Assembly: GCF_018885265.1 (NCBI RefSeq)
Contig: NZ_CP076538.1
Span: 5,678,001-5,742,000 of the forward strand
Length of the DNA: 64,000 nucleotides
Source: Amycolatopsis aidingensis
Lineage (GTDB): Bacteria > Actinomycetota > Actinomycetes > Mycobacteriales > Pseudonocardiaceae
Reading direction: 5' to 3'
Shown: one piece after another, positions 1-64,000 of the stretch
Layout of the letters: each line of letters starts with the position of its first letter
Numbering within the stretch: the first letter of the stretch is position 1
Notes under the pieces: generated by a model
What the model saw: only the letters and a program-made list of their open reading frames with translations
What the model was told of the DNA's origin: nothing
Databases searched by the model: none
Program-made: the position numbers and the translations under genes

Positions 1-1
1 G

Positions 2-1183
2 GCGCGCACGGCCCTGCCTTCCCCTCCCCCTGATCCTCCGGACAGCCCCGCGCCCGGACAGGCCACGGCCCCCGCGTCCGAGCGGACCGAAGAGGCCCTG
101 GTCGGCATCTGCGCCAGCATCGCGCTGCGCGATCTGAACCTTGTGGACAGCCTGCTGTCCCAACTGGAACGGATGGAGGCCGCCGAGGAGGACCAGGACC
201 GGCTGGCAGAGCTGTACCAGCTGGATCATCTGGCGACCCGGCTGCGCCGCAACGCCGAGAACCTGCGAGTGCTCGCCGGCAGGGACGCCGGTGAGAACGC
301 CACGGAGACGGCATCGCTGGTGGACGTCGTGCGCGCGGCGATGTCCTCGATCGACAGCTACCCGCGGGTCTCCATCGGCAGGATGGTCTCGCTCGGTGTC
401 GTCGGCTTCGCCGCCGAGGACCTGAGCAGGGTGCTGGCGGAGATCCTGGACAACGCCGCAAGCCACTCATCGCCCACTTCCTCGGTGAAGGTGAGCGCGC
501 ACCTCACCGAGCAGGGCAGCGTGCTGATGCGAGTGGAGGACGAGGGCATCGGGCTGCCGCCCGAGCGGCTCGCCGAACTGAACGACCGGCTCGAAGGCGC
601 GCCGGTGCTCGACGACGACGCGGTGCGGCACATGGGGCTGGCCGTGGTCCGCAGGCTCGCGGGCAGGCATGACATGCGGGTCCGGCTGGACCGCAGGGTG
701 CCGCACGGCACCACGGCGACCGTGCTGATCCCGGCCGGCCTGGTGTCCGAACTGCCGGAGGCGAGCTGGTCCGGTGCGCAGACGGTGGTGCTCCCGCCCG
801 CCGCGCGCACCAGGGAGGAGAAGCGCGCCACGGTCGCGGCCGGCGCGGCCAGGCAACCGGGCGGTGCCGGTGGCGCGGGTGGCTCCACGGCGCGCGCGCC
901 AAGGCCGAAACCGGTCAGCAAGCCGGCTCCCGCCGGGACCACCGCCAGCGGCCTGCCGAGGCGGGTGCCGCGCAGCATCAAGAACGCCAGCGACCTGGCC
1001 GCCTCCCCACAGCGGCAGCCGGAGCCGGACACCGACCCGGCGCGGCAGGAGGAAGGCCACCGGCAGTTGATCGACGATCTCGGTGCGTTCGCCGACGGGG
1101 AGCGGGCGGCACGCGCCGATCGGCCGGACGGTCCGGATCACGACACCAGCAGCGACGGAACAGCCGAGGAATCCCAGCAGTGA
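2..1183 (+). CDS. cvnA: CvnA-type sensor histidine kinase, C-terminal part (5' end outside window)
   Basis: The frame is open from base 2, so the gene begins upstream. What remains is the dimerisation-like helical segment and a HATPase_c domain: an N-box (EILDNAASHS), a G1-box (DEGIGL) and a truncated G2 region. After the kinase domain comes a roughly 150-residue tail rich in Ala, Pro, Arg and Gly and probably disordered. In conservons this membrane kinase-like protein works with a roadblock protein, a DUF742 protein and a small GTPase, resembling a G-protein-coupled receptor module. The next three genes are exactly those partners, which supports the call. Its stop overlaps the GTG start of the next gene by four bases (GTGA), implying translational coupling. 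An internal ATG or GTG near 143 is not the true start. Confidence 0.88.
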   Translation, partial: ARTALPSPPPDPPDSPAPGQATAPASERTEEALVGICASIALRDLNLVDSLLSQLERMEAAEEDQDRLAELYQLDHLATRLRRNAENLRVLAGRDAGENATETASLVDVVRAAMSSIDSYPRVSIGRMVSLGVVGFAAEDLSRVLAEILDNAASHSSPTSSVKVSAHLTEQGSVLMRVEDEGIGLPPERLAELNDRLEGAPVLDDDAVRHMGLAVVRRLAGRHDMRVRLDRRVPHGTTATVLIPAGLVSELPEASWSGAQTVVLPPAARTREEKRATVAAGAARQPGGAGGAGGSTARAPRPKPVSKPAPAGTTASGLPRRVPRSIKNASDLAASPQRQPEPDTDPARQEEGHRQLIDDLGAFADGERAARADRPDGPDHDTSSDGTAEESQQ

Positions 1184-1620
1184 CGGCAGCCAAACCCAGT
1201 ACCGAAGACTTCACCTGGTTGATCAACGATTTCGTCCGCAAGGTGCACGGCGTCACGCATGCCCTGATCATGTCCTCGGACGGGTTCCCGCTGACCGCCT
1301 CCGACGAGGTCAGCGGGGACGACGCCGAGCAGCTGGCTGCGATCTCCAGCGGGCTGCTCAGCCTCGCCGCCAACAGCGCGGCGCTGTTCGAAAAGGGCTC
1401 CTGCGAGCAGATCATCATCCGGCTCACCCGCGGCTATTTCCTGTTCATGGGAATCGGTTCCGGGGCAGGGCTGGCCGTGCTGACCGGGCCCGACTGCGAC
1501 ATGAAGGTCGTCGCATACGAGATGACCCAGTTCGTGACCAACGCGGGCCATGTGCTGACCCCCGAGCGGCGGGCCGACCTGCGGCGCGTGCTCACCGCCC
1601 GGCGCCCGCGGCAGGCCTGA
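1180..1620 (+). CDS. cvnB: Roadblock/LC7 domain protein CvnB
   Basis: A 146-residue roadblock/LC7-type protein, the second conservon component. Family hallmarks visible are the early DFTWLINDF segment, the VHGVTHALIMSSDG strand region and the alternating alpha/beta pattern through the Gly-rich middle. In conservons such proteins are thought to act as a GTPase-activating or scaffolding partner of CvnD at the membrane. The GTG start at 1180 overlaps the preceding stop, so translation is probably coupled to cvnA. Length and order match the cvnA-B-C-D arrangement. The C-terminus is short and Arg-rich. Confidence 0.9.
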   Translation: MTAAKPSTEDFTWLINDFVRKVHGVTHALIMSSDGFPLTASDEVSGDDAEQLAAISSGLLSLAANSAALFEKGSCEQIIIRLTRGYFLFMGIGSGAGLAVLTGPDCDMKVVAYEMTQFVTNAGHVLTPERRADLRRVLTARRPRQA

Positions 1621-1641
1621 CCCGAGAACCGGGACGAGGAT

Positions 1642-2046
1642 GTGATGACCGTGTCACTGTCCGGCGAGGAGAGCCCAGTGGCCACCGAGGGTGCCGCGCA
1701 GCGGATGCGCAGCAGGCGGATCCGGCCGTACGCGCTCACCGGAGGCCGCACCCGGACCCGGCACCACCTGCTGGTGGAGACGCTGGTCTCGGTTCCGCGG
1801 TACGACCCGGCGGTCGCCGAAGCACTGATGCCGGAGTCGCGCTCGCTGTACGAGCGGGCCAGGACGCAGACCTCCATCGCGGAGCTGTCCGCGGCGCTCA
1901 CCCTGCCGCTCGGAGTGGTCCGGGTGCTGGTCAGCGACCTCGCCGCGGAGGGAGCGATCTTCATCCACCCCACGGCCTACGCCTATCACCATGACCTGCA
2001 CGTGCTCGAGAGGATCCTCGATGGACTCAAGCGGCTCCCTGTCTGA
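1642..2046 (+). CDS. cvnC: DUF742 family protein CvnC
   Basis: A protein of about 134 residues with the DUF742 pattern: an N-terminal RIRPYALTGGRT motif followed by a winged-helix-like segment (SIAELSAALTLPLGVVRVLVSDL) and a C-terminal HHDLHVLERILDGL helix. DUF742 proteins are the third conservon component and look like small DNA-binding or protein-binding wHTH proteins; their biochemical role is unproven. A GGACGAGGA ribosome-binding site precedes GTG at 1642 and ATG at 1645, which are adjacent codons in frame, so either could be used. The 3' end overlaps the start of cvnD. Confidence 0.9.
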   Translation: MMTVSLSGEESPVATEGAAQRMRSRRIRPYALTGGRTRTRHHLLVETLVSVPRYDPAVAEALMPESRSLYERARTQTSIAELSAALTLPLGVVRVLVSDLAAEGAIFIHPTAYAYHHDLHVLERILDGLKRLPV

Positions 2047-2848
2047 GGGCCTGTTCCTGAACTGGACTTCGCCACTCGAGGCCAGCGGAAGAACTCGCGC
2101 GGCGGAGCCCACGGGCGGCGAGGCCGGGCGCACGACCCGCGAAAGTGACGTGCGTGCGGAGTCCGAGCCCGGCCTCGCCGCCCGTGTCGCGAGTTCCGGA
2201 ACAGGCGCTGAGGGCCTGTGCCAGCCGGACGGCGAGGCGGGTCCGCTGACGATCTCCGCCAAGATCGTCGTCGCGGGCGGCTTCGGCGTGGGCAAGACGA
2301 CGTTCGTCAGCGCCGTCTCCGAGGTGCCGCCGATCAACACCGAGGCGTGGATGACCGAGGCCGGCGAGGGGGTGGACGACCTCTCCCCGGACGGGGCGAA
2401 GTCCACCACCACGGTGGCCATGGACTTCGGCCGGATCTCCCTGCATTCCGACCTGTTGCTGTACCTGTTCGGCACCCCGGGCCAGGCCCGGTTCTGGTTC
2501 CTCTGGGACGACCTCTCCCGCGGGGCGCTCGGCGCGGTCGTGCTGGTGGACACCAGCAGGCTGGACCAGTCCTTCGCGGCCATCAACTACTTCGAGAACG
2601 ACTCGGACCTGCCGTTCATCGTCGCGGTCAACCTCTTCGACGGGCAGCTGCTGCACGAGCTCGAGGACGTGCGGGAAGCCCTCGCGGTCGCCCCGGACGT
2701 GCCGCTGATCACCTGCGACGCCCGCGATCCCGCCTCGACCGCGGGGGCGCTACGGGAACTGGTCACCCACACGATGTCCCTGGCCGAGCTCTCCGAGCCC
2801 GGCCGGTACGGCAGCACCGCCCCGCGTCCCAGCTACAGCGGCGCCTGA
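2021..2848 (+). CDS. cvnD: Conservon small GTPase-like ATP/GTP-binding protein CvnD
   Basis: A 275-residue P-loop protein of the CvnD/MglA-like group. The Walker A motif is GGFGVGKTTF, followed by a switch-like region with STTTVAMDFG and a Walker B/G3-like FGTPGQARF. I chose ATG at 2021 because GAGAGGA lies just upstream and the overlap with cvnC is 26 bp; a longer in-frame start exists at 1991. About 70 residues of low-complexity sequence precede the GTPase fold, longer than in typical CvnD proteins of about 200 residues. It should be the output switch of the conservon, possibly acting on the following oxygenase, but that link is inference. Confidence 0.87.
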   Translation: MDSSGSLSEGLFLNWTSPLEASGRTRAAEPTGGEAGRTTRESDVRAESEPGLAARVASSGTGAEGLCQPDGEAGPLTISAKIVVAGGFGVGKTTFVSAVSEVPPINTEAWMTEAGEGVDDLSPDGAKSTTTVAMDFGRISLHSDLLLYLFGTPGQARFWFLWDDLSRGALGAVVLVDTSRLDQSFAAINYFENDSDLPFIVAVNLFDGQLLHELEDVREALAVAPDVPLITCDARDPASTAGALRELVTHTMSLAELSEPGRYGSTAPRPSYSGA

Positions 2849-2896
2849 CGCGGGTCGCCCGTCGGTCCCCACGAGCTCCTGGAGGGTAACCAAGCC

Positions 2897-4123
2897 ATGC
2901 GGAAGATCCTGATCGTCGGCGCAGGCCAGTCCGGACTACAGCTCGCGCTGAGCCTGCGGGCCCGCGGCTACGACGTCACCGTCATGTCCGCGCGGACGCC
3001 CGATGAGATCCGCGGCGGCAAGGTCATGTCCACCCAGTGCATGTTCCACCCCGCGCTGCAGCTGGAGCGGGACGAGGGCCTGAACCTGTGGGAGGCGGAG
3101 ACGGTCCGGGTGGAAGGGCTCGGGGTTTCGATCGCGGCCCCGGACGCGAGCAGGGCCCTGGACTGGGTCGCCAAGCTGGACGACTACGCGCAGTCGGTGG
3201 ACCAGCGGGTGAAGATGGCGGGCTGGCTCGAGCTGTTCGAGGAACGTGGTGGCAAGGTCATCCTGCATGGGGTCACCACCGCCGACCTCGACTCGCTGGC
3301 CAGGATGTACGACCTGGTGGTCGTGGCGGCGGGCAAGGGTGAGCTGGTGCAACTGTTCGACCGCGTCCCGGAACTCTCGCCGTACACCGCCCCGCAGCGC
3401 GCGCTGTCCCTTGCCTACGTGCACGGCCTCGCCCCGCGCCCGGAGCACCCCGACTACTCGGCGGTGCGGTTCAACATCATTCCCGGTATCGGGGAGCTGT
3501 TCATGATCCCGGCCTACACCCTCAGCGGGAACTGCGACATCCTGTTCTTCGAGGGCATTCCCGGCGGGCCGCTGGACTGCTGGTCGGACCGGCCGGAGCC
3601 GAAGGAGCACCTGCATCGCATCCTGGGCCTGATCAAGCAGTACCTGCCATGGGAGTACGAGCGCTGCACCGAGGTCGAGCTCACCGACGAGCGGGCGACC
3701 CTCGCCGGTGGGTACACCCCGGTGGTGCGGAGTCCGGTCGGCGAGCTGCCCTCGGGCAACCCGGTGCTCGGCATGGCCGATGTGGTGGTGGCCAACGACC
3801 CGATCACCGGCCAGGGCTCCAACAACGCCGCCCGGTGTGCCGCGTCGTACCTGGACTCCATCGTCGCCCGCGGGGACCAGCCCTTCGACCGGGAGTGGAT
3901 GCGCTCGGCCTTCGACACCTACTGGAGCTACGCGCAGCACGTCACCACCTGGACCAACGCCATGCTGCAGCCGCCGCCCCCGCACGTACTGGAGATCCTC
4001 GGCGCTGCCGCGGGCAAGGAGGCGGTGGCCTCCCGGTTCGCCAACGGGTTCGGTGACCCCTCGGACTTCCAGCACTGGTTCCTCGACCCGGACAAGGCGG
4101 CCGCGTACCTGGCCGGCGTCTGA
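2897..4123 (+). CDS. StyA-like FAD-dependent monooxygenase
   Basis: A 408-residue flavoprotein resembling the large component of two-component styrene/indole monooxygenases. The N-terminal GAGQSGLQLA dinucleotide-binding motif, the GGKVMSTQCMF segment, and a C-terminal NDPITGQGSNNAARCA motif match that family, with a Smoa_sbd-type substrate domain in between. Such enzymes use FADH2 supplied by a separate flavin reductase; none is encoded beside it here. It starts 48 bp after cvnD with a good GGAGG site and reads in the same direction, so it may be part of the conservon operon, where cytochrome P450 genes are often found instead. The substrate cannot be deduced. Confidence 0.82.
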   Translation: MRKILIVGAGQSGLQLALSLRARGYDVTVMSARTPDEIRGGKVMSTQCMFHPALQLERDEGLNLWEAETVRVEGLGVSIAAPDASRALDWVAKLDDYAQSVDQRVKMAGWLELFEERGGKVILHGVTTADLDSLARMYDLVVVAAGKGELVQLFDRVPELSPYTAPQRALSLAYVHGLAPRPEHPDYSAVRFNIIPGIGELFMIPAYTLSGNCDILFFEGIPGGPLDCWSDRPEPKEHLHRILGLIKQYLPWEYERCTEVELTDERATLAGGYTPVVRSPVGELPSGNPVLGMADVVVANDPITGQGSNNAARCAASYLDSIVARGDQPFDREWMRSAFDTYWSYAQHVTTWTNAMLQPPPPHVLEILGAAAGKEAVASRFANGFGDPSDFQHWFLDPDKAAAYLAGV

Positions 4124-4215
4124 ACCCGGGCTCGGACCGGGCGTGGCCGAGCCGGCTGTCCCCGGCCCGCCGGTGCGCTACCCTGGCCGCGGTAAGCGGT
4201 AGTAGAGGTACTGAG

Positions 4216-4632
4216 GTGCTAGTGGTGACTACAGGTAAGGTTCTGCGGTTCGACGAGGTTCGCGGCTACGGGTTCATCGCGCCGCACGAGGGCGGCGAAG
4301 ACGTGTTCATGCATGCGAATGACCTTCGCGATGAGAAGTATCTGTTCCAGCCGGGTACGACGGTCGAATTCCAGATCGAGGACAGCGGACGGGGGCTGAA
4401 GGCCTCCGAGGTCAAGATCGTGGATCGGGCCCCGAGCGTGGTGGTACGGCGGGAAACCTCCTCCCGCGAGGACGACGACGGCATGTGCGATGTGCTGTCC
4501 ACCAGCGAGTTCCGGCAGGAGCTCACGGAGACCCTGCTGGAGTCGGTGCCCTCGCTCACCGCGGCCCAGATCATGCAGCTGCGGCAGCGCCTGGTCGAGC
4601 TGGCCAGGGCGCACAACTGGCTCGAGTCCTGA
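4216..4632 (+). CDS. Cold-shock-domain protein with C-terminal extension
   Basis: The first 70 residues form a cold-shock domain: GYGFIAP corresponds to RNP1 and EDVFMHAND to RNP2, giving single-stranded nucleic-acid binding. Unlike the usual 67-residue Csp proteins it carries a further ~65 residues ending in a predicted helical segment (TAAQIMQLRQRLVELARAHNW), so it is about twice the normal length. Three in-frame GTG codons lie at 4216, 4222 and 4225; the match to family N-termini (MTTGKVLRF) favours 4225, while GAGG motifs fit both 4216 and 4225. A strong hairpin follows the stop. It is probably an RNA chaperone; what the extension does is unknown. Confidence 0.82.
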   Translation: MLVVTTGKVLRFDEVRGYGFIAPHEGGEDVFMHANDLRDEKYLFQPGTTVEFQIEDSGRGLKASEVKIVDRAPSVVVRRETSSREDDDGMCDVLSTSEFRQELTETLLESVPSLTAAQIMQLRQRLVELARAHNWLES

Positions 4633-4661
4633 CCGGAACGCGCACCGGTAGCTGACCGGCG

Positions 4662-4695
4662 GCCGTTCCCGCGCCGAGGCGGGCGCGGGAACGGC
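4662..4695 (+). terminator. Intrinsic terminator-like hairpin after the cold-shock gene
   Basis: A perfect 14-bp stem (GCCGTTCCCGCGCC at 4662-4675 with its complement at 4682-4695) and a 6-nt loop lie 30 bp after the stop codon. There is no T-run, as is common in high-GC actinomycetes. It separates the cold-shock gene from dinB2. Confidence 0.65.
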
Positions 4696-4717
4696 TGGTC
4701 CGGCGCATACTGGTGGG

Positions 4718-5761
4718 GTGTCCATACCGGACTGGGTCCTGCACGTCGATCTCGACCAGTTCATCGCGGCGGTCGAGATCGGGCGCCGGCCTGAGCTGCG
4801 CGGCCTCCCGGTCATCGTGGGTGGCGCCGGCGACCCGACCCAGCGGGCGGTGGTGGCCACCGCCTCCTACGAGGCCCGCGAGTTCGGTGTGCACTCCGGG
4901 ATGCCGCTGCGGACCGCCGCCAAGCGCTGCCCCGACGCGGTGTTCCTGCCCTCCGATCCGCAGGCCTACGAAGAGGTCTCCGAACAGGTCATGGCCACCC
5001 TCCGGGGGTTCCCGGTGGTAGTCGAGATCCTCGGCTGGGATGAGGCGTTCCTCGGCGTGCGCACCACCGATCCGGAGGCGCTGGCGGCGGATCTCCAGCG
5101 AGCGGTCACCGCGGAGACCGGGCTGTCCTGCTCGGTGGGCATCGGGGACAACAAGCTGCGTGCCAAGCTCGCCACCGGTTTCGCCAAGCCGGCCGGGGTC
5201 TACCGGCTGACCAGGGACAACTGGGTCGCCGTGATGGCCGAGCGCCCGGTCGACGCCCTGTGGGGCATCGGCCGCAGGACCACGGCAAAGCTGGCCGAAC
5301 TGGGCCTGACCACGGTGGGGCAGCTGGCCAGGGCCGATCCGGCCGACCTCGCCGCCCGGTTCGGCCCGAACATGGGCCCCTGGTACCGCACGCTCGCGCT
5401 GGGCGCGGGCGACACCGAGGTCACGGCAACCCCGTGGGTGGCGAAATCCCGCAGCAGGGAGACCACCTTCCAGCAGAACATCACCGATCGGACGGAGATC
5501 GCCAAGGAGGTCGCCGCCCTCGCCCGTCGAGTGGCACGGGACGTGACCGAGGAAGGCCGTCCCGCGGCCAGGGTCGGAGTGAAGATACGGTTCGCGCCGT
5601 TCATCACGCAGACCCGCAGCTGCACCCTCCCCGCGCCGACCAGCGATGCCCAGGCCATCGAACGCGCCGCACTCGAGGTGCTGGACCGGTTCGCGGACGC
5701 CCGTCCGGTACGGCTACTCGGCGTGCGTGCCGAGTTCGGCGAAGATCCGGCGCCGGGATGA
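4718..5761 (+). CDS. dinB2: Y-family DNA polymerase IV, DinB2 type
   Basis: A 347-residue Y-family translesion polymerase. Metal-binding residues are visible as Asp11 in HVDLDQF and Asp108-Glu109 in GWDEAFLGV. The palm, finger, thumb and little-finger order is complete. The motifs DLDQF and GWDEA instead of the common DMDAFFASVE and SIDEA mark the mycobacterial DinB2 (Rv3056) subgroup. The residue at the sugar steric-gate position is Ile16; in M. smegmatis DinB2 a Leu there is linked to easy ribonucleotide use. GTG at 4718 follows a CATACT box by 6 nt without a Shine-Dalgarno, so the mRNA may be leaderless. The role would be lesion bypass or gap filling. Confidence 0.9.
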   Translation: MSIPDWVLHVDLDQFIAAVEIGRRPELRGLPVIVGGAGDPTQRAVVATASYEAREFGVHSGMPLRTAAKRCPDAVFLPSDPQAYEEVSEQVMATLRGFPVVVEILGWDEAFLGVRTTDPEALAADLQRAVTAETGLSCSVGIGDNKLRAKLATGFAKPAGVYRLTRDNWVAVMAERPVDALWGIGRRTTAKLAELGLTTVGQLARADPADLAARFGPNMGPWYRTLALGAGDTEVTATPWVAKSRSRETTFQQNITDRTEIAKEVAALARRVARDVTEEGRPAARVGVKIRFAPFITQTRSCTLPAPTSDAQAIERAALEVLDRFADARPVRLLGVRAEFGEDPAPG

Positions 5762-5783
5762 GCGGCAGCAGCCCGCTCATCCC
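5755..5783. terminator. Bidirectional hairpin at convergent ends
   Basis: An 11-bp perfect stem (GGGATGAGCGG, 5755-5765, pairing with 5773-5783; 7-nt loop) covers the dinB2 stop codon and precedes the end of the opposing DUF4262 gene. It probably terminates transcription from both sides. Confidence 0.6.
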
Positions 5784-5791
5784 GGCCGCGA

Positions 5792-6529
5792 TCACCCGCG
5801 ACCTCCCTTCCAGCCGGCCTTGGCGAAGGACATCCCGTTCGCCGCCAGCGCCGCCCGCAGCCGGCTGATTCCCTTGGGCCCCATGCCGTGCAGCCGCGCG
5901 ATATCCGCCTCGCGCACACCGTCGAGCTCGGCCAGCCCGCGATACCCCGCTTTGACCAGCGCGCGCAGCGCCGGGGTGCTCAGCTCGTCGGGGAAACCGA
6001 GGTCGGACCGCACGGCGGGCGGGCCCGGTTCGCCGCCTGTGCCCCGCCGTCGGGCGGGTGGTGCGGCACGGGGACCGAGCACGGGCTGGCCGCCTTTGCC
6101 GTCCCGGTAGTCGCGATCCCATGGCCAGTGCCCGCGAAGGTCCATATGCACCAGCTGCAATGCACGTACGCCGGGCCCGTACATCGCGACCGCCATGTTG
6201 AGGTGCGCACTCGGCTCGGGCAGCTCGACGACTTCGACGAGCGGTGGACTGCCCGGCAGCCGGAGCTGCTCCCCCGGCAGCGGGGTCGGGGTATGCAGGA
6301 GGCGATGGGCGACCTCGTTGAGCAGCTCGTGGCCCTGGCGCAGCGGCAGGCCGGTGACCACGAGCTCGGGTCTTTCCAGCTCGGTCAGGCCCACCGTGTA
6401 GGCCCATGGCGGGTGGATCCGGCCGGGCTCGACGCCCTGCACCGCCCAGCCTGCCCGGGCAATGATGCCGCGCAGTACCTCGAGGTAGTCACGGGTGGTC
6501 TTGTCGGGGTTGTCGCAGGCCCAGCACAT
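5792..6529 (-). CDS. DUF4262 protein with C-terminal helix-hairpin-helix domain
   Basis: A 245-residue protein. The first ~150 residues show the DUF4262 pattern (PWAYTVGLTELERPELVVTG and a HELLN segment), a family of unknown function. After a Pro/Arg/Gly linker comes a C-terminal ~60-residue HhH-like domain (LSTPALRALVKAGYRGLAELDGV, then LHGMGPKGISRLRAAL) resembling the RNA-polymerase alpha CTD or other DNA-binding HhH units. The start at 6529 is chosen because a near-perfect AAGGAGGA site is 7 nt upstream and a CWAC motif follows at once; a longer frame to 6652 has no such support. It converges on dinB2. The function is unknown; DNA or RNA binding is inferred only from the HhH. Confidence 0.75.
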   Translation of the reverse strand: MCWACDNPDKTTRDYLEVLRGIIARAGWAVQGVEPGRIHPPWAYTVGLTELERPELVVTGLPLRQGHELLNEVAHRLLHTPTPLPGEQLRLPGSPPLVEVVELPEPSAHLNMAVAMYGPGVRALQLVHMDLRGHWPWDRDYRDGKGGQPVLGPRAAPPARRRGTGGEPGPPAVRSDLGFPDELSTPALRALVKAGYRGLAELDGVREADIARLHGMGPKGISRLRAALAANGMSFAKAGWKGGRG

Positions 6530-6827
6530 GAGGTCCTCCTTCGGTCGGGTACCGCCCACTGTGCGACGGGGTACCGACAGAACGCGCCGGGGAGCGAGGA
6601 CAGCGACCGCACGATTATCACGGAAAGTAACGACTGATATGAATCTTCCCACTAACGAATGAGCAAGAAGATAATTGACTGGCGAGTTCCGGCGAGTTCG
6701 CCGGTCATGGTGCGGATGAACGGGTGACTCCTACCCGATCGGGCGAAAGCGCAGGAAATCGCGGAAGTATCGCCCGCGGCGGCACACATCGGATCACCGC
6801 GGGGGTCCGTTCGGTAGGATCCGCGCC

Positions 6828-7205
6828 GTGGATCAGCACCTGCCGCGCTTCACCTCGGCGGAGGCGTACAACGCCGCCTACCCGGACTGCCCGGTACCGG
6901 CCGACACGCACGAGCGCAACGCCCTGCGGGCTTACCATGCGGCGATGACCGGAGTCGAGGACGACGTGACCGGCACCGGTTCCTCGCTCACCGTGGAGTT
7001 CCTGCCGGGCGGGGCGCCCGGCCCCGGCGAGCCCGACCGGACCGGCACGGTGGTGGCGAGCAACTGGGGGCGCGGCCCGATTCTGGTGCTGGCCGAGCGG
7101 GTGTCCCTGCGCGCGGCGTGGAAGGCGGTCACCGGCCGGTGGCCCGCACGGCTGTCCGAGGTGAACGCGGCGCTGCGCACGCTGTCGCTGCCGGAGAATC
7201 ACTGA
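6828..7205 (+). CDS. Hypothetical protein, 125 aa
   Basis: A 125-residue soluble protein that I do not recognise. It has strong coding-type third-position GC and an ordered alpha/beta look (TVVASNWGRGPILVLAERVSLRAAWKAVTG). The GTG at 6828 lies 7 nt after a TAGGAT hexamer (6815-6820) with no ribosome-binding site, a leaderless arrangement seen repeatedly in this window. It stands alone between the DUF4262 gene, read the other way, and the secreted glycosidase. No signal peptide or membrane segment is visible. Confidence 0.6.
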   Translation: MDQHLPRFTSAEAYNAAYPDCPVPADTHERNALRAYHAAMTGVEDDVTGTGSSLTVEFLPGGAPGPGEPDRTGTVVASNWGRGPILVLAERVSLRAAWKAVTGRWPARLSEVNAALRTLSLPENH

Positions 7206-7369
7206 GCCGGATTCCGGCCCCGGCGCATCCTCGCGACCGGGCGCACATCCCCGCCGGGGTCTTCGTGAAATGACGTCTAGACCAATGCGGGAAGATGTGA
7301 AATCTTGGCATGGTTAGGAAACATGCCTTACTAAGGCTGCCTTACCCAGGCCCATGCAGAGGAGCAGGT

Positions 7370-10006
7370 ATGACCCCGTTCCGCTCCCGTCTCGCCCTGC
7401 TGCTCGCCGTGCTGTGCGCCCTCGCGCTGACGCCGGGCACGGTCTCCGCCGGATCCATCGCCACGGCTGACGCCGAAGGTCTGGTCATGCCGAAAGCGAT
7501 GGGCGAAGGCAGCACCGTCACCGGCTGGCACATCCGTTCCTCCGCCGAGCTCGACGCCGGTGGGGAACGCATCTCCCTACCGGACTTCGGCAACGCCGGC
7601 TGGTACCCGGTGGCGCCCCGGTCCACGATCGTGGCGGGGCTGGTGCAGAACGGCCGCTACCCCGGCCTTTTCCACTCCACCAACATGCGCGACCAGGTCG
7701 ACCGCGCGGACTTCGAGGTGCCGTGGTGGTACCGCACCGAGTTCCGCGCCGCGGGCCGGGAGCGGCACACCTTCCTGCGGATACCCGGCGCGGTCTCCCG
7801 TGCCGACGTATGGCTCAACGGCCGCTCGCTCGGTGAGGTCGTCGGTACCTACAACGCCCGCGAGTTCGACATCGGGCCACTGCTGCGGCCGGGGCGCAAC
7901 GCGCTGGCCATCCGGGTGCACCCCTCCGACCCGGACAAGGACTTCGCGATCAGCTGGCTGGACTGGGCACAGCCCGCTCCGGACAACAACATGGGCATCT
8001 GGCGGGACGTGCGGCTCGTGCGGACCGGCCCGGTGACGCTGCTCGGTTCCTACGTGCACACCGACCTGGACCTGCCGAGCATGGACTCGGCACGACTGGT
8101 CGCGCATGCCGAGGTACGGAACAACTCGGCACGCGCGCGGAACGTGGTGCTGCACGGCCGGATCGGACCGCACCGGCTGCGCACGGAGGTCCGGCTGGCC
8201 GCCGGACAGACCCGCACCGTTGCCTTCCCCGGCGTGGCGGTGCGGGACCCGCGGGTGTGGTGGCCGGCCCAGCTCGGCAAGCAGCCGCTGTACCGGCTGG
8301 AGCTCACCGCGTGGACCGGGTTCCGGTTGTCCGACCGGGACCGCACGACCTTCGGCATCCGCGAGGTGGACTCGAAGCTGAACGAGTCCGGCGACCGGCA
8401 GTTCTACGTCAATGGCAGGGCATTGCAGATCCGCAGCGCGGGCTGGGCCTCCGACCTGCTGCTCCGGTCCCGGCCGGACCGCCTGCGCGCGCAGCTGGAG
8501 TACGTCCGCGATCTCGGGCTGAACGCCATCCGGCTGGAGGGCAAGCTGGAGACCCCGGAGTTCTACGAGATCGCGGACCGTACCGGGATCATGCTGCTCA
8601 CCGGCTGGGAATGCTGCGACAAGTGGGAGCCGTGGACCAGCTGGGGCGGGGAGGAATGGACCGCCGAGGACTACCCCATCGCCAGGGACTCGATGGCCGC
8701 GCAGGCACGGGTGCTGCGCAGCCACCCGAGCGTGATCGCGTTCCTGATCGGCAGTGACATCGCGCCGCCGGAGGACGTGCAGCGGATGTACCTTGCGGAG
8801 CTGGAACGGGCTGGCTGGCCGAACCCGGTCATCCCGGCCGCCGCCTCGCGGAACGCCCCCGAGCCGCTGGGGCCCTCCGGGTTGAAGATGGAGGGACCCT
8901 ACGACTGGGTTCCGCCAAACTACTGGTACGGCGACCGGCTCGGCGCGGCCTACGGCTTCGCCGGTGAGCTGAGCGCCGGCCACTCGGTACCCACAATGGA
9001 CAGCCTGCGCCGGATGCTCTCCCCCGCGGAGCGGGAGAAGCTCTGGCGGGAGCCGGCTGCGCAGCAGTTCCACACCGGGCGCGGCACGCCGCCCTTCGAC
9101 AACCTCCAGCTGTTCAGCACGGCGCTTGCGCAGCGCTACGGTGCCCCCACCGGCCTTGCCGACTATGTGGAGAAGGCGCAGCTGGCCAACTACGAGAACA
9201 CCAGGGCACAGTTCGAGGCCTACGCGCGCCGGATGACCGCACAACGCCCGGCGACCGGGCTGGTCTACTGGATGCTGAACAACGCGTGGCCCTCGCTGAA
9301 CTGGCATCTCTACGACTACTACCTGAACCCCGGCGGCGCCTACTTCGGCGCGAAGAAGGGGAACGAGGTGCTGCACGTCCAGTACTCCTACGACGACCGT
9401 TCGGTCGTGGTGGTCGGCCAGGGACCCGAGCCGGAACGTGGGCTGACCGTGCGGGCGGAGGTCTACAACCTGGACGGCACCCTGATGCACCGGTCCGAGC
9501 GGCAAGGGGTGTCGGTGGGTTCGCTGGACGTGACCGAGGCGCTGACCCTGCCGGAGCTGTCCGGGCTGTCGGACACCTACTTCGTGCGGCTCGGGCTGTC
9601 CAGGAACGGGCAGCAGCTCAGCCGCAACACCTACTGGCTGTCCACCCGGCCGGATGTGCCGGACTGGGAGGAGTCGAGCTGGTACCACACGCCGGTCAGC
9701 CAGTACGCCGACCTCGGCGGCCTTGCGGAGCTGCCGGACGCGGCCATCGAGGTGCGCACCCGCACCGGGCACGCGGGCACCACGGTGACCCTGCGCAACA
9801 CCTCGGAGACGATCGCCCCCGCGGTGCGGGCCACCCTGCGCAAACCGGACGGCTCGCGGGTGCTTCCGGTCACCTGGAGCGACAACTACGTCTCGCTGTG
9901 GCCGGGCGAGTCGGTCACCCTGCGAGCCTCGTACCAGCAGCAGGACGCGGGCGGGCGGCCCACGGTGGAGATCGGCGGGGTGAACGCGGTGCCGGCGGCA
10001 CGCTGA
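7370..10006 (+). CDS. Secreted GH2 exo-beta-D-glucosaminidase-type glycoside hydrolase
   Basis: An 878-residue secreted enzyme. ATG at 7370 with an upstream AGAGGAG site gives a Sec signal peptide (RSRLALLLAVLCALAL, cleavage near VSA-G). GH2 architecture follows: a sugar-binding jelly roll, an Ig-like beta-sandwich, a TIM barrel, and C-terminal Ig-like domains. In CsxA of Amycolatopsis, the type enzyme for exo-beta-D-glucosaminidase, the general acid is Asp and the nucleophile Glu about 70 residues later; here Asp463 sits in IGSDIAPP and Glu533 in FAGELSAG, the same spacing and motif. The likely role is release of glucosamine from chitosan ends outside the cell. A longer frame from 7310 lacks a good site. 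The exact substrate needs assay. Confidence 0.85.
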   Translation: MTPFRSRLALLLAVLCALALTPGTVSAGSIATADAEGLVMPKAMGEGSTVTGWHIRSSAELDAGGERISLPDFGNAGWYPVAPRSTIVAGLVQNGRYPGLFHSTNMRDQVDRADFEVPWWYRTEFRAAGRERHTFLRIPGAVSRADVWLNGRSLGEVVGTYNAREFDIGPLLRPGRNALAIRVHPSDPDKDFAISWLDWAQPAPDNNMGIWRDVRLVRTGPVTLLGSYVHTDLDLPSMDSARLVAHAEVRNNSARARNVVLHGRIGPHRLRTEVRLAAGQTRTVAFPGVAVRDPRVWWPAQLGKQPLYRLELTAWTGFRLSDRDRTTFGIREVDSKLNESGDRQFYVNGRALQIRSAGWASDLLLRSRPDRLRAQLEYVRDLGLNAIRLEGKLETPEFYEIADRTGIMLLTGWECCDKWEPWTSWGGEEWTAEDYPIARDSMAAQARVLRSHPSVIAFLIGSDIAPPEDVQRMYLAELERAGWPNPVIPAAASRNAPEPLGPSGLKMEGPYDWVPPNYWYGDRLGAAYGFAGELSAGHSVPTMDSLRRMLSPAEREKLWREPAAQQFHTGRGTPPFDNLQLFSTALAQRYGAPTGLADYVEKAQLANYENTRAQFEAYARRMTAQRPATGLVYWMLNNAWPSLNWHLYDYYLNPGGAYFGAKKGNEVLHVQYSYDDRSVVVVGQGPEPERGLTVRAEVYNLDGTLMHRSERQGVSVGSLDVTEALTLPELSGLSDTYFVRLGLSRNGQQLSRNTYWLSTRPDVPDWEESSWYHTPVSQYADLGGLAELPDAAIEVRTRTGHAGTTVTLRNTSETIAPAVRATLRKPDGSRVLPVTWSDNYVSLWPGESVTLRASYQQQDAGGRPTVEIGGVNAVPAAR

Positions 10007-10031
10007 GCAGCGTCCGCGTCGGAACGTCCGG

Positions 10032-10103
10032 TGGGCGCAGCTGGGTTCGAACCAGCGACCCCCTGCTTGTAAGGCAGGTGCTCTTCCGCTGAGCTATGCG
10101 CCC
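10032..10103 (-). tRNA. tRNA-Val (UAC)
   Basis: A complete 72-nt cloverleaf on the minus strand: acceptor GGGCGCA paired with TGCGCCC, D-stem GCTC/GAGC, anticodon stem CCTGC/GCAGG with loop CTTACAA giving anticodon TAC, 5-nt variable loop, T-stem GCTGG/CCAGC with loop TTCGAAC. CCA is not encoded. It lies 25 bp downstream of the glycosidase stop and reads opposite to it. Confidence 0.95.
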
Positions 10104-10139
10104 CGGGTCGGCACCCGGCTCCGGGTGCCGACCGGTGGA

Positions 10140-10604
10140 TCATGCGGGCAGTTCGGCCACGGCCTTCTTCCAGGACTGCTGGTCCCGGGGCTCACCGGGC
10201 TGGTTCACCTCGGCGTAGCGCACCACACCCTCTTTGTCGATCAGGAAGGTGCCGCGGTTGGCCAGCCCCGCGCCCTCGTTGAAGACGCCGTAGGCTGTGG
10301 CGACCTCGCCGTGCGGCCAGAAGTCCGACAGCAGCGGGAACTGGTAGCCCTGCTGCTCGGCCCAGGCCTTGAGCGAGAACGGTGTGTCCACCGACACACC
10401 GAGCACCTGCACGCCCTGGCCATCGTACTCCGCGAACTCGTCCCGCAGCTGGCAGAGCTCGCCCTGACAGATGCCGCTGAAGGCGAACGGATAGAACACC
10501 AGCAGCACCGGCTTGTCACCACGGAACGACGACAGGGTGACGTCCTGCTTGTTGTAGTCCTTGAGCGTGAAGTCCGGGGCCTGCGAACCGACCTCGACGG
10601 CCAT
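10140..10604 (-). CDS. ahpE: AhpE-like peroxiredoxin
   Basis: A 154-residue thioredoxin-fold peroxidase closely resembling mycobacterial AhpE (Rv2238c). It has the PFAFSGIC catalytic segment with the peroxidatic Cys46, and the FPLLSDFWPHG and NRGTFLIDKEG family motifs. Unlike AhpE of M. tuberculosis, a second Cys (Cys51) follows five residues later, the spacing seen in atypical two-Cys BCP-type enzymes, so it may resolve intramolecularly. The ATG at 10604 has a GAGAGGAAG site. The neighbours DUF3052 and aceE occur in the same order in M. tuberculosis, supporting orthology. It acts in the cytosol on peroxides or peroxynitrite. Confidence 0.92.
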   Translation of the reverse strand: MAVEVGSQAPDFTLKDYNKQDVTLSSFRGDKPVLLVFYPFAFSGICQGELCQLRDEFAEYDGQGVQVLGVSVDTPFSLKAWAEQQGYQFPLLSDFWPHGEVATAYGVFNEGAGLANRGTFLIDKEGVVRYAEVNQPGEPRDQQSWKKAVAELPA

Positions 10605-10703
10605 ACCGCGCTTCCTCTCCCAGCGTAAACCGCTGTGGCACGAAATCCTGGGTTCCGGCCAACCCTATCGTGGGCCGGCCCGGCATTCACCGGGGAGCGC
10701 TGC

Positions 10704-11129
10704 TCAGCGACGTGATTTGGACCTCGGTACGAGCCTCGTGCCAGCCCAGTGCGCGCCGATGCTGGCGTTGGAGGTCTGCGAAAGCCCCGCCGCGGGGACC
10801 GCCTCGGCGATGTCGCTCGGCTCGACGTGACCCGGCTGGCCGGTCTTCGGCGTCAGCACCCAGATCACCCCGTTCTCGTCGATCGGCACCCTGGCATCCA
10901 GCAGCGCGTCGCCGAGGTCGCCGTCGTCCTCACGCCACCAGAGCAGCACCACGTCGACGACCTCGTCAGCGTCCTCGTCGAGCAGCTCACCCTCGATCAG
11001 CTCCTCGATCGCCGAGCGGACGTCCTCATCGACGTCCTCGTCCCAGCCGATCTCCTGGACCACCATGTCCGGCCTGATTCCAAGCCTCTCGGCGACGCTG
11101 TTCTGTTCAGCGTCTCCCGCGGCGACCAC
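10704..11129 (-). CDS. DUF3052 family protein
   Basis: A 141-residue acidic protein matching the actinobacterial DUF3052 family (Rv2239c-like): AEQNSVAERLGI near the N-terminus, then VVQEIGWDEDVDEDVR, WWREDDGDLGDAL, and WVLTPKTGQPGHVEPSDI. The function is unknown. I prefer GTG at 11129 because GGAGGA lies about 9 nt upstream and the family normally starts with a short Met-Val-Ala segment; a GTG at 11138 is too close to that site, and the frame extends further to 11198. It lies between ahpE (99 bp downstream) and the divergent aceE. Confidence 0.85.
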   Translation of the reverse strand: MVAAGDAEQNSVAERLGIRPDMVVQEIGWDEDVDEDVRSAIEELIEGELLDEDADEVVDVVLLWWREDDGDLGDALLDARVPIDENGVIWVLTPKTGQPGHVEPSDIAEAVPAAGLSQTSNASIGAHWAGTRLVPRSKSRR

Positions 11130-11541
11130 GACTTTCACTCCTCCAGCTACAACCGAGTGCGACGGGCACCGGCACAGCCGGGCCGCCGCACGTTTCAACG
11201 TCAGATGCGCATAGCGAACACGTCAACGGCGCACGGCGCAACCGGCCACACCGGATCGTCGGCAAGTCGTGTCGCTGCGCAGCGCCGCCCCGTGTCCCGC
11301 CACCTTCGCCCGGCAGACCCGTGCGGCCGGGCTCGGTGGGCAGGGCTGGCTTAGTCTGGAGGGTGTGCCCCACCAGGGGACCAGCCAGCCGAAACACCCG
11401 GCCAACGTTACCGCGCAGTAGCGATGACGGCGGCCGAGTTTACGACGACGATGACAGGCGAAGCACAGCCCAGCCCGCCGCCATCGACGCCGGCGACTGC
11501 GCACAACCAGGCAAGACGGCTACAACCGGCGAGGAGATCCC
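11130..11541. other. Divergent intergenic region before aceE
   Basis: About 410 bp without a convincing gene, separating the divergent DUF3052 and aceE genes. Short open frames here lack family resemblance. It should hold both promoters. I see no clear operator dyad and no riboswitch-like structure; a GAGGAG site sits just before the aceE TTG start. Confidence 0.5.
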
Positions 11542-14334
11542 TTGGCCCCGCAGAACAACGGCGCCTCCGGCCAGGAGGCCCCGGCCCGTGTCCGCGTCAT
11601 CCGTGACGGCTTGGCCGCACACCTGCCCGACATCGACCCGGAGGAGACGTCCGAGTGGCTGGACTCCTTCGACGCCGCGCTGGCCCGCGGCGGGCAGCAG
11701 CGGGCCCGTTATCTGATGTTGAGGGTCCTGGAGCGCGCTCGCGAACGCAACATCGGCGTACCGCCGCTGACGGCCACCGACTACGTGAACACGATCCCGA
11801 CCGAGAACGAGCCATGGTTCCCCGGTGACGAGGAGATCGAGCGCCGCTACCGCGCGTACATCCGGTGGAACGCCGCGGTGATGGTGCACCGCGCACAGCG
11901 TCCCGGCGTCGGCGTCGGCGGTCATATCTCCACCTACGCCTCCTCGGCGGCCCTCTACGAGGTCGGGTTCAACCACTTCTTCCGCGGCAAGGACCACTCC
12001 GGTGGCGGGGACCACATCTTCGTGCAGGGGCACGCCTCCCCCGGCATCTATGCCCGTGCCTACCTCGAGGGCAGGCTGAGCGCCGACCAGCTGGACGGGT
12101 TCCGGCAGGAGTACTCGCACGCGGGCGAGGGCGGCGGGCTGCCGTCCTACCCGCACCCCAGGCTGATGCCGGACTTCTGGGAGTACCCGACGGTGTCCAT
12201 GGGGCTGGGCCCGATGAACGCGATCTTCCAGGCCCGGTTCAACCGCTACCTGCGCGACCGCGGCATCAAGGACACGAACGACCAGCACGTATGGGCGTTC
12301 CTCGGGGACGGCGAGATGGACGAGCCGGAGTCGCGCGGCCTGATCCACGTCGCCGCGGGCGAGGGCCTGGACAACCTCACCTTCGTGATCAACTGCAACC
12401 TGCAGCGGCTGGACGGCCCGGTGCGCGGGAACGGCAAGATCATCCAGGAGCTGGAGGCCTACTTCCGCGGCGCGGGCTGGAACGTCATCAAGGTGATCTG
12501 GGGCCGCGAGTGGGACGCCCTGCTGCACGGCGACCGGGACGGCGCACTGGTGAACCTGATGAACACCACCCCGGACGGTGACTTCCAGACCTACAAGGCC
12601 AACGACGGCGCCTACGTCCGGGAGCACTTCTTCGGCCGCGACCCGCGCACCAAGGAGCTGGTCAAGGACCTCTCCGACGCCGACATCTGGAACCTCAAGC
12701 GCGGTGGCCACGACTACCGCAAGGTCTACGCCGCGTACAAGGCGGCGCTGGAGCACCACGGCCAGCCGACCGTGATCCTGGCGCACACGATCAAGGGCTA
12801 CGGCCTCGGCCCTGCCTTCGAGGGCCGCAACGCCACGCACCAGATGAAGAAGCTGACCCTGGACGACCTCAAGCTGTTCCGGGACGCCCAGCGCATCCCG
12901 ATCAGCGACGAGGAGCTGGAGCGCGACCCGAAGCTGCCGCCGTACTACCACCCCGGCGAGGACTCACCGGAGATCGAGTACCTGCTCAGCCGCAGGCGCA
13001 CCCTCGGCGGGTTCCTGCCCGAGCGCAGGGCCAAGGCCAAGCCGCTGGTGCTGCCGGGGGACAAGGTGTACGACTCGGTGCGCAAGGGCTCCGGCAAGCA
13101 GGAGGTCGCCACCACGATGGCCTTCGTCCGGCTGGTGCGCGAGCTGGCCAAGGACGCCGAGATCGGCAACCGGATCGTGCCGATCATCCCGGACGAGGCC
13201 CGCACGTTCGGTCTGGACTCGATGTTCCCGACGGCCAAGATCTACAACCCGCACGGGCAGAGCTACACCTCGGTGGACGCCCAGCTGATGCTGGCCTACA
13301 AGGAGTCCGAGCGGGGGCAGTTGCTGCACGAGGGCATCAACGAGGCCGGGTCCACCGCCTCGTTCACCGCGATCGGCACCTCCTACGCCACGCACGGTGA
13401 GCCGATGATCCCGATCTACATCTTCTACTCGATGTTCGGGTTCCAGCGCACCGGGGACGGGCTGTACGCGGCGGCCGACCAGATGGCCCGCGGGTTCGTG
13501 CTGGGCGCCACCGCGGGCCGCACCACGCTGACCGGGGAGGGCCTGCAGCACGCCGACGGCCACTCGATCCTGCTGTCCGCGACCAACCCGGCCACGGTGA
13601 CCTACGACCCGGCGTGGTCCTTCGAGATCGCGCATATCGTGCGGGACGGCCTGCGCCGGATGTACGGCGAGGGCGGACCGGACGGCTGCGGCGAGAACGT
13701 CTTCTACTACATCACCGTCTACAACGAGCCGTACCAGCAGCCCGCCGAGCCGGAGGACCTGGATGTGGACGGGCTGCTGCGCGGGCTGTACCGGTACGCG
13801 GCCGCGCCGGATGGCACCGGGCCGCAGGCGCAGATCCTGGTCTCCGGGGTCACCATGCCGGACGCGCTGCGGGCCCAGCAGATGCTTGCCGAGCAGTGGG
13901 GTGTGCGGGCCTCGGTCTGGTCGGCCACCTCGTGGACCGAGCTGCGCCGGGAGGCCGTGGAGGTGGACCGGGACAACATGCTCTACCCGGCCAGCGAGCC
14001 GCGGGTCCCGTACGTGACCGAGGCGCTGCGCGACGTCGCGGGCCCGGTGGTCGCGGTGTCGGACTGGATGCGCGCGGTCCCGGACCTGATCCGTCCCTGG
14101 GTGCCCACCGACATGCTCACCCTGGGCACGGACGGCTTCGGCTTCTCCGACACCCGGCCCGCCGCGCGGCGGCACTTCCTTGTCGACGCGGAGTCGATCA
14201 CCGTCGGTGTGCTGGCAGCGCTCGCCAAGCGCGGCGAGGTCGAGCAGTCGAAGGTGGTGGAGGCCGCCCGCGAGTACCGCATCGACGACGTCTCGGCCGC
14301 GGGCCCGCAGACCTCCGACTCCGGCGTCGCCTGA
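11542..14334 (+). CDS. aceE: Pyruvate dehydrogenase E1 component (homodimeric)
   Basis: A 930-residue E1 of the homodimeric AceE type, converting pyruvate to a hydroxyethyl-ThDP intermediate and acetylating the lipoyl E2 to give acetyl-CoA. Key features are [11 protein letters not shown] near residue 127, the ThDP/Mg motif [12 protein letters not shown], the [10 protein letters not shown] active-site region and [11 protein letters not shown]. The start is TTG at 11542 with GAGGAGAT upstream; no better start aligns. It forms an operon-like pair with lldD 38 bp downstream. In M. tuberculosis aceE also sits between the ahpE/DUF3052 pair and fasR-fabD, so gene order is conserved. E2 and E3 are not in the window. 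Confidence 0.97.
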
Positions 14335-14372
14335 ACCGACAACCACCCGAACCAGACGACTGGGGAGCTGGG

Positions 14373-15584
14373 ATGACGAAACGGCGGGTGCCGCGGCCTG
14401 CCGAGCTGGCGGAGATCCTGCGCCCAAAGCCGATCGTGCTGAACCCGACCGACCGCAGGCTGGCGGCGGCGCACACGATCGGCGACCTGCGCATGATCGC
14501 CCGCAAGCGAAGCCCTCGTGCGGTCTTCGACTACACCGACGGTGCGGCCGAGCTGGAGGACAGCCTGCGCCGGGCCCGGCAGGCGTTCCGCAGCGTGCAG
14601 TTCCATCCGCACGTGCTGCGCGGGGTGTCCGATGTGGACACATCGACTGACATCCTGGGCGTGCGCTCCGAGCTGCCGTTCGCATTCGCGCCCACCGGCT
14701 TCACCCGGCTGATGAACCACGAGGGCGAGCGCGCGGTGGCCAGGGTGGCCGGGCGGGAGGGCATCCCGTTCGCGCTGTCCACGATGGGCACCACCTCGAT
14801 CGAGGACGTGGCCGCGGCGGCACCGGACACCCGGAAGTGGTTCCAGCTCTACGTGTGGCGGGACCGTGCGGCTGGCAAGGAGCTGATGGACCGGGCCTGG
14901 GCTGCCGGGTTCGACACCCTGCTGCTGACCGTGGACACCCCGGTGGGCGGGGCCAGGATGCGGGACGTGCGCAACGGGCTGAGCATCCCGCCCGCGCTCA
15001 CCCTGCGCACCGTGCTGGACGGGGCCACCCGGCCGGCATGGTGGTTCAACCTGCTCACCACCGAGCCGCTCACCTTCGCCTCGCTCACCTCCTGGGGTGG
15101 CACGGTGGCCGAACTGATCAACAAGATGTTCGACCCCACGCTGAACTTCGACACCCTGGACTGGGTACGGGAGAGCTGGCCGGGCAAGCTGGTGGTCAAG
15201 GGCATCCAGAACGCCGAGGACGCGGCCGACGTGGTCGAGCACGGCGCCGAGGCGGTACTGGTCTCCAACCACGGCGGGCGCCAGCTGGACCGCGCGCCCA
15301 CCCCGCTGGAGCTGCTGCCGTCGGTGCTGGACGCGGTGAACGGGGACGCCGAGGTCTGGCTGGACACCGGCATCCTCTCCGGCGGGGACATCGTGGCCGC
15401 GATCGCCATGGGCGCGGACGCCTGTCTGGTCGGCAGGGCGTTCCTGTACGGGCTGATGGCGGGCGGGGAACGCGGCGTGCAGCGCACCGTGGACATCCTG
15501 CGCGGCGAGCTCGTGCGCACGATGCAGCTGCTCGGGGTGCGCCGGATCGCCGACCTGCGGCCCAGCCACGCCACCCTGCGGTAG
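14373..15584 (+). CDS. lldD: FMN-dependent L-lactate dehydrogenase, LldD2-like
   Basis: A 403-residue alpha-hydroxy-acid dehydrogenase with an FMN-binding TIM barrel. Similarity to mycobacterial LldD2 runs from RRVP at the N-terminus through FDYTDGAAE, PTGFTRLM, KWFQLYVWRD, WPGKLVVKGI, SNHGGRQLD (catalytic His and substrate Arg), and DTGI/GGDIVAAIA to IGRAFLYG-like VGRAFLYG. It would oxidise L-lactate to pyruvate, passing electrons to the quinone pool. Placement directly after aceE makes a lactate-to-acetyl-CoA route. ATG at 14373 follows a GGGGAGCTGGG site. An intrinsic terminator follows. A related 2-hydroxy-acid substrate is possible. Confidence 0.9.
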   Translation: MTKRRVPRPAELAEILRPKPIVLNPTDRRLAAAHTIGDLRMIARKRSPRAVFDYTDGAAELEDSLRRARQAFRSVQFHPHVLRGVSDVDTSTDILGVRSELPFAFAPTGFTRLMNHEGERAVARVAGREGIPFALSTMGTTSIEDVAAAAPDTRKWFQLYVWRDRAAGKELMDRAWAAGFDTLLLTVDTPVGGARMRDVRNGLSIPPALTLRTVLDGATRPAWWFNLLTTEPLTFASLTSWGGTVAELINKMFDPTLNFDTLDWVRESWPGKLVVKGIQNAEDAADVVEHGAEAVLVSNHGGRQLDRAPTPLELLPSVLDAVNGDAEVWLDTGILSGGDIVAAIAMGADACLVGRAFLYGLMAGGERGVQRTVDILRGELVRTMQLLGVRRIADLRPSHATLR

Positions 15585-15607
15585 GCCGCGGTTATCGGGC
15601 ACAACGA

Positions 15608-15648
15608 AACGCCGGCCGGGTGAGACATGTTCACCCGGCCGGCGTTTT
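15608..15648. terminator. Intrinsic terminator after aceE-lldD
   Basis: A 14-bp perfect stem (CGCCGGCCGGGTGA at 15610-15623 with 15631-15644), 7-nt loop, and a TTTT tail on the plus strand. A and T flank it symmetrically, so it can also serve the opposing gene ending at 15660. Confidence 0.88.
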
Positions 15649-15659
15649 CGCGCGGTCAC

Positions 15660-16421
15660 TCAGCGGTCGGCGGACGGCATACCGGACGGCGGGGTCGGGG
15701 TGTCCGGCGGCACGGTGCCGCTGGTCCGCCCGCTGTCATGGGAGTCGCCCTCACCCTTGCTGAGTTGCCCCTGCATGTTCTGCAGCCAGTCGCCCCAGCG
15801 CTCCTGCGCCGGCTTGATCAGGCCGCCACCGAACCCGACGACGATCACGCCACCGATGGTGGCCAGCACCGTGATCAGCACCGGGGTGGTGACCGTGGTG
15901 GCGATGTTGATCTGGTTCAGGGCGGCGATGATCCCGAGCGCGGTGATCAGCCAGTAGGCGACCGTGCCCAGCAGCCGCCCGGCCGGGCGGGAGGCCAGCG
16001 CCCCGGTCACCAGGTCACGGACGACCTTGGCGATCGCCGCCGCCACGATGATCAGCACGATCGCGACGACGATCCGCGGCAGGAAGGCGATGACGTCGTT
16101 CAGCAACTGGCTGACCGGATTACTCTGCCCGAATACGCCGAAGGCCAGCTGCAGCGCAATCAACAGAATGAAGTAGTACACCAGCTTCACAATGAGGCCG
16201 GTGGCGTCCACATTCGATTGCCGGAGCGTCCCGGAGAGGCCGGTCTTTTCGATCAGCTTTCCGAAGCCTAGCTTGCTCAACACCAGCGACAGCGCCTTGG
16301 AAATGGCCTTGGCGATGAGCCAGCCGATGAGCAGGATGATAAGAAAGCCGATGAGTTTCGGGACGAAGGTCGCGACCAGGCTCCATGCCTGCCCCAACCC
16401 GTCCTTGAGCTGTTCGCCCAC
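15660..16421 (-). CDS. Multi-pass membrane protein with conserved TM-helix repeats (mechanosensitive-channel-like)
   Basis: A 253-residue membrane protein with five hydrophobic segments: near residues 20-40, 75-100, 110-135, 150-170 and 180-205. The repeated helix pattern (FVPKLIGFLIILLIGWLIAK and FLPRIVVAIVLIIVAAAIAK) is that of the 'conserved TM helix' family, related to small-conductance mechanosensitive channels but lacking the MscS beta domain. The C-terminal 40 residues are polar and Pro/Ser-rich. GTG at 16421 has a strong AAGGAGGAG site. It interrupts the aceE-fasR synteny seen in mycobacteria. A role in osmotic protection is plausible but unproven. Confidence 0.8.
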   Translation of the reverse strand: MGEQLKDGLGQAWSLVATFVPKLIGFLIILLIGWLIAKAISKALSLVLSKLGFGKLIEKTGLSGTLRQSNVDATGLIVKLVYYFILLIALQLAFGVFGQSNPVSQLLNDVIAFLPRIVVAIVLIIVAAAIAKVVRDLVTGALASRPAGRLLGTVAYWLITALGIIAALNQINIATTVTTPVLITVLATIGGVIVVGFGGGLIKPAQERWGDWLQNMQGQLSKGEGDSHDSGRTSGTVPPDTPTPPSGMPSADR

Positions 16422-16576
16422 AATCTCCTCCTTCGCCCGAGACGATTCAGTTGTGGGGGAATCGTTGACCAGCCTTCGTTACGCAGCAACTCGAGATGTC
16501 CACGAACGGGTGAGACGACTGGCGTTCGATGATCTACACGGTCCATAGTGGATCTACCGGTGGGGACCGGGGAGAA

Positions 16577-16628
16577 GAGACCGCCCGACGCAGCGGGAAC
16601 CGCGGCGCGTCGGGCGGTCTCTCGTTTT
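16577..16628 (+). terminator. Orphan intrinsic terminator upstream of fasR
   Basis: A 14-bp perfect stem (GAGACCGCCCGACG, 16577-16590, pairing with 16608-16621), 17-nt loop and a TCGTTTT tail on the plus strand. The genes on either side diverge, so no coding transcript on this strand ends here. It may attenuate a fasR leader transcript or end a small RNA. Confidence 0.75.
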
Positions 16629-16675
16629 GGGGCGGCCCCTCGCCCGCGGCGGCCGGACGTACGATCGATGGCGTC

Positions 16676-17890
16676 ATGAACGAATCCAGCCCCTCCCGGC
16701 CGGACCGCGCGCGGCACGGCCTCTCCAGCACGACGCTGCGCGAGCTCGAGCGCGCCTCCGGCAGGCTGGCCCAGGCCAGCGTCGCGGCGATGGAGGAACG
16801 CCTGCCGTGGTTCAGCCGGATGCCTGCCGAGCAGCGCGCCGGGGTCCTGCTGCTGACCCAGGCCGGCGCGGCCGGGTTCGTCGACTGGCTGCGCGACTCC
16901 AAGGAGGCGCTCAAGCTCACCACCGACGCCTTCCGCAGCGCACCGCAGGAGCTGTCCCGCTGGCTGAGCCTGCGGCAGACGGTGGGCCTGGTGCGGCTGG
17001 CCATCGAGGTCTTCGAGGAGCAGCTGCCGGAGCTCGCGGCCAACGAGGCGGAGCGGGCGGCGCTGATCGAGGGCATCCTGCGGTACGGCAGGGAGATCGC
17101 CTTCGCCGCCGCCAACTCCTACGCCGCGGCCGCGGAGTCTCGTGGTGCCTGGGACGCCAGGCTGGAGGCACTGGTGGTGGACGGGATCGTCCGCGGCGAG
17201 ACCGAGGAGTCGGTGCTGTCCAGGGCGGCGGCACTGGGCTGGGACCCGGCGGCGAACGCCACTGTCCTGGTCGGCAACCCACCATCGGACGACCCGCCCA
17301 CCGTGGTGTTCGAGGTACGCAGCAGGGCGGCCAGGATCGGCAGGCCGGTCCTGCTCGGGGTGCAGGGCTCCCGCCTGGTGATCGTGGTCGCGGGCCCGCC
17401 GACTGACGGCAACCGCGGCGCCGACATCCTCACCGGCATGTCCCTGGCCTTCGCCGAGGGACCGGTGGTCGCGGGCCCAACCGTGGACAGCCTCGCCGAG
17501 GCGCACCACAGCGCGGCCGAGGCCCTCTCCGGCCTGCGTGCGGTGGTCGGCTGGCCTGCCGCGCCCCGGCCGGTGCGCTCCATCGACCTGCTGCCCGAAC
17601 GGGCGCTGGCCGGGGACGCCGAGGCCGAGCGCCTGCTCATCGCGGATATCGCCAAGCCACTGGAGGAGGCGGGGCCCGCGCTGCTGGAAACCGTGCAGAC
17701 CTACCTGGAAAGCGGCGGCGTGCTGGAGACCTGCGCGCGCACCCTGTTCGTGCACCCGAACACCGTGCGCTACCGGCTGCGCAAGGCCGCCGACCTCACC
17801 GGGCGAGACGCCACCGAGGCACGGGACGCGCTGGTGCTGCGGATCGCGCTGACCGTCGGCAGGCTCGCCAGGGCGCGCGGGCTGTGGTAG
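16676..17890 (+). CDS. fasR: FasR, PucR-family activator of fatty-acid synthesis genes
   Basis: A 404-residue PucR-type transcription factor with the helix-turn-helix at the C-terminus (VLETCARTLFVHPNTVRYRLRKAADLTG, about residues 345-385). It lies immediately upstream of fabD-fabH-acpP-fabF, as does FasR of Streptomyces and Rv2242 of M. tuberculosis, which bind this promoter and whose activity responds to long-chain acyl-CoA. ATG at 16676 has no Shine-Dalgarno and follows a TACGAT box by 10 nt, hinting at a very short leader. A terminator hairpin ends 48 bp upstream. The N-terminal helical region probably senses acyl chains. Confidence 0.92.
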   Translation: MNESSPSRPDRARHGLSSTTLRELERASGRLAQASVAAMEERLPWFSRMPAEQRAGVLLLTQAGAAGFVDWLRDSKEALKLTTDAFRSAPQELSRWLSLRQTVGLVRLAIEVFEEQLPELAANEAERAALIEGILRYGREIAFAAANSYAAAAESRGAWDARLEALVVDGIVRGETEESVLSRAAALGWDPAANATVLVGNPPSDDPPTVVFEVRSRAARIGRPVLLGVQGSRLVIVVAGPPTDGNRGADILTGMSLAFAEGPVVAGPTVDSLAEAHHSAAEALSGLRAVVGWPAAPRPVRSIDLLPERALAGDAEAERLLIADIAKPLEEAGPALLETVQTYLESGGVLETCARTLFVHPNTVRYRLRKAADLTGRDATEARDALVLRIALTVGRLARARGLW

Positions 17891-17908
17891 CGGCCACCCT
17901 CCCGAATG

Positions 17909-17924
17909 GGTGACGATAGTCACC
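17909..17924. promoter_or_regulatory. Dyad upstream of fabD, candidate FasR site
   Basis: A perfect inverted repeat, GGTGAC-GATA-GTCACC, centred roughly 90 bp before the probable fabD transcription start and 20 bp after the fasR stop. Position and symmetry suit an activator site; identity with the FasR operator is inference. Confidence 0.45.
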
Positions 17925-17994
17925 AAAACTACCCGAACCCGACAACGCTGGCCTGGCAAGCCCGTTCATCTGCCGGACACTTTTGGAGGGTTTC

Positions 17995-18000
17995 TACAAT
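17995..18000 (+). promoter_or_regulatory. Probable fabD operon -10 box
   Basis: A TACAAT hexamer, unusually consensus-like for this DNA, lies 66 bp before fabD. The region 17 bp upstream lacks a TTGACA-like -35, in keeping with an activator-dependent promoter. The roughly 60-nt leader contains a small CCCGCC/GGCGGG hairpin. Confidence 0.5.
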
Positions 18001-18066
18001 ATCCCCGGATGGACTTGGTGACCGTCGACATCCCGCCACGGCGGGCCGACCGTGTTCCCTATAGGG

Positions 18067-19002
18067 GTGACCGCCCTCCTCGCTCCCGGACAGGGGTCCC
18101 AGGCCCCAGGAATGTTCACGCCCTGGCTCGACTCCGAGCACGCGCGCGGGCTCGTCCAGCAGTGGTCCGAGCGCTCGGGGCTCGACCTGCTGCACCTCGG
18201 CACCGAGGCACCGGCCGAGGAGATCCAGGACACCGCGATAGCCCAGCCGCTGATCGTGGCGCTGTCCCTGCTCGCCTTCGACCGGCTGAGCCGGGAGACC
18301 GCCCTGCCCCAGGACGGGCCGGTGGCCGGGCACTCGGTCGGCGAGCTGGCCGCCGCCGCGATCGCCGGGGTGCTCTCCCCCGCCGATGCCGTGGCGCTGG
18401 CCGCCGTGCGCGGCGCGGAGATGGCCAAGGCCTGCGCAGCCGAGCACACCGGGATGGCCGCCGTGATGCTCGGCGAGCCGGAGCGGGTGGTGGCCTGGCT
18501 GGCCGAGCACGGGCTGACCGCGGCGAACCAGAATGGCGCTGGGCAGATCGTCGCCTCCGGCTCGGCCGCGGAGATCGAGCGGATCGTCGCCGAGCCGCTG
18601 GAGGGCACCAAGGTACGGGCACTCAAGGTCGCCGGGGCCTTCCACACCGCCTACATGGCCCCCGCCGAGGACGCGATGCGGTCGCACGCCGCCGAGATCA
18701 CCCCCGGCGAGCCGAACCGGCCGCTGCTTTCCAACGCGGACGGGACCGTGGTGACCAGCGGCGCCGAGTACCTGGACCGGCTGGTCCGGCAGATCACCAG
18801 GCCGGTGCGCTGGGACCTCACCATGCAGGGGCTGGCCTCCCTCGGCATCACGGCCACGGTGGAGCTGCCACCCGCCGGCACGCTGACCGGCCTGGTGAAG
18901 CGCGAGCTCAAGGGCAGCCTCGACACCATCATCGCGCTGAAGACGCCCGACAACCTGGCCGCGCTGGCTGGCCAGGACCCGACGCAGGAGACCGCGCAAT
19001 GA
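18067..19002 (+). CDS. fabD: Malonyl-CoA:ACP transacylase
   Basis: A 311-residue acyltransferase moving malonyl from CoA to AcpP. The active-site Ser90 lies in GHSVGE, the oxyanion motif in APGQGSQ near the N-terminus, and His193 in GAFHTAYM. GTG at 18067 is preferred because family proteins begin MxALLAPGQG; an upstream GTG at 18052 would add five residues. The stop overlaps the ATG of fabH (ATGA), so the two are translationally coupled. It opens the fatty-acid synthase II operon regulated by FasR. Confidence 0.95.
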   Translation: MTALLAPGQGSQAPGMFTPWLDSEHARGLVQQWSERSGLDLLHLGTEAPAEEIQDTAIAQPLIVALSLLAFDRLSRETALPQDGPVAGHSVGELAAAAIAGVLSPADAVALAAVRGAEMAKACAAEHTGMAAVMLGEPERVVAWLAEHGLTAANQNGAGQIVASGSAAEIERIVAEPLEGTKVRALKVAGAFHTAYMAPAEDAMRSHAAEITPGEPNRPLLSNADGTVVTSGAEYLDRLVRQITRPVRWDLTMQGLASLGITATVELPPAGTLTGLVKRELKGSLDTIIALKTPDNLAALAGQDPTQETAQ

Positions 19003-19982
19003 CCGACCGGCCCGCACTGCGGCTCAAGCAAGGATCGTCCGCAAGCCGCGTGCTCGGGATCGGCAGCACCCAGCCGGATCACGTCGTGACCAACGACGAC
19101 CTCTCGAAGATCATGGACACCACCGACGAGTGGATCCGGGAGCGGGTCGGCATCATCGAGCGCAGGTTCGCCGACAAGGACGAGCTGCTGGTGGACATGG
19201 CGGTCACCGCGGGCGCGCGGGCGGTCGCCGACGCGGGTCTCGATCCGTCCGATGTGGACACGGTCATCCTGCCGAACTGCACGATGCTCTCCCCGATCCC
19301 GAACGCCGCCGCACAGGTCGCCGACCGGATCGGGGTGAAGGCGGCAGGCGCCTTCGACATCAACGCTGCCTGCGCAGGCTTCTGCTACGGCCTCGCCGTG
19401 GCCTCGGACCTCGTCCGGGCAGGCTCGTCCAAGCGGGTGCTGGTGATCGGCGCGGAGAAGCTGACCGACGTGGTGGACCCGGTGGACCGGGCGAACGCGA
19501 TCATCTTCGCCGACGGCGCGGGCGCCGCAGTGGTGGGACCGGCTGATGAGGCCGGCATCGGGCCGGTCTGCTGGGGCAGCGCGGGTGACCTGGTGGATGC
19601 GATCTACATGCGTGAGCACCGCTACATCTACCAGGAGGGCCAGTCGGTCTTCCGGTGGGCGACCACCCGGATCGCGCCGATCGCCATGGAGGCGCTCGAG
19701 CTCGCCGGCCTGCAGCCATCCGATGTGGATGTCCTCATCCCGCACCAGGCGAACCTGCGTATCGTCGAGGCCATCGCCAAGCGACTGCACGCCAGGGGGG
19801 CAAGGGAGGACATGGTGGTCGCCGACGACATCAAGTACTCGGGCAACACCTCCTCGGCCTCGATCCCGATGGCGCTGGACCACATGCGCGAGGCCGGGAC
19901 GGCACGTAGCGGCGATGTGGTGCTGATGGTCGGCTTCGGGGCCGGCCTCTCCTATGCCGGGCAGGCGATCATCTGCCCGTGA
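18999..19982 (+). CDS. fabH: Beta-ketoacyl-ACP synthase III
   Basis: A 327-residue KAS III that starts fatty acids by condensing an acyl-CoA primer with malonyl-AcpP. The catalytic triad is visible: Cys125 in NAACAGF, His249 in PHQAN and Asn283 in SGNTSS. The start overlaps the fabD stop. Streptomyces has fabH at this place; mycobacteria do not, so this operon follows the streptomycete gene content in an otherwise mycobacterial-like neighbourhood. Branched-chain primers are likely, given the group, but cannot be read from sequence. Confidence 0.95.
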   Translation: MTDRPALRLKQGSSASRVLGIGSTQPDHVVTNDDLSKIMDTTDEWIRERVGIIERRFADKDELLVDMAVTAGARAVADAGLDPSDVDTVILPNCTMLSPIPNAAAQVADRIGVKAAGAFDINAACAGFCYGLAVASDLVRAGSSKRVLVIGAEKLTDVVDPVDRANAIIFADGAGAAVVGPADEAGIGPVCWGSAGDLVDAIYMREHRYIYQEGQSVFRWATTRIAPIAMEALELAGLQPSDVDVLIPHQANLRIVEAIAKRLHARGAREDMVVADDIKYSGNTSSASIPMALDHMREAGTARSGDVVLMVGFGAGLSYAGQAIICP

Positions 19983-20042
19983 CCAGACTCCCCGGGCACG
20001 TGTGCGCGCCGGGGCAACAGGAAACAGAAGGGACCCAAAGCA

Positions 20043-20288
20043 GTGGCTGACAAGGAAGAGATCCTGTCCGGGCTCGCCGAGATCGTCGAGGAGGTCGCCG
20101 GTGTGGCGCAGGACGACGTGAGCACCGAGAAGTCCTTCGTGGACGACCTGGACATCGACTCGCTGTCCATGGTGGAGATCGCGGTGCAGGCCGAGGACAA
20201 GTTCGGCGTGAAGATCCCGGACGACGAGCTCGCCAACCTGAAGACCGTCGGCGACGCGGTGGACTACGTGCTCGCCAACGCCAAGTAA
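20043..20288 (+). CDS. acpP: Acyl carrier protein
   Basis: An 81-residue, highly acidic four-helix carrier. The phosphopantetheine-bearing Ser40 sits in DDLDIDSLSMVE. It carries the growing acyl chain between FabD, FabH and FabF. GTG at 20043 with a weak AAGGGA site 10-16 nt upstream, 60 bp after fabH. Length and sequence are those of a primary-metabolism ACP rather than a polyketide one. Confidence 0.96.
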   Translation: MADKEEILSGLAEIVEEVAGVAQDDVSTEKSFVDDLDIDSLSMVEIAVQAEDKFGVKIPDDELANLKTVGDAVDYVLANAK

Positions 20289-20316
20289 CAGCACTACACC
20301 TCGGGGAGACTCCGAT

Positions 20317-21549
20317 ATGAGCAACAACGACGTCGTCATCACCGGGCTCGGCGCCACCACGCCGCTCGGCGGGGACGTCGCGTCCACATGGGACGGTCTG
20401 CTGGCGGGGCGTAGCGGCGTCGCCGCCCTCGAAGAGGACTGGGTCGAGCGGTACGACCTTCCGGTCAAGATCGCGGCCAAGCTCGCGGTGGAGCCGACCG
20501 AGGTGTTGCCAAGGGTCCAGGCCCGCCGCATGGACCGGTGCGAGCAGGTGGCGATCGTGGCGGCTCGCCAGGCATGGGCCGACGCCGGCCTCGGAGAGGA
20601 CGGCGTCGATCCCGACCGTCTGGCGGTGGTGGTCGGCACCGGGATCGGCGGGGCACACACCCTGCTCGACCAGGACGACCTGCTGGAGACCCAGGGCATC
20701 CGCAAGGTCTCGCCGCTGACCGTGCCGATGCTGATGCCGAACGGCCCGGCCGCGCACGTCGGGTTGGAGTTCAAGGCACGCGCGGGGGTGCACGCGCCGG
20801 TGTCGGCCTGCGCCTCCGGCGCCGAGGCCCTCGCGTGGGCGTGGCGCATGCTGCGTGCCGGTGAGGCGGACGTGGTGGTGGCGGGCGGCGCCGAGGCGAT
20901 CATCGCGCCGGTCACCATGGCCGGGTTCGCCCAGGCCCGCACCCTGAGCACCCGCAACGACGAGCCGGAGCGGGCCTCCCGGCCGTGGGACGTCAACCGG
21001 GACGGGTTCGTACTCGGCGAGGGTGCCGGGATCATGGTGCTGGAGCGCGGCGAGTACGCGCAGGCCCGGGGTGCCGCGGTGTACGGGAAACTCGCCGGCA
21101 TCGGCACCAGCGCGGACGCGTACCACATCACCGGCCCCGATCCGGAGGGCGTTGGCCAGACCAGGGCCATCACGGCGGCGGTGCGGACGGCGGGCCTCGA
21201 GCCCAAGGACATCGGTCACGTCAACGCGCACGCCACCTCGACCCCGGTCGGCGACGTCGGTGAGACGGTGGCGATCCGCAAGGCGCTCGGCGATCACCCG
21301 GTGCTGACCGCGCCCAAGAGCGCGCTCGGCCACCTGGTCGGCGCGGCCGGCGCGGTGGAGGCGATCGTGACCGTGCTGTCGGTCCGCGACGGGGTCATCC
21401 CGCCGACGATCAACCTGGAGGAACAGGACCCCGGGGTGGTTCAGGAGATCGCGGCGGGCGAGCCGCGCAAGCTCGACCTGACCGCCGCGATCAGCGACTC
21501 GTTCGGCTTCGGCGGCCACAACGTCGCGCTGACCTTCGTGCCGGCCTGA
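20317..21549 (+). CDS. fabF: Beta-ketoacyl-ACP synthase II
   Basis: A 410-residue KAS II elongation enzyme with thiolase fold: nucleophile Cys165 in VSACASG, His305 in NAHATSTPVGD, and the KSxxGH motif with His339. It ends the fabD-fabH-acpP-fabF operon, starting 28 bp after acpP behind a GGGGAG site. It extends acyl-AcpP by two carbons per cycle. A second KAS II gene, as in the mycobacterial kasA-kasB pair, is absent here. Confidence 0.95.
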   Translation: MSNNDVVITGLGATTPLGGDVASTWDGLLAGRSGVAALEEDWVERYDLPVKIAAKLAVEPTEVLPRVQARRMDRCEQVAIVAARQAWADAGLGEDGVDPDRLAVVVGTGIGGAHTLLDQDDLLETQGIRKVSPLTVPMLMPNGPAAHVGLEFKARAGVHAPVSACASGAEALAWAWRMLRAGEADVVVAGGAEAIIAPVTMAGFAQARTLSTRNDEPERASRPWDVNRDGFVLGEGAGIMVLERGEYAQARGAAVYGKLAGIGTSADAYHITGPDPEGVGQTRAITAAVRTAGLEPKDIGHVNAHATSTPVGDVGETVAIRKALGDHPVLTAPKSALGHLVGAAGAVEAIVTVLSVRDGVIPPTINLEEQDPGVVQEIAAGEPRKLDLTAAISDSFGFGGHNVALTFVPA

Positions 21550-21574
21550 GCATCGGGCGAGCGTCAGCGCGCGT

Positions 21575-22168
21575 TCAGCATTTCCCGTACTCCGGCGTGC
21601 TCCCCGCCGGCACCGAGTCGATCTTCCACGACCCACCTTCGACCGTCATCGGCAGCGTGAGGTGCCAGCGGATACAGGGCTCGGGAACGTCGGCGGGGGC
21701 ATCGACCGGATCCTGCGTGCTGGTGAGCCCGACCAGCACCCGTAGCGAGCCGTCCGGCACGGTTTCGATCCGGTGGATGAGCACGCTGCCGTCGGTGGTC
21801 GAGCGGTACTGGAAGCGCCATTGTGCCTCGGTACGGGCCTGCACCCTGTCCCTGGTGACGGTGGTGGTCCAGGCCGCGTAGTCGCGATGGTTGATGGCGT
21901 CCACGTAGGTCTGCAGCACCTGGCGAACCGACTCGTTCTCCGGATGGGCCGCCGCGCCCGGTGTCAGTTCGACCACCGGCGAACCGGGCTGCTGCTCCGG
22001 CGGCAACGAGGTGGTCGTCGGCAGCACGCCCTCCGGCTCGGTGTCCGGCTCCGGCAGTTTGTACAGCTCCCGCGCCAGCAGCCCGCCGCCGACGGTCAGC
22101 GAGACCACCACGATCAGGATGGGCACCAGCCACCGCGGGCGAGCACGCGGGGTACGGGAGCCAGGCAC
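21575..22168 (-). CDS. Membrane-anchored extracytoplasmic protein, unknown function
   Basis: A 197-residue protein with a basic N-terminus (PRARPRW) and one membrane segment at about residues 13-33, then a Pro/Thr/Glu linker and a C-terminal alpha/beta domain of about 120 residues resembling the NTF2-like or Mce-associated type (VLQTYVDAINHRDYAAW ... GSWKIDSV). Two Cys flank the C-terminal domain. GTG at 22168 lies 21 bp after the DUF3145 gene, so the two are probably co-transcribed. I do not recognise a specific function. Confidence 0.65.
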   Translation of the reverse strand: MPGSRTPRARPRWLVPILIVVVSLTVGGGLLARELYKLPEPDTEPEGVLPTTTSLPPEQQPGSPVVELTPGAAAHPENESVRQVLQTYVDAINHRDYAAWTTTVTRDRVQARTEAQWRFQYRSTTDGSVLIHRIETVPDGSLRVLVGLTSTQDPVDAPADVPEPCIRWHLTLPMTVEGGSWKIDSVPAGSTPEYGKC

Positions 22169-22189
22169 AGCGGCCAGGGTAGTGCCCGC

Positions 22190-22693
22190 TCAGCCGACCT
22201 GATGCAGCCAGGTGACCGGGGCCCCGTCTCCGGCGTGCCGGAACGGCTCCAGCGCCTCGTCCCAGTTGGCCCCGAGCAGCTCGTCCAGCTTGTGCGCAAG
22301 CTGTTCACCGGCCCGGCACTTGGCCACCAGGGTGCGCAACTGGTCCTCACCGACCACGATGTCACCGTTCGCGCTGGTGCGGCCATGCCACAGCCCGAGC
22401 CCTGGGGCATAGCAAAATCGCTCGCCGTCCACGCCCTGGCTCGGCTCCTCGGCTACCTCGAACCGAACCATCGGCCACGCCTTGAGCGCGGACGCGAGCT
22501 TGCCGCCGGTGCCCGCCGGACCCCGCCAGCTGCATTCGGCACGCAGCTGCCCGGGGGCGGCCGGCTGGGCCGTCCAGCGCAACTCAACTCGGCCACCAAG
22601 GGTGCCCGAGATAGCCCACTCGACGTGCGGACATACCGCAGACGGCGACGAGTGGACGTACACCACGCCACGGGTGTTACCACGGGTGCTCAC
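22190..22693 (-). CDS. DUF3145 family protein
   Basis: A 167-residue protein of the actinobacterial DUF3145 family, recognisable by GVVYVHSSPSAVCPHVEWA at the N-terminus, LRAECSWRGPAG, and the C-terminal LDELLGANWDEALEPFRHAGDGAPVTWLHQVG. An orthologue lies beside the fab operon in Streptomyces too, which is the main clue to a link with lipid metabolism; the biochemical role is unknown. GTG at 22693 with a GGAGG site. Confidence 0.85.
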   Translation of the reverse strand: MSTRGNTRGVVYVHSSPSAVCPHVEWAISGTLGGRVELRWTAQPAAPGQLRAECSWRGPAGTGGKLASALKAWPMVRFEVAEEPSQGVDGERFCYAPGLGLWHGRTSANGDIVVGEDQLRTLVAKCRAGEQLAHKLDELLGANWDEALEPFRHAGDGAPVTWLHQVG

Positions 22694-22956
22694 TGCTGAC
22701 CTCCGCTACTCGACGAGGGGCGTCTTCCCCTACGACCTCGCGAGCGGCGGTGACAACCACACGTGGCGACTCCGCGTACATTGTGCACCTCAGGCGTGCC
22801 TTTTGGCCACATGAACCTCAGAAGTATCAGCGGAGTTCGCCGAATAACAACCCAGAGTGACCTACGGCGGCCCCGCGGCCGCCCCCGGTCACCGACCGGC
22901 ACAAGTTAGCACTACCGGGCCGGATCGCGAAGGCGGCGCGGCGGGGCGTGGCTCGA

Positions 22957-24432
22957 TCAGTGCCGCCCGGCGCCGAGCAGGGTGGCCGCGGCCACCACAT
23001 CAGCCAGCCCGGTGCCCTTGTCGAAGCTGGAGGTGTAGTCGCCTGCCTGCCGGTAGGGCGCCCCGTCGGCGTACTTGTGCGCCGTCGCCTTGAGCGCGTG
23101 CTCGATCTCGCCAGGGCTTGCCTGCGGCCTGGCCTGGAACAGCTGCGCCACGATGCCCGCGATCTGCGGTGCCGCCATGGAGGTACCGCTGATCACGTTG
23201 TAGGTGCCGAGATCGAGCAGGCCGGGGCCGTTCTTCGGCTGCAGCCCCTGGGTACAGATCAGCAGGTAGAGCCGGCAGGAAGAGACGATGTTCGAACCGG
23301 GCGCGGAGATGTCCGGCCAGCTGCGCCGGTCGGTTTCCGACCCGCGGGAGGAGAACGCGGACACGGTGCCGTCCCTGGTGCCGGAGCCCGCGTCGTCATA
23401 GGAGGCCACCGACAGCACCCCGGGTGTCGGGTCCTGCCCTGGCGGGTTGGACAGGTTGGCCGAGCCGTCCCCGCCGTCGTTGCCATTGGCCCATACCGTG
23501 ACCACGCCCTCGGCGGCGAGCGCGCGTTGCAGCTTCACGGTGGCCGAGTTCGGGTCGAAGGCACCGCCGCCGCTGGGGCCGTAGGAGTTGTTCACCACCT
23601 TGATCGGCGGGCAGGTACTCGCCGGGATCCCGGCCCCGCAGGGCGCCTCATGGTTCTCCAGCACCCAGTTCAGCGCGGCGTCGGTGCCGAGCACGACGAG
23701 CGCGGCCCCGGTGGAGATCGACACGATCTTCGAGCCCGGCGCCGACCCGCCCACGACCGTGCCCTCCCCGAGGGTGTACGGGCTGCCCGCGGCGATGCCG
23801 GCGACATGGGTGCCGTGCCCGCCGACCGAGAGCGTGTCGGTGTCCAGGAAGTCGGGCACCGGCAGGATGCAGCCGGTTCCGGTGCCCTGCAGGCACAGGC
23901 TCTTCAGGTTGCGTACCACCCGGCTGGCGCCGTCCGGCCCGCGGAAGGCGGGGTGCGTCGGGTCCACCCCGGTGTCGATCACCGCGACCGAGACTCCTCT
24001 GCCGTCCAGCGGTTCGCCATCGGCGCCGGTGCGGGTGGTCCGTGCTGCCGCGCTGCGGGTGGCCGTGGTGCCGCTGCTGGCGAAGGTGCGCAGCGGGTCG
24101 TTGCGTTCCACGTACACCACGCCCTCGGCCGCGCGGGCCGCGCCGACCTCGGCGACGGTACCGGTGGCGGCCACCACGCCGATCCGGTCGAAGCTGGTGA
24201 GCTTGCTCAGCCCGGCCTGCCGCACGGCCCGCCCCGCCGCGGCGAGGTCGGTGCCGTGCACCAGGACGGTCACCCGCTCGCCCTCGGAGGCCGCGGACAG
24301 CACCGCGTCCAGGGTGTCCGATACCGGGGCGAGGAGGTCCGCACTCGCTGGTGTCGCGGTGAGCTGAGGCAGGGCGAGGGCCGCGACCGCGACCGCCGCG
24401 GCGTACCGCCACCTGCCGGGTACTGCGCGCAT
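22957..24432 (-). CDS. Secreted subtilisin-like serine protease (S8)
   Basis: A 491-residue secreted protease. Signal peptide residues 1-31 (AAAVAVAALALPQ, cleavage near ASA-D), an inhibitor-like propeptide to about residue 112, then the S8 catalytic domain with Asp153 (VIDTGVDPTHP), His206 (GGHGTHVAGI) and Ser418 (SGTSMAAPQ). Several Cys (180, 188, 265, 274, 386, 393) could form disulfides. There is no C-terminal accessory domain. ATG at 24432 is preceded by AAGGAGT. Its promoter and a three-copy 10-bp repeat lie upstream (see separate entries). It probably degrades extracellular protein. Confidence 0.92.
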   Translation of the reverse strand: MRAVPGRWRYAAAVAVAALALPQLTATPASADLLAPVSDTLDAVLSAASEGERVTVLVHGTDLAAAGRAVRQAGLSKLTSFDRIGVVAATGTVAEVGAARAAEGVVYVERNDPLRTFASSGTTATRSAAARTTRTGADGEPLDGRGVSVAVIDTGVDPTHPAFRGPDGASRVVRNLKSLCLQGTGTGCILPVPDFLDTDTLSVGGHGTHVAGIAAGSPYTLGEGTVVGGSAPGSKIVSISTGAALVVLGTDAALNWVLENHEAPCGAGIPASTCPPIKVVNNSYGPSGGGAFDPNSATVKLQRALAAEGVVTVWANGNDGGDGSANLSNPPGQDPTPGVLSVASYDDAGSGTRDGTVSAFSSRGSETDRRSWPDISAPGSNIVSSCRLYLLICTQGLQPKNGPGLLDLGTYNVISGTSMAAPQIAGIVAQLFQARPQASPGEIEHALKATAHKYADGAPYRQAGDYTSSFDKGTGLADVVAAATLLGAGRH

Positions 24433-24440
24433 GAGGACTC

Positions 24441-24470
24441 CTTGATCCGCGTTGATCCACGTTGATCCAC
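24441..24470 (-). repeat. Three 10-bp direct repeats in the S8 protease leader
   Basis: Three consecutive 10-bp units (on the minus strand GTGGATCAAC twice, then GCGGATCAAG) lie between the transcription start and the ribosome-binding site; the last unit runs into AAGGAGT. One-helical-turn spacing suggests an operator, or an RNA element affecting translation. Confidence 0.6.
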
Positions 24471-24493
24471 CGCCCCCTGATTACTGGCGGGTA

Positions 24494-24521
24494 ACTCTAA
24501 AGTGTTCCGGATCACTGTCAA
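24494..24521 (-). promoter_or_regulatory. Sigma-70-type promoter of the S8 protease
   Basis: On the minus strand TTGACA (24521-24516), a 16-bp spacer and TAGAGT (24499-24494), followed by a leader of about 55 nt carrying the 10-bp repeats. Confidence 0.55.
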
Positions 24522-24653
24522 CCCTGTACGTTCCGCTCACCGGCAAGGCCCGACACGAACCCCATGTCACCCCGCCGTGCGACTCCCATGCGGGTGGGCG
24601 CGGTGCGCGCGCTAGCCTCTCCCTGACGGCGAACCGACGGGGAGGTACGGCAG

Positions 24654-25958
24654 GTGCGGCTCATTCGCCTCGCCCCGCAGCCCGCCGCGGTCGCCGAGGA
24701 CATCCGGGCGGCACTGGCCTCGCTCGGCCACGGAGCGGGAGTGGCGGGCGGGCTGGCCCTGGCCGGGGTGCGGCCCCCTGGACACGACACCACCCTGGAC
24801 GCGCTGGTGCTCACCCCGCGGGGCGTGCTGATCGTCCTCGGTATCGACCTGCCGGACCCGGCCATGCGGCTGGATGCGCCGCTGCGCGGGCAGTGGAAGT
24901 CGGACGGCTGGCCGTTGGTACGCGGCGGGGACGCGGTGAACCCGGCGGCCGAGCCCCTTGCCGTCGCGGCCGGGATCACGGAGCGGATCCGGGCCGGGCA
25001 ACCGGATCTCACCGTCGGCACGATCCTGGCGGTCGGCCCCTTCGTGCAGTCCGTCGACCAGTCGGCCGCCGATCTGACCGGCGAGGTCCGCGTCGTGCAC
25101 CCGACGGCGACGAGCATGCTCGGCGCGGTGGTCTCGCTCGCCACCGCCCCGGCCCCGATGTCCACCGGGCAGGTACGCACCCTGCTGCGGGAGCTGGCAC
25201 CCGGTGCACCGGAACTGCGCGAGCACGAACTGCGCGCCGAGGGCTTCGCCGAGGCCCAGCCCCCTGTTCCTGCCGGGCCCAGCGGGCGGCCGGTGTCCGC
25301 CCCGGTGGTGCCGGCAGGCACGCCCGCTGGCCCGACCGCCGCACCAGCCGGCCCGCGCCCGGCGGTACCGCCGCGCAGGCCCACCGTGCGCTTGCTGCCC
25401 GTCGCGGCCATCGCGCTGCTGCTCGGCCTGCTGGTCACGGCCATCGTGGTGGCCTCGACCGGGGACGAGCCGGACGCCGGGCAGGCACCGCCGAGCACCC
25501 CGGCACCCGCGCCCCGGGTCGTGGACGGCATCGAGTTCCGGACCGTGACCACGAAGGGTGAACCTGACTGCGCCCCGCACGCCACCGGGGACCTGCAGGC
25601 CAGGCTGGCCGCGACCGGATGCGCCGGGCTGCGCCGGGGCAGCCTCACCGCGACCGTGGACGGCGGGCAGGCCGCGGTTTCGGTCGCCGTGCTGCGCTTC
25701 GCGGACCCGGCACGCGCGCGTGAACTGCGAAAACTGTCCGACACCCCGGGCAGCGGCGCCATCGTCGACCTCGGCACGACGACCGGCCGGTGGCCACGGC
25801 CCGCACCGGACTTCGCTGGGGCGTCCTACGCGAGCAAAGCCGAGGGCACGAGCCTGCGGCTGGTGCAGGTGGCCTGGGTCGGCCGACCGTCCACGCCGGA
25901 CGACCCCGCCCTGGTGCGCACCGCGGCCACGGCGCTCACCGTCCCGTTACCGGAGTAG
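24654..25958 (+). CDS. Single-pass membrane protein of unknown function with NERD-like N-terminus
   Basis: A 434-residue protein. The first ~150 residues have a beta-rich pattern (LDALVLTPRGVLIVLGIDL ... GQWKSDGWPL) weakly like nuclease-related NERD domains. A Pro/Ala-rich linker follows, then a single membrane helix at about residues 245-267 (LLPVAAIALLLGLLVTAIVV), and a ~150-residue extracytoplasmic domain with two Cys. GTG at 24654 has a GGGGAGG site, and a TAGCCT hexamer sits 35 bp upstream. It stands alone between divergent and co-directional neighbours. The NERD resemblance is weak and I would not assign nuclease activity. Confidence 0.55.
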   Translation: MRLIRLAPQPAAVAEDIRAALASLGHGAGVAGGLALAGVRPPGHDTTLDALVLTPRGVLIVLGIDLPDPAMRLDAPLRGQWKSDGWPLVRGGDAVNPAAEPLAVAAGITERIRAGQPDLTVGTILAVGPFVQSVDQSAADLTGEVRVVHPTATSMLGAVVSLATAPAPMSTGQVRTLLRELAPGAPELREHELRAEGFAEAQPPVPAGPSGRPVSAPVVPAGTPAGPTAAPAGPRPAVPPRRPTVRLLPVAAIALLLGLLVTAIVVASTGDEPDAGQAPPSTPAPAPRVVDGIEFRTVTTKGEPDCAPHATGDLQARLAATGCAGLRRGSLTATVDGGQAAVSVAVLRFADPARARELRKLSDTPGSGAIVDLGTTTGRWPRPAPDFAGASYASKAEGTSLRLVQVAWVGRPSTPDDPALVRTAATALTVPLPE

Positions 25959-26145
25959 ACGGTACCGGGACCCGGCGTGACCGGGCCGCCAGCCAGACCG
26001 TCCACTTAGGACAGATGTGCCCGGCAACTGATTCCGGTGTCGAGGCGGTATCCTCACCAGGACCGGAAAGTTGGCGATGCCAGGGCAATGCGGCCGTCGC
26101 CGCGCCGGTCACGCGGAGAATCCGATCGAGCGCGGGGAGGTCTTC

Positions 26146-27033
26146 ATGGCCCAGAACACGGCGGTCCACGTGCTGGACGATCTCACCGGCGAACCAGCCG
26201 CCGAGTCGGTGCGGTTCGCCCTGGACGGGGTCGACTATGAAATTGACCTGGCCGCGGACAATGCCGCCGACCTTCGTGAAGTGCTCGAGCGTTATGTCAC
26301 GCACGGGCGCCGCATCGGCGGGAGAAAGAGCACCCGGCGGGTGAACCGGAAGTCCGGCGCCACGAAGGAGGCCACACCGAAAGCACCGGCCAAGAAGACC
26401 GCGGCCAAGAAGGAAACCGCGAAGAAAACGGCTACCACGAAAACGAAGACAGCCACGAAGAAAGCGGCCGCAACGAAGTCCGGAACCGGATCGAAGACCG
26501 CCGCGAAGGCGGCACCGGCCAAGGCGACCACCCGGCGCGCGAGCACCAAGGCCGCGGCCTCGAAGTCCACCAAGGCCGAGCCCAAACAGGCCGCGAAGAA
26601 GACCGGTACCGGTTCGAAGTCCACCTCGAAAGCGGCCGCCAAGACGAAGTCGACCCCGAAGACGACCAGCAAGGTCCCTCCGGTCCTGTTCTCCGCCCCG
26701 ACTGACGTGCACGGACGGCCAACGCGTGCGCGTGAACAGCCAACGCGTGCGCGTGGGCGGCAAACACACCATCCGCGCGTGTTTGCCGTCTGCGCACGCG
26801 CGTTTGCCCTCCACATACGCGCTTTGGCCGTCCGGCGACGGCCTTTACAGGGCTTTCAGTTCCTCGACGATCTCGCTGATCGAGGATTTCGCGTCCCCGA
26901 AGAGCATGCTCGTCTTGGGGTCGAAGAAAAGGTCGTTGTCGATACCGGCGAAACCGGATCCCATGGACCGTTTCAGCACGATGACCGAGCGGCTGGTGTT
27001 CACCTTGAGGATCGGCATCCCGTAGATGGGTGA
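26146..27033 (+). CDS. Lsr2-type dimerisation domain fused to a Lys/Ala-rich histone H1-like tail
   Basis: A 295-residue protein. Residues 1-62 match the Lsr2 N-terminal dimerisation domain (HVLDDLTGEPAAESVRFALDG ... YEIDL). The usual Lsr2 C-terminal AT-hook-like RGR domain is missing; instead residues 63-180 are a Lys/Ala/Thr tail with repeated AAKK and KTAT units, like HupS or histone H1. Residues ~188-231 are Arg-rich and encoded by a palindromic repeat element, and the last ~63 residues are read antisense through the 3' end of pntB. The true product may be shorter if translation or mRNA ends earlier. ATG at 26146 has GGGGAGG. It probably bridges or compacts DNA. Confidence 0.75.
   Translation: MAQNTAVHVLDDLTGEPAAESVRFALDGVDYEIDLAADNAADLREVLERYVTHGRRIGGRKSTRRVNRKSGATKEATPKAPAKKTAAKKETAKKTATTKTKTATKKAAATKSGTGSKTAAKAAPAKATTRRASTKAAASKSTKAEPKQAAKKTGTGSKSTSKAAAKTKSTPKTTSKVPPVLFSAPTDVHGRPTRAREQPTRARGRQTHHPRVFAVCARAFALHIRALAVRRRPLQGFQFLDDLADRGFRVPEEHARLGVEEKVVVDTGETGSHGPFQHDDRAAGVHLEDRHPVDG
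26717..26833. repeat. Large imperfect palindrome of GGCMAACRCG units between convergent genes
   Basis: Three units on the plus strand (26717-26734, 26738-26755, 26759-26768) face three inverted units (26774-26787, 26792-26809, 26815-26833). The core is GGC[AC]AAC[AG]CG, often followed by TGCGCGTG. The same units recur at 46.87-47.02 kb. The element can fold into a long stem and lies just past the ends of the Lsr2-like and pntB genes, so it may act as a bidirectional terminator. Confidence 0.8.
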
Positions 27034-28245
27034 GGCGGGGTCGGTCTCGGCCGCGGGATTGGTCACATCGTTGGCGCCGATCACCAGGGTGACGTCGGTG
27101 TGGCCGAACTCCGAGTTGCTCTCGTCCATCTCCTTGAGCTGCTCGTAGGGCACATCGGCCTCGGCGAGCAACACGTTCATATGCCCCGGCATCCGGCCGG
27201 CGACCGGGTGGATCGCGTAGGAGACCGCGATGCCTTTGCCCTCCAGGATCTCGGCCATCTCGCGCACCGCGTGCTGCGCCTGGGCGACGGCCATCCCGTA
27301 CCCTGGCACCACCGCCACCTTCCCTGCGTAGGCGAGCTGGATCGCGGTGTCCGCCGCGCTCGTGCTGCGCACCGACCGATCGGCGTCGGACCGGCTGCTC
27401 GCGGCGGCCGCGCCTCCGCCGAAACCGCCGCCGACGATCGCCGGGATCGACCGGTTCATCGCCTTGGCCATCAGGTTGGTCAGGATCGAGCCGGAGGCGC
27501 CGACGATCATGCCGGCCACGATGAGCGCGGTGTTGTCCAGCGCCAGACCCATGGCGGCGGCCGAAAGCCCGGTGAGCGCGTTGAGCAGCGAGATCACCAC
27601 GGGCATATCGGCGCCGCCGATCGGCAGCACCACCATGATCCCGAAGGCGGCCGCGGCCACCAGCACCCCGATGATCAGCCACTCGGACTGGCCACCCGCG
27701 GCGATCACCACGGAGCACACCACGGCGGCGACCAGCAACAGCACGTTCAGCGGCTGCTGCAACCGCCCCACGGTGATCGGCTTGGTCGGCAGGATCTCCT
27801 GTAGCTTGCCGAAGGCGACGTTGGAGCCCCAGAAGGACACCGAACCGACGATGGCCGCGAACAGCGAGGCGATCGCCACGTGGGCGGCCTCGTGTGCGTA
27901 GCCGTCCGTGGTGCGGAACTCCACCCAGGCGATGATCGCCACCGTGCCGCCGCCCACGCCGTTGAACAGCGCCACCATCTGCGGCATCGCGGTCATCTTC
28001 ACCTTGCGCGCCGAGGGCACACCGATCACGGTGCCGAGTAACACGCCGAGCGCGATCAGCAGCCAGTTGCTCATCCCCGGCATCAGCAGGGTGGCCACGA
28101 TCGCGATACCCATCCCGACCGCGGCGATCCAGTTGCCGCGTACCGCGGTCCGCGGGCCGGTCATCCCCATCAGGCCGTAGATGAACAACGCGAAGGCGAT
28201 GATGTACAGGGCCCCGATGAAACTCTCGCTCTGCAGCCAGCTCAT
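26845..28245 (-). CDS. pntB: NAD(P) transhydrogenase beta subunit
   Basis: A 466-residue integral membrane subunit with about nine TM helices in the first ~270 residues, then the NADP(H)-binding dIII domain (VVPGYGMAVAQAQHA, the MPGHMNVLLAEADVPY segment and GANDVTNPAA). It couples proton entry to hydride transfer between NADH and NADP+. The ATG at 28245 overlaps the stop of pntAb (ATGA). It ends 8 bp from a large palindrome, and its last ~190 bp are overlapped by the opposing Lsr2-like frame. Confidence 0.95.
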   Translation of the reverse strand: MSWLQSESFIGALYIIAFALFIYGLMGMTGPRTAVRGNWIAAVGMGIAIVATLLMPGMSNWLLIALGVLLGTVIGVPSARKVKMTAMPQMVALFNGVGGGTVAIIAWVEFRTTDGYAHEAAHVAIASLFAAIVGSVSFWGSNVAFGKLQEILPTKPITVGRLQQPLNVLLLVAAVVCSVVIAAGGQSEWLIIGVLVAAAAFGIMVVLPIGGADMPVVISLLNALTGLSAAAMGLALDNTALIVAGMIVGASGSILTNLMAKAMNRSIPAIVGGGFGGGAAAASSRSDADRSVRSTSAADTAIQLAYAGKVAVVPGYGMAVAQAQHAVREMAEILEGKGIAVSYAIHPVAGRMPGHMNVLLAEADVPYEQLKEMDESNSEFGHTDVTLVIGANDVTNPAAETDPASPIYGMPILKVNTSRSVIVLKRSMGSGFAGIDNDLFFDPKTSMLFGDAKSSISEIVEELKAL

Positions 28246-28562
28246 CGGCGCTCCCCGTTGCTCGTACCCTGCTGGGCCTTGGCCCCCGGCTTCTCCTTGA
28301 ACATGCCGAGCATCCGGTCGGTGACCAGGAACCCACCGACCACGTTGATCGTCCCGAACGTGATCGCGATCACCAGGAGCACCTTGTTCAGCACCCCCTC
28401 TGCGCCCTGCCCGAGCACGATCAGCGCGCCGAGCAGGACGATGCCGTGGATGGCGTTGGTCCCGGACATCAGTGGTGTGTGCAGGGTGTTCGGCACCTTG
28501 GAGATCACCACGAAACCGACGAATCCGGCGAGCACCAGGATCGCCAGGCTCTGTACCAGCAT
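28242..28562 (-). CDS. pntAb: NAD(P) transhydrogenase alpha subunit, membrane part
   Basis: A 106-residue membrane protein with three helices (QSLAILVLAGFVGFVVISK, IHGIVLLGALIVLG, VLLVIAITFGTINVVGGFLV). This is the PntA2 portion of split transhydrogenases as in Rhodospirillum rubrum. Its ATG overlaps the pntAa stop (TGATG) and its stop overlaps pntB, so all three are translationally coupled. The C-terminal tail (FKEKPGAKAQQG) is cytosolic. Confidence 0.93.
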   Translation of the reverse strand: MLVQSLAILVLAGFVGFVVISKVPNTLHTPLMSGTNAIHGIVLLGALIVLGQGAEGVLNKVLLVIAITFGTINVVGGFLVTDRMLGMFKEKPGAKAQQGTSNGERR

Positions 28563-29665
28563 CAATCCGCCTTTTCCTCGCCACCGGCGACGCACGCGCC
28601 CGCGACGATCTCGTCGGAGAAGTCGAGCGACAACCTGCCCTCGGAGTCCACGAAGAGTTCGAGTAGTTCGGTGAGGTTCCTGGCGTACAGCTCGCTGGCG
28701 TGCGCGGGCATCTCCGCGGGCAGGTTCAGCGGGGAGCAGATCGTCACGTGCTCGGCCACGGTCTCCTCGCCGGGCTTGGTCAGCTCGCAGTTGCCGCCGG
28801 CCTCCCCCGCCATGTCCACGATCACGCTGCCCGGCCGCATCCCGCGCACCGCATCCGCGGTGACCAGCGTGGGCGCCTTCCGGCCGGGGACCAGCGCGGT
28901 GGTGATCACGACGTCGAACCCGGTGATCGCCTCGGTGAGCCTGCGCTGCTGCTCCGCGCGTTCCTCCTCGGACAGCTCCCGCGCGTACCCGCCCTCGCCG
29001 ACGGCTTCGATGCCGAGGTCCAGCCACTGCGCTCCCACCGAGCGCACCTGCTCGGCGACCTCGGGGCGGACGTCGTAGCCGGTGGGCTGGGCACCGAGTC
29101 GCTTCGCCGTGGCCAGCGCCTGCAGGCCCGCCACGCCCGCGCCCAGCACCAGGACCTTGGCAGGCGGTACCGTGCCCGCCGCCGTGGTGAGCATCGGGAA
29201 GAACCGTGGGAGCCGCTGCGCGGCGAGCAGCACCGTTCGGTAGCCGGCCACACTGCTCTGCGAGGACAGCGCGTCCATGGCCTGCGCACGGGAGATCCGC
29301 GGGATGGACTCCACGGCGAAGGCACGCACCCCCGCCTCGGCCAGCTCCCGCACCCCTTCCACATTGGACAACGGGGCAAGGAAGCCGATCAGGATCTTGC
29401 CCGCGCCGAGCTTGCCGACCTCGGCCGAGGTCGGTGGCGCGACCTTGAGCACCGCATCGGCGGCCCATGCCTCCCCGATCCGTGCCCCTGCCTGCTCGTA
29501 CAGCTCGTCCGGCAACGCGGCCGCCGCACCGGCCCCCGGCTCGATCACGATCGAAAGGCCGCGTTTGACCAGCCGCTCGACCAGCTTCGGGACCAGTGCG
29601 ACCCGGGTCTCACCCGGTTTCGACTCTTTCACCACGCCGACGGTGAGCGGCTGGGTTTCCACCAC
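28562..29665 (-). CDS. pntAa: NAD(P) transhydrogenase alpha subunit, NAD-binding part
   Basis: A 367-residue soluble dI subunit related to alanine dehydrogenase. It has VKESKPGETRVALVP at the N-terminus, QSSVAGYRTVLLAA, and the Rossmann motif VLVLGAGVAGLQA. The mobile-loop region precedes VDMAGEAGGN. GTG at 29665 is chosen because GGAGGT lies 6 nt upstream and the family starts just before VGVVKE. It heads the pntAa-pntAb-pntB operon that balances NADPH for biosynthesis; the nearby desaturase and fatty-acid genes consume NADPH. Confidence 0.94.
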   Translation of the reverse strand: MVETQPLTVGVVKESKPGETRVALVPKLVERLVKRGLSIVIEPGAGAAAALPDELYEQAGARIGEAWAADAVLKVAPPTSAEVGKLGAGKILIGFLAPLSNVEGVRELAEAGVRAFAVESIPRISRAQAMDALSSQSSVAGYRTVLLAAQRLPRFFPMLTTAAGTVPPAKVLVLGAGVAGLQALATAKRLGAQPTGYDVRPEVAEQVRSVGAQWLDLGIEAVGEGGYARELSEEERAEQQRRLTEAITGFDVVITTALVPGRKAPTLVTADAVRGMRPGSVIVDMAGEAGGNCELTKPGEETVAEHVTICSPLNLPAEMPAHASELYARNLTELLELFVDSEGRLSLDFSDEIVAGACVAGGEEKAD

Positions 29666-29738
29666 TGCGAGACCTCCACGGGAGAGCACTCTCGATCACA
29701 GTAGGTCTACCATGCGCGATGCCCCGAGCGGCACCACC

Positions 29739-30371
29739 TTACGGCGAGCTGCGCCAATTCGGCACGCCGAGAACGATCAAGCGAAGACGTTTCTGTGCCG
29801 TCCGGACGATCTGCTCGTCGGTTTCCTCGTCCCTGGGTACGGCCTCGATCAGCTCCTCGACGCTGGCCTGCATCGCGGTGATGATCAGATCGGCGATCAG
29901 GTGCAGGTCCTCGGTGCTCCATTCGCGCAGGTACTCGAACCGGGCCAGGTCCACCGCGAGCTCGCTGGCGAACAGCCGCAGCTCGGTGCCCACGGCGCGG
30001 CGCACCACCTCCGGGCCGCCGTAACGCTCCCTGATCAGGAACCGGAAGTGCGACTCGTGCGCCCGCACGTGCTCGTGCAGGGTGCGCACCGAGGCACGGA
30101 TGATGTCCTGGTAGGTCTGCGGATCGCGGCGGGCCGACCGGATCATCCTGCGCAGGGTACGGATCGACTCCTCGACCAGCGCCACCCCGAGCTCGTCGAG
30201 GGAGGCGAAGTGCCGGTAGAACGCGGTCGGCACCACCCCGGCCCGCTTGGTCACCTCGCGCAGGCTCACCGTGGCGAACCCACGGTCGGCGACCAGCTCG
30301 AACGCCGCCTTCAGCAGCGCCTGGCGGGTGCGCTGCTTGCGCTCCTGCCTGCTCGCGGGCTCGGTGGACAT
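29739..30371 (-). CDS. TetR-family repressor next to desaturase genes
   Basis: A 210-residue TetR-type regulator. The HTH spans about residues 15-60 (FATVSLREVTKRAGVVPTAFYRHF), the rest being an all-helical ligand/dimer domain. It diverges from the ferredoxin reductase/desaturase operon, the arrangement of DesT-like or FabR-like regulators that sense acyl-CoA saturation, so it probably controls that operon. ATG at 30371 sits 7 nt after TAGGGT on the minus strand with no Shine-Dalgarno, implying a leaderless mRNA; a longer frame from 30419 is less likely. Confidence 0.85.
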   Translation of the reverse strand: MSTEPASRQERKQRTRQALLKAAFELVADRGFATVSLREVTKRAGVVPTAFYRHFASLDELGVALVEESIRTLRRMIRSARRDPQTYQDIIRASVRTLHEHVRAHESHFRFLIRERYGGPEVVRRAVGTELRLFASELAVDLARFEYLREWSTEDLHLIADLIITAMQASVEELIEAVPRDEETDEQIVRTAQKRLRLIVLGVPNWRSSP

Positions 30372-30452
30372 ACCGGAGACCCTACGGTCCCCGGTCGTTG
30401 TATTCCGCGTCACAGGCACACCCCCTGGAGTTGACAGCCGTTCACGCCCTGC

Positions 30453-30474
30453 ACTGAACTAGTGAGTGTACAGA
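30453..30474. promoter_or_regulatory. Candidate operator between tetR and the desaturase operon
   Basis: An imperfect dyad AGTGA-N12-TCACT lies in the 126-bp divergent region, about 25-45 bp before the reductase start. The ends resemble TTCACT half-sites of fatty-acid-responsive TetR repressors; assignment is inference. Confidence 0.4.
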
Positions 30475-30497
30475 CGTTCACTGAATCGGAGTGGCAG

Positions 30498-31607
30498 ATG
30501 GCGGTGCAGGTTCCCCGGCGCCTCCGGCGCGGCGCGCGCGGCAGGGCACGCTCACTCGCCTCGCTCGCCGAGGCGTTGCTGACCCCGCACGGCATGGATC
30601 GCTACCTCGAGCTACTCGACCCGATGCTGGTGCGCCGGGAGATCCGCGGGGTGGTGACCGCGGTGCGACGGCAGACGGCGGACACGGTGACCCTCACCGT
30701 CCGGCCGAGCCGGGCGTGGCGCGGCTTCAGCGCGGGGCAGTACGTCCGGGTGTCGGTGGACATCGACGGGGTGCGGCGCACCAGGTGCTACTCGCCGACC
30801 TGCTCCGAGCACGGCGGGCAACTCGAGCTCACCGTGAAGGCGCAGGAGAACGGGCTGGTCTCCGGCCATCTGCACCGGCACGCCGCGCCGGGAATGGTGC
30901 TCGGGCTCTCCCAGCCCGCAGGCGAGTTCACCCTGCCCGCGCCGCGGCCGCGGCGGGTGCTGCTGATCAGCGGTGGCAGCGGGATCACCCCGGTGCTGTC
31001 CATGCTGCGCACGCTGGTGGACGAGGGACACCGGGGCGAGGTGGTGTTCCTGCACTACGCGAACACCGCGGCGGATGTGCTCTACGGCGCCGAGCTGACC
31101 GAGCTCGCCCAGCGGCATCCCGGGCTGCGGGTGGTGCTGGCCTACACCCACGAGCGGGGCGGCGACCTGCATGGCTTCTTCGAGCCGGCACAGCTGCGCG
31201 AGGTGGCGCCCTGGTATCGCGAGGCACAGACCTACCTGTGCGGCCCGCTGCCGCTGCTGGACTCGGTACGCGCCACCTTCGGGTCCGAGGGTTTGAGTGA
31301 ACAACTGCACACTGAGGAGTTCACGCCACCACCTGTCCCCGCGGACGGCGCGGCACACGGGCAGGTGCGGTTCACGCACAGCGGCAGGGAGATCGCCAAC
31401 TCCGGTAAGCCGCTGCTGGAGCAGGCCGAGGACGCCGGGCTGCGACCGGAGCACGGCTGCCGGATGGGGATCTGCTTCTCCTGCACCAAGGTGAAGACCT
31501 CCGGCTGTGTGCGCAACGCGCGTACCGGCGAGCTCTCACCCGAGGACAACGTCGAAATCCAGTTGTGCATCTCGGTCCCGGTCGGGGACGTCGAGATCAA
31601 CGCGTAA
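30498..31607 (+). CDS. Ferredoxin reductase-type oxidoreductase with fused 2Fe-2S domain
   Basis: A 369-residue three-domain protein: FAD-binding barrel (RTRCYSPTCSEHGG), NAD(P)-binding domain (LLISGGSGITPVLSML) and a C-terminal plant-type [2Fe-2S] ferredoxin with CRMGICFSC plus a distal Cys in IQLCIS. It resembles the mycobacterial Rv3230c partner of DesA3 and should pass electrons from NADPH to the desaturase encoded 10 bp downstream. ATG at 30498 has GGAG 7 nt before it; the longer frame from 30462 would overlap the operator region. Confidence 0.9.
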   Translation: MAVQVPRRLRRGARGRARSLASLAEALLTPHGMDRYLELLDPMLVRREIRGVVTAVRRQTADTVTLTVRPSRAWRGFSAGQYVRVSVDIDGVRRTRCYSPTCSEHGGQLELTVKAQENGLVSGHLHRHAAPGMVLGLSQPAGEFTLPAPRPRRVLLISGGSGITPVLSMLRTLVDEGHRGEVVFLHYANTAADVLYGAELTELAQRHPGLRVVLAYTHERGGDLHGFFEPAQLREVAPWYREAQTYLCGPLPLLDSVRATFGSEGLSEQLHTEEFTPPPVPADGAAHGQVRFTHSGREIANSGKPLLEQAEDAGLRPEHGCRMGICFSCTKVKTSGCVRNARTGELSPEDNVEIQLCISVPVGDVEINA

Positions 31608-31617
31608 GGGGTGACCA

Positions 31618-32745
31618 ATGACCGGACTGCAGGATCGACTCACGCCCGAGCAGGTGGAGGCCTTCGGCCGGGAGATGGACGAGCTGCGCCAGCGGATCGT
31701 CGCCGATCTCGGCAAGGAGGATGTCGACTACATCCAGAACCTGATCCGGACGCAACGCGCCCTCGAGGTCGTCGGCCGCGGGCTGCTGTTCGCCGGGTTC
31801 TTCCCGCCTGCCTGGATCGCGGGGGTCGGCGCGCTGTCGCTGTCCAAGATCCTGGACAACATGGAGATCGGGCACAACGTGATGCACGGTCAGTACGACT
31901 GGACCCGCATCCCGGAACTGAGCTCGCAGCGCTTCGAGTGGGACACGCTGGCCCCTGCGGAGAACTGGCGGCACTCGCACAACTACGTGCACCACACCTA
32001 CACCAACGTGCTGGACAAGGACCGGGACATCGGTTACGGCATCCTGCGCATGGATGAGGGCCAGAAATGGCACCCGTACTACCTCGGCAACCCGGTGTAC
32101 GCGACCTTGCTGGCGATCTTCTTCCAGTGGGGTGTGATGCTGCACGACCTCGAGGTGGAGAAGGTACTCAAGGGTGAGCGCAAGGTGTCGGAGCTGAAGG
32201 AGGTGCGGGCCAGGATCCTGCGCAAGGCCGGCAGGCAGCTCGGCAAGGACTACCTGCTGTTCCCGGCGCTGACCGGGCCGCTGGCGCCGCTGACCTTCCT
32301 CGGCAACGCGACCGCGAACCTGACCAGGAACCTGTGGGCGTTCGCGATCATCTTCTGCGGGCACTTCCCAGCCGATGTGGAGAGCTTCACCGAGGAGGAG
32401 ACCGAGAACGAGACCCGTGGCCAGTGGTACCTGCGGCAGATCCTCGGCTCGGCGAACATCGAAGGCGGCAAGCTGTTCCACATCCTGTCCGGCAACCTCT
32501 CGCACCAGATCGAGCACCACCTGTTCCCGGACATCCCGGCCCGCCGCTACCCGGAGATCGCGGGCGAGGTCCGGGCCATCTGCGCGAAGTACGGCCTGCC
32601 GTACCACGCCGGCCCACTGCGCAAGCAGCTCGCCTCGGTGGCGAAGAAGATCGTCAAGCTCGCACTCCCTGGTGGCCGCTCCGAGCCGAGCCCGGAGCCG
32701 GAGCCCGCTACCGTGAAGCGGGAACGGGAACTCACGGCTGCGTAG
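31618..32745 (+). CDS. desA3: Membrane fatty-acid desaturase, DesA3-like
   Basis: A 375-residue acyl desaturase with the three His boxes of the di-iron membrane family: GHNVMH (residues 85-90), HSHNYVHH (119-126) and HQIEHH (296-301). Hydrophobic segments lie near 52-76, 155-175 and 215-250. It introduces a double bond into fatty acyl-CoA, probably at delta-9 as in mycobacterial DesA3. It is co-transcribed with its reductase. The C-terminal 40 residues are charged and Pro-rich. It would adjust membrane fluidity. Confidence 0.92.
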   Translation: MTGLQDRLTPEQVEAFGREMDELRQRIVADLGKEDVDYIQNLIRTQRALEVVGRGLLFAGFFPPAWIAGVGALSLSKILDNMEIGHNVMHGQYDWTRIPELSSQRFEWDTLAPAENWRHSHNYVHHTYTNVLDKDRDIGYGILRMDEGQKWHPYYLGNPVYATLLAIFFQWGVMLHDLEVEKVLKGERKVSELKEVRARILRKAGRQLGKDYLLFPALTGPLAPLTFLGNATANLTRNLWAFAIIFCGHFPADVESFTEEETENETRGQWYLRQILGSANIEGGKLFHILSGNLSHQIEHHLFPDIPARRYPEIAGEVRAICAKYGLPYHAGPLRKQLASVAKKIVKLALPGGRSEPSPEPEPATVKRERELTAA

Positions 32746-32754
32746 GGACGGATC

Positions 32755-32973
32755 ATGGTAGGTCGGTTCGAGACCGGTAAGGACACGGTGCAGGAGCTCA
32801 CCGAGTCGGCGGCGACGCATATCGGCAATATCGCGACCATCATCACCGGCGCGGTCCGGGATGTGGCACGGGAGACCGGTGACTGGCTCACCGACCTGAT
32901 CGAGATGCGCGAGGCCGCGCGGCGTGCCGACGCGGACCACGACCAGCCCCGCCACGACGAGGATCGCAGTTGA
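32755..32973 (+). CDS. Small hypothetical protein in the desaturase operon, 72 aa
   Basis: A 72-residue protein starting 9 bp after desA3, so probably in its operon. It has an amphipathic helical middle (QELTESAATHIGNIATIITGAVRDVARETGDWLTDLI) and a polar, His/Asp-rich C-terminus. No full membrane helix is evident. A weak GGGACGG site precedes ATG 32755. I do not recognise it; a regulatory or assembly role beside the desaturase is possible. Confidence 0.6.
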   Translation: MVGRFETGKDTVQELTESAATHIGNIATIITGAVRDVARETGDWLTDLIEMREAARRADADHDQPRHDEDRS

Positions 32974-32982
32974 CCGAGTGAT

Positions 32983-35037
<2,055 letters not shown>

Positions 35038-35053
35038 CCCAGGCCAGGAGCTG

Positions 35054-35434
35054 TTAGCAGGTGGCTGCCTGGCTCCGCGTACGGCACACCACATCGAGGT
35101 ACTCCACGATGGCGTCCCGGTTGCGGGTGAGGCAGCGGATACGGTCGGTCATCCGGTCCCGCTCCTGCTCGAGGACCGCGAGCATCTCCGGGGTCGCGTC
35201 CGGGAAGTAGATCGTCCTCGGCGTGTCGAGACAGGGCAGGATCTGCTTGATGATCCGGGTCGGCAGCCCGGCGTCGAGCAGGCCGCGGACCTGCGCCACC
35301 CGGTCCACGGTGGACTCGGGATAGTCGCGATAGCCGTTCTGGCACCGCTCCGCCACGATCAGGCCGTGCTCCTCGTAGTACCGCAGCATCCTGCGGGACG
35401 TGCCGGTGCGCTCCGACAACTCACCGATCCGCAT
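35054..35434 (-). CDS. MerR-family transcriptional regulator
   Basis: A 126-residue MerR protein with N-terminal winged helix (MRIGELSERTGTSRRMLRYYEEHGL), the QNGYRDY wing and a coiled-coil dimer helix (MLAVLEQERDRMTDRIRCL). Cys residues in the C-terminal part (CLTRN, VVCRT, TC end) could bind a ligand or metal, but no classic metal-site pattern is present. The start at 35434 has GAGGT 7-8 nt upstream. It diverges from an MFS exporter and probably activates it in response to a drug. Confidence 0.87.
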   Translation of the reverse strand: MRIGELSERTGTSRRMLRYYEEHGLIVAERCQNGYRDYPESTVDRVAQVRGLLDAGLPTRIIKQILPCLDTPRTIYFPDATPEMLAVLEQERDRMTDRIRCLTRNRDAIVEYLDVVCRTRSQAATC

Positions 35435-35459
35435 ATGTCCGACCTCACCCCAGCCCAGG

Positions 35460-35480
35460 TTGACCTTCACATCGGTGTGA
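35460..35480 (+). promoter_or_regulatory. Candidate MerR operator before the MFS gene
   Basis: A TTGACC -35-like hexamer (35460-35465) is followed by the dyad TCACA-TCGG-TGTGA (35467-35480), the placement expected for a MerR site within an extended spacer. No good -10 is evident. Confidence 0.4.
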
Positions 35481-35499
35481 TGGTTCGAGCATACCGTTC

Positions 35500-36705
35500 A
35501 TGCGAACCAACAACGCTCAACCAGGCGATTCCTCCACCGGAACGCGCACCGGCCGACTTCCGGTGGCCGCCTTGCTGGCACTCGCCACGGCCGCGTTCAT
35601 CACGGTACTGACCGAGGCGTTGCCCGCCGGGGTGCTGCCCGCGATGAGCGCCGACCTCGGGGTCGGCGAGTCCGCGATGGGCCAGTCGGTGACGATCTAC
35701 GCCATCGGCACGGCGGTCGCGGCGATCCCGCTGTCCACGGTCACCGCAGGCTGGCGGCGCAAGCGCTTGCTGCTGACCGGGGTGACGGGATTCGCGGTGG
35801 CCAACACGGCGACCGCGGTGTCCACCTCCTTCGCCCTGACCATGGTCGGCCGGTTCGCCGGTGGCGTGGCCGCCGGTGTGGTGTGGGCACTGCTGGCAGG
35901 CTACGCCCGCCGGATGGCTCCCCCGCACCTGCGGGGCAGGGCGATCGCGATCGTGATGGCAGGCATCCCGCTCGCGCTGTCCCTCGGCGTGCCTGCCGGA
36001 ACCTTCCTCGGTGCCGCGCTCGGCTGGCGGGTCACCTTCGCGGTGATGTCCGTGCTCGCCGCCGCGCTGCTGGCATGGACCATCGCCGCGGTCCCGGACT
36101 TTCCGGGGCAGCGGCGGGGAATCCGGGTCCAGCTGCTGCGCACGCTCGGCATCGCAGGGGTGGCACCGGTACTGCTGGTCACCGTGCTCTTCGTGCTGGC
36201 CCACACCATTCTGTACACCTACATCGCCTCCTTCCTGCACCGGCTCCACATGGGCTCCGCCGTCGATACGGTGCTGCTGGTGTTCGGCGTGTCCTCGGTG
36301 GTCAGCATCTGGATCGTGGGGTCGCAGATCGACCGTCGGCTGCGGACGCTCAGCATCGCCGGGACGCTGCTGGTCGCGGGGGCCGCCACGGTGCTGGCGC
36401 TGCGGGCCACGGAACCCGCGCTGGTCTACCTCGCCGTGGTGCTCTGGGGACTCGGCTGGGGAGGCGTCCCCACCCTGCTGCAGACGGCCGTGGGGGATGC
36501 CGGGGGCGAGGCCGCGGACACCGCGCTGGCCATGCTGGTCACCCTGTGGAACGCGGCCATGGCGGGCGGTGGGATTGTCGGCGGAATCCTGCTCGGCGCG
36601 CTCGGCCCCGCCTCGTTCCCGTGGAGCGTGCTGGTGTTGCTCGTGCCGGTGCTGTACGTGGTGACGGCCGCGCGGGCACACGGGTTCCCGGCGCGGCGTA
36701 GCTGA
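35500..36705 (+). CDS. MFS transporter (DHA1/AraJ-like drug or sugar efflux)
   Basis: A 401-residue major facilitator with 12 predicted helices. Typical signals are the N-terminal TEALPAGVLPAMSADLGV region, the loop GWRRKRLL between helices 2 and 3, and SLGVPAGTFLGAALGWR resembling motif C of drug antiporters of the AraJ/YdhP type. It is divergent from the MerR gene, suggesting inducible efflux. ATG at 35500 lacks a convincing Shine-Dalgarno. The substrate is unknown. Confidence 0.87.
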   Translation: MRTNNAQPGDSSTGTRTGRLPVAALLALATAAFITVLTEALPAGVLPAMSADLGVGESAMGQSVTIYAIGTAVAAIPLSTVTAGWRRKRLLLTGVTGFAVANTATAVSTSFALTMVGRFAGGVAAGVVWALLAGYARRMAPPHLRGRAIAIVMAGIPLALSLGVPAGTFLGAALGWRVTFAVMSVLAAALLAWTIAAVPDFPGQRRGIRVQLLRTLGIAGVAPVLLVTVLFVLAHTILYTYIASFLHRLHMGSAVDTVLLVFGVSSVVSIWIVGSQIDRRLRTLSIAGTLLVAGAATVLALRATEPALVYLAVVLWGLGWGGVPTLLQTAVGDAGGEAADTALAMLVTLWNAAMAGGGIVGGILLGALGPASFPWSVLVLLVPVLYVVTAARAHGFPARRS

Positions 36706-36766
36706 CGCTGGCTGGTTCCGGCTAGCCGGATGGGCGGCGGGTGGGATCGGCGGGCAAGCTGAACCG

Positions 36767-38050
36767 GTGAGCACCACCGCCCTTCCACCTGCCCGCACAC
36801 TGCTGCGGGAGTTCCTGCTGGGCCCGGTCCGCCGCCGGACCTGGGGCGAGCTGAGCTGGGTAGTCCTGGGTGTGCCGCTGGCCATCCCCTGCGTGCTGCT
36901 CGTGCTGACCGGGCTGGCGGCTGGCGCCCTGCTCGCTGTCGCGTTCGTCGGCCTGCTGCTGGTAGCCAGCTCGCTGTACCTGGCGCGCCGCTTCGGTGGG
37001 ACGCACCGTGCGCTGGCCGGGCGGCTGCTGGGGCTGCGTGTTCCGGCACCGCCGCTGCGGCCGATGGAGCCGGGGCTCGGCAACTGGGTCAAGGCACGGC
37101 TGGCGGAACCCTCCAGCTGGCGGGCGGTGGCGTTCCTGCTGCTCCGGCTGCCGCTGGCGGTAGGCGAACTGGTACTCCTGGTGCTGGGGCTGGTGTTCGG
37201 CGCCGCGGCGTTCACCTATCCGATCTGGTGGTTCCCCCTGGACGGGAAGCGGATGCCGGTCTACGACATCTACGCCGATTCCTGGGGTCTCTCGCTGGGG
37301 TACGGCGTACTCGGGGCCCTGGTGCTGCTGGTGCTGCCCTGGCTGCTGCACGGGATCACCGGCGTGGACCGGTTACTGGTGCGCGGGCTGCTCGGCGCGG
37401 CCACGCTGTCCGAGCGCATTCGCGACCTGGAGCAGAGCCGGGCGAGCGCGGTGGAGGACGCCACCGACACGCTGCGCAGGATCGAGCGGGACCTGCACGA
37501 CGGCGCGCAGGCGCGGCTGGCGGCGCTGGCGATGAAGCTGGGCGTGGCCAAGGACGAGCTGGCCACCGAGCAGGTGGACCTCGAACAGGTACGCGGCCTG
37601 GTGTCGGCGGCCCATGGCGGGGCCAAACAGGCACTGTCAGAGCTTCGTGACCTCGCCAGGGGGATCCGGCCCGCCGGGCTGGATGCCGGGCTGCACGTCG
37701 CGCTGTCCACTCTGGCCGCGCACAGCGCGCTCACCGTACGGGTGCGGGTGAGCCTGCCCCGGCGCCCGCCGCCAGCCGTCGAGACCATTGTGTACTTCAG
37801 CGCGGCCGAGCTGCTGGCCAACGCCACCAAGCACTCCAGCGCGTCCACCGTGGACATCGAGGTACGGTCGGACGACGATACCCTGCTGCTCAAGGTCACC
37901 GACTACGGCGAGGGCGGGGCTTCCGTACGCCGGGGCGGTGGGCTGGCCGGCCTGCGTGAACGTGCTGGGACGGTGGACGGCCGGTTGACGGTGTTCAGCC
38001 CACGGGGCGGGCCGACGGTGGTCCGGGTCGAGTTGCCGGTGCGGAGATAA
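36767..38050 (+). CDS. NarL-type sensor histidine kinase
   Basis: A 427-residue kinase. The N-terminal ~190 residues form a membrane sensor with about four helices, of the short actinobacterial sensor type. HisKA_3 follows with phospho-acceptor His244 in RDLHDGAQARL, then a HATPase domain (AAELLANATKHSSA, DYGEGGA, GGLAGLRERA). The response-regulator gene lies 7 bp downstream, making a two-component pair. GTG at 36767 sits 6 nt after CAAGCT with no ribosome-binding site. The signal is unknown; envelope stress or antibiotics are common for this type. Confidence 0.92.
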   Translation: MSTTALPPARTLLREFLLGPVRRRTWGELSWVVLGVPLAIPCVLLVLTGLAAGALLAVAFVGLLLVASSLYLARRFGGTHRALAGRLLGLRVPAPPLRPMEPGLGNWVKARLAEPSSWRAVAFLLLRLPLAVGELVLLVLGLVFGAAAFTYPIWWFPLDGKRMPVYDIYADSWGLSLGYGVLGALVLLVLPWLLHGITGVDRLLVRGLLGAATLSERIRDLEQSRASAVEDATDTLRRIERDLHDGAQARLAALAMKLGVAKDELATEQVDLEQVRGLVSAAHGGAKQALSELRDLARGIRPAGLDAGLHVALSTLAAHSALTVRVRVSLPRRPPPAVETIVYFSAAELLANATKHSSASTVDIEVRSDDDTLLLKVTDYGEGGASVRRGGGLAGLRERAGTVDGRLTVFSPRGGPTVVRVELPVRR

Positions 38051-38057
38051 GGGGGCT

Positions 38058-38705
38058 GTGGTGCGGGTTGTGGTGGCCGAGGACTCGGCGGTGCTGCGCG
38101 AAGGACTGGTCGAGTTGCTGACCCTGCGCGGGCACGAGGTGGTCGCCGCGGTACGGGACGGCGGCGGCCTGCGTGCCGCCGTCGACGAGCATCGACCCGA
38201 TGTGTCTGTTGTGGACATCCGGATGCCGCCGACGCACACCGACGAGGGGCTGCGGGCGGCCATCGCGCTACGGGCGGATCATCCCGGCACCGCGATACTG
38301 CTGTTCTCCCAGTACATCGAGACCACCTACGCCGCGGAACTGCTCGCCGACCGGGGCGGCGGCGTCGGCTACCTGCTCAAGGACCGGGTGGCCGAGGTTT
38401 CCGACTTCCTGGACGCGTTGCGCAGGGTCGCGGCGGGCGAGACCGTGCTGGACCCAGAGGTGGTCAGCCAGTTGCTCGGTTCCACCCGGCGCACCGACGC
38501 GCTCGCCGAACTGACCGACCGCGAGCGCGAGGTGCTGGCGCTGATGGCCGAGGGCCGGTCGAACGCGGCGATCGCGGGCACCCTGTACCTCTCCCCCGGC
38601 TCGGTGGAGAAGTACGTCACCAGCCTGTTCGGCAAGCTCGGGCTGCCACCATCGGAGGCCGACAACCGCAGGGTGCTTGCCGTGCTGCGCTACCTTGACT
38701 CCTGA
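38058..38705 (+). CDS. NarL/LuxR-type response regulator
   Basis: A 215-residue regulator with a receiver domain (acidic pair AEDS near residue 8, phospho-acceptor Asp53 in VVDIRMP, Lys in LLKD) and a C-terminal LuxR HTH (LTDREREVLALMAEGRSNAAIAGTLYLSPGSVEKYVTSLFGKLGL). It is the partner of the preceding kinase. Two adjacent GTG codons (38058, 38061) can start it; AAGGGGG is 6-9 nt upstream. It probably activates a nearby or distant efflux/stress gene. Confidence 0.93.
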   Translation: MVRVVVAEDSAVLREGLVELLTLRGHEVVAAVRDGGGLRAAVDEHRPDVSVVDIRMPPTHTDEGLRAAIALRADHPGTAILLFSQYIETTYAAELLADRGGGVGYLLKDRVAEVSDFLDALRRVAAGETVLDPEVVSQLLGSTRRTDALAELTDREREVLALMAEGRSNAAIAGTLYLSPGSVEKYVTSLFGKLGLPPSEADNRRVLAVLRYLDS

Positions 38706-38759
38706 TGCGAGGGTCAGGGAGACGGATGCGCCGGTCGATGCTGCCGCTGCTCGCGCCGG

Positions 38760-38900
38760 GTGCTCGGCCGGGGATAGAGCCTGTCCGGCAGTCCACGGAG
38801 GGCAACTGCTGCTGATCGTCGGTTTCTTCGCCCCGAGCAGCGCTCGGGTGAAGGCGTCGGCGCGGTAGCACGTGCCATTGTCGGTCACGACCCTCTTTCC
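38760..38900 (-). pseudogene. IS481-family transposase remnant
   Basis: On the minus strand about 25 codons (VVTDNGTCYRADAFTRALLG) match the second catalytic-Asp block of the DDE integrase core in IS481-type transposases (family form VMTDNGSCYRS). Upstream and downstream parts are missing and the frame soon loses resemblance, so it is a decayed fragment. No terminal repeats are visible. The 220-bp gap it occupies otherwise holds nothing. Confidence 0.55.
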
Positions 38901-38926
38901 GCCGCGACGTGCGCGATCGGGCGCTG

Positions 38927-39346
38927 CTACCGCAGCAACCCGATCGGGACCGCCATGCCCAGGAACAGCACGAGCTGATAGGCGCCGTTGATCACAGTGA
39001 GCCGCCAAGGCTTCTGCTCGAAACCGTTGTGCTGCGCCAGGGTCGACAGCGAGAAGCCGAGCCACGCCACCAGTCCGACCGCCAGGGCGACCCAGAAGGA
39101 GTCGGTGCCGAAGAAACCCGACGCGATGGAACTGGCGGCCGCGAGAGCCAGCGCGGTGACGACGATCGACGCCGCCAGGACCACGAACGGACCCTTGCCG
39201 CCGCGCACGGAGTCCTCCTTGGTCACCCCGGTCAGCTTCCGCCAGGTGCCGCCGACCAGGCCCCAATCGCTGTACCAGATCCACGCGATCGCCATCCCGA
39301 CCACGATCGCGACCAAGACGGCCAACCAACTGATACTCAGCTCCAC
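38927..39346 (-). CDS. DUF1761 membrane protein
   Basis: A 139-residue protein with four membrane helices, of the DUF1761 family (SWLAVLVAIVVGMAIAWIWYSDWG at the N-terminus, FFGTDSFWVALAVGLVAWLGF in the middle). Function unknown. GTG at 39346 is preferred over an upstream ATG at 39412, which would place the start across the divergent promoter; an AAGGA lies 11 nt before it. It diverges from the HxlR-type regulator and is likely its target. Confidence 0.75.
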   Translation of the reverse strand: MELSISWLAVLVAIVVGMAIAWIWYSDWGLVGGTWRKLTGVTKEDSVRGGKGPFVVLAASIVVTALALAAASSIASGFFGTDSFWVALAVGLVAWLGFSLSTLAQHNGFEQKPWRLTVINGAYQLVLFLGMAVPIGLLR

Positions 39347-39379
39347 GGGAGCCCCATTCCTTCTCGACGTCCAACTTAA

Positions 39380-39394
39380 GTTGATATAATCAAC
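39380..39394. promoter_or_regulatory. Operator-like palindrome over the HxlR gene -10 box
   Basis: GTTGAT-ATA-ATCAAC is a perfect palindrome containing a consensus TATAAT (39385-39390), 8 nt before the regulator ATG. A protein bound here would block both divergent promoters. The AT-rich stretch stands out in this DNA. Confidence 0.65.
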
Positions 39395-39398
39395 CACG

Positions 39399-40073
39399 AT
39401 GGATAAAGTCAACCGGCAGTCGAAGGGCCCCAGGACCTACGGGCAGTTCTGCGCCCTCGCACGCTCCCTGGACGTCGTGGGCGAGCGCTGGACCCTCCTC
39501 ATCGTGCGCGAACTCCTCCCAGGCCCGATGCGGTACACCGAGCTGAAGGCCTCGCTCAAGGGCATCGCGACGAACCTCCTTGCCGAGCGGTTGCGGACCA
39601 TGGAGGCGAACGGGATCGTCGAGCGCCGCCTGGAAGACGCGGGCGTCGCCTACGCCCTCACCCCGTGGGGAACGGGGCTGCGGGAGCCCATGGAAGCGCT
39701 CGGCCGCTGGGGAGCACCACTGCTCGCGACCGGACGCGGCCAGGATTCGTTCCAGCCGCGCTGGCTGGTCGTCGCGCTGCCCGCCCTGCTCCGAGGCGCG
39801 ACCGCCTCGCCTCCCGTCGAGCTCGGCATCGAGACGGACGGCTTCCTCATGGCCCTAGCGCTCGGCGAAGACGGCCCGAGCGCATTCGTACCCGATCGGG
39901 TTCCGACCTCGGTATTCACTGCCGCTCCCGACGTGGTCGTCGCCCTAGCCGCTGGAGCGATCAGCATCGAGCAGGCCGTCGCCGCGGGCGAGTTCCGGGG
40001 TGACTCAGACGTCCTCCGATCCGCATTCGCCCCTGTTCGTGCGAATGCGACTCCGCCGACCATCGGCGACTGA
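39399..40073 (+). CDS. HxlR-type winged-helix regulator with SCP2-like C-terminal domain
   Basis: A 224-residue regulator. Residues 15-105 form an HxlR winged helix (CALARSLDVVGERWTLLIVRELLPGPMRYTELKASL). The C-terminal ~100 residues are SCP2/sterol-binding-like (GIETDGFLMALALGEDG), a common partner in actinobacteria that could bind a hydrophobic ligand. ATG at 39399 has no Shine-Dalgarno and follows TATAAT by 8 nt, so the mRNA is probably leaderless. The 3' end overlaps the convergent TetR gene by 69 bp. Likely autorepressor and regulator of the DUF1761 gene. Confidence 0.87.
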   Translation: MDKVNRQSKGPRTYGQFCALARSLDVVGERWTLLIVRELLPGPMRYTELKASLKGIATNLLAERLRTMEANGIVERRLEDAGVAYALTPWGTGLREPMEALGRWGAPLLATGRGQDSFQPRWLVVALPALLRGATASPPVELGIETDGFLMALALGEDGPSAFVPDRVPTSVFTAAPDVVVALAAGAISIEQAVAAGEFRGDSDVLRSAFAPVRANATPPTIGD

Positions 40074-40703
40074 CGACCACGGAGAAGCGCCGCCGGGAAG
40101 AAGTGTGGCCATTTCCTCGTCCAGCAGCCGCCGGACCTCCCCGACCGAAAACTCCTGCGGGTACATCGCCACCTGCAGCGCCAGCCCGTCGACGAACGTG
40201 TGCAGGCGCACGACCTGCCGTTCGAGCCGAGCGTCCGGCAACTGGTCCCCGATGTGCTCCGGGGGCCGCTGCGCACAGAGGTACGCCACCGCGAGCCGGC
40301 AGATATGCCGCTCGCCGGGCAGCCCCAGCGCGCGCAGTTCGGCCAGTGACTCGTCGGAGCGCGAGCGCATCAGGCAGGCCAGCCACACGTCCACGTCCAC
40401 CCGCCGGTCCGCGTCCAGTGGCAGCAGCTCCTCGAGGATCAGCCGGGCACGATCACGGCCGGGCAGGTCGCCGCGGAGATGCTCGGCGATGCGGCCGGTG
40501 ACCTTGTCGATCATCGCCTTCGCGGCGAAGAGGAGCAGCCCGCGCTGGCTGTCGAAGTAGTGCCGCAGCCCGCCGACCGACACGCCCGCCCGCTCGGCGA
40601 TCTTACGAACGGTCACCCCCTCGATGCCGTCCCGGCTGATGACCTCCCAGACCACGCGGGCGAGCTCCGCGCGCCGCTGGTCGTGGTCGACGAGCTTCGG
40701 CAT
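40005..40703 (-). CDS. TetR-family regulator
   Basis: A 232-residue TetR protein with HTH at residues 25-60 (VTVRKIAERAGVSVGGLRHYF) and a BetI-like C-terminal domain (DADRRVDVDVWLACLMRSRSDE). It diverges from the CPBP gene and ends inside the convergent HxlR gene (69-bp overlap); the last ~20 residues, read in this overlap, are Arg/Gly-rich and may be an extension. ATG 40703 follows TATAAC by 7 nt without a Shine-Dalgarno. Confidence 0.83.
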   Translation of the reverse strand: MPKLVDHDQRRAELARVVWEVISRDGIEGVTVRKIAERAGVSVGGLRHYFDSQRGLLLFAAKAMIDKVTGRIAEHLRGDLPGRDRARLILEELLPLDADRRVDVDVWLACLMRSRSDESLAELRALGLPGERHICRLAVAYLCAQRPPEHIGDQLPDARLERQVVRLHTFVDGLALQVAMYPQEFSVGEVRRLLDEEMATLLPGGASPWSSVADGRRSRIRTNRGECGSEDV

Positions 40704-40721
40704 ATCCCACGTTATAGCACA

Positions 40722-40749
40722 CTTGTACGGTATCCCTGTACAGTACAAG
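40722..40749. promoter_or_regulatory. Operator-like dyad between tetR and CPBP genes
   Basis: CTTGTAC (40722-40728) and GTACAAG (40743-40749) form an inverted repeat 14 bp apart. It overlaps the TACAGT box (40739-40744) of the CPBP gene and lies just upstream of the TATAAC box of tetR, as expected for a shared TetR operator. Confidence 0.55.
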
Positions 40750-40750
40750 C

Positions 40751-41623
40751 GTGCGAAATAAGATCCTGCCGGTGGCACACACCCGTATCGCAGGGATGGT
40801 CGTACTCGTCCTCGGACTGTTGCTGATCGCCGGATCGGCGGCGTGGTTCGCGCTGACCGGTGACACCGGTGTCCGGTACTCGGCGGACCACGACAGGACC
40901 GTCCCGATGTGGTTCCGCTGGATTCCCGCGCTTGTCGGGGTCGCGCTGGTACGCCTGGTGCCGTCGCCCGCCGCAGGCACAAGGTCGCCCGAGCGCCGAC
41001 CTCGGCTGGAAGCGGGTGTCCTGCTGGCGTCGGCCCTGCTCTTCGCGGTGACGCTGCGGCTGGCCGGTGGCGGCGAGCCTGCCCACACCATACTGAAGGC
41101 GTTACTGCTGCTCGGCGTTCCCGCGACGATGTTCTGGATCCTGCGGCGCAGGGGAACCGCATGGCGCCCGGCGGCCGCGGAACCGGACGTATGGCGGCGC
41201 TGGGCACCCGCGATACCCGTGGCCGCATGGATCGTTCTCAGCTACGCGAGCCCGTGGGCAGTACCGCCCAGCGAGTTCGCGACGACCGTCGCCCCGACCA
41301 CGCTCATCCTCGCCGTCATCGCCGGTTTCCTCGCCAACAGCCTGCTCGAGGAGGTCTTCTACCGCCGCTGGCTGCAATCCAGGTGGGAGGCCGTGCTCGG
41401 CCGGTGGCCTGCGATCGTGCTCGCCTCCCTGCTCTGGGCCTGCTGGCACGTCGGCATTCAGGGCACCGGTGACCTGCCCGTCGATCTGGCGTCGACCTTC
41501 GTCAACCAGGGTGTCCTCGGGCTGTTTCTCGGCTATCTCTGGAGCAGGTACCGCCTGATGTGGCCGATCGTCACCGTCCACGGTGCCGTCAACGCCCTGC
41601 CTGTCCTACTGTCCATGCTGTGA
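40751..41623 (+). CDS. CPBP/CAAX-type intramembrane protease family protein
   Basis: A 290-residue membrane protein with about eight helices. The C-terminal half carries the CPBP (Abi) motifs: EE in LLEEVFYRRW, His in WACWHVG and His-Asn in VHGAVNA, predicted to form a glutamate/His intramembrane protease site. Bacterial members act in bacteriocin immunity or membrane protein processing; the substrate here is unknown. GTG at 40751 is 6 nt after TACAGT, leaderless type. Likely repressed by the divergent TetR. Confidence 0.85.
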   Translation: MRNKILPVAHTRIAGMVVLVLGLLLIAGSAAWFALTGDTGVRYSADHDRTVPMWFRWIPALVGVALVRLVPSPAAGTRSPERRPRLEAGVLLASALLFAVTLRLAGGGEPAHTILKALLLLGVPATMFWILRRRGTAWRPAAAEPDVWRRWAPAIPVAAWIVLSYASPWAVPPSEFATTVAPTTLILAVIAGFLANSLLEEVFYRRWLQSRWEAVLGRWPAIVLASLLWACWHVGIQGTGDLPVDLASTFVNQGVLGLFLGYLWSRYRLMWPIVTVHGAVNALPVLLSML

Positions 41624-41650
41624 CCAGGCACCACTGGTTACGGTGGTGGC

Positions 41651-42061
41651 ATGTACTCCACCGAGATCGAGGTACGCACCGGTGGCAGCGCCGTGGTGCA
41701 CGACCTGACCAAGGAGGCCGAGCGGTTCCTCGGCGAGAGCTCGGCCGGGGACGGGCTGCTGCACGTGTGGGTACCGCATGCCACGGCCGGCCTTGCGATC
41801 CTGGAAACCGGCGCGGGCAGCGACGAGGACCTGCTCACCGCGCTGGACGAACTGTTGCCGAGGGATGACCGCTGGCGGCACCAGCACGGCAGCCGGGGCC
41901 ACGGAAGGGACCACGTCCTGCCCGCACTGGTGCCGCCGTACGCGACCGTGCCGGTACTCGGCGGGGTACTGGCGCTGGGCACCTGGCAGTCGATCTGCCT
42001 AGTGGACACCAACCTGGACAACCCGGTCCGGCGCGTGCGGTTCAGCCTGCTCGCGGGCTGA
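41651..42061 (+). CDS. YjbQ/UPF0047 family protein
   Basis: A 136-residue protein of the YjbQ (UPF0047) family, with the HVWVPHATAGLAILETG, PRDDRWRHQHGSRGHG and GTWQSICLVDTN motifs. Conserved His residues form a probable metal site; some members show weak thiamine-phosphate synthase activity, but the in vivo role is unsettled. ATG 41651 follows TACGGT by 6 nt, leaderless type. The 3' end overlaps the convergent membrane protein gene by 63 bp. Confidence 0.88.
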   Translation: MYSTEIEVRTGGSAVVHDLTKEAERFLGESSAGDGLLHVWVPHATAGLAILETGAGSDEDLLTALDELLPRDDRWRHQHGSRGHGRDHVLPALVPPYATVPVLGGVLALGTWQSICLVDTNLDNPVRRVRFSLLAG

Positions 42062-43024
42062 ACCACCCGGCCACAGCAGCACGACCAGCCCGGCCACCAG
42101 CATGCCGCCGAGAACCCAGACGCCGGTGCCGACGTCCGGCGCATCCGGGGTGCTCATCAGCAGGCTGCGCAGCCCCTCGGTGGAGAACCGGAAGGGCGTC
42201 CATGACCACAGCAGAGCACGGTAGGCCGGGTTCAGCAGCTCCGGCACCTGGCCCGCGACCGCGGGCGCGACCAGGTACAGCGGCCCGAGCACGGCCATCG
42301 CGCGCAGGCCGAGCAACCGCAGCAACCCCAGTTGCACCGCGGCGAAACCGGTCGCGGCCAGCAACAGGAAGCCCAGCACGTCCCAGCCCAGCGGCAGCGA
42401 GGAGTCCCACAGCCGCAGGAACCCGGCCGAGACGGCGGTCACCAGCACCCCGGTGCCGACCAGCTGCGCCAGCCTGGCGCCCGCGCCGGGACGGGCCCCG
42501 GCACGGCCGGCCAGCACGGTCAGCGCCCCACCGGCGGCCAGGCAGCCGACCCAGCTCAGCGCGCTGACCGCCAGCGGAGCGGTCCGCCCGGCCTGGCCTG
42601 CCGGATGGATCGTCTCGACCCGCGCCGGGGCGCCGGTCATTCCCTGCGCCACCCCGCTGAGCGCCTGCCGCGCGAGCTGGGTGCCGGAGGGGTTCACCGC
42701 GCCGGAGACGACCACCTCCGCCACCGGCCCGTCCGGCCCAGGCAACAGCTCCAGCACGCCGTAGACCTCCTTGTCCCCCAGGGCTTCCCGGCCGCCCGCT
42801 GGCGTCTCGACCCGCCAGTCCAGCAGGTCACCCCCCTGGCCAGCCACCCGCTCGGCGACCGGCCGTAGCGGCTGCGGCGCGGTGACGGCGACCGGCACCT
42901 CGTCCGGACTCGCCGTGGCCTGTGCGCCGAAGGTGAGAAATCCCAGCACCACCGCGACGCCCGCACCGAGTACGGACGTCAGCGCGACCAGTGTCCACGG
43001 CCGCCGTGTTGTCGACGTCGACAT
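41999..43024 (-). CDS. YhgE/Pip-like or ABC-2-type membrane protein
   Basis: A 341-residue membrane protein. One N-terminal helix (residues 12-33) precedes an extracytoplasmic domain (about 35-150) and five or six C-terminal helices, the layout of YhgE/Pip and ABC-2 permease proteins. No ATPase gene adjoins it. ATG 43024. Its end overlaps yjbQ by 63 bp. A palindrome (43091-43104) upstream suggests repression by a TetR-type protein not encoded here. The precise role is unknown. Confidence 0.65.
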   Translation of the reverse strand: MSTSTTRRPWTLVALTSVLGAGVAVVLGFLTFGAQATASPDEVPVAVTAPQPLRPVAERVAGQGGDLLDWRVETPAGGREALGDKEVYGVLELLPGPDGPVAEVVVSGAVNPSGTQLARQALSGVAQGMTGAPARVETIHPAGQAGRTAPLAVSALSWVGCLAAGGALTVLAGRAGARPGAGARLAQLVGTGVLVTAVSAGFLRLWDSSLPLGWDVLGFLLLAATGFAAVQLGLLRLLGLRAMAVLGPLYLVAPAVAGQVPELLNPAYRALLWSWTPFRFSTEGLRSLLMSTPDAPDVGTGVWVLGGMLVAGLVVLLWPGGSAREQAEPHAPDRVVQVGVH

Positions 43025-43090
43025 GATGGACTCCTATTTCTTCATACGTTGAATTATTGGTCGCAGGCTAGCCCGCGGTGGCCACCGAAG

Positions 43091-43104
43091 TCAACGAGCG
43101 TTGA
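43091..43104. promoter_or_regulatory. Operator-like palindrome TCAACG-AG-CGTTGA
   Basis: A 6-2-6 dyad in the divergent region between the YhgE-like and HAD genes, with a related half-site (ACGTTGAA) near 43046. The surrounding 60 bp are AT-rich for this genome. It resembles a TetR-type operator. Confidence 0.45.
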
Positions 43105-43143
43105 AAATGAGCGGTATGGACCAGTGCCGGTACGGTCGACGGC

Positions 43144-43848
43144 GTGAACGTGGCTGATGAGCACCGGCTGGTGCTGTGGGACATCGACCTGACCCTCGTC
43201 GACCTGCGCGGACTGGGTGGCCAGTGGTACACCCGAGCACTGTCCGATGTAGTGGGTGTGACGCTACGTGAGATGCCGTCCTTCCCCGGCCGGACCGAAC
43301 GGGCGATCACCACCGAACTGCTCACCCAGCACGGCATCGAGGCCTCCGATGAGGTGCTGCAGCAGATCTGGGGCAAGCTGGTGGCGCTGTCCACCGAGGC
43401 GCAGCCCACGCTGGCCGAGTACGGGCACGCGCTACCCGGCGCCGCGGCCGCGCTGGACACGATGGCCGCTCAGGGCACCATCGTGCAGAGCCTGGTCACC
43501 GGCAACCTCCCCGAGGTCGCCCGGCACAAGCTCGCCGCGTTCGGCCTGCACGAGCACATCGAGTTCGACGTCGGCGGTTACGGCTACCTCTCGGCGAGCA
43601 GGCCGGAGCTGGTGGCGCACGCCGTGTCCCGTGCCTCGGCCAAGCACGCCAGGGCCTTCGGCCCGGAGTCGGTGGTGGTCGTCGGGGACACACCGCACGA
43701 CATCGACGCCGCGCTGCGGCACGGCGCGATCGGGATCGGCGTGGCCACCGGCAGCCACGGCGAGCGGGAGCTGTGGGACGCCGGAGCGCACGCGGTGTTC
43801 GCCGACCTCAGCGACACCGCCGCCGTGCTCGCCGCGGTCACCCGCTGA
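43144..43848 (+). CDS. HAD-superfamily hydrolase
   Basis: A 234-residue haloacid-dehalogenase-type phosphatase. Motif I is WDIDLTL (Asp nucleophile and the +2 Asp), motif II Thr in SLVTGN, motif III Lys/Arg region, and motif IV GDTPHDIDAA. The helical cap between motifs I and II indicates subfamily IA, phosphoglycolate-phosphatase or beta-phosphoglucomutase-like. GTG at 43144 follows TACGGT by 7 nt without a Shine-Dalgarno. The substrate is not predictable. Confidence 0.87.
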   Translation: MNVADEHRLVLWDIDLTLVDLRGLGGQWYTRALSDVVGVTLREMPSFPGRTERAITTELLTQHGIEASDEVLQQIWGKLVALSTEAQPTLAEYGHALPGAAAALDTMAAQGTIVQSLVTGNLPEVARHKLAAFGLHEHIEFDVGGYGYLSASRPELVAHAVSRASAKHARAFGPESVVVVGDTPHDIDAALRHGAIGIGVATGSHGERELWDAGAHAVFADLSDTAAVLAAVTR

Positions 43849-43855
43849 GCAGAGG

Positions 43856-45604
43856 TCAGGAACTGAGCAGAGTGTGGAGGTGCTCGACGGCCTCCGCCAC
43901 CGGGACCTCCGTGCGCTCGCCGGTGGCGCGGTCCTTGACCTCGACCACGCCGTTCGCCAGGCCCCTGCCGACCACCAGGATCGTCGGCACGCCCACCAGC
44001 TCGGCGTCGGCGAACTTCACCCCAGGGGTGACCTTGCGGTCGTCCAGCAGCACCCGGACACCACGCTCGGACAGCTCGGCTGCGATCCGCTCGCCGCCAT
44101 CGGCCACCGCCTCGTCCTTGCCCGCGATGACCACGTGCACATCCGCGGGCGCGACCGCACGCGGCCAGACCAGGCCCAGCTCGTCATGGTGCTGCTCGGC
44201 GATCGCGGCGACCAGCCGGGAGACGCCGATGCCGTAACTGCCCATGGTGATCCGGATCGGCTTCGAGTCGGCGCCGAGCGCGTCCAGCTCGAAGGCGTCG
44301 CTGTACTTGCGGCCGAGCTGGAAGACGTGCCCGATCTCGATCCCGCGGGCGGCCACCAGCACGCCCTCGCCATCCGGGGAGGGGTCGCCCTCGCGCACCT
44401 CGGCGGCCTCGATCGTGCCGTCCGGGGTGAAGTCCCGCCCGCACAGCAGGTCCACCACGTGGTGGTCCACCTTGTCCGCACCGGTCACCCAGGCGGTACC
44501 GCGCACGACTCGCGGGTCGACCAGGTAGCGGACCCCGTTGGCGGCCAGCGCGCCCGGACCGATGTAGCCCTTGACCAGGAAGGGGTTGGCCGCGAAATCG
44601 GCCTCCTCCAGCAGGCTGACCTCGGCGGGTTCGAGGGCGGCCTCCACCCGCTTGAGATCCACCTCGCGGTCACCGGGCACACCGATGCCGAGCAGCTGCC
44701 ACTGCTTCTCGCCCGGCTGCCGGGTTTTCACCAGCACGTTCTTCAGGGTGTCCGCGGCGGTGAAGGTGCGACCCAGGTCGGCGTCGTTCAGGAAGTCGAC
44801 CAGGGTCTCGATGGTCGGCGTGTTCGGCGTGTGGTGCACCTGCGCCTCGGGCCTGCCTTCCAGCGGCTGCTCGGGCGGGGCCGGGGTGGTGACGGCCTCC
44901 ACGTTGGCGGCGTAGCCGGAGCGGTCGCTGCGGACGTAGGTGTCCTCACCGGTCGGCGCCACGGCGAGGAACTCCTCCGAGGCGGAGCCGCCCATCGCGC
45001 CCGAGGTCGCCTGCACCACAACGTAATCGAGGCCGAGCCGGTCGAAGATCCGGATGTAGGCGTCCCGGTGCAGCTGGTAGGACCGCTGCAGGCCCTCGTC
45101 GTCGAGGTCAAAGGAGTAGGAGTCCTTCATCACGAACTCGCGGCTGCGCAGGATGCCCGCGCGGGGCCGTGCCTCGTCCCGGTACTTGGTCTGGATCTGG
45201 TACAGCATGACCGGGTAGTCCTTGTAGGAGCTGTACTCCCCCTTCACCGTGAGGGTGAACAGCTCCTCGTGGGTGGGTCCGAGCATGTAGTCGGCGCCCT
45301 TGCGGTCCTTCAGCCGGAACACGTTCGGGCCGTACTCGGTCCATCGGCCGCTCGTCTCGTAGGGCTCCTTCGGCAGCAGGGCCGGGAACTGGATCTCCTG
45401 CGAGCCGATGGCGGCCATCTCCTCGCGCACCACCGCCTCGATGTTGCGCAGCACCCGCAGGCCCAGCGGCAGCCAGGAGTACCCGCCGGGCGCGACCCTG
45501 CGGACGTAGCCCGCCCTGACCAGCAGCCGGTGGCTGGGAACTTCCGCGTCGGCCGGATCCTCCCGCAGCGTGCGGAGGAACAGCGACGACATCCTGGTGA
45601 TCAC
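43856..45604 (-). CDS. proS: Prolyl-tRNA synthetase (bacterial type)
   Basis: A 582-residue class II synthetase with the editing (INS) domain between motifs 2 and 3, as in bacterial ProS. Visible features: [17 protein letters not shown] at the start, motif 2 [16 protein letters not shown], the insertion with [13 protein letters not shown], motif 3 [13 protein letters not shown], and the anticodon-binding C-terminus. I chose GTG at 45604 because M. tuberculosis ProS begins with the same Met-Ile-Thr-Arg-Met-Ser; an ATG at 45592 is the alternative. It charges tRNA-Pro in the cytosol. Confidence 0.95.
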
Positions 45605-45728
45605 GTGTGCGCTCCTAGGGGCGAACCCGACGTAGACGTTCCGGAAAGCGTAGTCAACTGCCTGTGCCCGGCGCATGCGGGTTATGCGCGGCCGGAGACT
45701 GTCGTACCCCGGCGCTAGCGTGCGGCGC

Positions 45729-46082
45729 ATGACACTGACACTCGGCATGGTCACCATCGACTCCACCGATCCCCGGCTGCTGGCCGAGTTCTGGACGAAG
45801 GCGCTGGGCGGCGAGATCGACCAGGACTACGGCGAGTTCCTGATCCTCGCCCCTGGTCCGGGTGGCGGGCCCGCGATCGGGATCCAGCGGGTTCCCGAAC
45901 CGCGCGCCGGGAAGAACCGGGTCCATCTCGACTTCGGTGCCGAGGACCGGCGGGCCGAGGTCACCCGGCTGGTCGGGCTCGGCGCCACCGAACTGGAGGA
46001 ACACACCATCGCCGACTTCAGCTGGACGGTGCTCGCCGACCCGGAGGGCAATGTGTTCTGCGTCGGCCCCGCGCACGGCTGA
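45729..46082 (+). CDS. VOC/glyoxalase-fold protein
   Basis: A 117-residue protein with the vicinal-oxygen-chelate fold in two beta-alpha-beta-beta-beta modules ([25 protein letters not shown] and RVHLDF...[14 protein letters not shown]). Small VOC proteins of this type are often annotated as glyoxalase-like; no full metal site can be confirmed. ATG at 45729 sits 7 nt after TAGCGT, leaderless type. Confidence 0.82.
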
Positions 46083-46110
46083 GCGTGCCACCTGCGGTTA
46101 CCCTGCCGGG

Positions 46111-46941
46111 GTGCTGGTCCTGTTGCCGCCCTCGGAGACCAAGGCGCCCGGTGGGGACGGTCCACCGCTGGACTTGGACGCGCTGTCCTTTTCGGCGCTG
46201 AACCCGGTACGTGCCAAGCTGGCCGACGCGCTGGTCGATCTGGCCACCGACGTACCGGCTAGCCTGCGTGCGCTCAAACTGTCCGAACGGCAGCGGGACG
46301 AGGTGACCCGCAACGCCGAGTTATGGTCCGCGCCGACCCTGCCCGCGCTGCGGCGCTACACCGGCGTGCTCTACGACGCGCTGGACGTGCCCGGCCTGCG
46401 CAGGGCCGAGCTGGCGAAGGCGGGCAGGCGGCTGGCGGTCGCCTCGGCGTTGTTCGGGGTGCTGCGCGGTACCGACCGGATCCCGGCCTACCGGCTCTCC
46501 GGCGGCAGCGCCCTGCCCGCCGTGGGTCCGCTCGGCGGGTTCTGGCGCCCGGTGTTGGAGCCGGTGCTGGCGGCGGAACCGGGCCTGGTGGTGGATCTGC
46601 GGTCCGGGCCGTACGCCGCGCTGGCCAGGGTCCCCGGCGCCGTGACGGTCCGGGTGGTCAGCACGGACGCCCAGGGCAGGCGCACGACCGTCAGCCACCA
46701 CAACAAGGCATACAAGGGCAGGCTGGCCAGGGTGCTGGCGACCCTTCCGCGTGAACCGTCCACCGTGGACTCACTCGTCCGCGCGGTGGCCAAGGCCGGA
46801 CTCCCGATCGACCGGGTGGGCGAGCACGAGCTCGAGCTGACCGCCGACCCTGACTCGCAGGTCAACCGGCGTGTTTGCCGTTCCCGTAACCGGGTTTGCT
46901 CCCCATGGCCAACACGGTTACCTAGACGGCCAACACGGTGA
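46111..46941 (+). CDS. yaaA: YaaA family peroxide stress protein, C-terminus altered by repeat element
   Basis: A 276-residue protein of the YaaA (DUF328) family: LVLLPPSETKAPGG at the N-terminus, the GTDRIPAYRLSGG segment and HHNKAYKGRLAR. In E. coli YaaA limits free iron during peroxide stress and binds DNA. The expected C-terminus is reached near ELELTADPDSQ; the last ~24 residues are Arg-rich and encoded by the GGCMAACRCG repeat element, so the natural end has been replaced. GTG at 46111 follows TACCCT by 6 nt, leaderless type. Confidence 0.83.
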   Translation: MLVLLPPSETKAPGGDGPPLDLDALSFSALNPVRAKLADALVDLATDVPASLRALKLSERQRDEVTRNAELWSAPTLPALRRYTGVLYDALDVPGLRRAELAKAGRRLAVASALFGVLRGTDRIPAYRLSGGSALPAVGPLGGFWRPVLEPVLAAEPGLVVDLRSGPYAALARVPGAVTVRVVSTDAQGRRTTVSHHNKAYKGRLARVLATLPREPSTVDSLVRAVAKAGLPIDRVGEHELELTADPDSQVNRRVCRSRNRVCSPWPTRLPRRPTR

Positions 46942-47021
46942 CGTGGAGAGCAAACTCGCGCGCGTGGGCGGCCAACGCGTGCGCGGGAACGGCAAACGCG
47001 TGCGCGTGGGCGGCAAACACG
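46870..47021. repeat. Second array of GGCMAACRCG repeat units
   Basis: Two inverted units (46870-46880, 46892-46900) precede six direct units (46907-46917, 46928-46938, 46949-46966, 46970-46985, 46991-47008, 47012-47021). The first unit with its flank (CGTGTTTGCCGTTCCCG) pairs, with one mismatch, with the unit around 46983-46999. The core and the TGCGCGTG extension are the same as at 26.7 kb. It lies at the convergent yaaA/protease junction. Confidence 0.8.
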
Positions 47022-47062
47022 ACGGGGCCCCTGCCACTGGAGCAGGGTGGCAGGGGCCCGTC
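47021..47062. terminator. Terminator-like hairpin at the end of the subtilase operon
   Basis: A stem of about 16 bp with one bulge (GACGGGGCCCCTGCCAC at 47021-47037 against 47047-47062) directly after the repeat array and 32 bp beyond the protease stop on the minus strand. Confidence 0.7.
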
Positions 47063-47094
47063 GTTCCGGAGGATCCGCTCGCGGCTGCCGGGGG

Positions 47095-48957
47095 TCAGCC
47101 GAAGCGGGTCACGGTCAGGGTGTAGGTGGCCGATCCGGTGGCGCCGTCGGCGTCGGTGGCCGTGACGGTGATCTCGTGCGTACCGGGCGGGGTCTGGAAG
47201 TTGGTCCAGATCCACGCGGTGGCGCTACCGCCGTTGCTGATCGTGCCGGGGTGGAACTGCACGCTGACCCCGGAGGGGGCGTCCGCCGACAGGGTCAGGT
47301 TCCCGCTGCCGCCGGAGGCGCTCACCTGGGTCTGGGCCAGGAAGCCCTGCTGCACGCTGCCCGAGGAGGGCGAGAGGCTGACCTCGACATCTCCGTCCGG
47401 GGGCTGGGTGCCATCGCCAACGGTGAGGGTCACCGTGGCGCTGTTCGACCCGGAGGACCCGGTGCCGGTGATGGTCACCTGGTAGCTGCCCTCGGGGGTC
47501 GAGGAGGCGGTGTCCAGCGTGACCTTCGCCTTGTCACCCGTTGTCAGCGACGAAGGCTGGAACACCGCTTCGGCCCCCGAGGGCAGCCCGCTCGCCGACA
47601 GCTCGATGTCCTCCGGGCCCTGCTCACCCGCGGTGGTGGACACCGTTGCCGACGCATACCCCCCTGCCTCGACGCTCACCGAGGACGGGGACACCGAGAC
47701 GCCGAACTCACCGGGCTCCGGGTCGGGATCGCCGCCCCCGCCGATGAATCCGGTGTACAGCAGCTTGTTCGGGGAACCGCTGCCCGGGTTGCCGACCGCG
47801 CCGGAGGTGGCATTGCCGGTGATCTCCTGCGCGACCTTCGCCGGGGTCGCCGACTTGTCGGTCTGCAGGTACAGAGCGGCGGCACCGGCCACATGCGGGC
47901 TGGCCATCGAGGTGCCGCTCATCGTGCTGGACCCACCGTCGATACCGGTGGACACGATGCTGCCGCCCGGGGCGAACAGGTCGAGGCAACTGCCGTAGTT
48001 GGAGAAGCTCGACCGGCCGTCACCCTGGTTGGTCGAACCGACGGTGAGCGCCTCGGGCACCCTGGCCGGGCTGTAGTCGCAGGCGTCCGCGCCGCTGTTG
48101 CCCGCGGCCACCGCCACCACGAAACCCTTGTCCACAAGCGCCTTGACCTGCTCGTCACCGACACCGGTGGTGTCCATGCCGAGGCTCATGTTCACCACGG
48201 CGGGAGTGGTGCCGTTCTGCGCCACCCACTCCATCGAGCTGACCGTGGCCGAGTCCGGAGCGCTGCCACCGCAACCGAGCGAGCGCACCGCGACGATGTC
48301 CACCTTCTTGGCAAGGCCGTAGGTCTTGCCGCCGATGGTGCCCGCCACATGGCTGCCGTGCCCGTTGCAGTCCTGCGCCTCGGAGTCGTCGTCCACGAAG
48401 TCGTAGCCGTAGCTCGCCCGGCCTTCCCACTCCGGGTTGGACGGCGCGATCCCGGTGTCGATCACGTACGCGGTGATGTCCGATGCCGTGTTGTTGTAGG
48501 TGTACGAATCGTCCAGTGTGGACTCACGCTGGTCCACCCTGTCCTGCCCCCAGGACGGCGGATTCGGCTGGGTGTCCGCGATCCGGGTGGTTCCGTCCTC
48601 GTACACCGTGCGTACCGCGGGGTCCGCCGCCAGCCGCTTGGCCTCACCCTGCGACAGCTGCCGCACCGAGAAGCCCTGGATGGTCGCGGTGTAGGTGTCG
48701 TTCAGCGCACCGCCGTAGCGCTGCGCCAGCGAGGCCGCGGCCTGCTCGATCGCCTCCGGGCTGGAGGTGGCCTGCACGCCGTCCTTCAGCACCACGATGT
48801 AGCTGCCCTTGACGTGCTGGTCGGCCTGCACGATCTCGCCGCCTGCGGGCTCGGCTGCCACCGGGCCCGCCGCACCGATGGCCATCGCGAAGGCGGCACC
48901 GGCGACCCCGGTCGCGCGCAGCAGCCCGCGTCTCGAGGTTCTTCTCTCGACTCTCAT
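47095..48957 (-). CDS. Tat-exported subtilisin-like protease with two C-terminal Ig/PKD-like domains
   Basis: A 620-residue S8 protease. The signal peptide has a twin-Arg motif (SRRGLLRATG) and AAEPAG cleavage, suggesting Tat export. An I9 propeptide follows (GSYIVVLKDG to about residue 125), then the catalytic domain with Asp167, His200 and Ser350 (SGTSMASPH). Residues ~405-620 are two Ser/Thr/Gly-rich beta-sandwich repeats (FGVSVSPSSVSVEAG... and DVEVSLSPSSGSVQQG...), probably substrate- or wall-binding. ATG at 48957 has GAGAGGA. It is the second gene of a two-protease operon, 26 bp after the first. Confidence 0.9.
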   Translation of the reverse strand: MRVERRTSRRGLLRATGVAGAAFAMAIGAAGPVAAEPAGGEIVQADQHVKGSYIVVLKDGVQATSSPEAIEQAAASLAQRYGGALNDTYTATIQGFSVRQLSQGEAKRLAADPAVRTVYEDGTTRIADTQPNPPSWGQDRVDQRESTLDDSYTYNNTASDITAYVIDTGIAPSNPEWEGRASYGYDFVDDDSEAQDCNGHGSHVAGTIGGKTYGLAKKVDIVAVRSLGCGGSAPDSATVSSMEWVAQNGTTPAVVNMSLGMDTTGVGDEQVKALVDKGFVVAVAAGNSGADACDYSPARVPEALTVGSTNQGDGRSSFSNYGSCLDLFAPGGSIVSTGIDGGSSTMSGTSMASPHVAGAAALYLQTDKSATPAKVAQEITGNATSGAVGNPGSGSPNKLLYTGFIGGGGDPDPEPGEFGVSVSPSSVSVEAGGYASATVSTTAGEQGPEDIELSASGLPSGAEAVFQPSSLTTGDKAKVTLDTASSTPEGSYQVTITGTGSSGSNSATVTLTVGDGTQPPDGDVEVSLSPSSGSVQQGFLAQTQVSASGGSGNLTLSADAPSGVSVQFHPGTISNGGSATAWIWTNFQTPPGTHEITVTATDADGATGSATYTLTVTRFG

Positions 48958-48983
48958 CTCATTCCTCTCCGGCCGGGGCACGA

Positions 48984-50588
48984 TCAGAACTGGATGCCGA
49001 AGCTGTCGATGTGCCCGGTGTCGTAGGAGTAGGTGTCCTGCACCCGCAGCTGCCAGGTGCCGTTCTTCGTCTCGGACGAGGTGTCCACCCGGTAGGTCTC
49101 GTTCACATCGTCCGAGCTGTCCCAGCCGGGCTGCTTCAGGTTGTAGGCGGTGCCGCTCGGGCCGATCAGGTCGATCCGCAGGTCACCGACGTAGGTGTGC
49201 TTGATCGCCACCGCGACCTGGGTGCCGGTGGTGCCGTTGCCCTCGCAGCCGGTCACCTCCAGCGTGCTGGTCACCGCGTCACCGTTGTCCGGAATGGACA
49301 CGTCGTCACCATTGGTGCCGCCGTCACAGGTCGGGTCGGGGTCGCCGCCACCGTCATTCAGGTAGCTGATGTTCAGCAGCTCGTTCGGCGAGCCGAACCC
49401 GACGTCGCTCAGGACGCCGGACAGGGCGTTGTCCACCAGCGCGTCCCGCACCTGCTGCGGGCTCGCCGAGGGGTTCTCCGCGAGGTGCAGGGCCGCGGCA
49501 CCGGCCACGTGCGGGGTCGCCATCGAGGTGCCGTTGATCGTGTTGGTGGCGCTGTCACCGGTGTACCAGGCGGACTTGATGTCACTGCCAGGGGCGAAGA
49601 TGTCAAGGCAGCTGCCGTAGTTGGACTCCGCGCCGGGGATCTCCGGCCAGGTGGAGCGCTCGTCGTCCTGGTTGGAGGCACCCACGGTGATCGCTTCCTC
49701 GGTCCGCGCGGGCGAGGAGTTGCAGGCGTCCTCACCCGAGTTGCCCGCGGCCACCGCCATCTGCACGCCCGCGTCGATCACGCCACGCACGGCGTTGTCC
49801 ACCGAACTGCTGGCGCCACCGCCAAGGCTCATGTTGCCGATCGAAGGGCCGCTGGCGTTGTCGGCCACCCAGTCCAGCGCGTCGATGATGCCCGCGTACG
49901 AACCACGGCCGTCGCAGCCGAGTACCCGCACGCCGACGATGTCGACCTGCTTGGCCACCCCGTAGGTGCTGCCGCCGATGGTGCCCGCCACATGCGTGCC
50001 GTGCCCGTTGCAGTCGTTGGCCACCGGGTCGTTGTCCACGAAGTCGTAGCCGTTGCTGGCCCGGTTGCCGAACTCGTTGTGGCTGATCCGCACCCCGGTG
50101 TCCAGGACGTAGGCGGTGACGCCGCTGCCCGCGCTGTCCGGGTAGGTGTAGGAGTCGTCTCCCGGCAGGTTCTCCTGGTCCAGCCGGTCCAGGCCCCACT
50201 CCGGGTTGTCCTGGGTACCGCTGGCGTAGGCGTAGGCGTTCTGCTCGACATAGGCGACATCGGGGTCGGCGGCCAGCCGCAGGGCGTCCCGCTCGGACAT
50301 CTTCGCCGAGAAGCCGCGCAGCACCGTGCCGTAGGTCCGGTCGAGGGCACCCTGGTACTTCCCGGCGAGCCGCTCCGCGGTGGCTTCGACGGCCTGGGTG
50401 GAGACCTCGCCGTCCTTCAGGACCACGATGTAGCTGCCGTCGATCGCGTTCGGCGCCTCGGCGCCGAGGATCTCGCCGGCAGGCTCGGCCGCGGCACCGC
50501 CTGCCGCGGTCATGGCCGCGAGGGCGGTGGCCCCGGCGACGACGCTCCCGCATGCGATCCGCAGTCGGGACCGATGGTGTTCACGCAT
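48984..50588 (-). CDS. Secreted subtilisin-like protease with proprotein-convertase P domain
   Basis: A 534-residue S8 protease with a Sec signal peptide (ATALAAMTAAGGAAA-E), an I9 propeptide (GSYIVVLKDG), and catalytic Asp163 (YVLDTGV), His196 (NGHGTHVAGT) and Ser355 (NGTSMATPH). The C-terminal ~105 residues form a P domain (VAVAIKHTYVGDLRIDLIGPSG ... DTYSYDTGHIDSF), typical of convertase-type and some bacterial proteases and often needed for folding or binding. It shares its I9 and catalytic layout with the next gene, so the two are tandem paralogues. ATG 50588 with GGAG. Confidence 0.92.
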   Translation of the reverse strand: MREHHRSRLRIACGSVVAGATALAAMTAAGGAAAEPAGEILGAEAPNAIDGSYIVVLKDGEVSTQAVEATAERLAGKYQGALDRTYGTVLRGFSAKMSERDALRLAADPDVAYVEQNAYAYASGTQDNPEWGLDRLDQENLPGDDSYTYPDSAGSGVTAYVLDTGVRISHNEFGNRASNGYDFVDNDPVANDCNGHGTHVAGTIGGSTYGVAKQVDIVGVRVLGCDGRGSYAGIIDALDWVADNASGPSIGNMSLGGGASSSVDNAVRGVIDAGVQMAVAAGNSGEDACNSSPARTEEAITVGASNQDDERSTWPEIPGAESNYGSCLDIFAPGSDIKSAWYTGDSATNTINGTSMATPHVAGAAALHLAENPSASPQQVRDALVDNALSGVLSDVGFGSPNELLNISYLNDGGGDPDPTCDGGTNGDDVSIPDNGDAVTSTLEVTGCEGNGTTGTQVAVAIKHTYVGDLRIDLIGPSGTAYNLKQPGWDSSDDVNETYRVDTSSETKNGTWQLRVQDTYSYDTGHIDSFGIQF

Positions 50589-50652
50589 CAGGTACTCCGT
50601 TTCATCCGGCGCGGCCGTCCGCAGGGGTCAGGGATGAATCACTGACGGCCAC

Positions 50653-50664
50653 GTGGGATCCCAC
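50653..50664. promoter_or_regulatory. 12-bp perfect palindrome GTGGGATCCCAC
   Basis: It lies 65 bp upstream of the protease operon start on the minus strand, in the divergent region before the LAL regulator. A TTTTG tract follows. Confidence 0.4.
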
Positions 50665-50701
50665 TTTTGAGCGTCACCATCGGGTGAACAACCGAGGCTG
50701 C

Positions 50702-50721
50702 GATACGTACCACTACGTATC
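50702..50721. promoter_or_regulatory. Perfect 20-bp dyad GATACGTA-CCAC-TACGTATC
   Basis: An 8-4-8 palindrome, AT-rich and exact, in the middle of the 262-bp divergent region between the subtilase operon and the LAL-type regulator. LuxR-family proteins bind dyads of about 20 bp, so it may be the operator of the divergent regulator. Confidence 0.6.
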
Positions 50722-50850
50722 TTTTGCCCGGCCGTAACGCTTCGACCTGCGCAATGACTGTCGGATCGCGGGCAGCCCACTTAGACTCGTTTGATCATCC
50801 GGCCACACCGGTTCGGGTGAACCGCAGCGTTGCGAGCCTTGGGAGCGGCA

Positions 50851-53760
50851 ATGACCTACGCCATCCGGGCGGACGAAAGCAGCACGGTTGCCCACGTTCC
50901 GGCACGCACCAGCTCTCCGGTGCTGGTGGACAGATCCGCGGAGCTGCACACCCTGCTGTCGGTGCTGCCCGGCCCCGCCTCGGTCGCCTTCGTGGAGGGC
51001 GAGGCAGGTGTCGGCAAGACCCGCCTGGTCGGTGAGCTGCTGGCCCAGCCGGAGCTGGCCGTGTTCCGCCCACTGGTCGGGCACTGCCAGCAGCTGCGCG
51101 AACCGTTCCCCTACGGCGCGGTGCTGGACGCCCTGCGCAAGGCTGGCACCGAGGCCGTCGACCCGGCCACGCTCAGCCCGGTCGCCGGATCGCTGCGTCC
51201 GTACCTGCCCGAGCTTTCCGAGGTGCTGCCCGGTCCGCCGGAGCGGCTGATGGACGGCCGCGCCGAGCGGCACCGGCTGTTCCGCGCCGTCCGGGAGCTG
51301 CTCGGCGCGCTCGGCGACACCCTGCTGGTGCTGGAGGACCTGCACTGGGCCGACGACGGCTCCCGCCAGCTGCTGCGTTTCCTGCTCGGCGACCAGCCAC
51401 GCAGCCTGCGCCTGCTGCTCACCTACCGGCGCGAGGAGGCCCCCGGAGGCATCCCGCTCGGCACCGCGCACCGCCCTTGCGGCGAGGGCACCAGCACCAC
51501 GGTGCGCCTGCGCCCGCTGGACGTGGACGGGGTCCGCAGGCTCGCCTCGGCCATCCTGACCGAGGCCGAGGTCACCCCGGCGTTCGCGGGCAAGCTGCAC
51601 GAGCGCACCGCGGGCCTCCCGTTCGTGGTCGAGGAGACGCTCGGCGCCCTGCGCGACCCGCAGGGCGCGGTGCGGGCCGACAGCGCGACCGCGCAGAAGC
51701 TGCTGGACGCCGTCGAGGTGCCGAGCCTGTTACGGGAGGCGATGCTGGAACGCCTCGGCTGCCTCCCGCTGGTGACCCGCAGGCTCATCCAGGCCGCCGC
51801 CGTGCTCGGATCCCCTGCCGGGGGCGAGCTGATCGCCGAGGTGGCCGGGGTCCCCGAACACCGGCTGCGCGCCGCGCTGGCCGACGCGCGGGTAGCGAAC
51901 GTGCTGCTCGAGGTCGGCGAGTTCGAGTACGGCTTCCGGCACACCCTTGCCCAGCAGGCCGTCTACCGCACCCTGGCCGCACCGGAGCGGGTACACCTGC
52001 ACCAGCGGGCCGTCGACGCGCTGGGCTCCGTCGAGCCCGCCCCGCTGCTGCAGCTGGCCGAGCACGCCCGCAAGGCGGGCCGCCGCGCCGACTGGCTGCG
52101 GCACGCCGAGGCGGCCGCGGACCAGGCCACCGGTGCCGGCGACGCCACCACCGCGACCGCCACCCTGCGGGTGCTGCTGGCCGAGCCGACGCTCACCCCG
52201 GCCGACGCCGACCGGCTGGCGCACAAGTTCAGCCAGGTTGCCTTCGCCGGGCTGGCCCAGCACGAGGTGTCCGCGGCGCTGGAGAAGTTGCTCGGCGACG
52301 AGCGGCTCTCCCATCCGGTCCGCGGCGAGGTGCGGCTGAGTCTCGGCCTGCTGCTGATCCGGCAGGCCGACTCGCTGGAAGCGGCCAGGGTGGAGCTGGC
52401 GCTGGCCGCCGCCGAGCTGCGTGAGCTCCCTGCCCTGCGGGCCAGGGCGATGGCCGTGCTGGCGCAGCCCTACGTCGGCACCACCCCGCTGGCCGAGCAT
52501 CTGCCGTGGCTGGCCGAAGTGGACCAGATCGCCGAGCAGTCTGCGGACCGGACCATGGTGACCGGCCTGCGCGCCAACACGGTCAGCTCCCGGCTGATGA
52601 CCGGCGACGCCACCGCATGGGAACAGGTCCGGCAGCTGCCTGCCGAGGTGGAGAGCACCGAGGAACAGAGCCAGCTGGCCAGGGTGTACTGCAACCTCGC
52701 CGACGCCTGCTCCTGGATCGGGTACCACGAGCAGGCAGGCCACTACCTGCGGCGCGGGATGCGGCTGGCCGCCGACTGCGGCTCCCCGTTCGTGGTCAGC
52801 ACCGCGCGGTCCACCCAGGCGCATGTGGACCTGCTCACCGGCCGCTGGCCGGGGCTGGCCGACCGGGCCGAGCGACTGCTGGAGGAGTACCGGGAGATCC
52901 TGCCGGTGGCCAGCGAGCTGCGCCTTGTCCTCGGTTCCCTCGCGGCCGCCAAGGGCGAGTGGGACCGGGCGGCGCAGCATTTCGCCGAGACCGGGATCGA
53001 GCACCCGGAGAACGCCTTCACCCCGGTGGTACTCGCCGCGCACGCCGGCATGATCACCATGCTCATCGCGCGGGAGGAGCATGCCGCCGCGCTGGCCGAA
53101 GTGGACCGGGCCTTGCGGGTGCTGCGCCGCAAGGCGGTCTGGGCCTGGTCCGGCGAGCTGCTGCCCGCCGCCGTGGACGCCTGCTGTCACGCCGGTGAGC
53201 CCGCACGGGCACGGGCGCTGACCGAGGAGCTCGCCGCCGCGACGGCCTCCGCCGAGCTCGACGCGCCGATCGTGCAGGCCGGGCTGGCACTGTGCCGCGG
53301 GATCCTGGCCGCCGACCGGGGCGCGCAGGCCGAGGCCGCCGAGTTGTTCGCGGCCGCAAGGGCCCGCTACGCCGCGCTGCCCGCGCCCTACCTCGCCGCG
53401 CTCGCCGCCGAACGGCTGGCCGCCTGCAGGCTCGACCTTGGCGCGCGGCAGGACACCGAGGAGTTCGCGCGGCTCGCCGAGACCTTCGACACCCTCGGCG
53501 CCACCCGGGACGCCGCCCGCTGCAGGCACCTGCTGCGGGCGAAGGGGGCGACCCAGCCCTCCCGGCGGGGCAGGCGGGGCTACGGGGACGAGCTGTCCCC
53601 CAGGGAGCGCGACGTCGCCCGCCTGCTCACCGACGGCCGCACCAACCGGGAGATCGCCGAGGTGCTGTTCCTGTCCCGGCGGACGGTGGAGCAGCACGTC
53701 TCCAGCGTGCTGCGCAAGCTCAAGGTCTCATCGCGGGCCGAGCTACAGCAGCACCGCTGA
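50851..53760 (+). CDS. Large LuxR-family (LAL-type) ATP-binding transcriptional regulator
   Basis: A 969-residue regulator. An AAA-type ATPase follows a short N-terminus (Walker A EGEAGVGKTRL; Walker B LLVLEDLHWADD), then a long helical TPR/MalT-like region (about 350-880), and a C-terminal LuxR HTH (LSPRERDVARLLTDGRTNREIAEVLFLSRRTVEQHVSSVLRKLKV). LAL proteins are usually activators responding to a ligand. It diverges from the protease operon across a region with two exact palindromes, so control of the proteases is plausible. ATG 50851 with GGGAGC. Confidence 0.93.
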   Translation: MTYAIRADESSTVAHVPARTSSPVLVDRSAELHTLLSVLPGPASVAFVEGEAGVGKTRLVGELLAQPELAVFRPLVGHCQQLREPFPYGAVLDALRKAGTEAVDPATLSPVAGSLRPYLPELSEVLPGPPERLMDGRAERHRLFRAVRELLGALGDTLLVLEDLHWADDGSRQLLRFLLGDQPRSLRLLLTYRREEAPGGIPLGTAHRPCGEGTSTTVRLRPLDVDGVRRLASAILTEAEVTPAFAGKLHERTAGLPFVVEETLGALRDPQGAVRADSATAQKLLDAVEVPSLLREAMLERLGCLPLVTRRLIQAAAVLGSPAGGELIAEVAGVPEHRLRAALADARVANVLLEVGEFEYGFRHTLAQQAVYRTLAAPERVHLHQRAVDALGSVEPAPLLQLAEHARKAGRRADWLRHAEAAADQATGAGDATTATATLRVLLAEPTLTPADADRLAHKFSQVAFAGLAQHEVSAALEKLLGDERLSHPVRGEVRLSLGLLLIRQADSLEAARVELALAAAELRELPALRARAMAVLAQPYVGTTPLAEHLPWLAEVDQIAEQSADRTMVTGLRANTVSSRLMTGDATAWEQVRQLPAEVESTEEQSQLARVYCNLADACSWIGYHEQAGHYLRRGMRLAADCGSPFVVSTARSTQAHVDLLTGRWPGLADRAERLLEEYREILPVASELRLVLGSLAAAKGEWDRAAQHFAETGIEHPENAFTPVVLAAHAGMITMLIAREEHAAALAEVDRALRVLRRKAVWAWSGELLPAAVDACCHAGEPARARALTEELAAATASAELDAPIVQAGLALCRGILAADRGAQAEAAELFAAARARYAALPAPYLAALAAERLAACRLDLGARQDTEEFARLAETFDTLGATRDAARCRHLLRAKGATQPSRRGRRGYGDELSPRERDVARLLTDGRTNREIAEVLFLSRRTVEQHVSSVLRKLKVSSRAELQQHR

Positions 53761-53948
53761 AATTCGGTTGCCCTTCTCGGCCCCGGGCAGCAGAGTGGGC
53801 GCGTCCAGGTGGAACCGGCTGGCACGCCGGTGGAGTGGAAGGAGGAGCCCGATGTCGATCGCCGTGCCGGGCGTCACCTTCGCCCGCTCATCCGCCCCGC
53901 CGCGCTGAGTGCACCCGGTGGGGCCCCGCCGAGGAGGACAACCCACCC

Positions 53949-54830
53949 ATGCACCAGCCAGAACCGTCCCGCAGTGGCAGGCTCACCGAGGCCGAACGGC
54001 AACGACTCGCCAGGCTGCGCGCGGACGCCTACACCGAGACCGAACTACCCGGCGGTGCCGACCGCTGGTCCACCTGGGCCGATGGGCAGCAGGGTCCGCT
54101 GCCAACGCCCGACTGGGTGGTGACCGAGCTCGCCGCCGTGGACACCGAGCTCGGCGTGCTGAAAACCGGCAAGGAGGCCGAGGTCCATCTGCTCCGGCGC
54201 GGCCTGCCGGACGGGTCGAAGGACTGCCTGCTGGCCGCCAAACGCTACCGCGCCGCGGAGCACCGGCTGTTCCACCGGGACACCGGCTACCTGGAGGGCA
54301 GGCGGATGCGCCGTTCCCGGGAAACCAGGGCGATCCGCAACCGCAGCGCCTTCGGCCGCAACCTGATCGCCGAGCAGTGGGCCGTCGCCGAGTTCGCGGC
54401 GTTGAGCACGCTGTGGCAGGCCGGTGCGCCGGTGCCCTACCCGGTGCAGCGCGACGGCACCGAACTGCTGCTGGAGTTCGTCGGAACCGCCGACGGCATC
54501 GCGGCGCCCCGGCTGGCCGAGCTGCGGCCGGCGCGGGCGGAACTGCATGAGCTGTGGCGGCAGACCACGATGGCGCTGGAGCTGCTGGCCAGCATCGGGC
54601 ACTGCCACGGGGATCTCTCCGCCTACAACATCCTGGTACGGGACGGGCAGATCATGCTGATCGACCTGCCGCAGGTGGTCGACCTGGCGATGAACCCGAA
54701 CGGCCCAGCCTTCCTGGAACGCGATGTGCGGAACGTGACGAACTGGTTCGCGGCCCGGGGCCTGCCTGCCGATCTCGCCGACCCCGGCCTGCTGCTGGCG
54801 GACCTGCGCGCGGCGGCAGGGTTGCCGTGA
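53949..54830 (+). CDS. RIO-type serine/threonine protein kinase
   Basis: A 293-residue RIO1-like kinase. The ATP-binding Lys98 is in LLAAKRYRAAEHR, the catalytic loop is HGDLSAYNIL (Asp222), and the metal-binding motif is LIDLPQ in place of DFG, as usual in RIO kinases. RIO kinases act in ribosome maturation in archaea and eukaryotes; bacterial members are scattered and less understood. ATG 53949 has GAGGAGG 11 nt upstream. It precedes the DEAD-box helicase, so a shared role in ribosome or RNA maturation is attractive but inferred. Confidence 0.87.
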   Translation: MHQPEPSRSGRLTEAERQRLARLRADAYTETELPGGADRWSTWADGQQGPLPTPDWVVTELAAVDTELGVLKTGKEAEVHLLRRGLPDGSKDCLLAAKRYRAAEHRLFHRDTGYLEGRRMRRSRETRAIRNRSAFGRNLIAEQWAVAEFAALSTLWQAGAPVPYPVQRDGTELLLEFVGTADGIAAPRLAELRPARAELHELWRQTTMALELLASIGHCHGDLSAYNILVRDGQIMLIDLPQVVDLAMNPNGPAFLERDVRNVTNWFAARGLPADLADPGLLLADLRAAAGLP

Positions 54831-54832
54831 GG

Positions 54833-54838
54833 TACAGT
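54833..54838 (+). promoter_or_regulatory. Probable -10 of the DEAD-box helicase gene
   Basis: TACAGT directly after the RIO kinase stop would give a leader of about 200 nt. The leader contains an 8-bp stem (GGCGCGTG at 54918-54925 with 54939-54946). Long structured leaders are typical of cold-induced RNA helicases. Confidence 0.4.
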
Positions 54839-55044
54839 GGTCACACACCGCAATCGGCACGCAGTCGCGTGGCCATCGCCGACCGATCGGCACGCGGTGC
54901 CCCACACACCCAGCAACGGCGCGTGGTACCAAGGACATCACGCGCCGGGTTCGTCCCTGTGAACGCCCACTGCACCACCAGTTCGCCCTGCCTGCGCGCG
55001 GGCAGCCGGGCCTCCTTGCGACGTGCCACGTCCGAGAGGCATTT

Positions 55045-56421
55045 GTGACCGTCACCGTGGATTCGACTACTACCCCGATCACCTCCTTCGCCGAGCTGAA
55101 CCTGCCGGAACCGCTGCTGCGCACGCTGCGCAAAAGCGGGATGACCGCCCCGTTCCCGATCCAGGCCGCGACCCTGCCGGACGCGCTGGCCGGGCGGGAT
55201 GTGCTGGGCCGGGCGCAGACCGGCTCCGGCAAGACCCTTGCCTTCGGCCTGGCCCTGCTGGCCAGGCTGGACGGCGGCAAGGCCCGCCCGAACCGGCCGC
55301 GCGCGCTGGTCCTGGTGCCCACCAGGGAGCTGGCCATGCAGGTGGCCGACGCGCTGACCCCGCTGGCCAAGGCGCTGGGGCTGTGGTGCCGCACCGCCGT
55401 TGGCGGGATGTCCTTCCCGCGCCAGACCGATGCCCTGAACAAGGGCGTCGACCTGCTGATCGCCACCCCCGGCAGGCTGTCCGACCACGTGCGGCAGGGC
55501 ACCTGCTCGCTGGACGACACCGACTTCGTCGCGCTGGACGAGGCCGACCAGATGGCCGATATGGGCTTCCTGCCGCAGGTGCGGGAGATTCTCGACCTCA
55601 CCCCGCGCGACGGGCAGCGGTTGCTGTTCTCCGCGACCCTGGACGGGGACGTGGCGAAGCTGGTGCGGATGTACCTGACCGCCCCGGTGACGCACTCGGT
55701 GGCTCCGGTCACCGCCAGCGTCACCACCATGGAGCACCATCTGCTGCAGGTCAGCCATCAGGACAAGCAGGCCGTGGTCACCGAGATCGGTGCCCGGCAG
55801 GGCCGCACGATCATGTTCGTGCGTACCAAGCACCACGTGGACCGGCTCACCACGAAGCTGCGGGCCAGCGGGGTGGCCGCGGCGGCGCTGCACGGCGGCA
55901 AGACCCAGGGCCAGCGCAACCGGGTGCTGGCCGCCTTCAAGGACGGCAGCACCCCGGTGCTGGTCGCCACCGACGTGGCGGCCCGCGGCATCCACGTGGA
56001 CGACGTGAGCCTGGTGCTGCACGTCGACCCGCCAGCCGACCACAAGGACTACCTGCACCGGGCCGGGCGCACCGCGCGGGCAGGCGCCTCCGGCACCGTG
56101 GTCACCCTCATCACGCACGACCAGCGGCGGCCCATGCGCCGGTTGACCGAGCGGGCCGGGGTGAAGCCTGCGCACGCCACCGTGCGGCCCGGCGACGCCG
56201 AACTGGCCCGGATCACCGGCGCCCGCACGCCGAGCGGCGAGCCCGTGGTGGAGCAGCCCCCGCAGCGGCCCAAGCCGCGCCAGCAGGGCCAGCACGGCTT
56301 CGGTGGCCGGCGTGGGACGCAGGACAAGGGGCGCCCCGGCTTCCGGCCGCGGCGCAAGCCCGCGCCGCGCGGCGGGCGGGGCCCGGCCCGGCGACGTGCC
56401 GCCAGCACCGAGGGGTCGTAA
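55045..56421 (+). CDS. DEAD-box RNA helicase
   Basis: A 458-residue helicase with Q motif (PFPIQAATLPDAL), Walker A AQTGSGKT (Lys63), motif Ib TPGR, DEAD in LDEADQMADMGF, SAT (FSATL) and the C-terminal VATDVAARGIHVDDV and HRAGRTARAG motifs. The C-terminal ~70 residues are basic, Arg/Gly/Pro-rich, for RNA contact. It probably unwinds structured RNA in cold adaptation or ribosome assembly. GTG 55045 has GAGAGG. The long leader upstream suggests post-transcriptional control. Confidence 0.94.
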   Translation: MTVTVDSTTTPITSFAELNLPEPLLRTLRKSGMTAPFPIQAATLPDALAGRDVLGRAQTGSGKTLAFGLALLARLDGGKARPNRPRALVLVPTRELAMQVADALTPLAKALGLWCRTAVGGMSFPRQTDALNKGVDLLIATPGRLSDHVRQGTCSLDDTDFVALDEADQMADMGFLPQVREILDLTPRDGQRLLFSATLDGDVAKLVRMYLTAPVTHSVAPVTASVTTMEHHLLQVSHQDKQAVVTEIGARQGRTIMFVRTKHHVDRLTTKLRASGVAAAALHGGKTQGQRNRVLAAFKDGSTPVLVATDVAARGIHVDDVSLVLHVDPPADHKDYLHRAGRTARAGASGTVVTLITHDQRRPMRRLTERAGVKPAHATVRPGDAELARITGARTPSGEPVVEQPPQRPKPRQQGQHGFGGRRGTQDKGRPGFRPRRKPAPRGGRGPARRRAASTEGS

Positions 56422-56455
56422 CCCGCAAGGGGCAGGCGATGCGAGACTGCCGGGC

Positions 56456-57649
56456 GTGAACGCACCAGGCTCAGTCGTCCGGACCGCGACCGCCACCCCT
56501 CCCGAGCAGGTCTTCGACTGGCTCGACGCGGAGGCCGAGAAGCGAGCCGAGGCCGGGCTCGTCCGGCGGCTGCGGCCCCGAACGGCCGAGTCCGCGGAAC
56601 TCGACCTTGCCGGGAACGACTACCTCGGGCTGGCCAGGGACAAGCGGGTGGCCGGAGCCGCGGCCGCGGCCGCCCTGCGCTGGGGCGCGGGCTCGACCGG
56701 CTCCCGGCTGGTCACCGGCTCCACCGAGCTGCATGCCGAGCTGGAACACGAGCTGGCCAGGTTCACCGGCGCCCAGGCCGCACTGGTGTTCTCCTCCGGG
56801 TTCACCGCGAACCTCGGCGCGGTCACCGCGCTGTCCGGTGCCGAGTCGGCGATCGTGACCGACAAGTACATCCACGCCTCGTTGATCGAGGGCTGCCGGC
56901 TGTCCAGGGCGGACGTGGCCGCGGTGGCGCACGCCGATCCGGCCGCGATGCGGCACGCGCTGGCCACCCGGCGCAAGGCAAGGGCGCTGGTGGTCACCGA
57001 CTCGGTCTTCTCGGTGGACGGCGACCTGGCCCCGCTGCCCGAGCTGGCCGCCACCTGCCGCGAGCAGGGCGCCGCGCTGCTGGTGGACGACGCGCACGGA
57101 ATCGGCGTGCTCGGCGAGGGCGGCCGGGGCGCGGTGCACGAGGCCGGCCTCGCGGACGCGCCGGATGTGGTGACCACGATCACGCTGTCCAAGGCGTTCG
57201 GTGCGCAGGGCGGGGCGGTACTCGGCCCGCGCAGGGTCATCCGGCACCTTGTGGACACCGCGAGGAGCTTCATCTTCGACACCGGGCTCGCCCCCGCCAG
57301 CGTGGCCGCGGCACAGACGGCCCTCGGGGTGCTGCGCGCCGAGCCGGAGCTGGCCACCAACGTACGGGCGGCAGCGGGAAACCTCGCCGAACGGCTCGGC
57401 GCGGCCGGGTTCATCGTGAGCACCCCCGCGGCCGCCGTGGTCTCGGTACGGGCTCCTGGCCCTGAGGACGCCGTGGCCTGGGCGGCACGCTGCGCCGAGC
57501 AGGGAGTCAAGGTGGGCTGTTTCCGCCCGCCCTCGGTGCCGGACGGCGTCTCCCGGCTGCGGCTGACCGCGCGTGCCGACCTCACCGAAGCCGATCTGGA
57601 CAAGGCGGTCGGCGTCATCACCGAGACCGCGCCACGGGGTGCCCGTTAG
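56456..57649 (+). CDS. bioF: 8-amino-7-oxononanoate synthase (or related KAPA/AONS-type enzyme)
   Basis: A 397-residue PLP enzyme of the alpha-oxoamine synthase family, condensing pimeloyl-thioester and alanine in biotin synthesis. Features: NDYLGLARD, GAGSTGSRLVTGS, DDAHGIGVLG and the PLP lysine Lys246 in TLSKAFGAQGG. bioA, bioD and bioB are not adjacent. GTG 56456 follows a GAGACT hexamer by 7 nt. Other family members (glycine C-acetyltransferase, serine palmitoyltransferase) are less likely on motif grounds. The last bases overlap the convergent protease gene by 4 bp. Confidence 0.9.
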   Translation: MNAPGSVVRTATATPPEQVFDWLDAEAEKRAEAGLVRRLRPRTAESAELDLAGNDYLGLARDKRVAGAAAAAALRWGAGSTGSRLVTGSTELHAELEHELARFTGAQAALVFSSGFTANLGAVTALSGAESAIVTDKYIHASLIEGCRLSRADVAAVAHADPAAMRHALATRRKARALVVTDSVFSVDGDLAPLPELAATCREQGAALLVDDAHGIGVLGEGGRGAVHEAGLADAPDVVTTITLSKAFGAQGGAVLGPRRVIRHLVDTARSFIFDTGLAPASVAAAQTALGVLRAEPELATNVRAAAGNLAERLGAAGFIVSTPAAAVVSVRAPGPEDAVAWAARCAEQGVKVGCFRPPSVPDGVSRLRLTARADLTEADLDKAVGVITETAPRGAR

Positions 57650-58431
57650 GGGAAGAGCCGGGGGAACACGCTGTCGCCGAGCTTGCCATCGTAGTGCGCC
57701 ACCCGGGTGTAGACCCCTGGCTTGCCCGGCTCTCCGCAGCCGACTCCCCAGGACACGATCCCGATCACCGTCGTGCCGACCAGCAGCGGGCCGCCGGAGT
57801 CGCCGGTGCAGGCGTCCACCCCGCCCTCGGGCAGGCCCGCGCACACCATGGTGGTGGAGTCGTAGTTACGGAACGCCTGCCCGCAGTCCTGGTCGCTGAC
57901 GATCGGCAGGGTGGCGCCACGCAGTGTGTTCGACCGTGGGCCGCCGTCCGCGGTGCGGCCCCAGCCAATCACGGTCGCCCTGGTGCCCGCCTGATACAGC
58001 CCGGTGTCCGAGCCGGTCGCGGGCCGGGCGGTGGGGTACCACAGCGCACTGGAGAGCGTGAGCGTGGCGATGTCGTTGCCCGAGCCCGGCGTGCGGTACT
58101 CCGGGTGCACCCAGATCGAGCGCACCCCTGAGGTGCGGCCGAGGTCGGTGCGCTTGTCCTGGCGGCCGCCCACCACGACCAGGTCCTCGCGGGGTATCGC
58201 CCGGGCGCAGTGCGCGGCGGTGAGCACGGTGTCCTGGCCGATGAGCACGCCACCACAGAACTGGCCGCCGCGCCGGTCGGTGAGGAACACGGCGTAGGGG
58301 TAGTCCCGGATGGACACCTCGTTGCCGCCGACGATGGTGGGCTGGGTTGCCCCCGCCGCAGGCACGAACAGGGTGGCCGCGAGCAGCGCCACCGCGGCCA
58401 CGACGGCCCGCCGGTATCTCGTCACCATCAT
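57646..58431 (-). CDS. Secreted trypsin-like serine protease (S1)
   Basis: A 261-residue chymotrypsin-fold protease. A signal peptide (AVVAAVALLAATLF, cleavage near GAT) and the mature start IVGG at 33 are visible. Catalytic residues are His74 (TAAHC), Asp120 (NDIATL) and Ser212 (GDSGGP); Asp206 six residues before the serine predicts trypsin-like cleavage after Arg/Lys. Cys pairs match the S1 fold. ATG at 58431 (second Met at 58428). It converges on bioF, overlapping its stop by 4 bp. Confidence 0.93.
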   Translation of the reverse strand: MMVTRYRRAVVAAVALLAATLFVPAAGATQPTIVGGNEVSIRDYPYAVFLTDRRGGQFCGGVLIGQDTVLTAAHCARAIPREDLVVVGGRQDKRTDLGRTSGVRSIWVHPEYRTPGSGNDIATLTLSSALWYPTARPATGSDTGLYQAGTRATVIGWGRTADGGPRSNTLRGATLPIVSDQDCGQAFRNYDSTTMVCAGLPEGGVDACTGDSGGPLLVGTTVIGIVSWGVGCGEPGKPGVYTRVAHYDGKLGDSVFPRLFP

Positions 58432-58545
58432 GCCCTCCAGGTCTGGCTCGTCGGCGTCCTCACCCTAATCAGGTCAAGCACCGAACCGGTGTCACTGAAT
58501 CGGGTGGTGTCCGTGCCAGGGGCTCGGCTCTGCGAAGCTGGTGGC

Positions 58546-59421
58546 GTGCGAGTACGGGCCGGGATAGCGCTGCTGACCGTCGGGACGACGGTGCTGGCTG
58601 GGTGCACCGACACCCCGCCGCGGGCCGCCGGGCCTGCGGTGACGAACACCACGCCCGCCCCGGCCACATCGGCCGCGCCCCCGGACGGTACGACAACGAA
58701 GGGGACCACCGCGCCACCCTCCGCCACGGGCTGGCGGGTGGGCGCCCGGCCGCTGCCGCTGCGCCCGGACGGCTACGGCGAGATGCGGCCCACCCCGCCC
58801 GAGCTGGTGGAGCGCAGCCTGCCCACCCGTGATCTGCTCCCGCCGCCCCGGGACGGCCGCTACGCCGCGACCGTCGACCCGGTGCCCGCGGAGGTGCTGC
58901 GGCGCAGCACCTGGCAGCCGGGCTGCCCGGTGGCGGCCGGTGACCTGCGCTACCTGACGATGTCCTTCTGGGGCTTCGACGGGCGGGCGCATACCGGGGA
59001 GATGCTGGTCAACGCCTCGGTGGCGGAGCAGGTGACCGGGATCTTCGGCCGGTTGTTCGCCGCGCGGTTCCCACTGGAGGAGATGCGGGTGACCAGGGCG
59101 GAGGAGCTGGACGCGGCGCCGACCGGGGACGGGAACAACACCACGGCCTTCGTCTGCCGCCCGATGCGCGGGAAGTCGAGCTGGTCGGCACACGCCAAGG
59201 GACTGGCCATCGACGTGAACCCGTTCTGCAACCCCTACCACTCCGGGGAGGTGGTGCTGCCGGAGCTGGCCTCCGCCTACCTGGACCGGTCCCGGGTCCG
59301 GCCGGGGATGTTGCTGCCCGGTGGGCCCGCGGTCGCGGCGTTCCGGGCCGCAGGCTGGACCTGGGGTGGTACCTGGACCGACCCGGTGGACACCATGCAC
59401 TTCTCGGCGACGGGGCACTAA
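58546..59421 (+). CDS. Lipoprotein, M15-type peptidase domain (D-Ala-D-Ala carboxypeptidase-like)
   Basis: A 291-residue lipoprotein: signal peptide ending in lipobox VLAGC, a Pro/Thr/Ala linker to about residue 65, and a C-terminal M15/VanY-like domain with SWSAHAKGLAIDVNPFCNP (zinc His and Asp) and DTMHFS (zinc His). It would trim peptidoglycan stem peptides at the outer face of the membrane. GTG 58546 has no Shine-Dalgarno and follows GAAGCT by 6 nt. cobQ starts 2 bp after its stop, so the two share a transcript. Confidence 0.83.
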   Translation: MRVRAGIALLTVGTTVLAGCTDTPPRAAGPAVTNTTPAPATSAAPPDGTTTKGTTAPPSATGWRVGARPLPLRPDGYGEMRPTPPELVERSLPTRDLLPPPRDGRYAATVDPVPAEVLRRSTWQPGCPVAAGDLRYLTMSFWGFDGRAHTGEMLVNASVAEQVTGIFGRLFAARFPLEEMRVTRAEELDAAPTGDGNNTTAFVCRPMRGKSSWSAHAKGLAIDVNPFCNPYHSGEVVLPELASAYLDRSRVRPGMLLPGGPAVAAFRAAGWTWGGTWTDPVDTMHFSATGH

Positions 59422-59423
59422 CT

Positions 59424-60899
59424 ATGGGCGGACTGCTGGTGGCCGGGACCACCTCCGACGCGGGCAAGTCGACCGTGACCGCGGGCCTGTGCCGGTGGCT
59501 GGCCCGGCAGGGGGTGCGGGTCGCGCCGTTCAAGTCGCAGAACATGTCGAACAACTCGATGGTCTGCGCGGACGGCGCCGAGATCGGGCGGGCGCAGTGG
59601 CTGCAGGCGGTGGCCGCGGGGGTGGAACCGGAGTCGGCGATGAACCCGGTGCTGCTGAAACCGGGCGGGGACCGGCGCAGCCATGTGGTGCTGCGCGGCC
59701 GCCCGTGGGGTGAGCTGGCTGCCGGTGAGTGGGCGAACGGCAGGCGGGCACTGGCCGAGGCGGCATACCAGGCGCTGGCGGAGCTGCGCGAGCGGTTCGA
59801 CGTGGTGCTGTGCGAGGGCGCTGGCAGCCCGGCCGAGATCAACCTGCGCTCCGGGGACTACGTGAACATGGGCCTTGCCCGGCAGGCGGACCTGCCGGTG
59901 CTGCTGGTCGGCGATATCGACCGGGGTGGGATGCTGGCCGCGATGGCGGGCACGCTGGCCCTGCTGGACCAGGCCGACCAGCGGCTGTTGGCCGGCTTCG
60001 TGGTGAACAAGTTCCGCGGCGACCCGGAGCTGCTCCGGCCTGGGCTGTCCACACTGGAGGAACTGACCGGGCGGCCGGTGCTCGGGGTGCTGCCCTGGCT
60101 GCCCGATGCCTGGCTGGACTCCGAGGACTCGCTGGCGCTCGGTGGCTGGTCGGCGGACGCTTCGGGCAGCCTGCGGGTGGCCGCCGTCCGGCTGCCGAGG
60201 GTGTCCAACGCCACCGACCTCGACCCGCTGGCCGCCGAGCCCGGGGTGTCGGTGACGGTGACCGCGGACCCGGACCTGATCGCCGCGGCGGATCTCGCGG
60301 TGCTGCCCGGTACCCGGGCCACCGTGAGCGACCTGGCCTGGCTGCGCGAGCACGGGATCGACTACGCGATCCGCAAGCGGGCCGCCGAGGGCAGGCCGGT
60401 GCTCGGGATCTGCGGCGGCTACCAGATGCTCGCCGGCACCATCGCCGACGAGGTCGAGTCGGGCGCGGGCACCGTGCCCGGGCTGGGGCTGCTACCCACC
60501 GCGGTGCGGTTCACCCAGGAGAAGGTGCTCGGCAGGCCGTCCGGGCACTGGCGGGGGCAGGAGGTGACCGGCTACGAGATCCACCACGGCCGGGTGCGCC
60601 TTACCGGCGAAGCGGAACCCTTCCTGGACGGGTTCCGCAGCGGCGCAGTGTGGGCGACGATGTGGCACGGCGCGTTCGAGCGGGACGGCTTCCGGCGGGC
60701 CTGGCTGGCGGAGGTCGCCGCGCAGGCCGGGGTGTCCTGGGAGCCGGGCGACGCGCCGGGGTTCGCCGCGCTACGTGAGTCCATGGTGGACCGGTTGGCC
60801 GACGCGGTCGAGGAGCACCTCGACGGCGCCGCGCTGCTGGAGCTGATCGAGCGGGGCGCGGACCCCGAGCTGCCGTGGGTGCGGCTGAGCACCGGTTGA
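59424..60899 (+). CDS. cobQ: Adenosylcobyric acid synthase (glutamine-hydrolysing)
   Basis: A 491-residue amidotransferase that amidates four carboxylates of adenosylcobyrinic acid diamide in cobalamin synthesis. The N-terminal dethiobiotin-synthetase-like ATPase has GTTSDAGKST and FKSQNMSNNS; the C-terminal glutaminase has Cys330 in LGICGGYQML and His in EIHHGR. Other cob genes are absent nearby, so the gene is isolated from its pathway. ATG 59424 starts 2 bp after the lipoprotein stop. Confidence 0.94.
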   Translation: MGGLLVAGTTSDAGKSTVTAGLCRWLARQGVRVAPFKSQNMSNNSMVCADGAEIGRAQWLQAVAAGVEPESAMNPVLLKPGGDRRSHVVLRGRPWGELAAGEWANGRRALAEAAYQALAELRERFDVVLCEGAGSPAEINLRSGDYVNMGLARQADLPVLLVGDIDRGGMLAAMAGTLALLDQADQRLLAGFVVNKFRGDPELLRPGLSTLEELTGRPVLGVLPWLPDAWLDSEDSLALGGWSADASGSLRVAAVRLPRVSNATDLDPLAAEPGVSVTVTADPDLIAAADLAVLPGTRATVSDLAWLREHGIDYAIRKRAAEGRPVLGICGGYQMLAGTIADEVESGAGTVPGLGLLPTAVRFTQEKVLGRPSGHWRGQEVTGYEIHHGRVRLTGEAEPFLDGFRSGAVWATMWHGAFERDGFRRAWLAEVAAQAGVSWEPGDAPGFAALRESMVDRLADAVEEHLDGAALLELIERGADPELPWVRLSTG

Positions 60900-60973
60900 G
60901 CACCGGGAACAACGGGGATGCGCCCCGGGTTGCCGGGTAGGGACAGACGAGCTGACGAGGTAAGGAAAGCACC

Positions 60974-62389
60974 GTGCCGCACTACGACCTGGTGATCGTC
61001 GGTACCGGATCGGGGAACTCGATCCTCGACCCACGTTTCGCGGACTGGAAGGTCGCGATCGTCGAGAAGGGCGTGTTCGGCGGCACCTGCCTGAACGTCG
61101 GCTGCATCCCGACGAAGATGTTCGTGCACACCGCGGACATGGCGGCGGCACCGGCGGCGAGTGCCCGGCTCGGAGTGGACGCCGAGCTGCGGGGCGTGCG
61201 CTGGCGCGAGGTGCGGGACCGGATCTTCGGCCGGATCGACCCGATCGCCGAGGGCGGCCGGGAGTACCGCACGCGGCATGCGGACAACGCGAACGTCACG
61301 GTCTACCAGGGCGAGGGGCGGTTCACCGGGCCCAAGGAGATGGCCGTCTCCCTCGCCGACGGCACCGCCGTCGAGCCGGTGACCGCGGACCGGTTCGTGC
61401 TCGCCGCGGGCGGGCGGCCGACCCTGCCGGACGTGCCCGGCCTCGCCGAGGTCGGCTACCACACCTCGGACACCGTGATGCGCATCGACGAGCTGCCCGC
61501 CAGGGCGATCATCCTGGGCAGCGGGTTCGTCGCCGCGGAGTTCGCGCACGTGTTCGCCTCCTTCGGCGTCCAGGTCACCGTGGTGGCGCGCTCCGGGGCG
61601 CTGCTGCGGTCCGAGGACGAGGATGTCAGCTCCCGATTCACCGAGCTGGCCGCGAACCGGTTCGACGTGCGGCTGAATCGCGACACCCTGGCCGCCCGGC
61701 ACACCGAGGGCGGCGGAATCGCGCTGGACCTGAACGCCCCGACCGGGCAGGAGACCGTCGAGGCCGACCTGCTGCTGGTGGCCACCGGGCGGCGCCCCAA
61801 CTCCGACCTGCTCGATGTCGCCGCCACCGGGGTGTCCACCTCGGCGGACGGCCACGTGCTGGTGGACGAGTTCCAGGGCACCGGGATCGATGGCATCTAC
61901 GCGCTGGGCGACATCTCCTCCCCGCAGGAGCTCAAGCACGTCGCCAACCACGAGGCCAGGGTGGTGCAGCACAACCTGCTGCACCCGGACGAGCGGGTCG
62001 CCGCGGACCACCGGTTCGTGCCGCATGCGGTGTTCAGCTCCCCGCAGATCGCCTCGGTCGGGCTGACCGAGCGGCAGGCCATCGCCCGCGGCGTCCGGTA
62101 CGTCACCGCCACCCAGGACTACGCGGGCATCGCCTACGGCTGGGCGATGGAGGACACCAGCGGGTTCGCGAAGTTGCTCGCCGACCCGGTCACCGGGCAA
62201 CTGATCGGCGCACACATCATCGGGCCGCAGGCGTCCACCGTGATCCAGCCGGTGATCCAGGCGATGAGTTTCGGCCTGGACGCCCGCAGCATGGCCCGCG
62301 GGCAGTACTGGATCCACCCCGCCATGCCCGAGCTGATCGAGAACGCCCTGCTCAACCTCCCCCTCGACCCGCCAACCGAAATGCCCTGA
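60974..62389 (+). CDS. mtr: Mycothione reductase
   Basis: A 471-residue pyridine nucleotide-disulfide oxidoreductase reducing mycothiol disulfide with NADPH. The FAD motif is VGTGSGNS, the redox pair Cys39/Cys44 is in GGTCLNVGCIPTK, the NADPH site is ILGSGFVAAEF, and the catalytic dyad is His448/Glu453 in HPAMPE. GTGSGNS without further glycines and the C-terminal pattern distinguish Mtr from lipoamide and glutathione reductases. GTG 60974 with AAGGA. The stop lies within a 30-bp repeat element. Confidence 0.94.
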   Translation: MPHYDLVIVGTGSGNSILDPRFADWKVAIVEKGVFGGTCLNVGCIPTKMFVHTADMAAAPAASARLGVDAELRGVRWREVRDRIFGRIDPIAEGGREYRTRHADNANVTVYQGEGRFTGPKEMAVSLADGTAVEPVTADRFVLAAGGRPTLPDVPGLAEVGYHTSDTVMRIDELPARAIILGSGFVAAEFAHVFASFGVQVTVVARSGALLRSEDEDVSSRFTELAANRFDVRLNRDTLAARHTEGGGIALDLNAPTGQETVEADLLLVATGRRPNSDLLDVAATGVSTSADGHVLVDEFQGTGIDGIYALGDISSPQELKHVANHEARVVQHNLLHPDERVAADHRFVPHAVFSSPQIASVGLTERQAIARGVRYVTATQDYAGIAYGWAMEDTSGFAKLLADPVTGQLIGAHIIGPQASTVIQPVIQAMSFGLDARSMARGQYWIHPAMPELIENALLNLPLDPPTEMP

Positions 62390-62465
62390 ACGGCACTATC
62401 GGGACGTACAACGACGCGAACGGCACTTTTGGGACGTCTAACGTCTCGTACGCCACGTTCAGGGC
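62383..62465. repeat. 30-bp tandem repeat flanked by inverted ends at the mtr terminus
   Basis: Two tandem 30-bp units (62388-62417 and 62418-62447; 24 of 30 bases identical) with core GAACGGCACTNTNGGGACGT. The ends GCCCTGAACG (62383-62392) and CGTTCAGGGC (62456-62465) are perfect inverted repeats, so the whole can fold. The mtr stop codon lies inside. It is unrelated to the GGCMAACRCG family. Confidence 0.75.
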
Positions 62466-62488
62466 CTCGTAGGCTGGCGGGGTGGCGG

Positions 62489-62827
62489 TCAGTTGCCGTC
62501 GGAGCCGGGGGCGGGAGGATCGTCGGCCAGCCGCTCACGGAGGTCGGCGATCTCCTCCCGCGCGGCGGCGAGCCGCTCCTCGAGACCGAGGATCCGGCCG
62601 GCGGCGGCCAGGGTGTGCCCCTCATCGAACAGCTCCCGTAGCCGCGCTACCGCCGCCAGCTGCCTGCGGGAATACCGCCGGTGCCCGCCATCGGACCGGG
62701 CCGGGCGCACCAGGTCGGCGCTGTCCAGACTGCGCAGGAAGGCCTGCTGCACACCGAGTACATCGGCGGCCTGCCCGGTGGAGAACGTCGGATAGTCCTC
62801 GTCATCGAGCTTGCCAAGGTCGGCCAC
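62489..62827 (-). CDS. MerR-family regulator
   Basis: A 112-residue MerR-type protein with N-terminal HTH (PTFSTGQAADVLGVQQAFLRSLDSADLV), wing GGHRRYSRRQ and a coiled-coil C-terminus (LEERLAAAREEIADLRERL). It is shorter than classical MerR and lacks metal Cys. GTG 62827 has AAGGAG 6 nt upstream; a longer frame to 63061 crosses the promoters. On the minus strand TTGTGT-N17-TAATGT (62889-62861) fits its promoter. It may control the divergent small gene and Hsp20. Confidence 0.85.
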   Translation of the reverse strand: MADLGKLDDEDYPTFSTGQAADVLGVQQAFLRSLDSADLVRPARSDGGHRRYSRRQLAAVARLRELFDEGHTLAAAGRILGLEERLAAAREEIADLRERLADDPPAPGSDGN

Positions 62828-62854
62828 GCCGGAACTCCTTACCCATAACGTCGA

Positions 62855-62875
62855 GCCGACATTAGCTACGTCGGC
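62855..62875. promoter_or_regulatory. Candidate MerR operator GCCGAC-N9-GTCGGC
   Basis: A dyad overlapping the merR promoter region between its -35 and -10. It is next to the divergent consensus promoter at 62879. Confidence 0.4.
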
Positions 62876-62878
62876 CAC

Positions 62879-62907
62879 TTGACACAATCTACAGTCACGA
62901 CTATAAG
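62879..62907 (+). promoter_or_regulatory. Near-consensus sigma-70 promoter of the 113-aa gene
   Basis: TTGACA (62879-62884), a 17-bp spacer and TATAAG (62902-62907), the best vegetative promoter match in the window. It drives plus-strand transcription 65 bp before the next ATG. Confidence 0.7.
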
Positions 62908-62971
62908 AAAAGTGGACGCAGTGAGATGTGACCTGGTGCGGACGAACGAGTTGGTACCGGAGTGACCGCGA

Positions 62972-63313
62972 ATGCTGCGAAGGGCTAGTGACATCGAACG
63001 GGTGGACCGCACCCATGGTTCGCTCGCCGAACTGGTGTGCGCGGACCAGGAATGGCTGCACGCCGAGTTCGACGCCATCGTGGCCGCGAACTTCGGTGCG
63101 GCCGCACCGGACCGCGCCCAGCCACCGGCCGGACCGCGCCAGCTGGACCTACCGAGCCCACACGTGCCGGCCTCCCCGTTCCGGCCGGTATCCATGCTGC
63201 CCACCCCGACGACTCCGCCGGGCAGGCAGCACCGGCCACGGCAGCGGTCCCCTCCGTCGGCCGGTCGAACGTTTCGCTCGTCGAGTCCCAGGCAGCTGAC
63301 GAAAGGCAGGTGA
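62972..63313 (+). CDS. Hypothetical protein, 113 aa
   Basis: A 113-residue protein. Its N-terminal 45 residues look structured (SLAELVCADQEWLHAEFDAIVAANF), the rest is a Pro/Arg/Ser-rich disordered tail. ATG 62972 has GGAG 10 nt upstream and a near-consensus promoter at 62879. The strong promoter and following terminator (63383-63411) argue that a real transcript is made. I do not recognise the family. Confidence 0.6.
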   Translation: MLRRASDIERVDRTHGSLAELVCADQEWLHAEFDAIVAANFGAAAPDRAQPPAGPRQLDLPSPHVPASPFRPVSMLPTPTTPPGRQHRPRQRSPPSAGRTFRSSSPRQLTKGR

Positions 63314-63382
63314 TGTCGCCTTCCAGGCACCCACGCTCATGTCGTCCCGGACTGGGACATGGATCGTTGCTCGTTGAAGGTC

Positions 63383-63411
63383 AGCCCCGCCGCGATCGGT
63401 GCGGCGGGGCT
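63383..63411 (+). terminator. Terminator-like hairpin after the 113-aa gene
   Basis: An 11-bp perfect stem (AGCCCCGCCGC, 63383-63393, with 63401-63411) and 7-nt loop, no T-run. It separates the small gene from hsp20. Confidence 0.65.
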
Positions 63412-63561
63412 CGTCATGGCTCAGGGACTCATCAGGACCCGGATAGGTAAAACCTGCACCGTCGGGAACAAGAAAACTAGTTTGAACGTTGTAGATATCG
63501 CCAGGTTCGGCTTCCACGTTCGGAAACCGTGAGTCCGGAGACAGCGAAGGAGGCAGCGGAG

Positions 63562-63993
63562 ATGTTGATGCGCACCGATCCGTTCCGTGAGCTTGACCGG
63601 CTGAGCCAGCAGTTCTTCGGCACCACCGGCACCCGGGCCCGCCCCACCGTGATGCCGATGGACGCCTACCGCTCCGGCAACGAGTACGTCGTGAGCTTCG
63701 ACATTCCGGGCGTGCGCCCGGAGTCCATCGACCTGGACGTCGAGCGCGATGTGCTGACCGTGCACGCCGAGCGCCCAGCGGACTTCGGTGAGGACACGGA
63801 GGTCCAGGCGGCCGAGCGCCCGCGGGGCGTGTTCAGCAGACAGCTGTTCCTCGGCGACACCCTGGACACCGAGAACATCGCCGCGACCTACGACGCCGGC
63901 GTGCTGACCGTGCGGATCCCGGTGGCCGAGCAGGCCAAGCCACGCAAGATCGCGGTCGGCGGCGGCTCCGACCGCAAGGAGATCAACCCCTGA
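63562..63993 (+). CDS. hsp20: Small heat-shock protein, Hsp20/alpha-crystallin family
   Basis: A 143-residue small heat-shock protein. A short N-terminus with [16 protein letters not shown] precedes an alpha-crystallin domain ([25 protein letters not shown] ... GVLTVRIP). It oligomerises and holds unfolded proteins. ATG at 63562 is chosen because AAGGAGG lies exactly 8 nt upstream; a longer frame to 63529 lacks one, and an ATG at 63568 is possible. No HAIR element for HspR is seen upstream. The gene ends 10 bp before the window end. Confidence 0.92.
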
Positions 63994-64000
63994 GGAGCGG

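Follow-up and report, generated by a model that had tools for sequence, protein, structure and literature searches.

Oriented arrays of a 21-bp unit lie behind genes of Amycolatopsis aidingensis and head putative DUF222-HNH mobile elements

Short arrays whose units keep a strict 21-bp spacing lie mostly near gene 3' ends in Amycolatopsis aidingensis. They hold their positions in the sister genome G187, their units are written in species-own dialects, and they accompany 14 of the 14 DUF222 gene copies examined, where the boundary of the repeated element falls at the array head. The evidence favors reading them as protein-docking arrays that form the end of a mobile element and possibly also act as terminators. 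More specifically, we suggest from sequence evidence, with a probability of roughly 45%, that the arrays are docking sites from the end of homing-type mobile elements that have been kept behind genes.

RESULTS

Two arrays in the window

The window is the whole 64,000-nt stretch of contig NZ_CP076538.1 analyzed here. A sequence-only reading of it had described three direct and three inverted copies of a short unit, spread over about 117 bp between two convergent genes, and our mapping bears this out (Table 1). The 117-bp element consists of 3 + 3 copies of a 21-bp unit whose heads meet at the center, and it forms a 56-nt inverted repeat with arms that are 75% complementary and 11 nt apart. The regular spacing had been overlooked: successive same-strand units are exactly 21 bp apart, and the same holds for 8 of 8 same-strand pairs in the window. 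The 10-base core proposed earlier, GGC[AC]AAC[AG]CG, is exact in three of the six units, the remaining three being AGCCAACGCG, GGCAAACACA, and GGCCAAAGCG. This core occurs 10 times in the window; across 100 first-order Markov random sequences the average count was 1.55 and the highest 6, and no sequence had two core matches within 170 bp of each other. One match, at 35799, is solitary and lies within a called gene.

The recurrence of the unit at 46.9 kb likewise held, with two minus-strand and six plus-strand units. Rfam yielded no match at either array, and its only match in the window was a tRNA (10032-10103).

TABLE 1 Positions of array features and neighboring genes in the window
Feature	Position	Strand or unit orientation	Remarks
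Lsr2-like gene	26146..26705	+	Faces the array
Whole palindromic array	26715..26831	3 units → + 3 units ←	Facing innermost cores at a distance of 26
Core GCCAACGCG	26718..26726	+	Outermost unit; half sense to the minus-strand pntB-like gene
Core GCCAACGCG	26739..26747	+	21 bp further along
Core GCAAACACA	26760..26768	+	Innermost; arm of the central hairpin
Innermost core	26778..26786	-	CGTGTTTGC read on +; head of the half sense to the plus-strand gene
Second core	26799..26807	-	CGCGTTTGC read on +
Third core, degenerate	26820..26828	-	CGCTTTGGC read on +
pntB-like gene (pyridine nucleotide transhydrogenase beta subunit)	26845..28245	-	Convergent neighbor
Second array	46861..47030	2 units ← then 6 units →	Same-strand step 21 bp
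Two opposite-orientation cores	46870..46899	-	Overlap the end of a plus-strand YaaA-like ORF (stop 46941)
Six direct cores (46908, 46929, 46950, 46971, 46992, 47013)	46908..47021	+	Sense to the minus-strand subtilisin-like gene
Terminator-like hairpin, 13-bp perfect stem	47025..47059		Between the subtilisin-like stop and the array head; apart from the array

The first array is flanked by a gene that we take to be Lsr2-like from its sequence alone, and by a presumed pntB gene, also named from its sequence, whose stop codon is 13 bp from the array. The Lsr2-like ORF (26146-27033, plus strand) is not closed by an in-frame stop ahead of the array and reads on across it as far as 27033; the gene of the sister genome G187 has a stop immediately ahead of the array. 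A 3'-end frame difference or a sequencing error in a run of C would explain the open frame. Beside the second array lie genes that, judging from their sequences, are presumably YaaA-like and subtilisin-like. The hairpin behind the latter abuts the array head directly and is kept in G187.

A dispersed family with a strict 21-bp step

In gene sense, the unit reads CG[TA]GTT[TG]GC followed by 12 nt. A search of the 7.66-Mb genome for GCMAACNCG-N12-GCMAACNCG returned 121 forward and 114 reverse matches, and the reversed-pattern control returned 0. The unit is thus neither confined to the two window sites nor found at chance frequency (235 two-unit matches versus 0), as the idea of an interspersed family had implied, and clusters were found in related Pseudonocardiaceae too. 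Among the matches listed, at least 48 clusters lie in the first 3.06 Mb, from which we extrapolate about 120 arrays in the whole genome. We sampled 20-kb stretches around clusters, one further stretch, and the window (860 kb in 41 sequences), and this array-enriched sample contains 53 arrays. Thirty-four are head-to-tail only (62-126 bp long), 16 have facing halves (centers of 26-29 bp), and 3 are other mixtures. Palindromy, which had been taken as the defining feature, is not supported in that role, the 34 purely head-to-tail arrays being without it.

Same-strand pairs within 30 bp of each other fell at 21 bp in 114 of 116 cases in this genome (the others at 20 and 19) and in 119 of 122 cases in 40 stretches of nine other genomes picked by a three-unit pattern, both counts being biased by the choice of stretches with 21-bp patterns. 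Contiguous stretches that were not picked by pattern gave 41 of 43 pairs at 21 bp in this genome (482 kb; the others at 10 and 23) and 51 of 51 in G187 (398 kb).

Conserved positions and species dialects

Across the family, the three-unit pattern occurs in 29 of 390 genomes and 8 of 46 genera, leaving 361 genomes without it; a looser pattern reached 62 of 390, partly through coding repeats. Three-unit counts were 176 in G210, 174 in G187, 149 in G204, 107 in this genome, and 102 in G222, and the matches listed include Amycolatopsis acidicola, A. alkalitolerans, A. palatopharyngis, Crossiella sp. S99.2, and Saccharomonospora sp. CUA-673. A handful of matches in other phyla are presumably due to chance or to coding repeats. 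In the nine other genomes, 45 arrays had a sense gene upstream in 36 cases (at a median of 37 bp, four beyond 500 bp), an antisense gene in 6, and divergent genes in 3. The 12-nt spacers are species-specific.

G187 is the closest genome by pntB (95% identical) among 30 searched. Over about 400 kb of synteny, the sites of 13 of 14 G187 arrays are occupied by an array here as well, and the reverse comparison likewise gave 13 of 14, both window arrays included. The dialect differs at 13 shared sites: at the pntB junction, for example, where the flanks are alignable, G187 has CGAGTTTGC-type units versus CGCGTTTGC/CGCGTTGGC-type units here. Since non-coding divergence between the two genomes amounts to 0.11 substitutions and 0.013 indels per bp, the 21-bp spacing is held, by either selection or renewal. 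In G020, G192, G004, and G055, a hairpin (identified by eye) stands at the pntB junction in place of the array.

Some species without this core have 21-bp arrays of CGAGTTACGC-, CGTGTGTTCC-, CGAGTCGTA-, or CGAGTTCTGC-type units, to which we were led by a lag scan covering 470 kb of loci from relatives. The scan gave 10 windows at lag 21, 10 at lag 15, 7 at lag 18, 5 at lag 30, and 0-3 at others, so that lag 21 by itself is not in excess; nine of the ten lag-21 windows read as arrays by eye, and the tenth (L211) is coding. Loci with such own 21-bp dialects include L419, L420, L423, L439, and L411 (CGCGAGTTACGCCTTCAATCA and others). One non-core dialect array, searched for in 12 genomes with a pattern by which palindromes can count twice, had at least 78 matches in G052, 72 in G031, 81 in G007, 53 in G030, 46 in G017, 20 in G018, 8 in G020, and 2 in G048, and no match in G000, G043, G027, or G033.

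Conservation of position across genera is weak: of 17 array-bearing query genes for which an orthologue was in the sample, 4 correspond to an array here, versus 3 of 53 controls (Fisher p 0.054), two of the four being one gene in G210 and G212, and a wrong gene call in L160 possibly hiding two more matches that were left uncounted. At the 3' end of a gene that we take from its sequence to be M20-peptidase-like (L160, L264, and L296), arrays occur in this genome, G210, and G212, which represent two genera, with two arrays each in this genome and G210. At L293-L295 of G216 and at L260, L261, and L263 of G210, arrays adjoin longer non-coding dispersed repeats that contain GGTGGTCATCCCG or a close form, with no evident gene. 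This sequence is partly missing in G210 L263, and in G216 it is followed at some distance by its complement, giving an inverted repeat.

Arrays at the head of DUF222-HNH elements

Three of the sampled arrays head a 1.55-kb repeat (92-94% identical) that encodes a DUF222 protein (PF02720, E 4e-24) of 374 residues, counted from an assumed start codon; in the family consensus, the C-terminus is of the HNH type. The genome has 15 DUF222 matches; the 14 listed are 95-98% identical to the query copy, and each of these near-identical DUF222-HNH genes has an array of about 5-6 units upstream. In an alignment of the 14 copies, the left boundary of homology coincides with the first base of the array head, where mean column identity rises from 0.38 to 0.92, and the right boundary with the final sense codons of the ORF, where identity falls from 0.98 to 0.33. 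The first aligned DUF222 codon lies 391-425 nt from the array head, and the units step by 21 bp apart from one step of 22 in L181 and L182. Ten of these heads follow a sense coding end at 2-13 nt (eight by a strict automatic rule), two lie beside antisense coding sequence, and two are ambiguous. By eye, the ends and flanks of the 14 aligned elements contain no terminal inverted repeat or target-site duplication. Searches for relatives of the DUF222 family found none among solved structures at E 0.1 and no match in NCBIfam. The activity of the putative nuclease is uncertain, since the G000 subfamily has Glu where the consensus H-N-H motif has Asn.

The same order, array and then DUF222 gene, is found in G187 (4 copies examined of 6 matches) and G055 (3 of 9) and, in another genus, at L070 and L279 of G299 (56 matches). 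Of the six G187 matches, one is intact (76% identity) and the others are decayed or partial; all four that were fetched have arrays. Their identity to the query copy is 67-76%, versus the 95-98% seen within this genome. At L334 and L335, where both flanks align, G187 has an array whose element is decayed or carries an internal deletion, and likewise at L340, where only the right flank aligns; the other eleven loci have no clear G187 orthologue within the fetched sequence. Gene conversion or repeated homing predicts this combination of same sites and a likeness within genomes far above that between genomes, and parallel insertion could instead underlie the shared DUF222 sites. Two G187 loci, L386 (~9500-9900) and L395 (~11450-12100), are short deletion derivatives that keep the array, linker, and right tail with most of the gene gone, resembling miniature elements.

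The association is far from universal. Only 3 of the 53 sampled arrays have a DUF222 gene alongside, the window element itself has none, and most DUF222 loci fetched from other species lack an array. The array-bearing genomes G210, G222, G216, and G212 have 0 DUF222 matches, which refutes DUF222 as a universal partner, and no array of this core lies within roughly 1.5 kb of their HNH genes (1, 1, 2, and 6, respectively). Three DUF222 copies fetched from G192, which belong to a subfamily at 52% identity, are without an array, and the single array-adjacent copy of that genome (L281) shows the other order, with the 3' end of the gene facing the array. DUF222 is thus not the sole driver, given its absence from those four genomes and the G192 copies that lack arrays or have the other order. 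DUF222-HNH genes are expanded in G192 and G299, with 40 and 56 matches per genome, respectively. Apart from DUF222, no family that recurs beside arrays in several genomes resembled a mobile-element protein, and none of that kind was seen next to arrays in the four genomes without DUF222; the recurring families are of general kinds that we take from their sequences to be sensor-kinase, response-regulator, SDR, and ABC types.

Placement relative to genes

Genes were called with a simple codon-usage script that missed or mis-stranded some of them, among them the Lsr2-like gene of the window, which was set by hand; the context counts carry that error. Forty-five of the 53 arrays overlap a called gene 3' end or lie within 60 bp of one. 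Convergent junctions hold 27 of 53 arrays, versus 121 of 769 gene pairs (16%) of the same sequences (binomial p 3e-9), and at some convergent junctions of 57-111 bp the spacer is almost entirely array. Thirteen head-to-tail arrays sit between codirectional genes, 10 in sense and 3 in antisense orientation (8 and 1 under stricter gene and gap rules).

This distribution is what we would expect if the arrays were selected 3'-end elements, the main rival explanation, which we hold to be possible but doubtful. A protein on 3-6 phased sites would act as a polar terminator or roadblock that halts RNA polymerase leaving the gene; facing arrays would serve two convergent genes, and DUF222 elements would merely exploit the arrays. 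Retention of position in 13 of 14 cases, the hairpins that replace the array at the pntB junction of four relatives, and the occurrence of arrays without DUF222 point the same way. Such terminators would, however, be patchy, as 361 of 390 family genomes lack three-unit core matches (though some have other dialects), and they would number only ~120 per genome by extrapolation. Our gene calls put five of the 53 arrays between divergent genes, and none of the 11 tRNA genes reported in the sampled stretches, the window tRNA-Val being counted twice, lies within 400 bp of an array. Moreover, the gene at 47.0 kb already has a separate hairpin behind it, and this explanation lacks a known candidate protein. 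As to whether arrays replace hairpin terminators throughout the genome, hairpin z-scores at transcript ends with and without arrays are not clearly different.

In 24 of the 34 head-to-tail arrays, a called sense gene ends at most 80 bp from the head, often within 20 nt, and placement is alike in other species. The arrays might accordingly act as 3'-UTR RNA, either as a repeated site for an RNA-binding protein or in Rho loading just past the translation stop. Their length of 62-126 bp and their unstructured sense RNA, moderately richer in C (38%) than in G (30%), would agree with this. We nevertheless consider it improbable: Rho does not require a period fixed at 21 nt together with a conserved core of 9 nt, spacing by a multiple of the helical turn is a sign of double-stranded DNA, and half of the units are antisense in facing arrays.

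Folding and the order of cores

The sequence-only reading implied that the functional form is a large RNA or DNA hairpin of the palindrome, a terminator or cruciform. The window element does fold strongly (z -7.1 and -5.5), and both arms of the innermost pair read GCAAACAC in 15 of the 16 palindromic arrays and GCCAACAC in the remaining one. This complementarity is retained by the innermost pair alone: the outer paired units show no covariation, with a spacer identity of 0.58 versus 0.625 when shuffled. The 34 of 53 arrays without inverted units do not fold as sense RNA (mean z -0.4), although a few of them have a hairpin ahead of the head. As for an intrinsic terminator, no stable hairpin followed by a U tract was found, and by eye the palindromic copies have UUU only inside the 3' arm of the central hairpin. 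We therefore reject the long hairpin as a conserved, general form and regard it as a very improbable functional form.

The core depends on rank in the 34 head-to-tail arrays: CGTGTTTGC occupies the head in 32, rank 2 in 25, and rank 3 in 0. Together with the lack of folding, such rank-dependent cores are better explained by ordered protein sites on double-stranded DNA than by a hairpin or by simple slippage. A spacing of two helical turns fits ordered sites as well, and we infer that protein binds to the arrays.

DISCUSSION

A docking array at the end of a homing-type element

Our preferred reading, a docking array that forms a mobile-element end, takes the window element as a pair of facing arrays of the 21-bp unit that would be one member of the dispersed family. 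Its gene-bearing members look like homing-type mobile elements, with about 5-6 units followed by a DUF222-HNH gene, and the array head would mark the left end of the element. Array-only copies would be shortened or non-autonomous members left behind stop codons. Most likely, each 21-bp unit, being two helical turns long and thus presenting one helix face, docks one protomer of a DNA-binding protein. Copies would overwrite one another, plausibly through gene conversion driven by the nuclease, and such overwriting would yield species-own unit dialects with positions and spacing persisting.

Besides the gaps in the DUF222 association, two observations speak against this reading: facing arrays are not predicted by a one-ended element, and the 13 of 14 shared positions argue against frequent present-day movement. 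The mobile-element-end and terminator readings may both hold, since an element end could be retained for its use in termination. The three roles envisaged by the first reading, those of a terminator, a protein-binding site, and a mobile element, each stay partly viable.

Comparison with known repeats

In the openly licensed papers that we searched, we recognized no account of such arrays, and the word Amycolatopsis is absent from the main text on RepRanger (PMC12306157). For the gene-bearing copies, the nearest named kind is the REP13E12/DUF222-HNH ("13E12") repeat of mycobacteria, a dispersed multi-copy DUF222-HNH gene with near-identical copies per genome. Here, in contrast, gene-less arrays far outnumber gene-bearing ones in our sample, and to our knowledge REP13E12 has no 21-bp array at one end. 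In how they may work, the arrays resemble the transposase sites at the ends of Tn7 (TnsB sites), IS21, and Mu, with several head-to-tail, rank-specific sites, each about 20-22 bp long, placed exactly where the element ends; our elements share the tandem putative sites at the left terminus (about 5-6 units), but they show no terminal inverted repeat or target duplication by eye and lie near stop codons.

Mycobacterial interspersed repetitive units (MIRUs) are also actinobacterial, tandem, intergenic, and oriented with the neighboring gene. Their units are about 46-101 bp long, whereas ours are 21 bp with a drifting sequence and a fixed period. DNA uptake sequences of Neisseriaceae come in species dialects and as inverted pairs behind genes, but are mostly single, at about one per kb; in our 860 kb of stretches chosen for arrays, a second core stands 21 bp away from 177 of 276 strict cores. 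The TAACTGA repeats of Beggiatoaceae are abundant intergenic direct repeats in oriented sets as well, but these 7-mers mostly face start codons (PMC4679880), unlike our spaced units behind stop codons. The DUF222/REP13E12 family is mentioned in PMC10589994.

The earlier suggestion of REP-like elements did not hold as far as REP membership is concerned. REPs and BIMEs mobilized by a RAYT (Y1) transposase, with their GTAG- and CGTC-tagged families, are likewise interspersed, extragenic, near gene ends, and species-specific, with some inverted pairs, but we give this origin practically no credence: our units are not hairpins of 20-40 bp, since direct arrays do not fold, the strict 21-bp head-to-tail register prevails whereas head-to-tail dimers of tagged REPs are reported to be absent or under-represented (PMC3733652), and 13 of 14 array-bearing genomes, this one included, have no Y1_Tnp match. 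Among 32 genomes searched, only G226, an array bearer, and G150, which has no core-pattern match, gave one, and we rejected REP/RAYT as a candidate.

Significance

The fullest form of our proposal is a new class of actinobacterial mobile DNA: oriented 21-bp docking arrays behind stop codons that would be rewritten into dialects by a homing nuclease or an equivalent and would double as polar transcription stops. All of these parts holding together seems to us rather unlikely. Period and position are conserved, and sequence is species-variable, across several genera of antibiotic producers. Such conservation is a testable sign of a protein that reads one face of the DNA helix and of genome-wide rewriting of dispersed sites, and part of the large DUF222-HNH family may gain a role from it. 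Should the arrays turn out to stop transcription, they would amount to a terminator of a kind unusual in bacteria, one dependent on a protein, and would be useful as a genetic part. The arrays would also offer a handle for tracing, by coevolution, the partner protein that matches each dialect.
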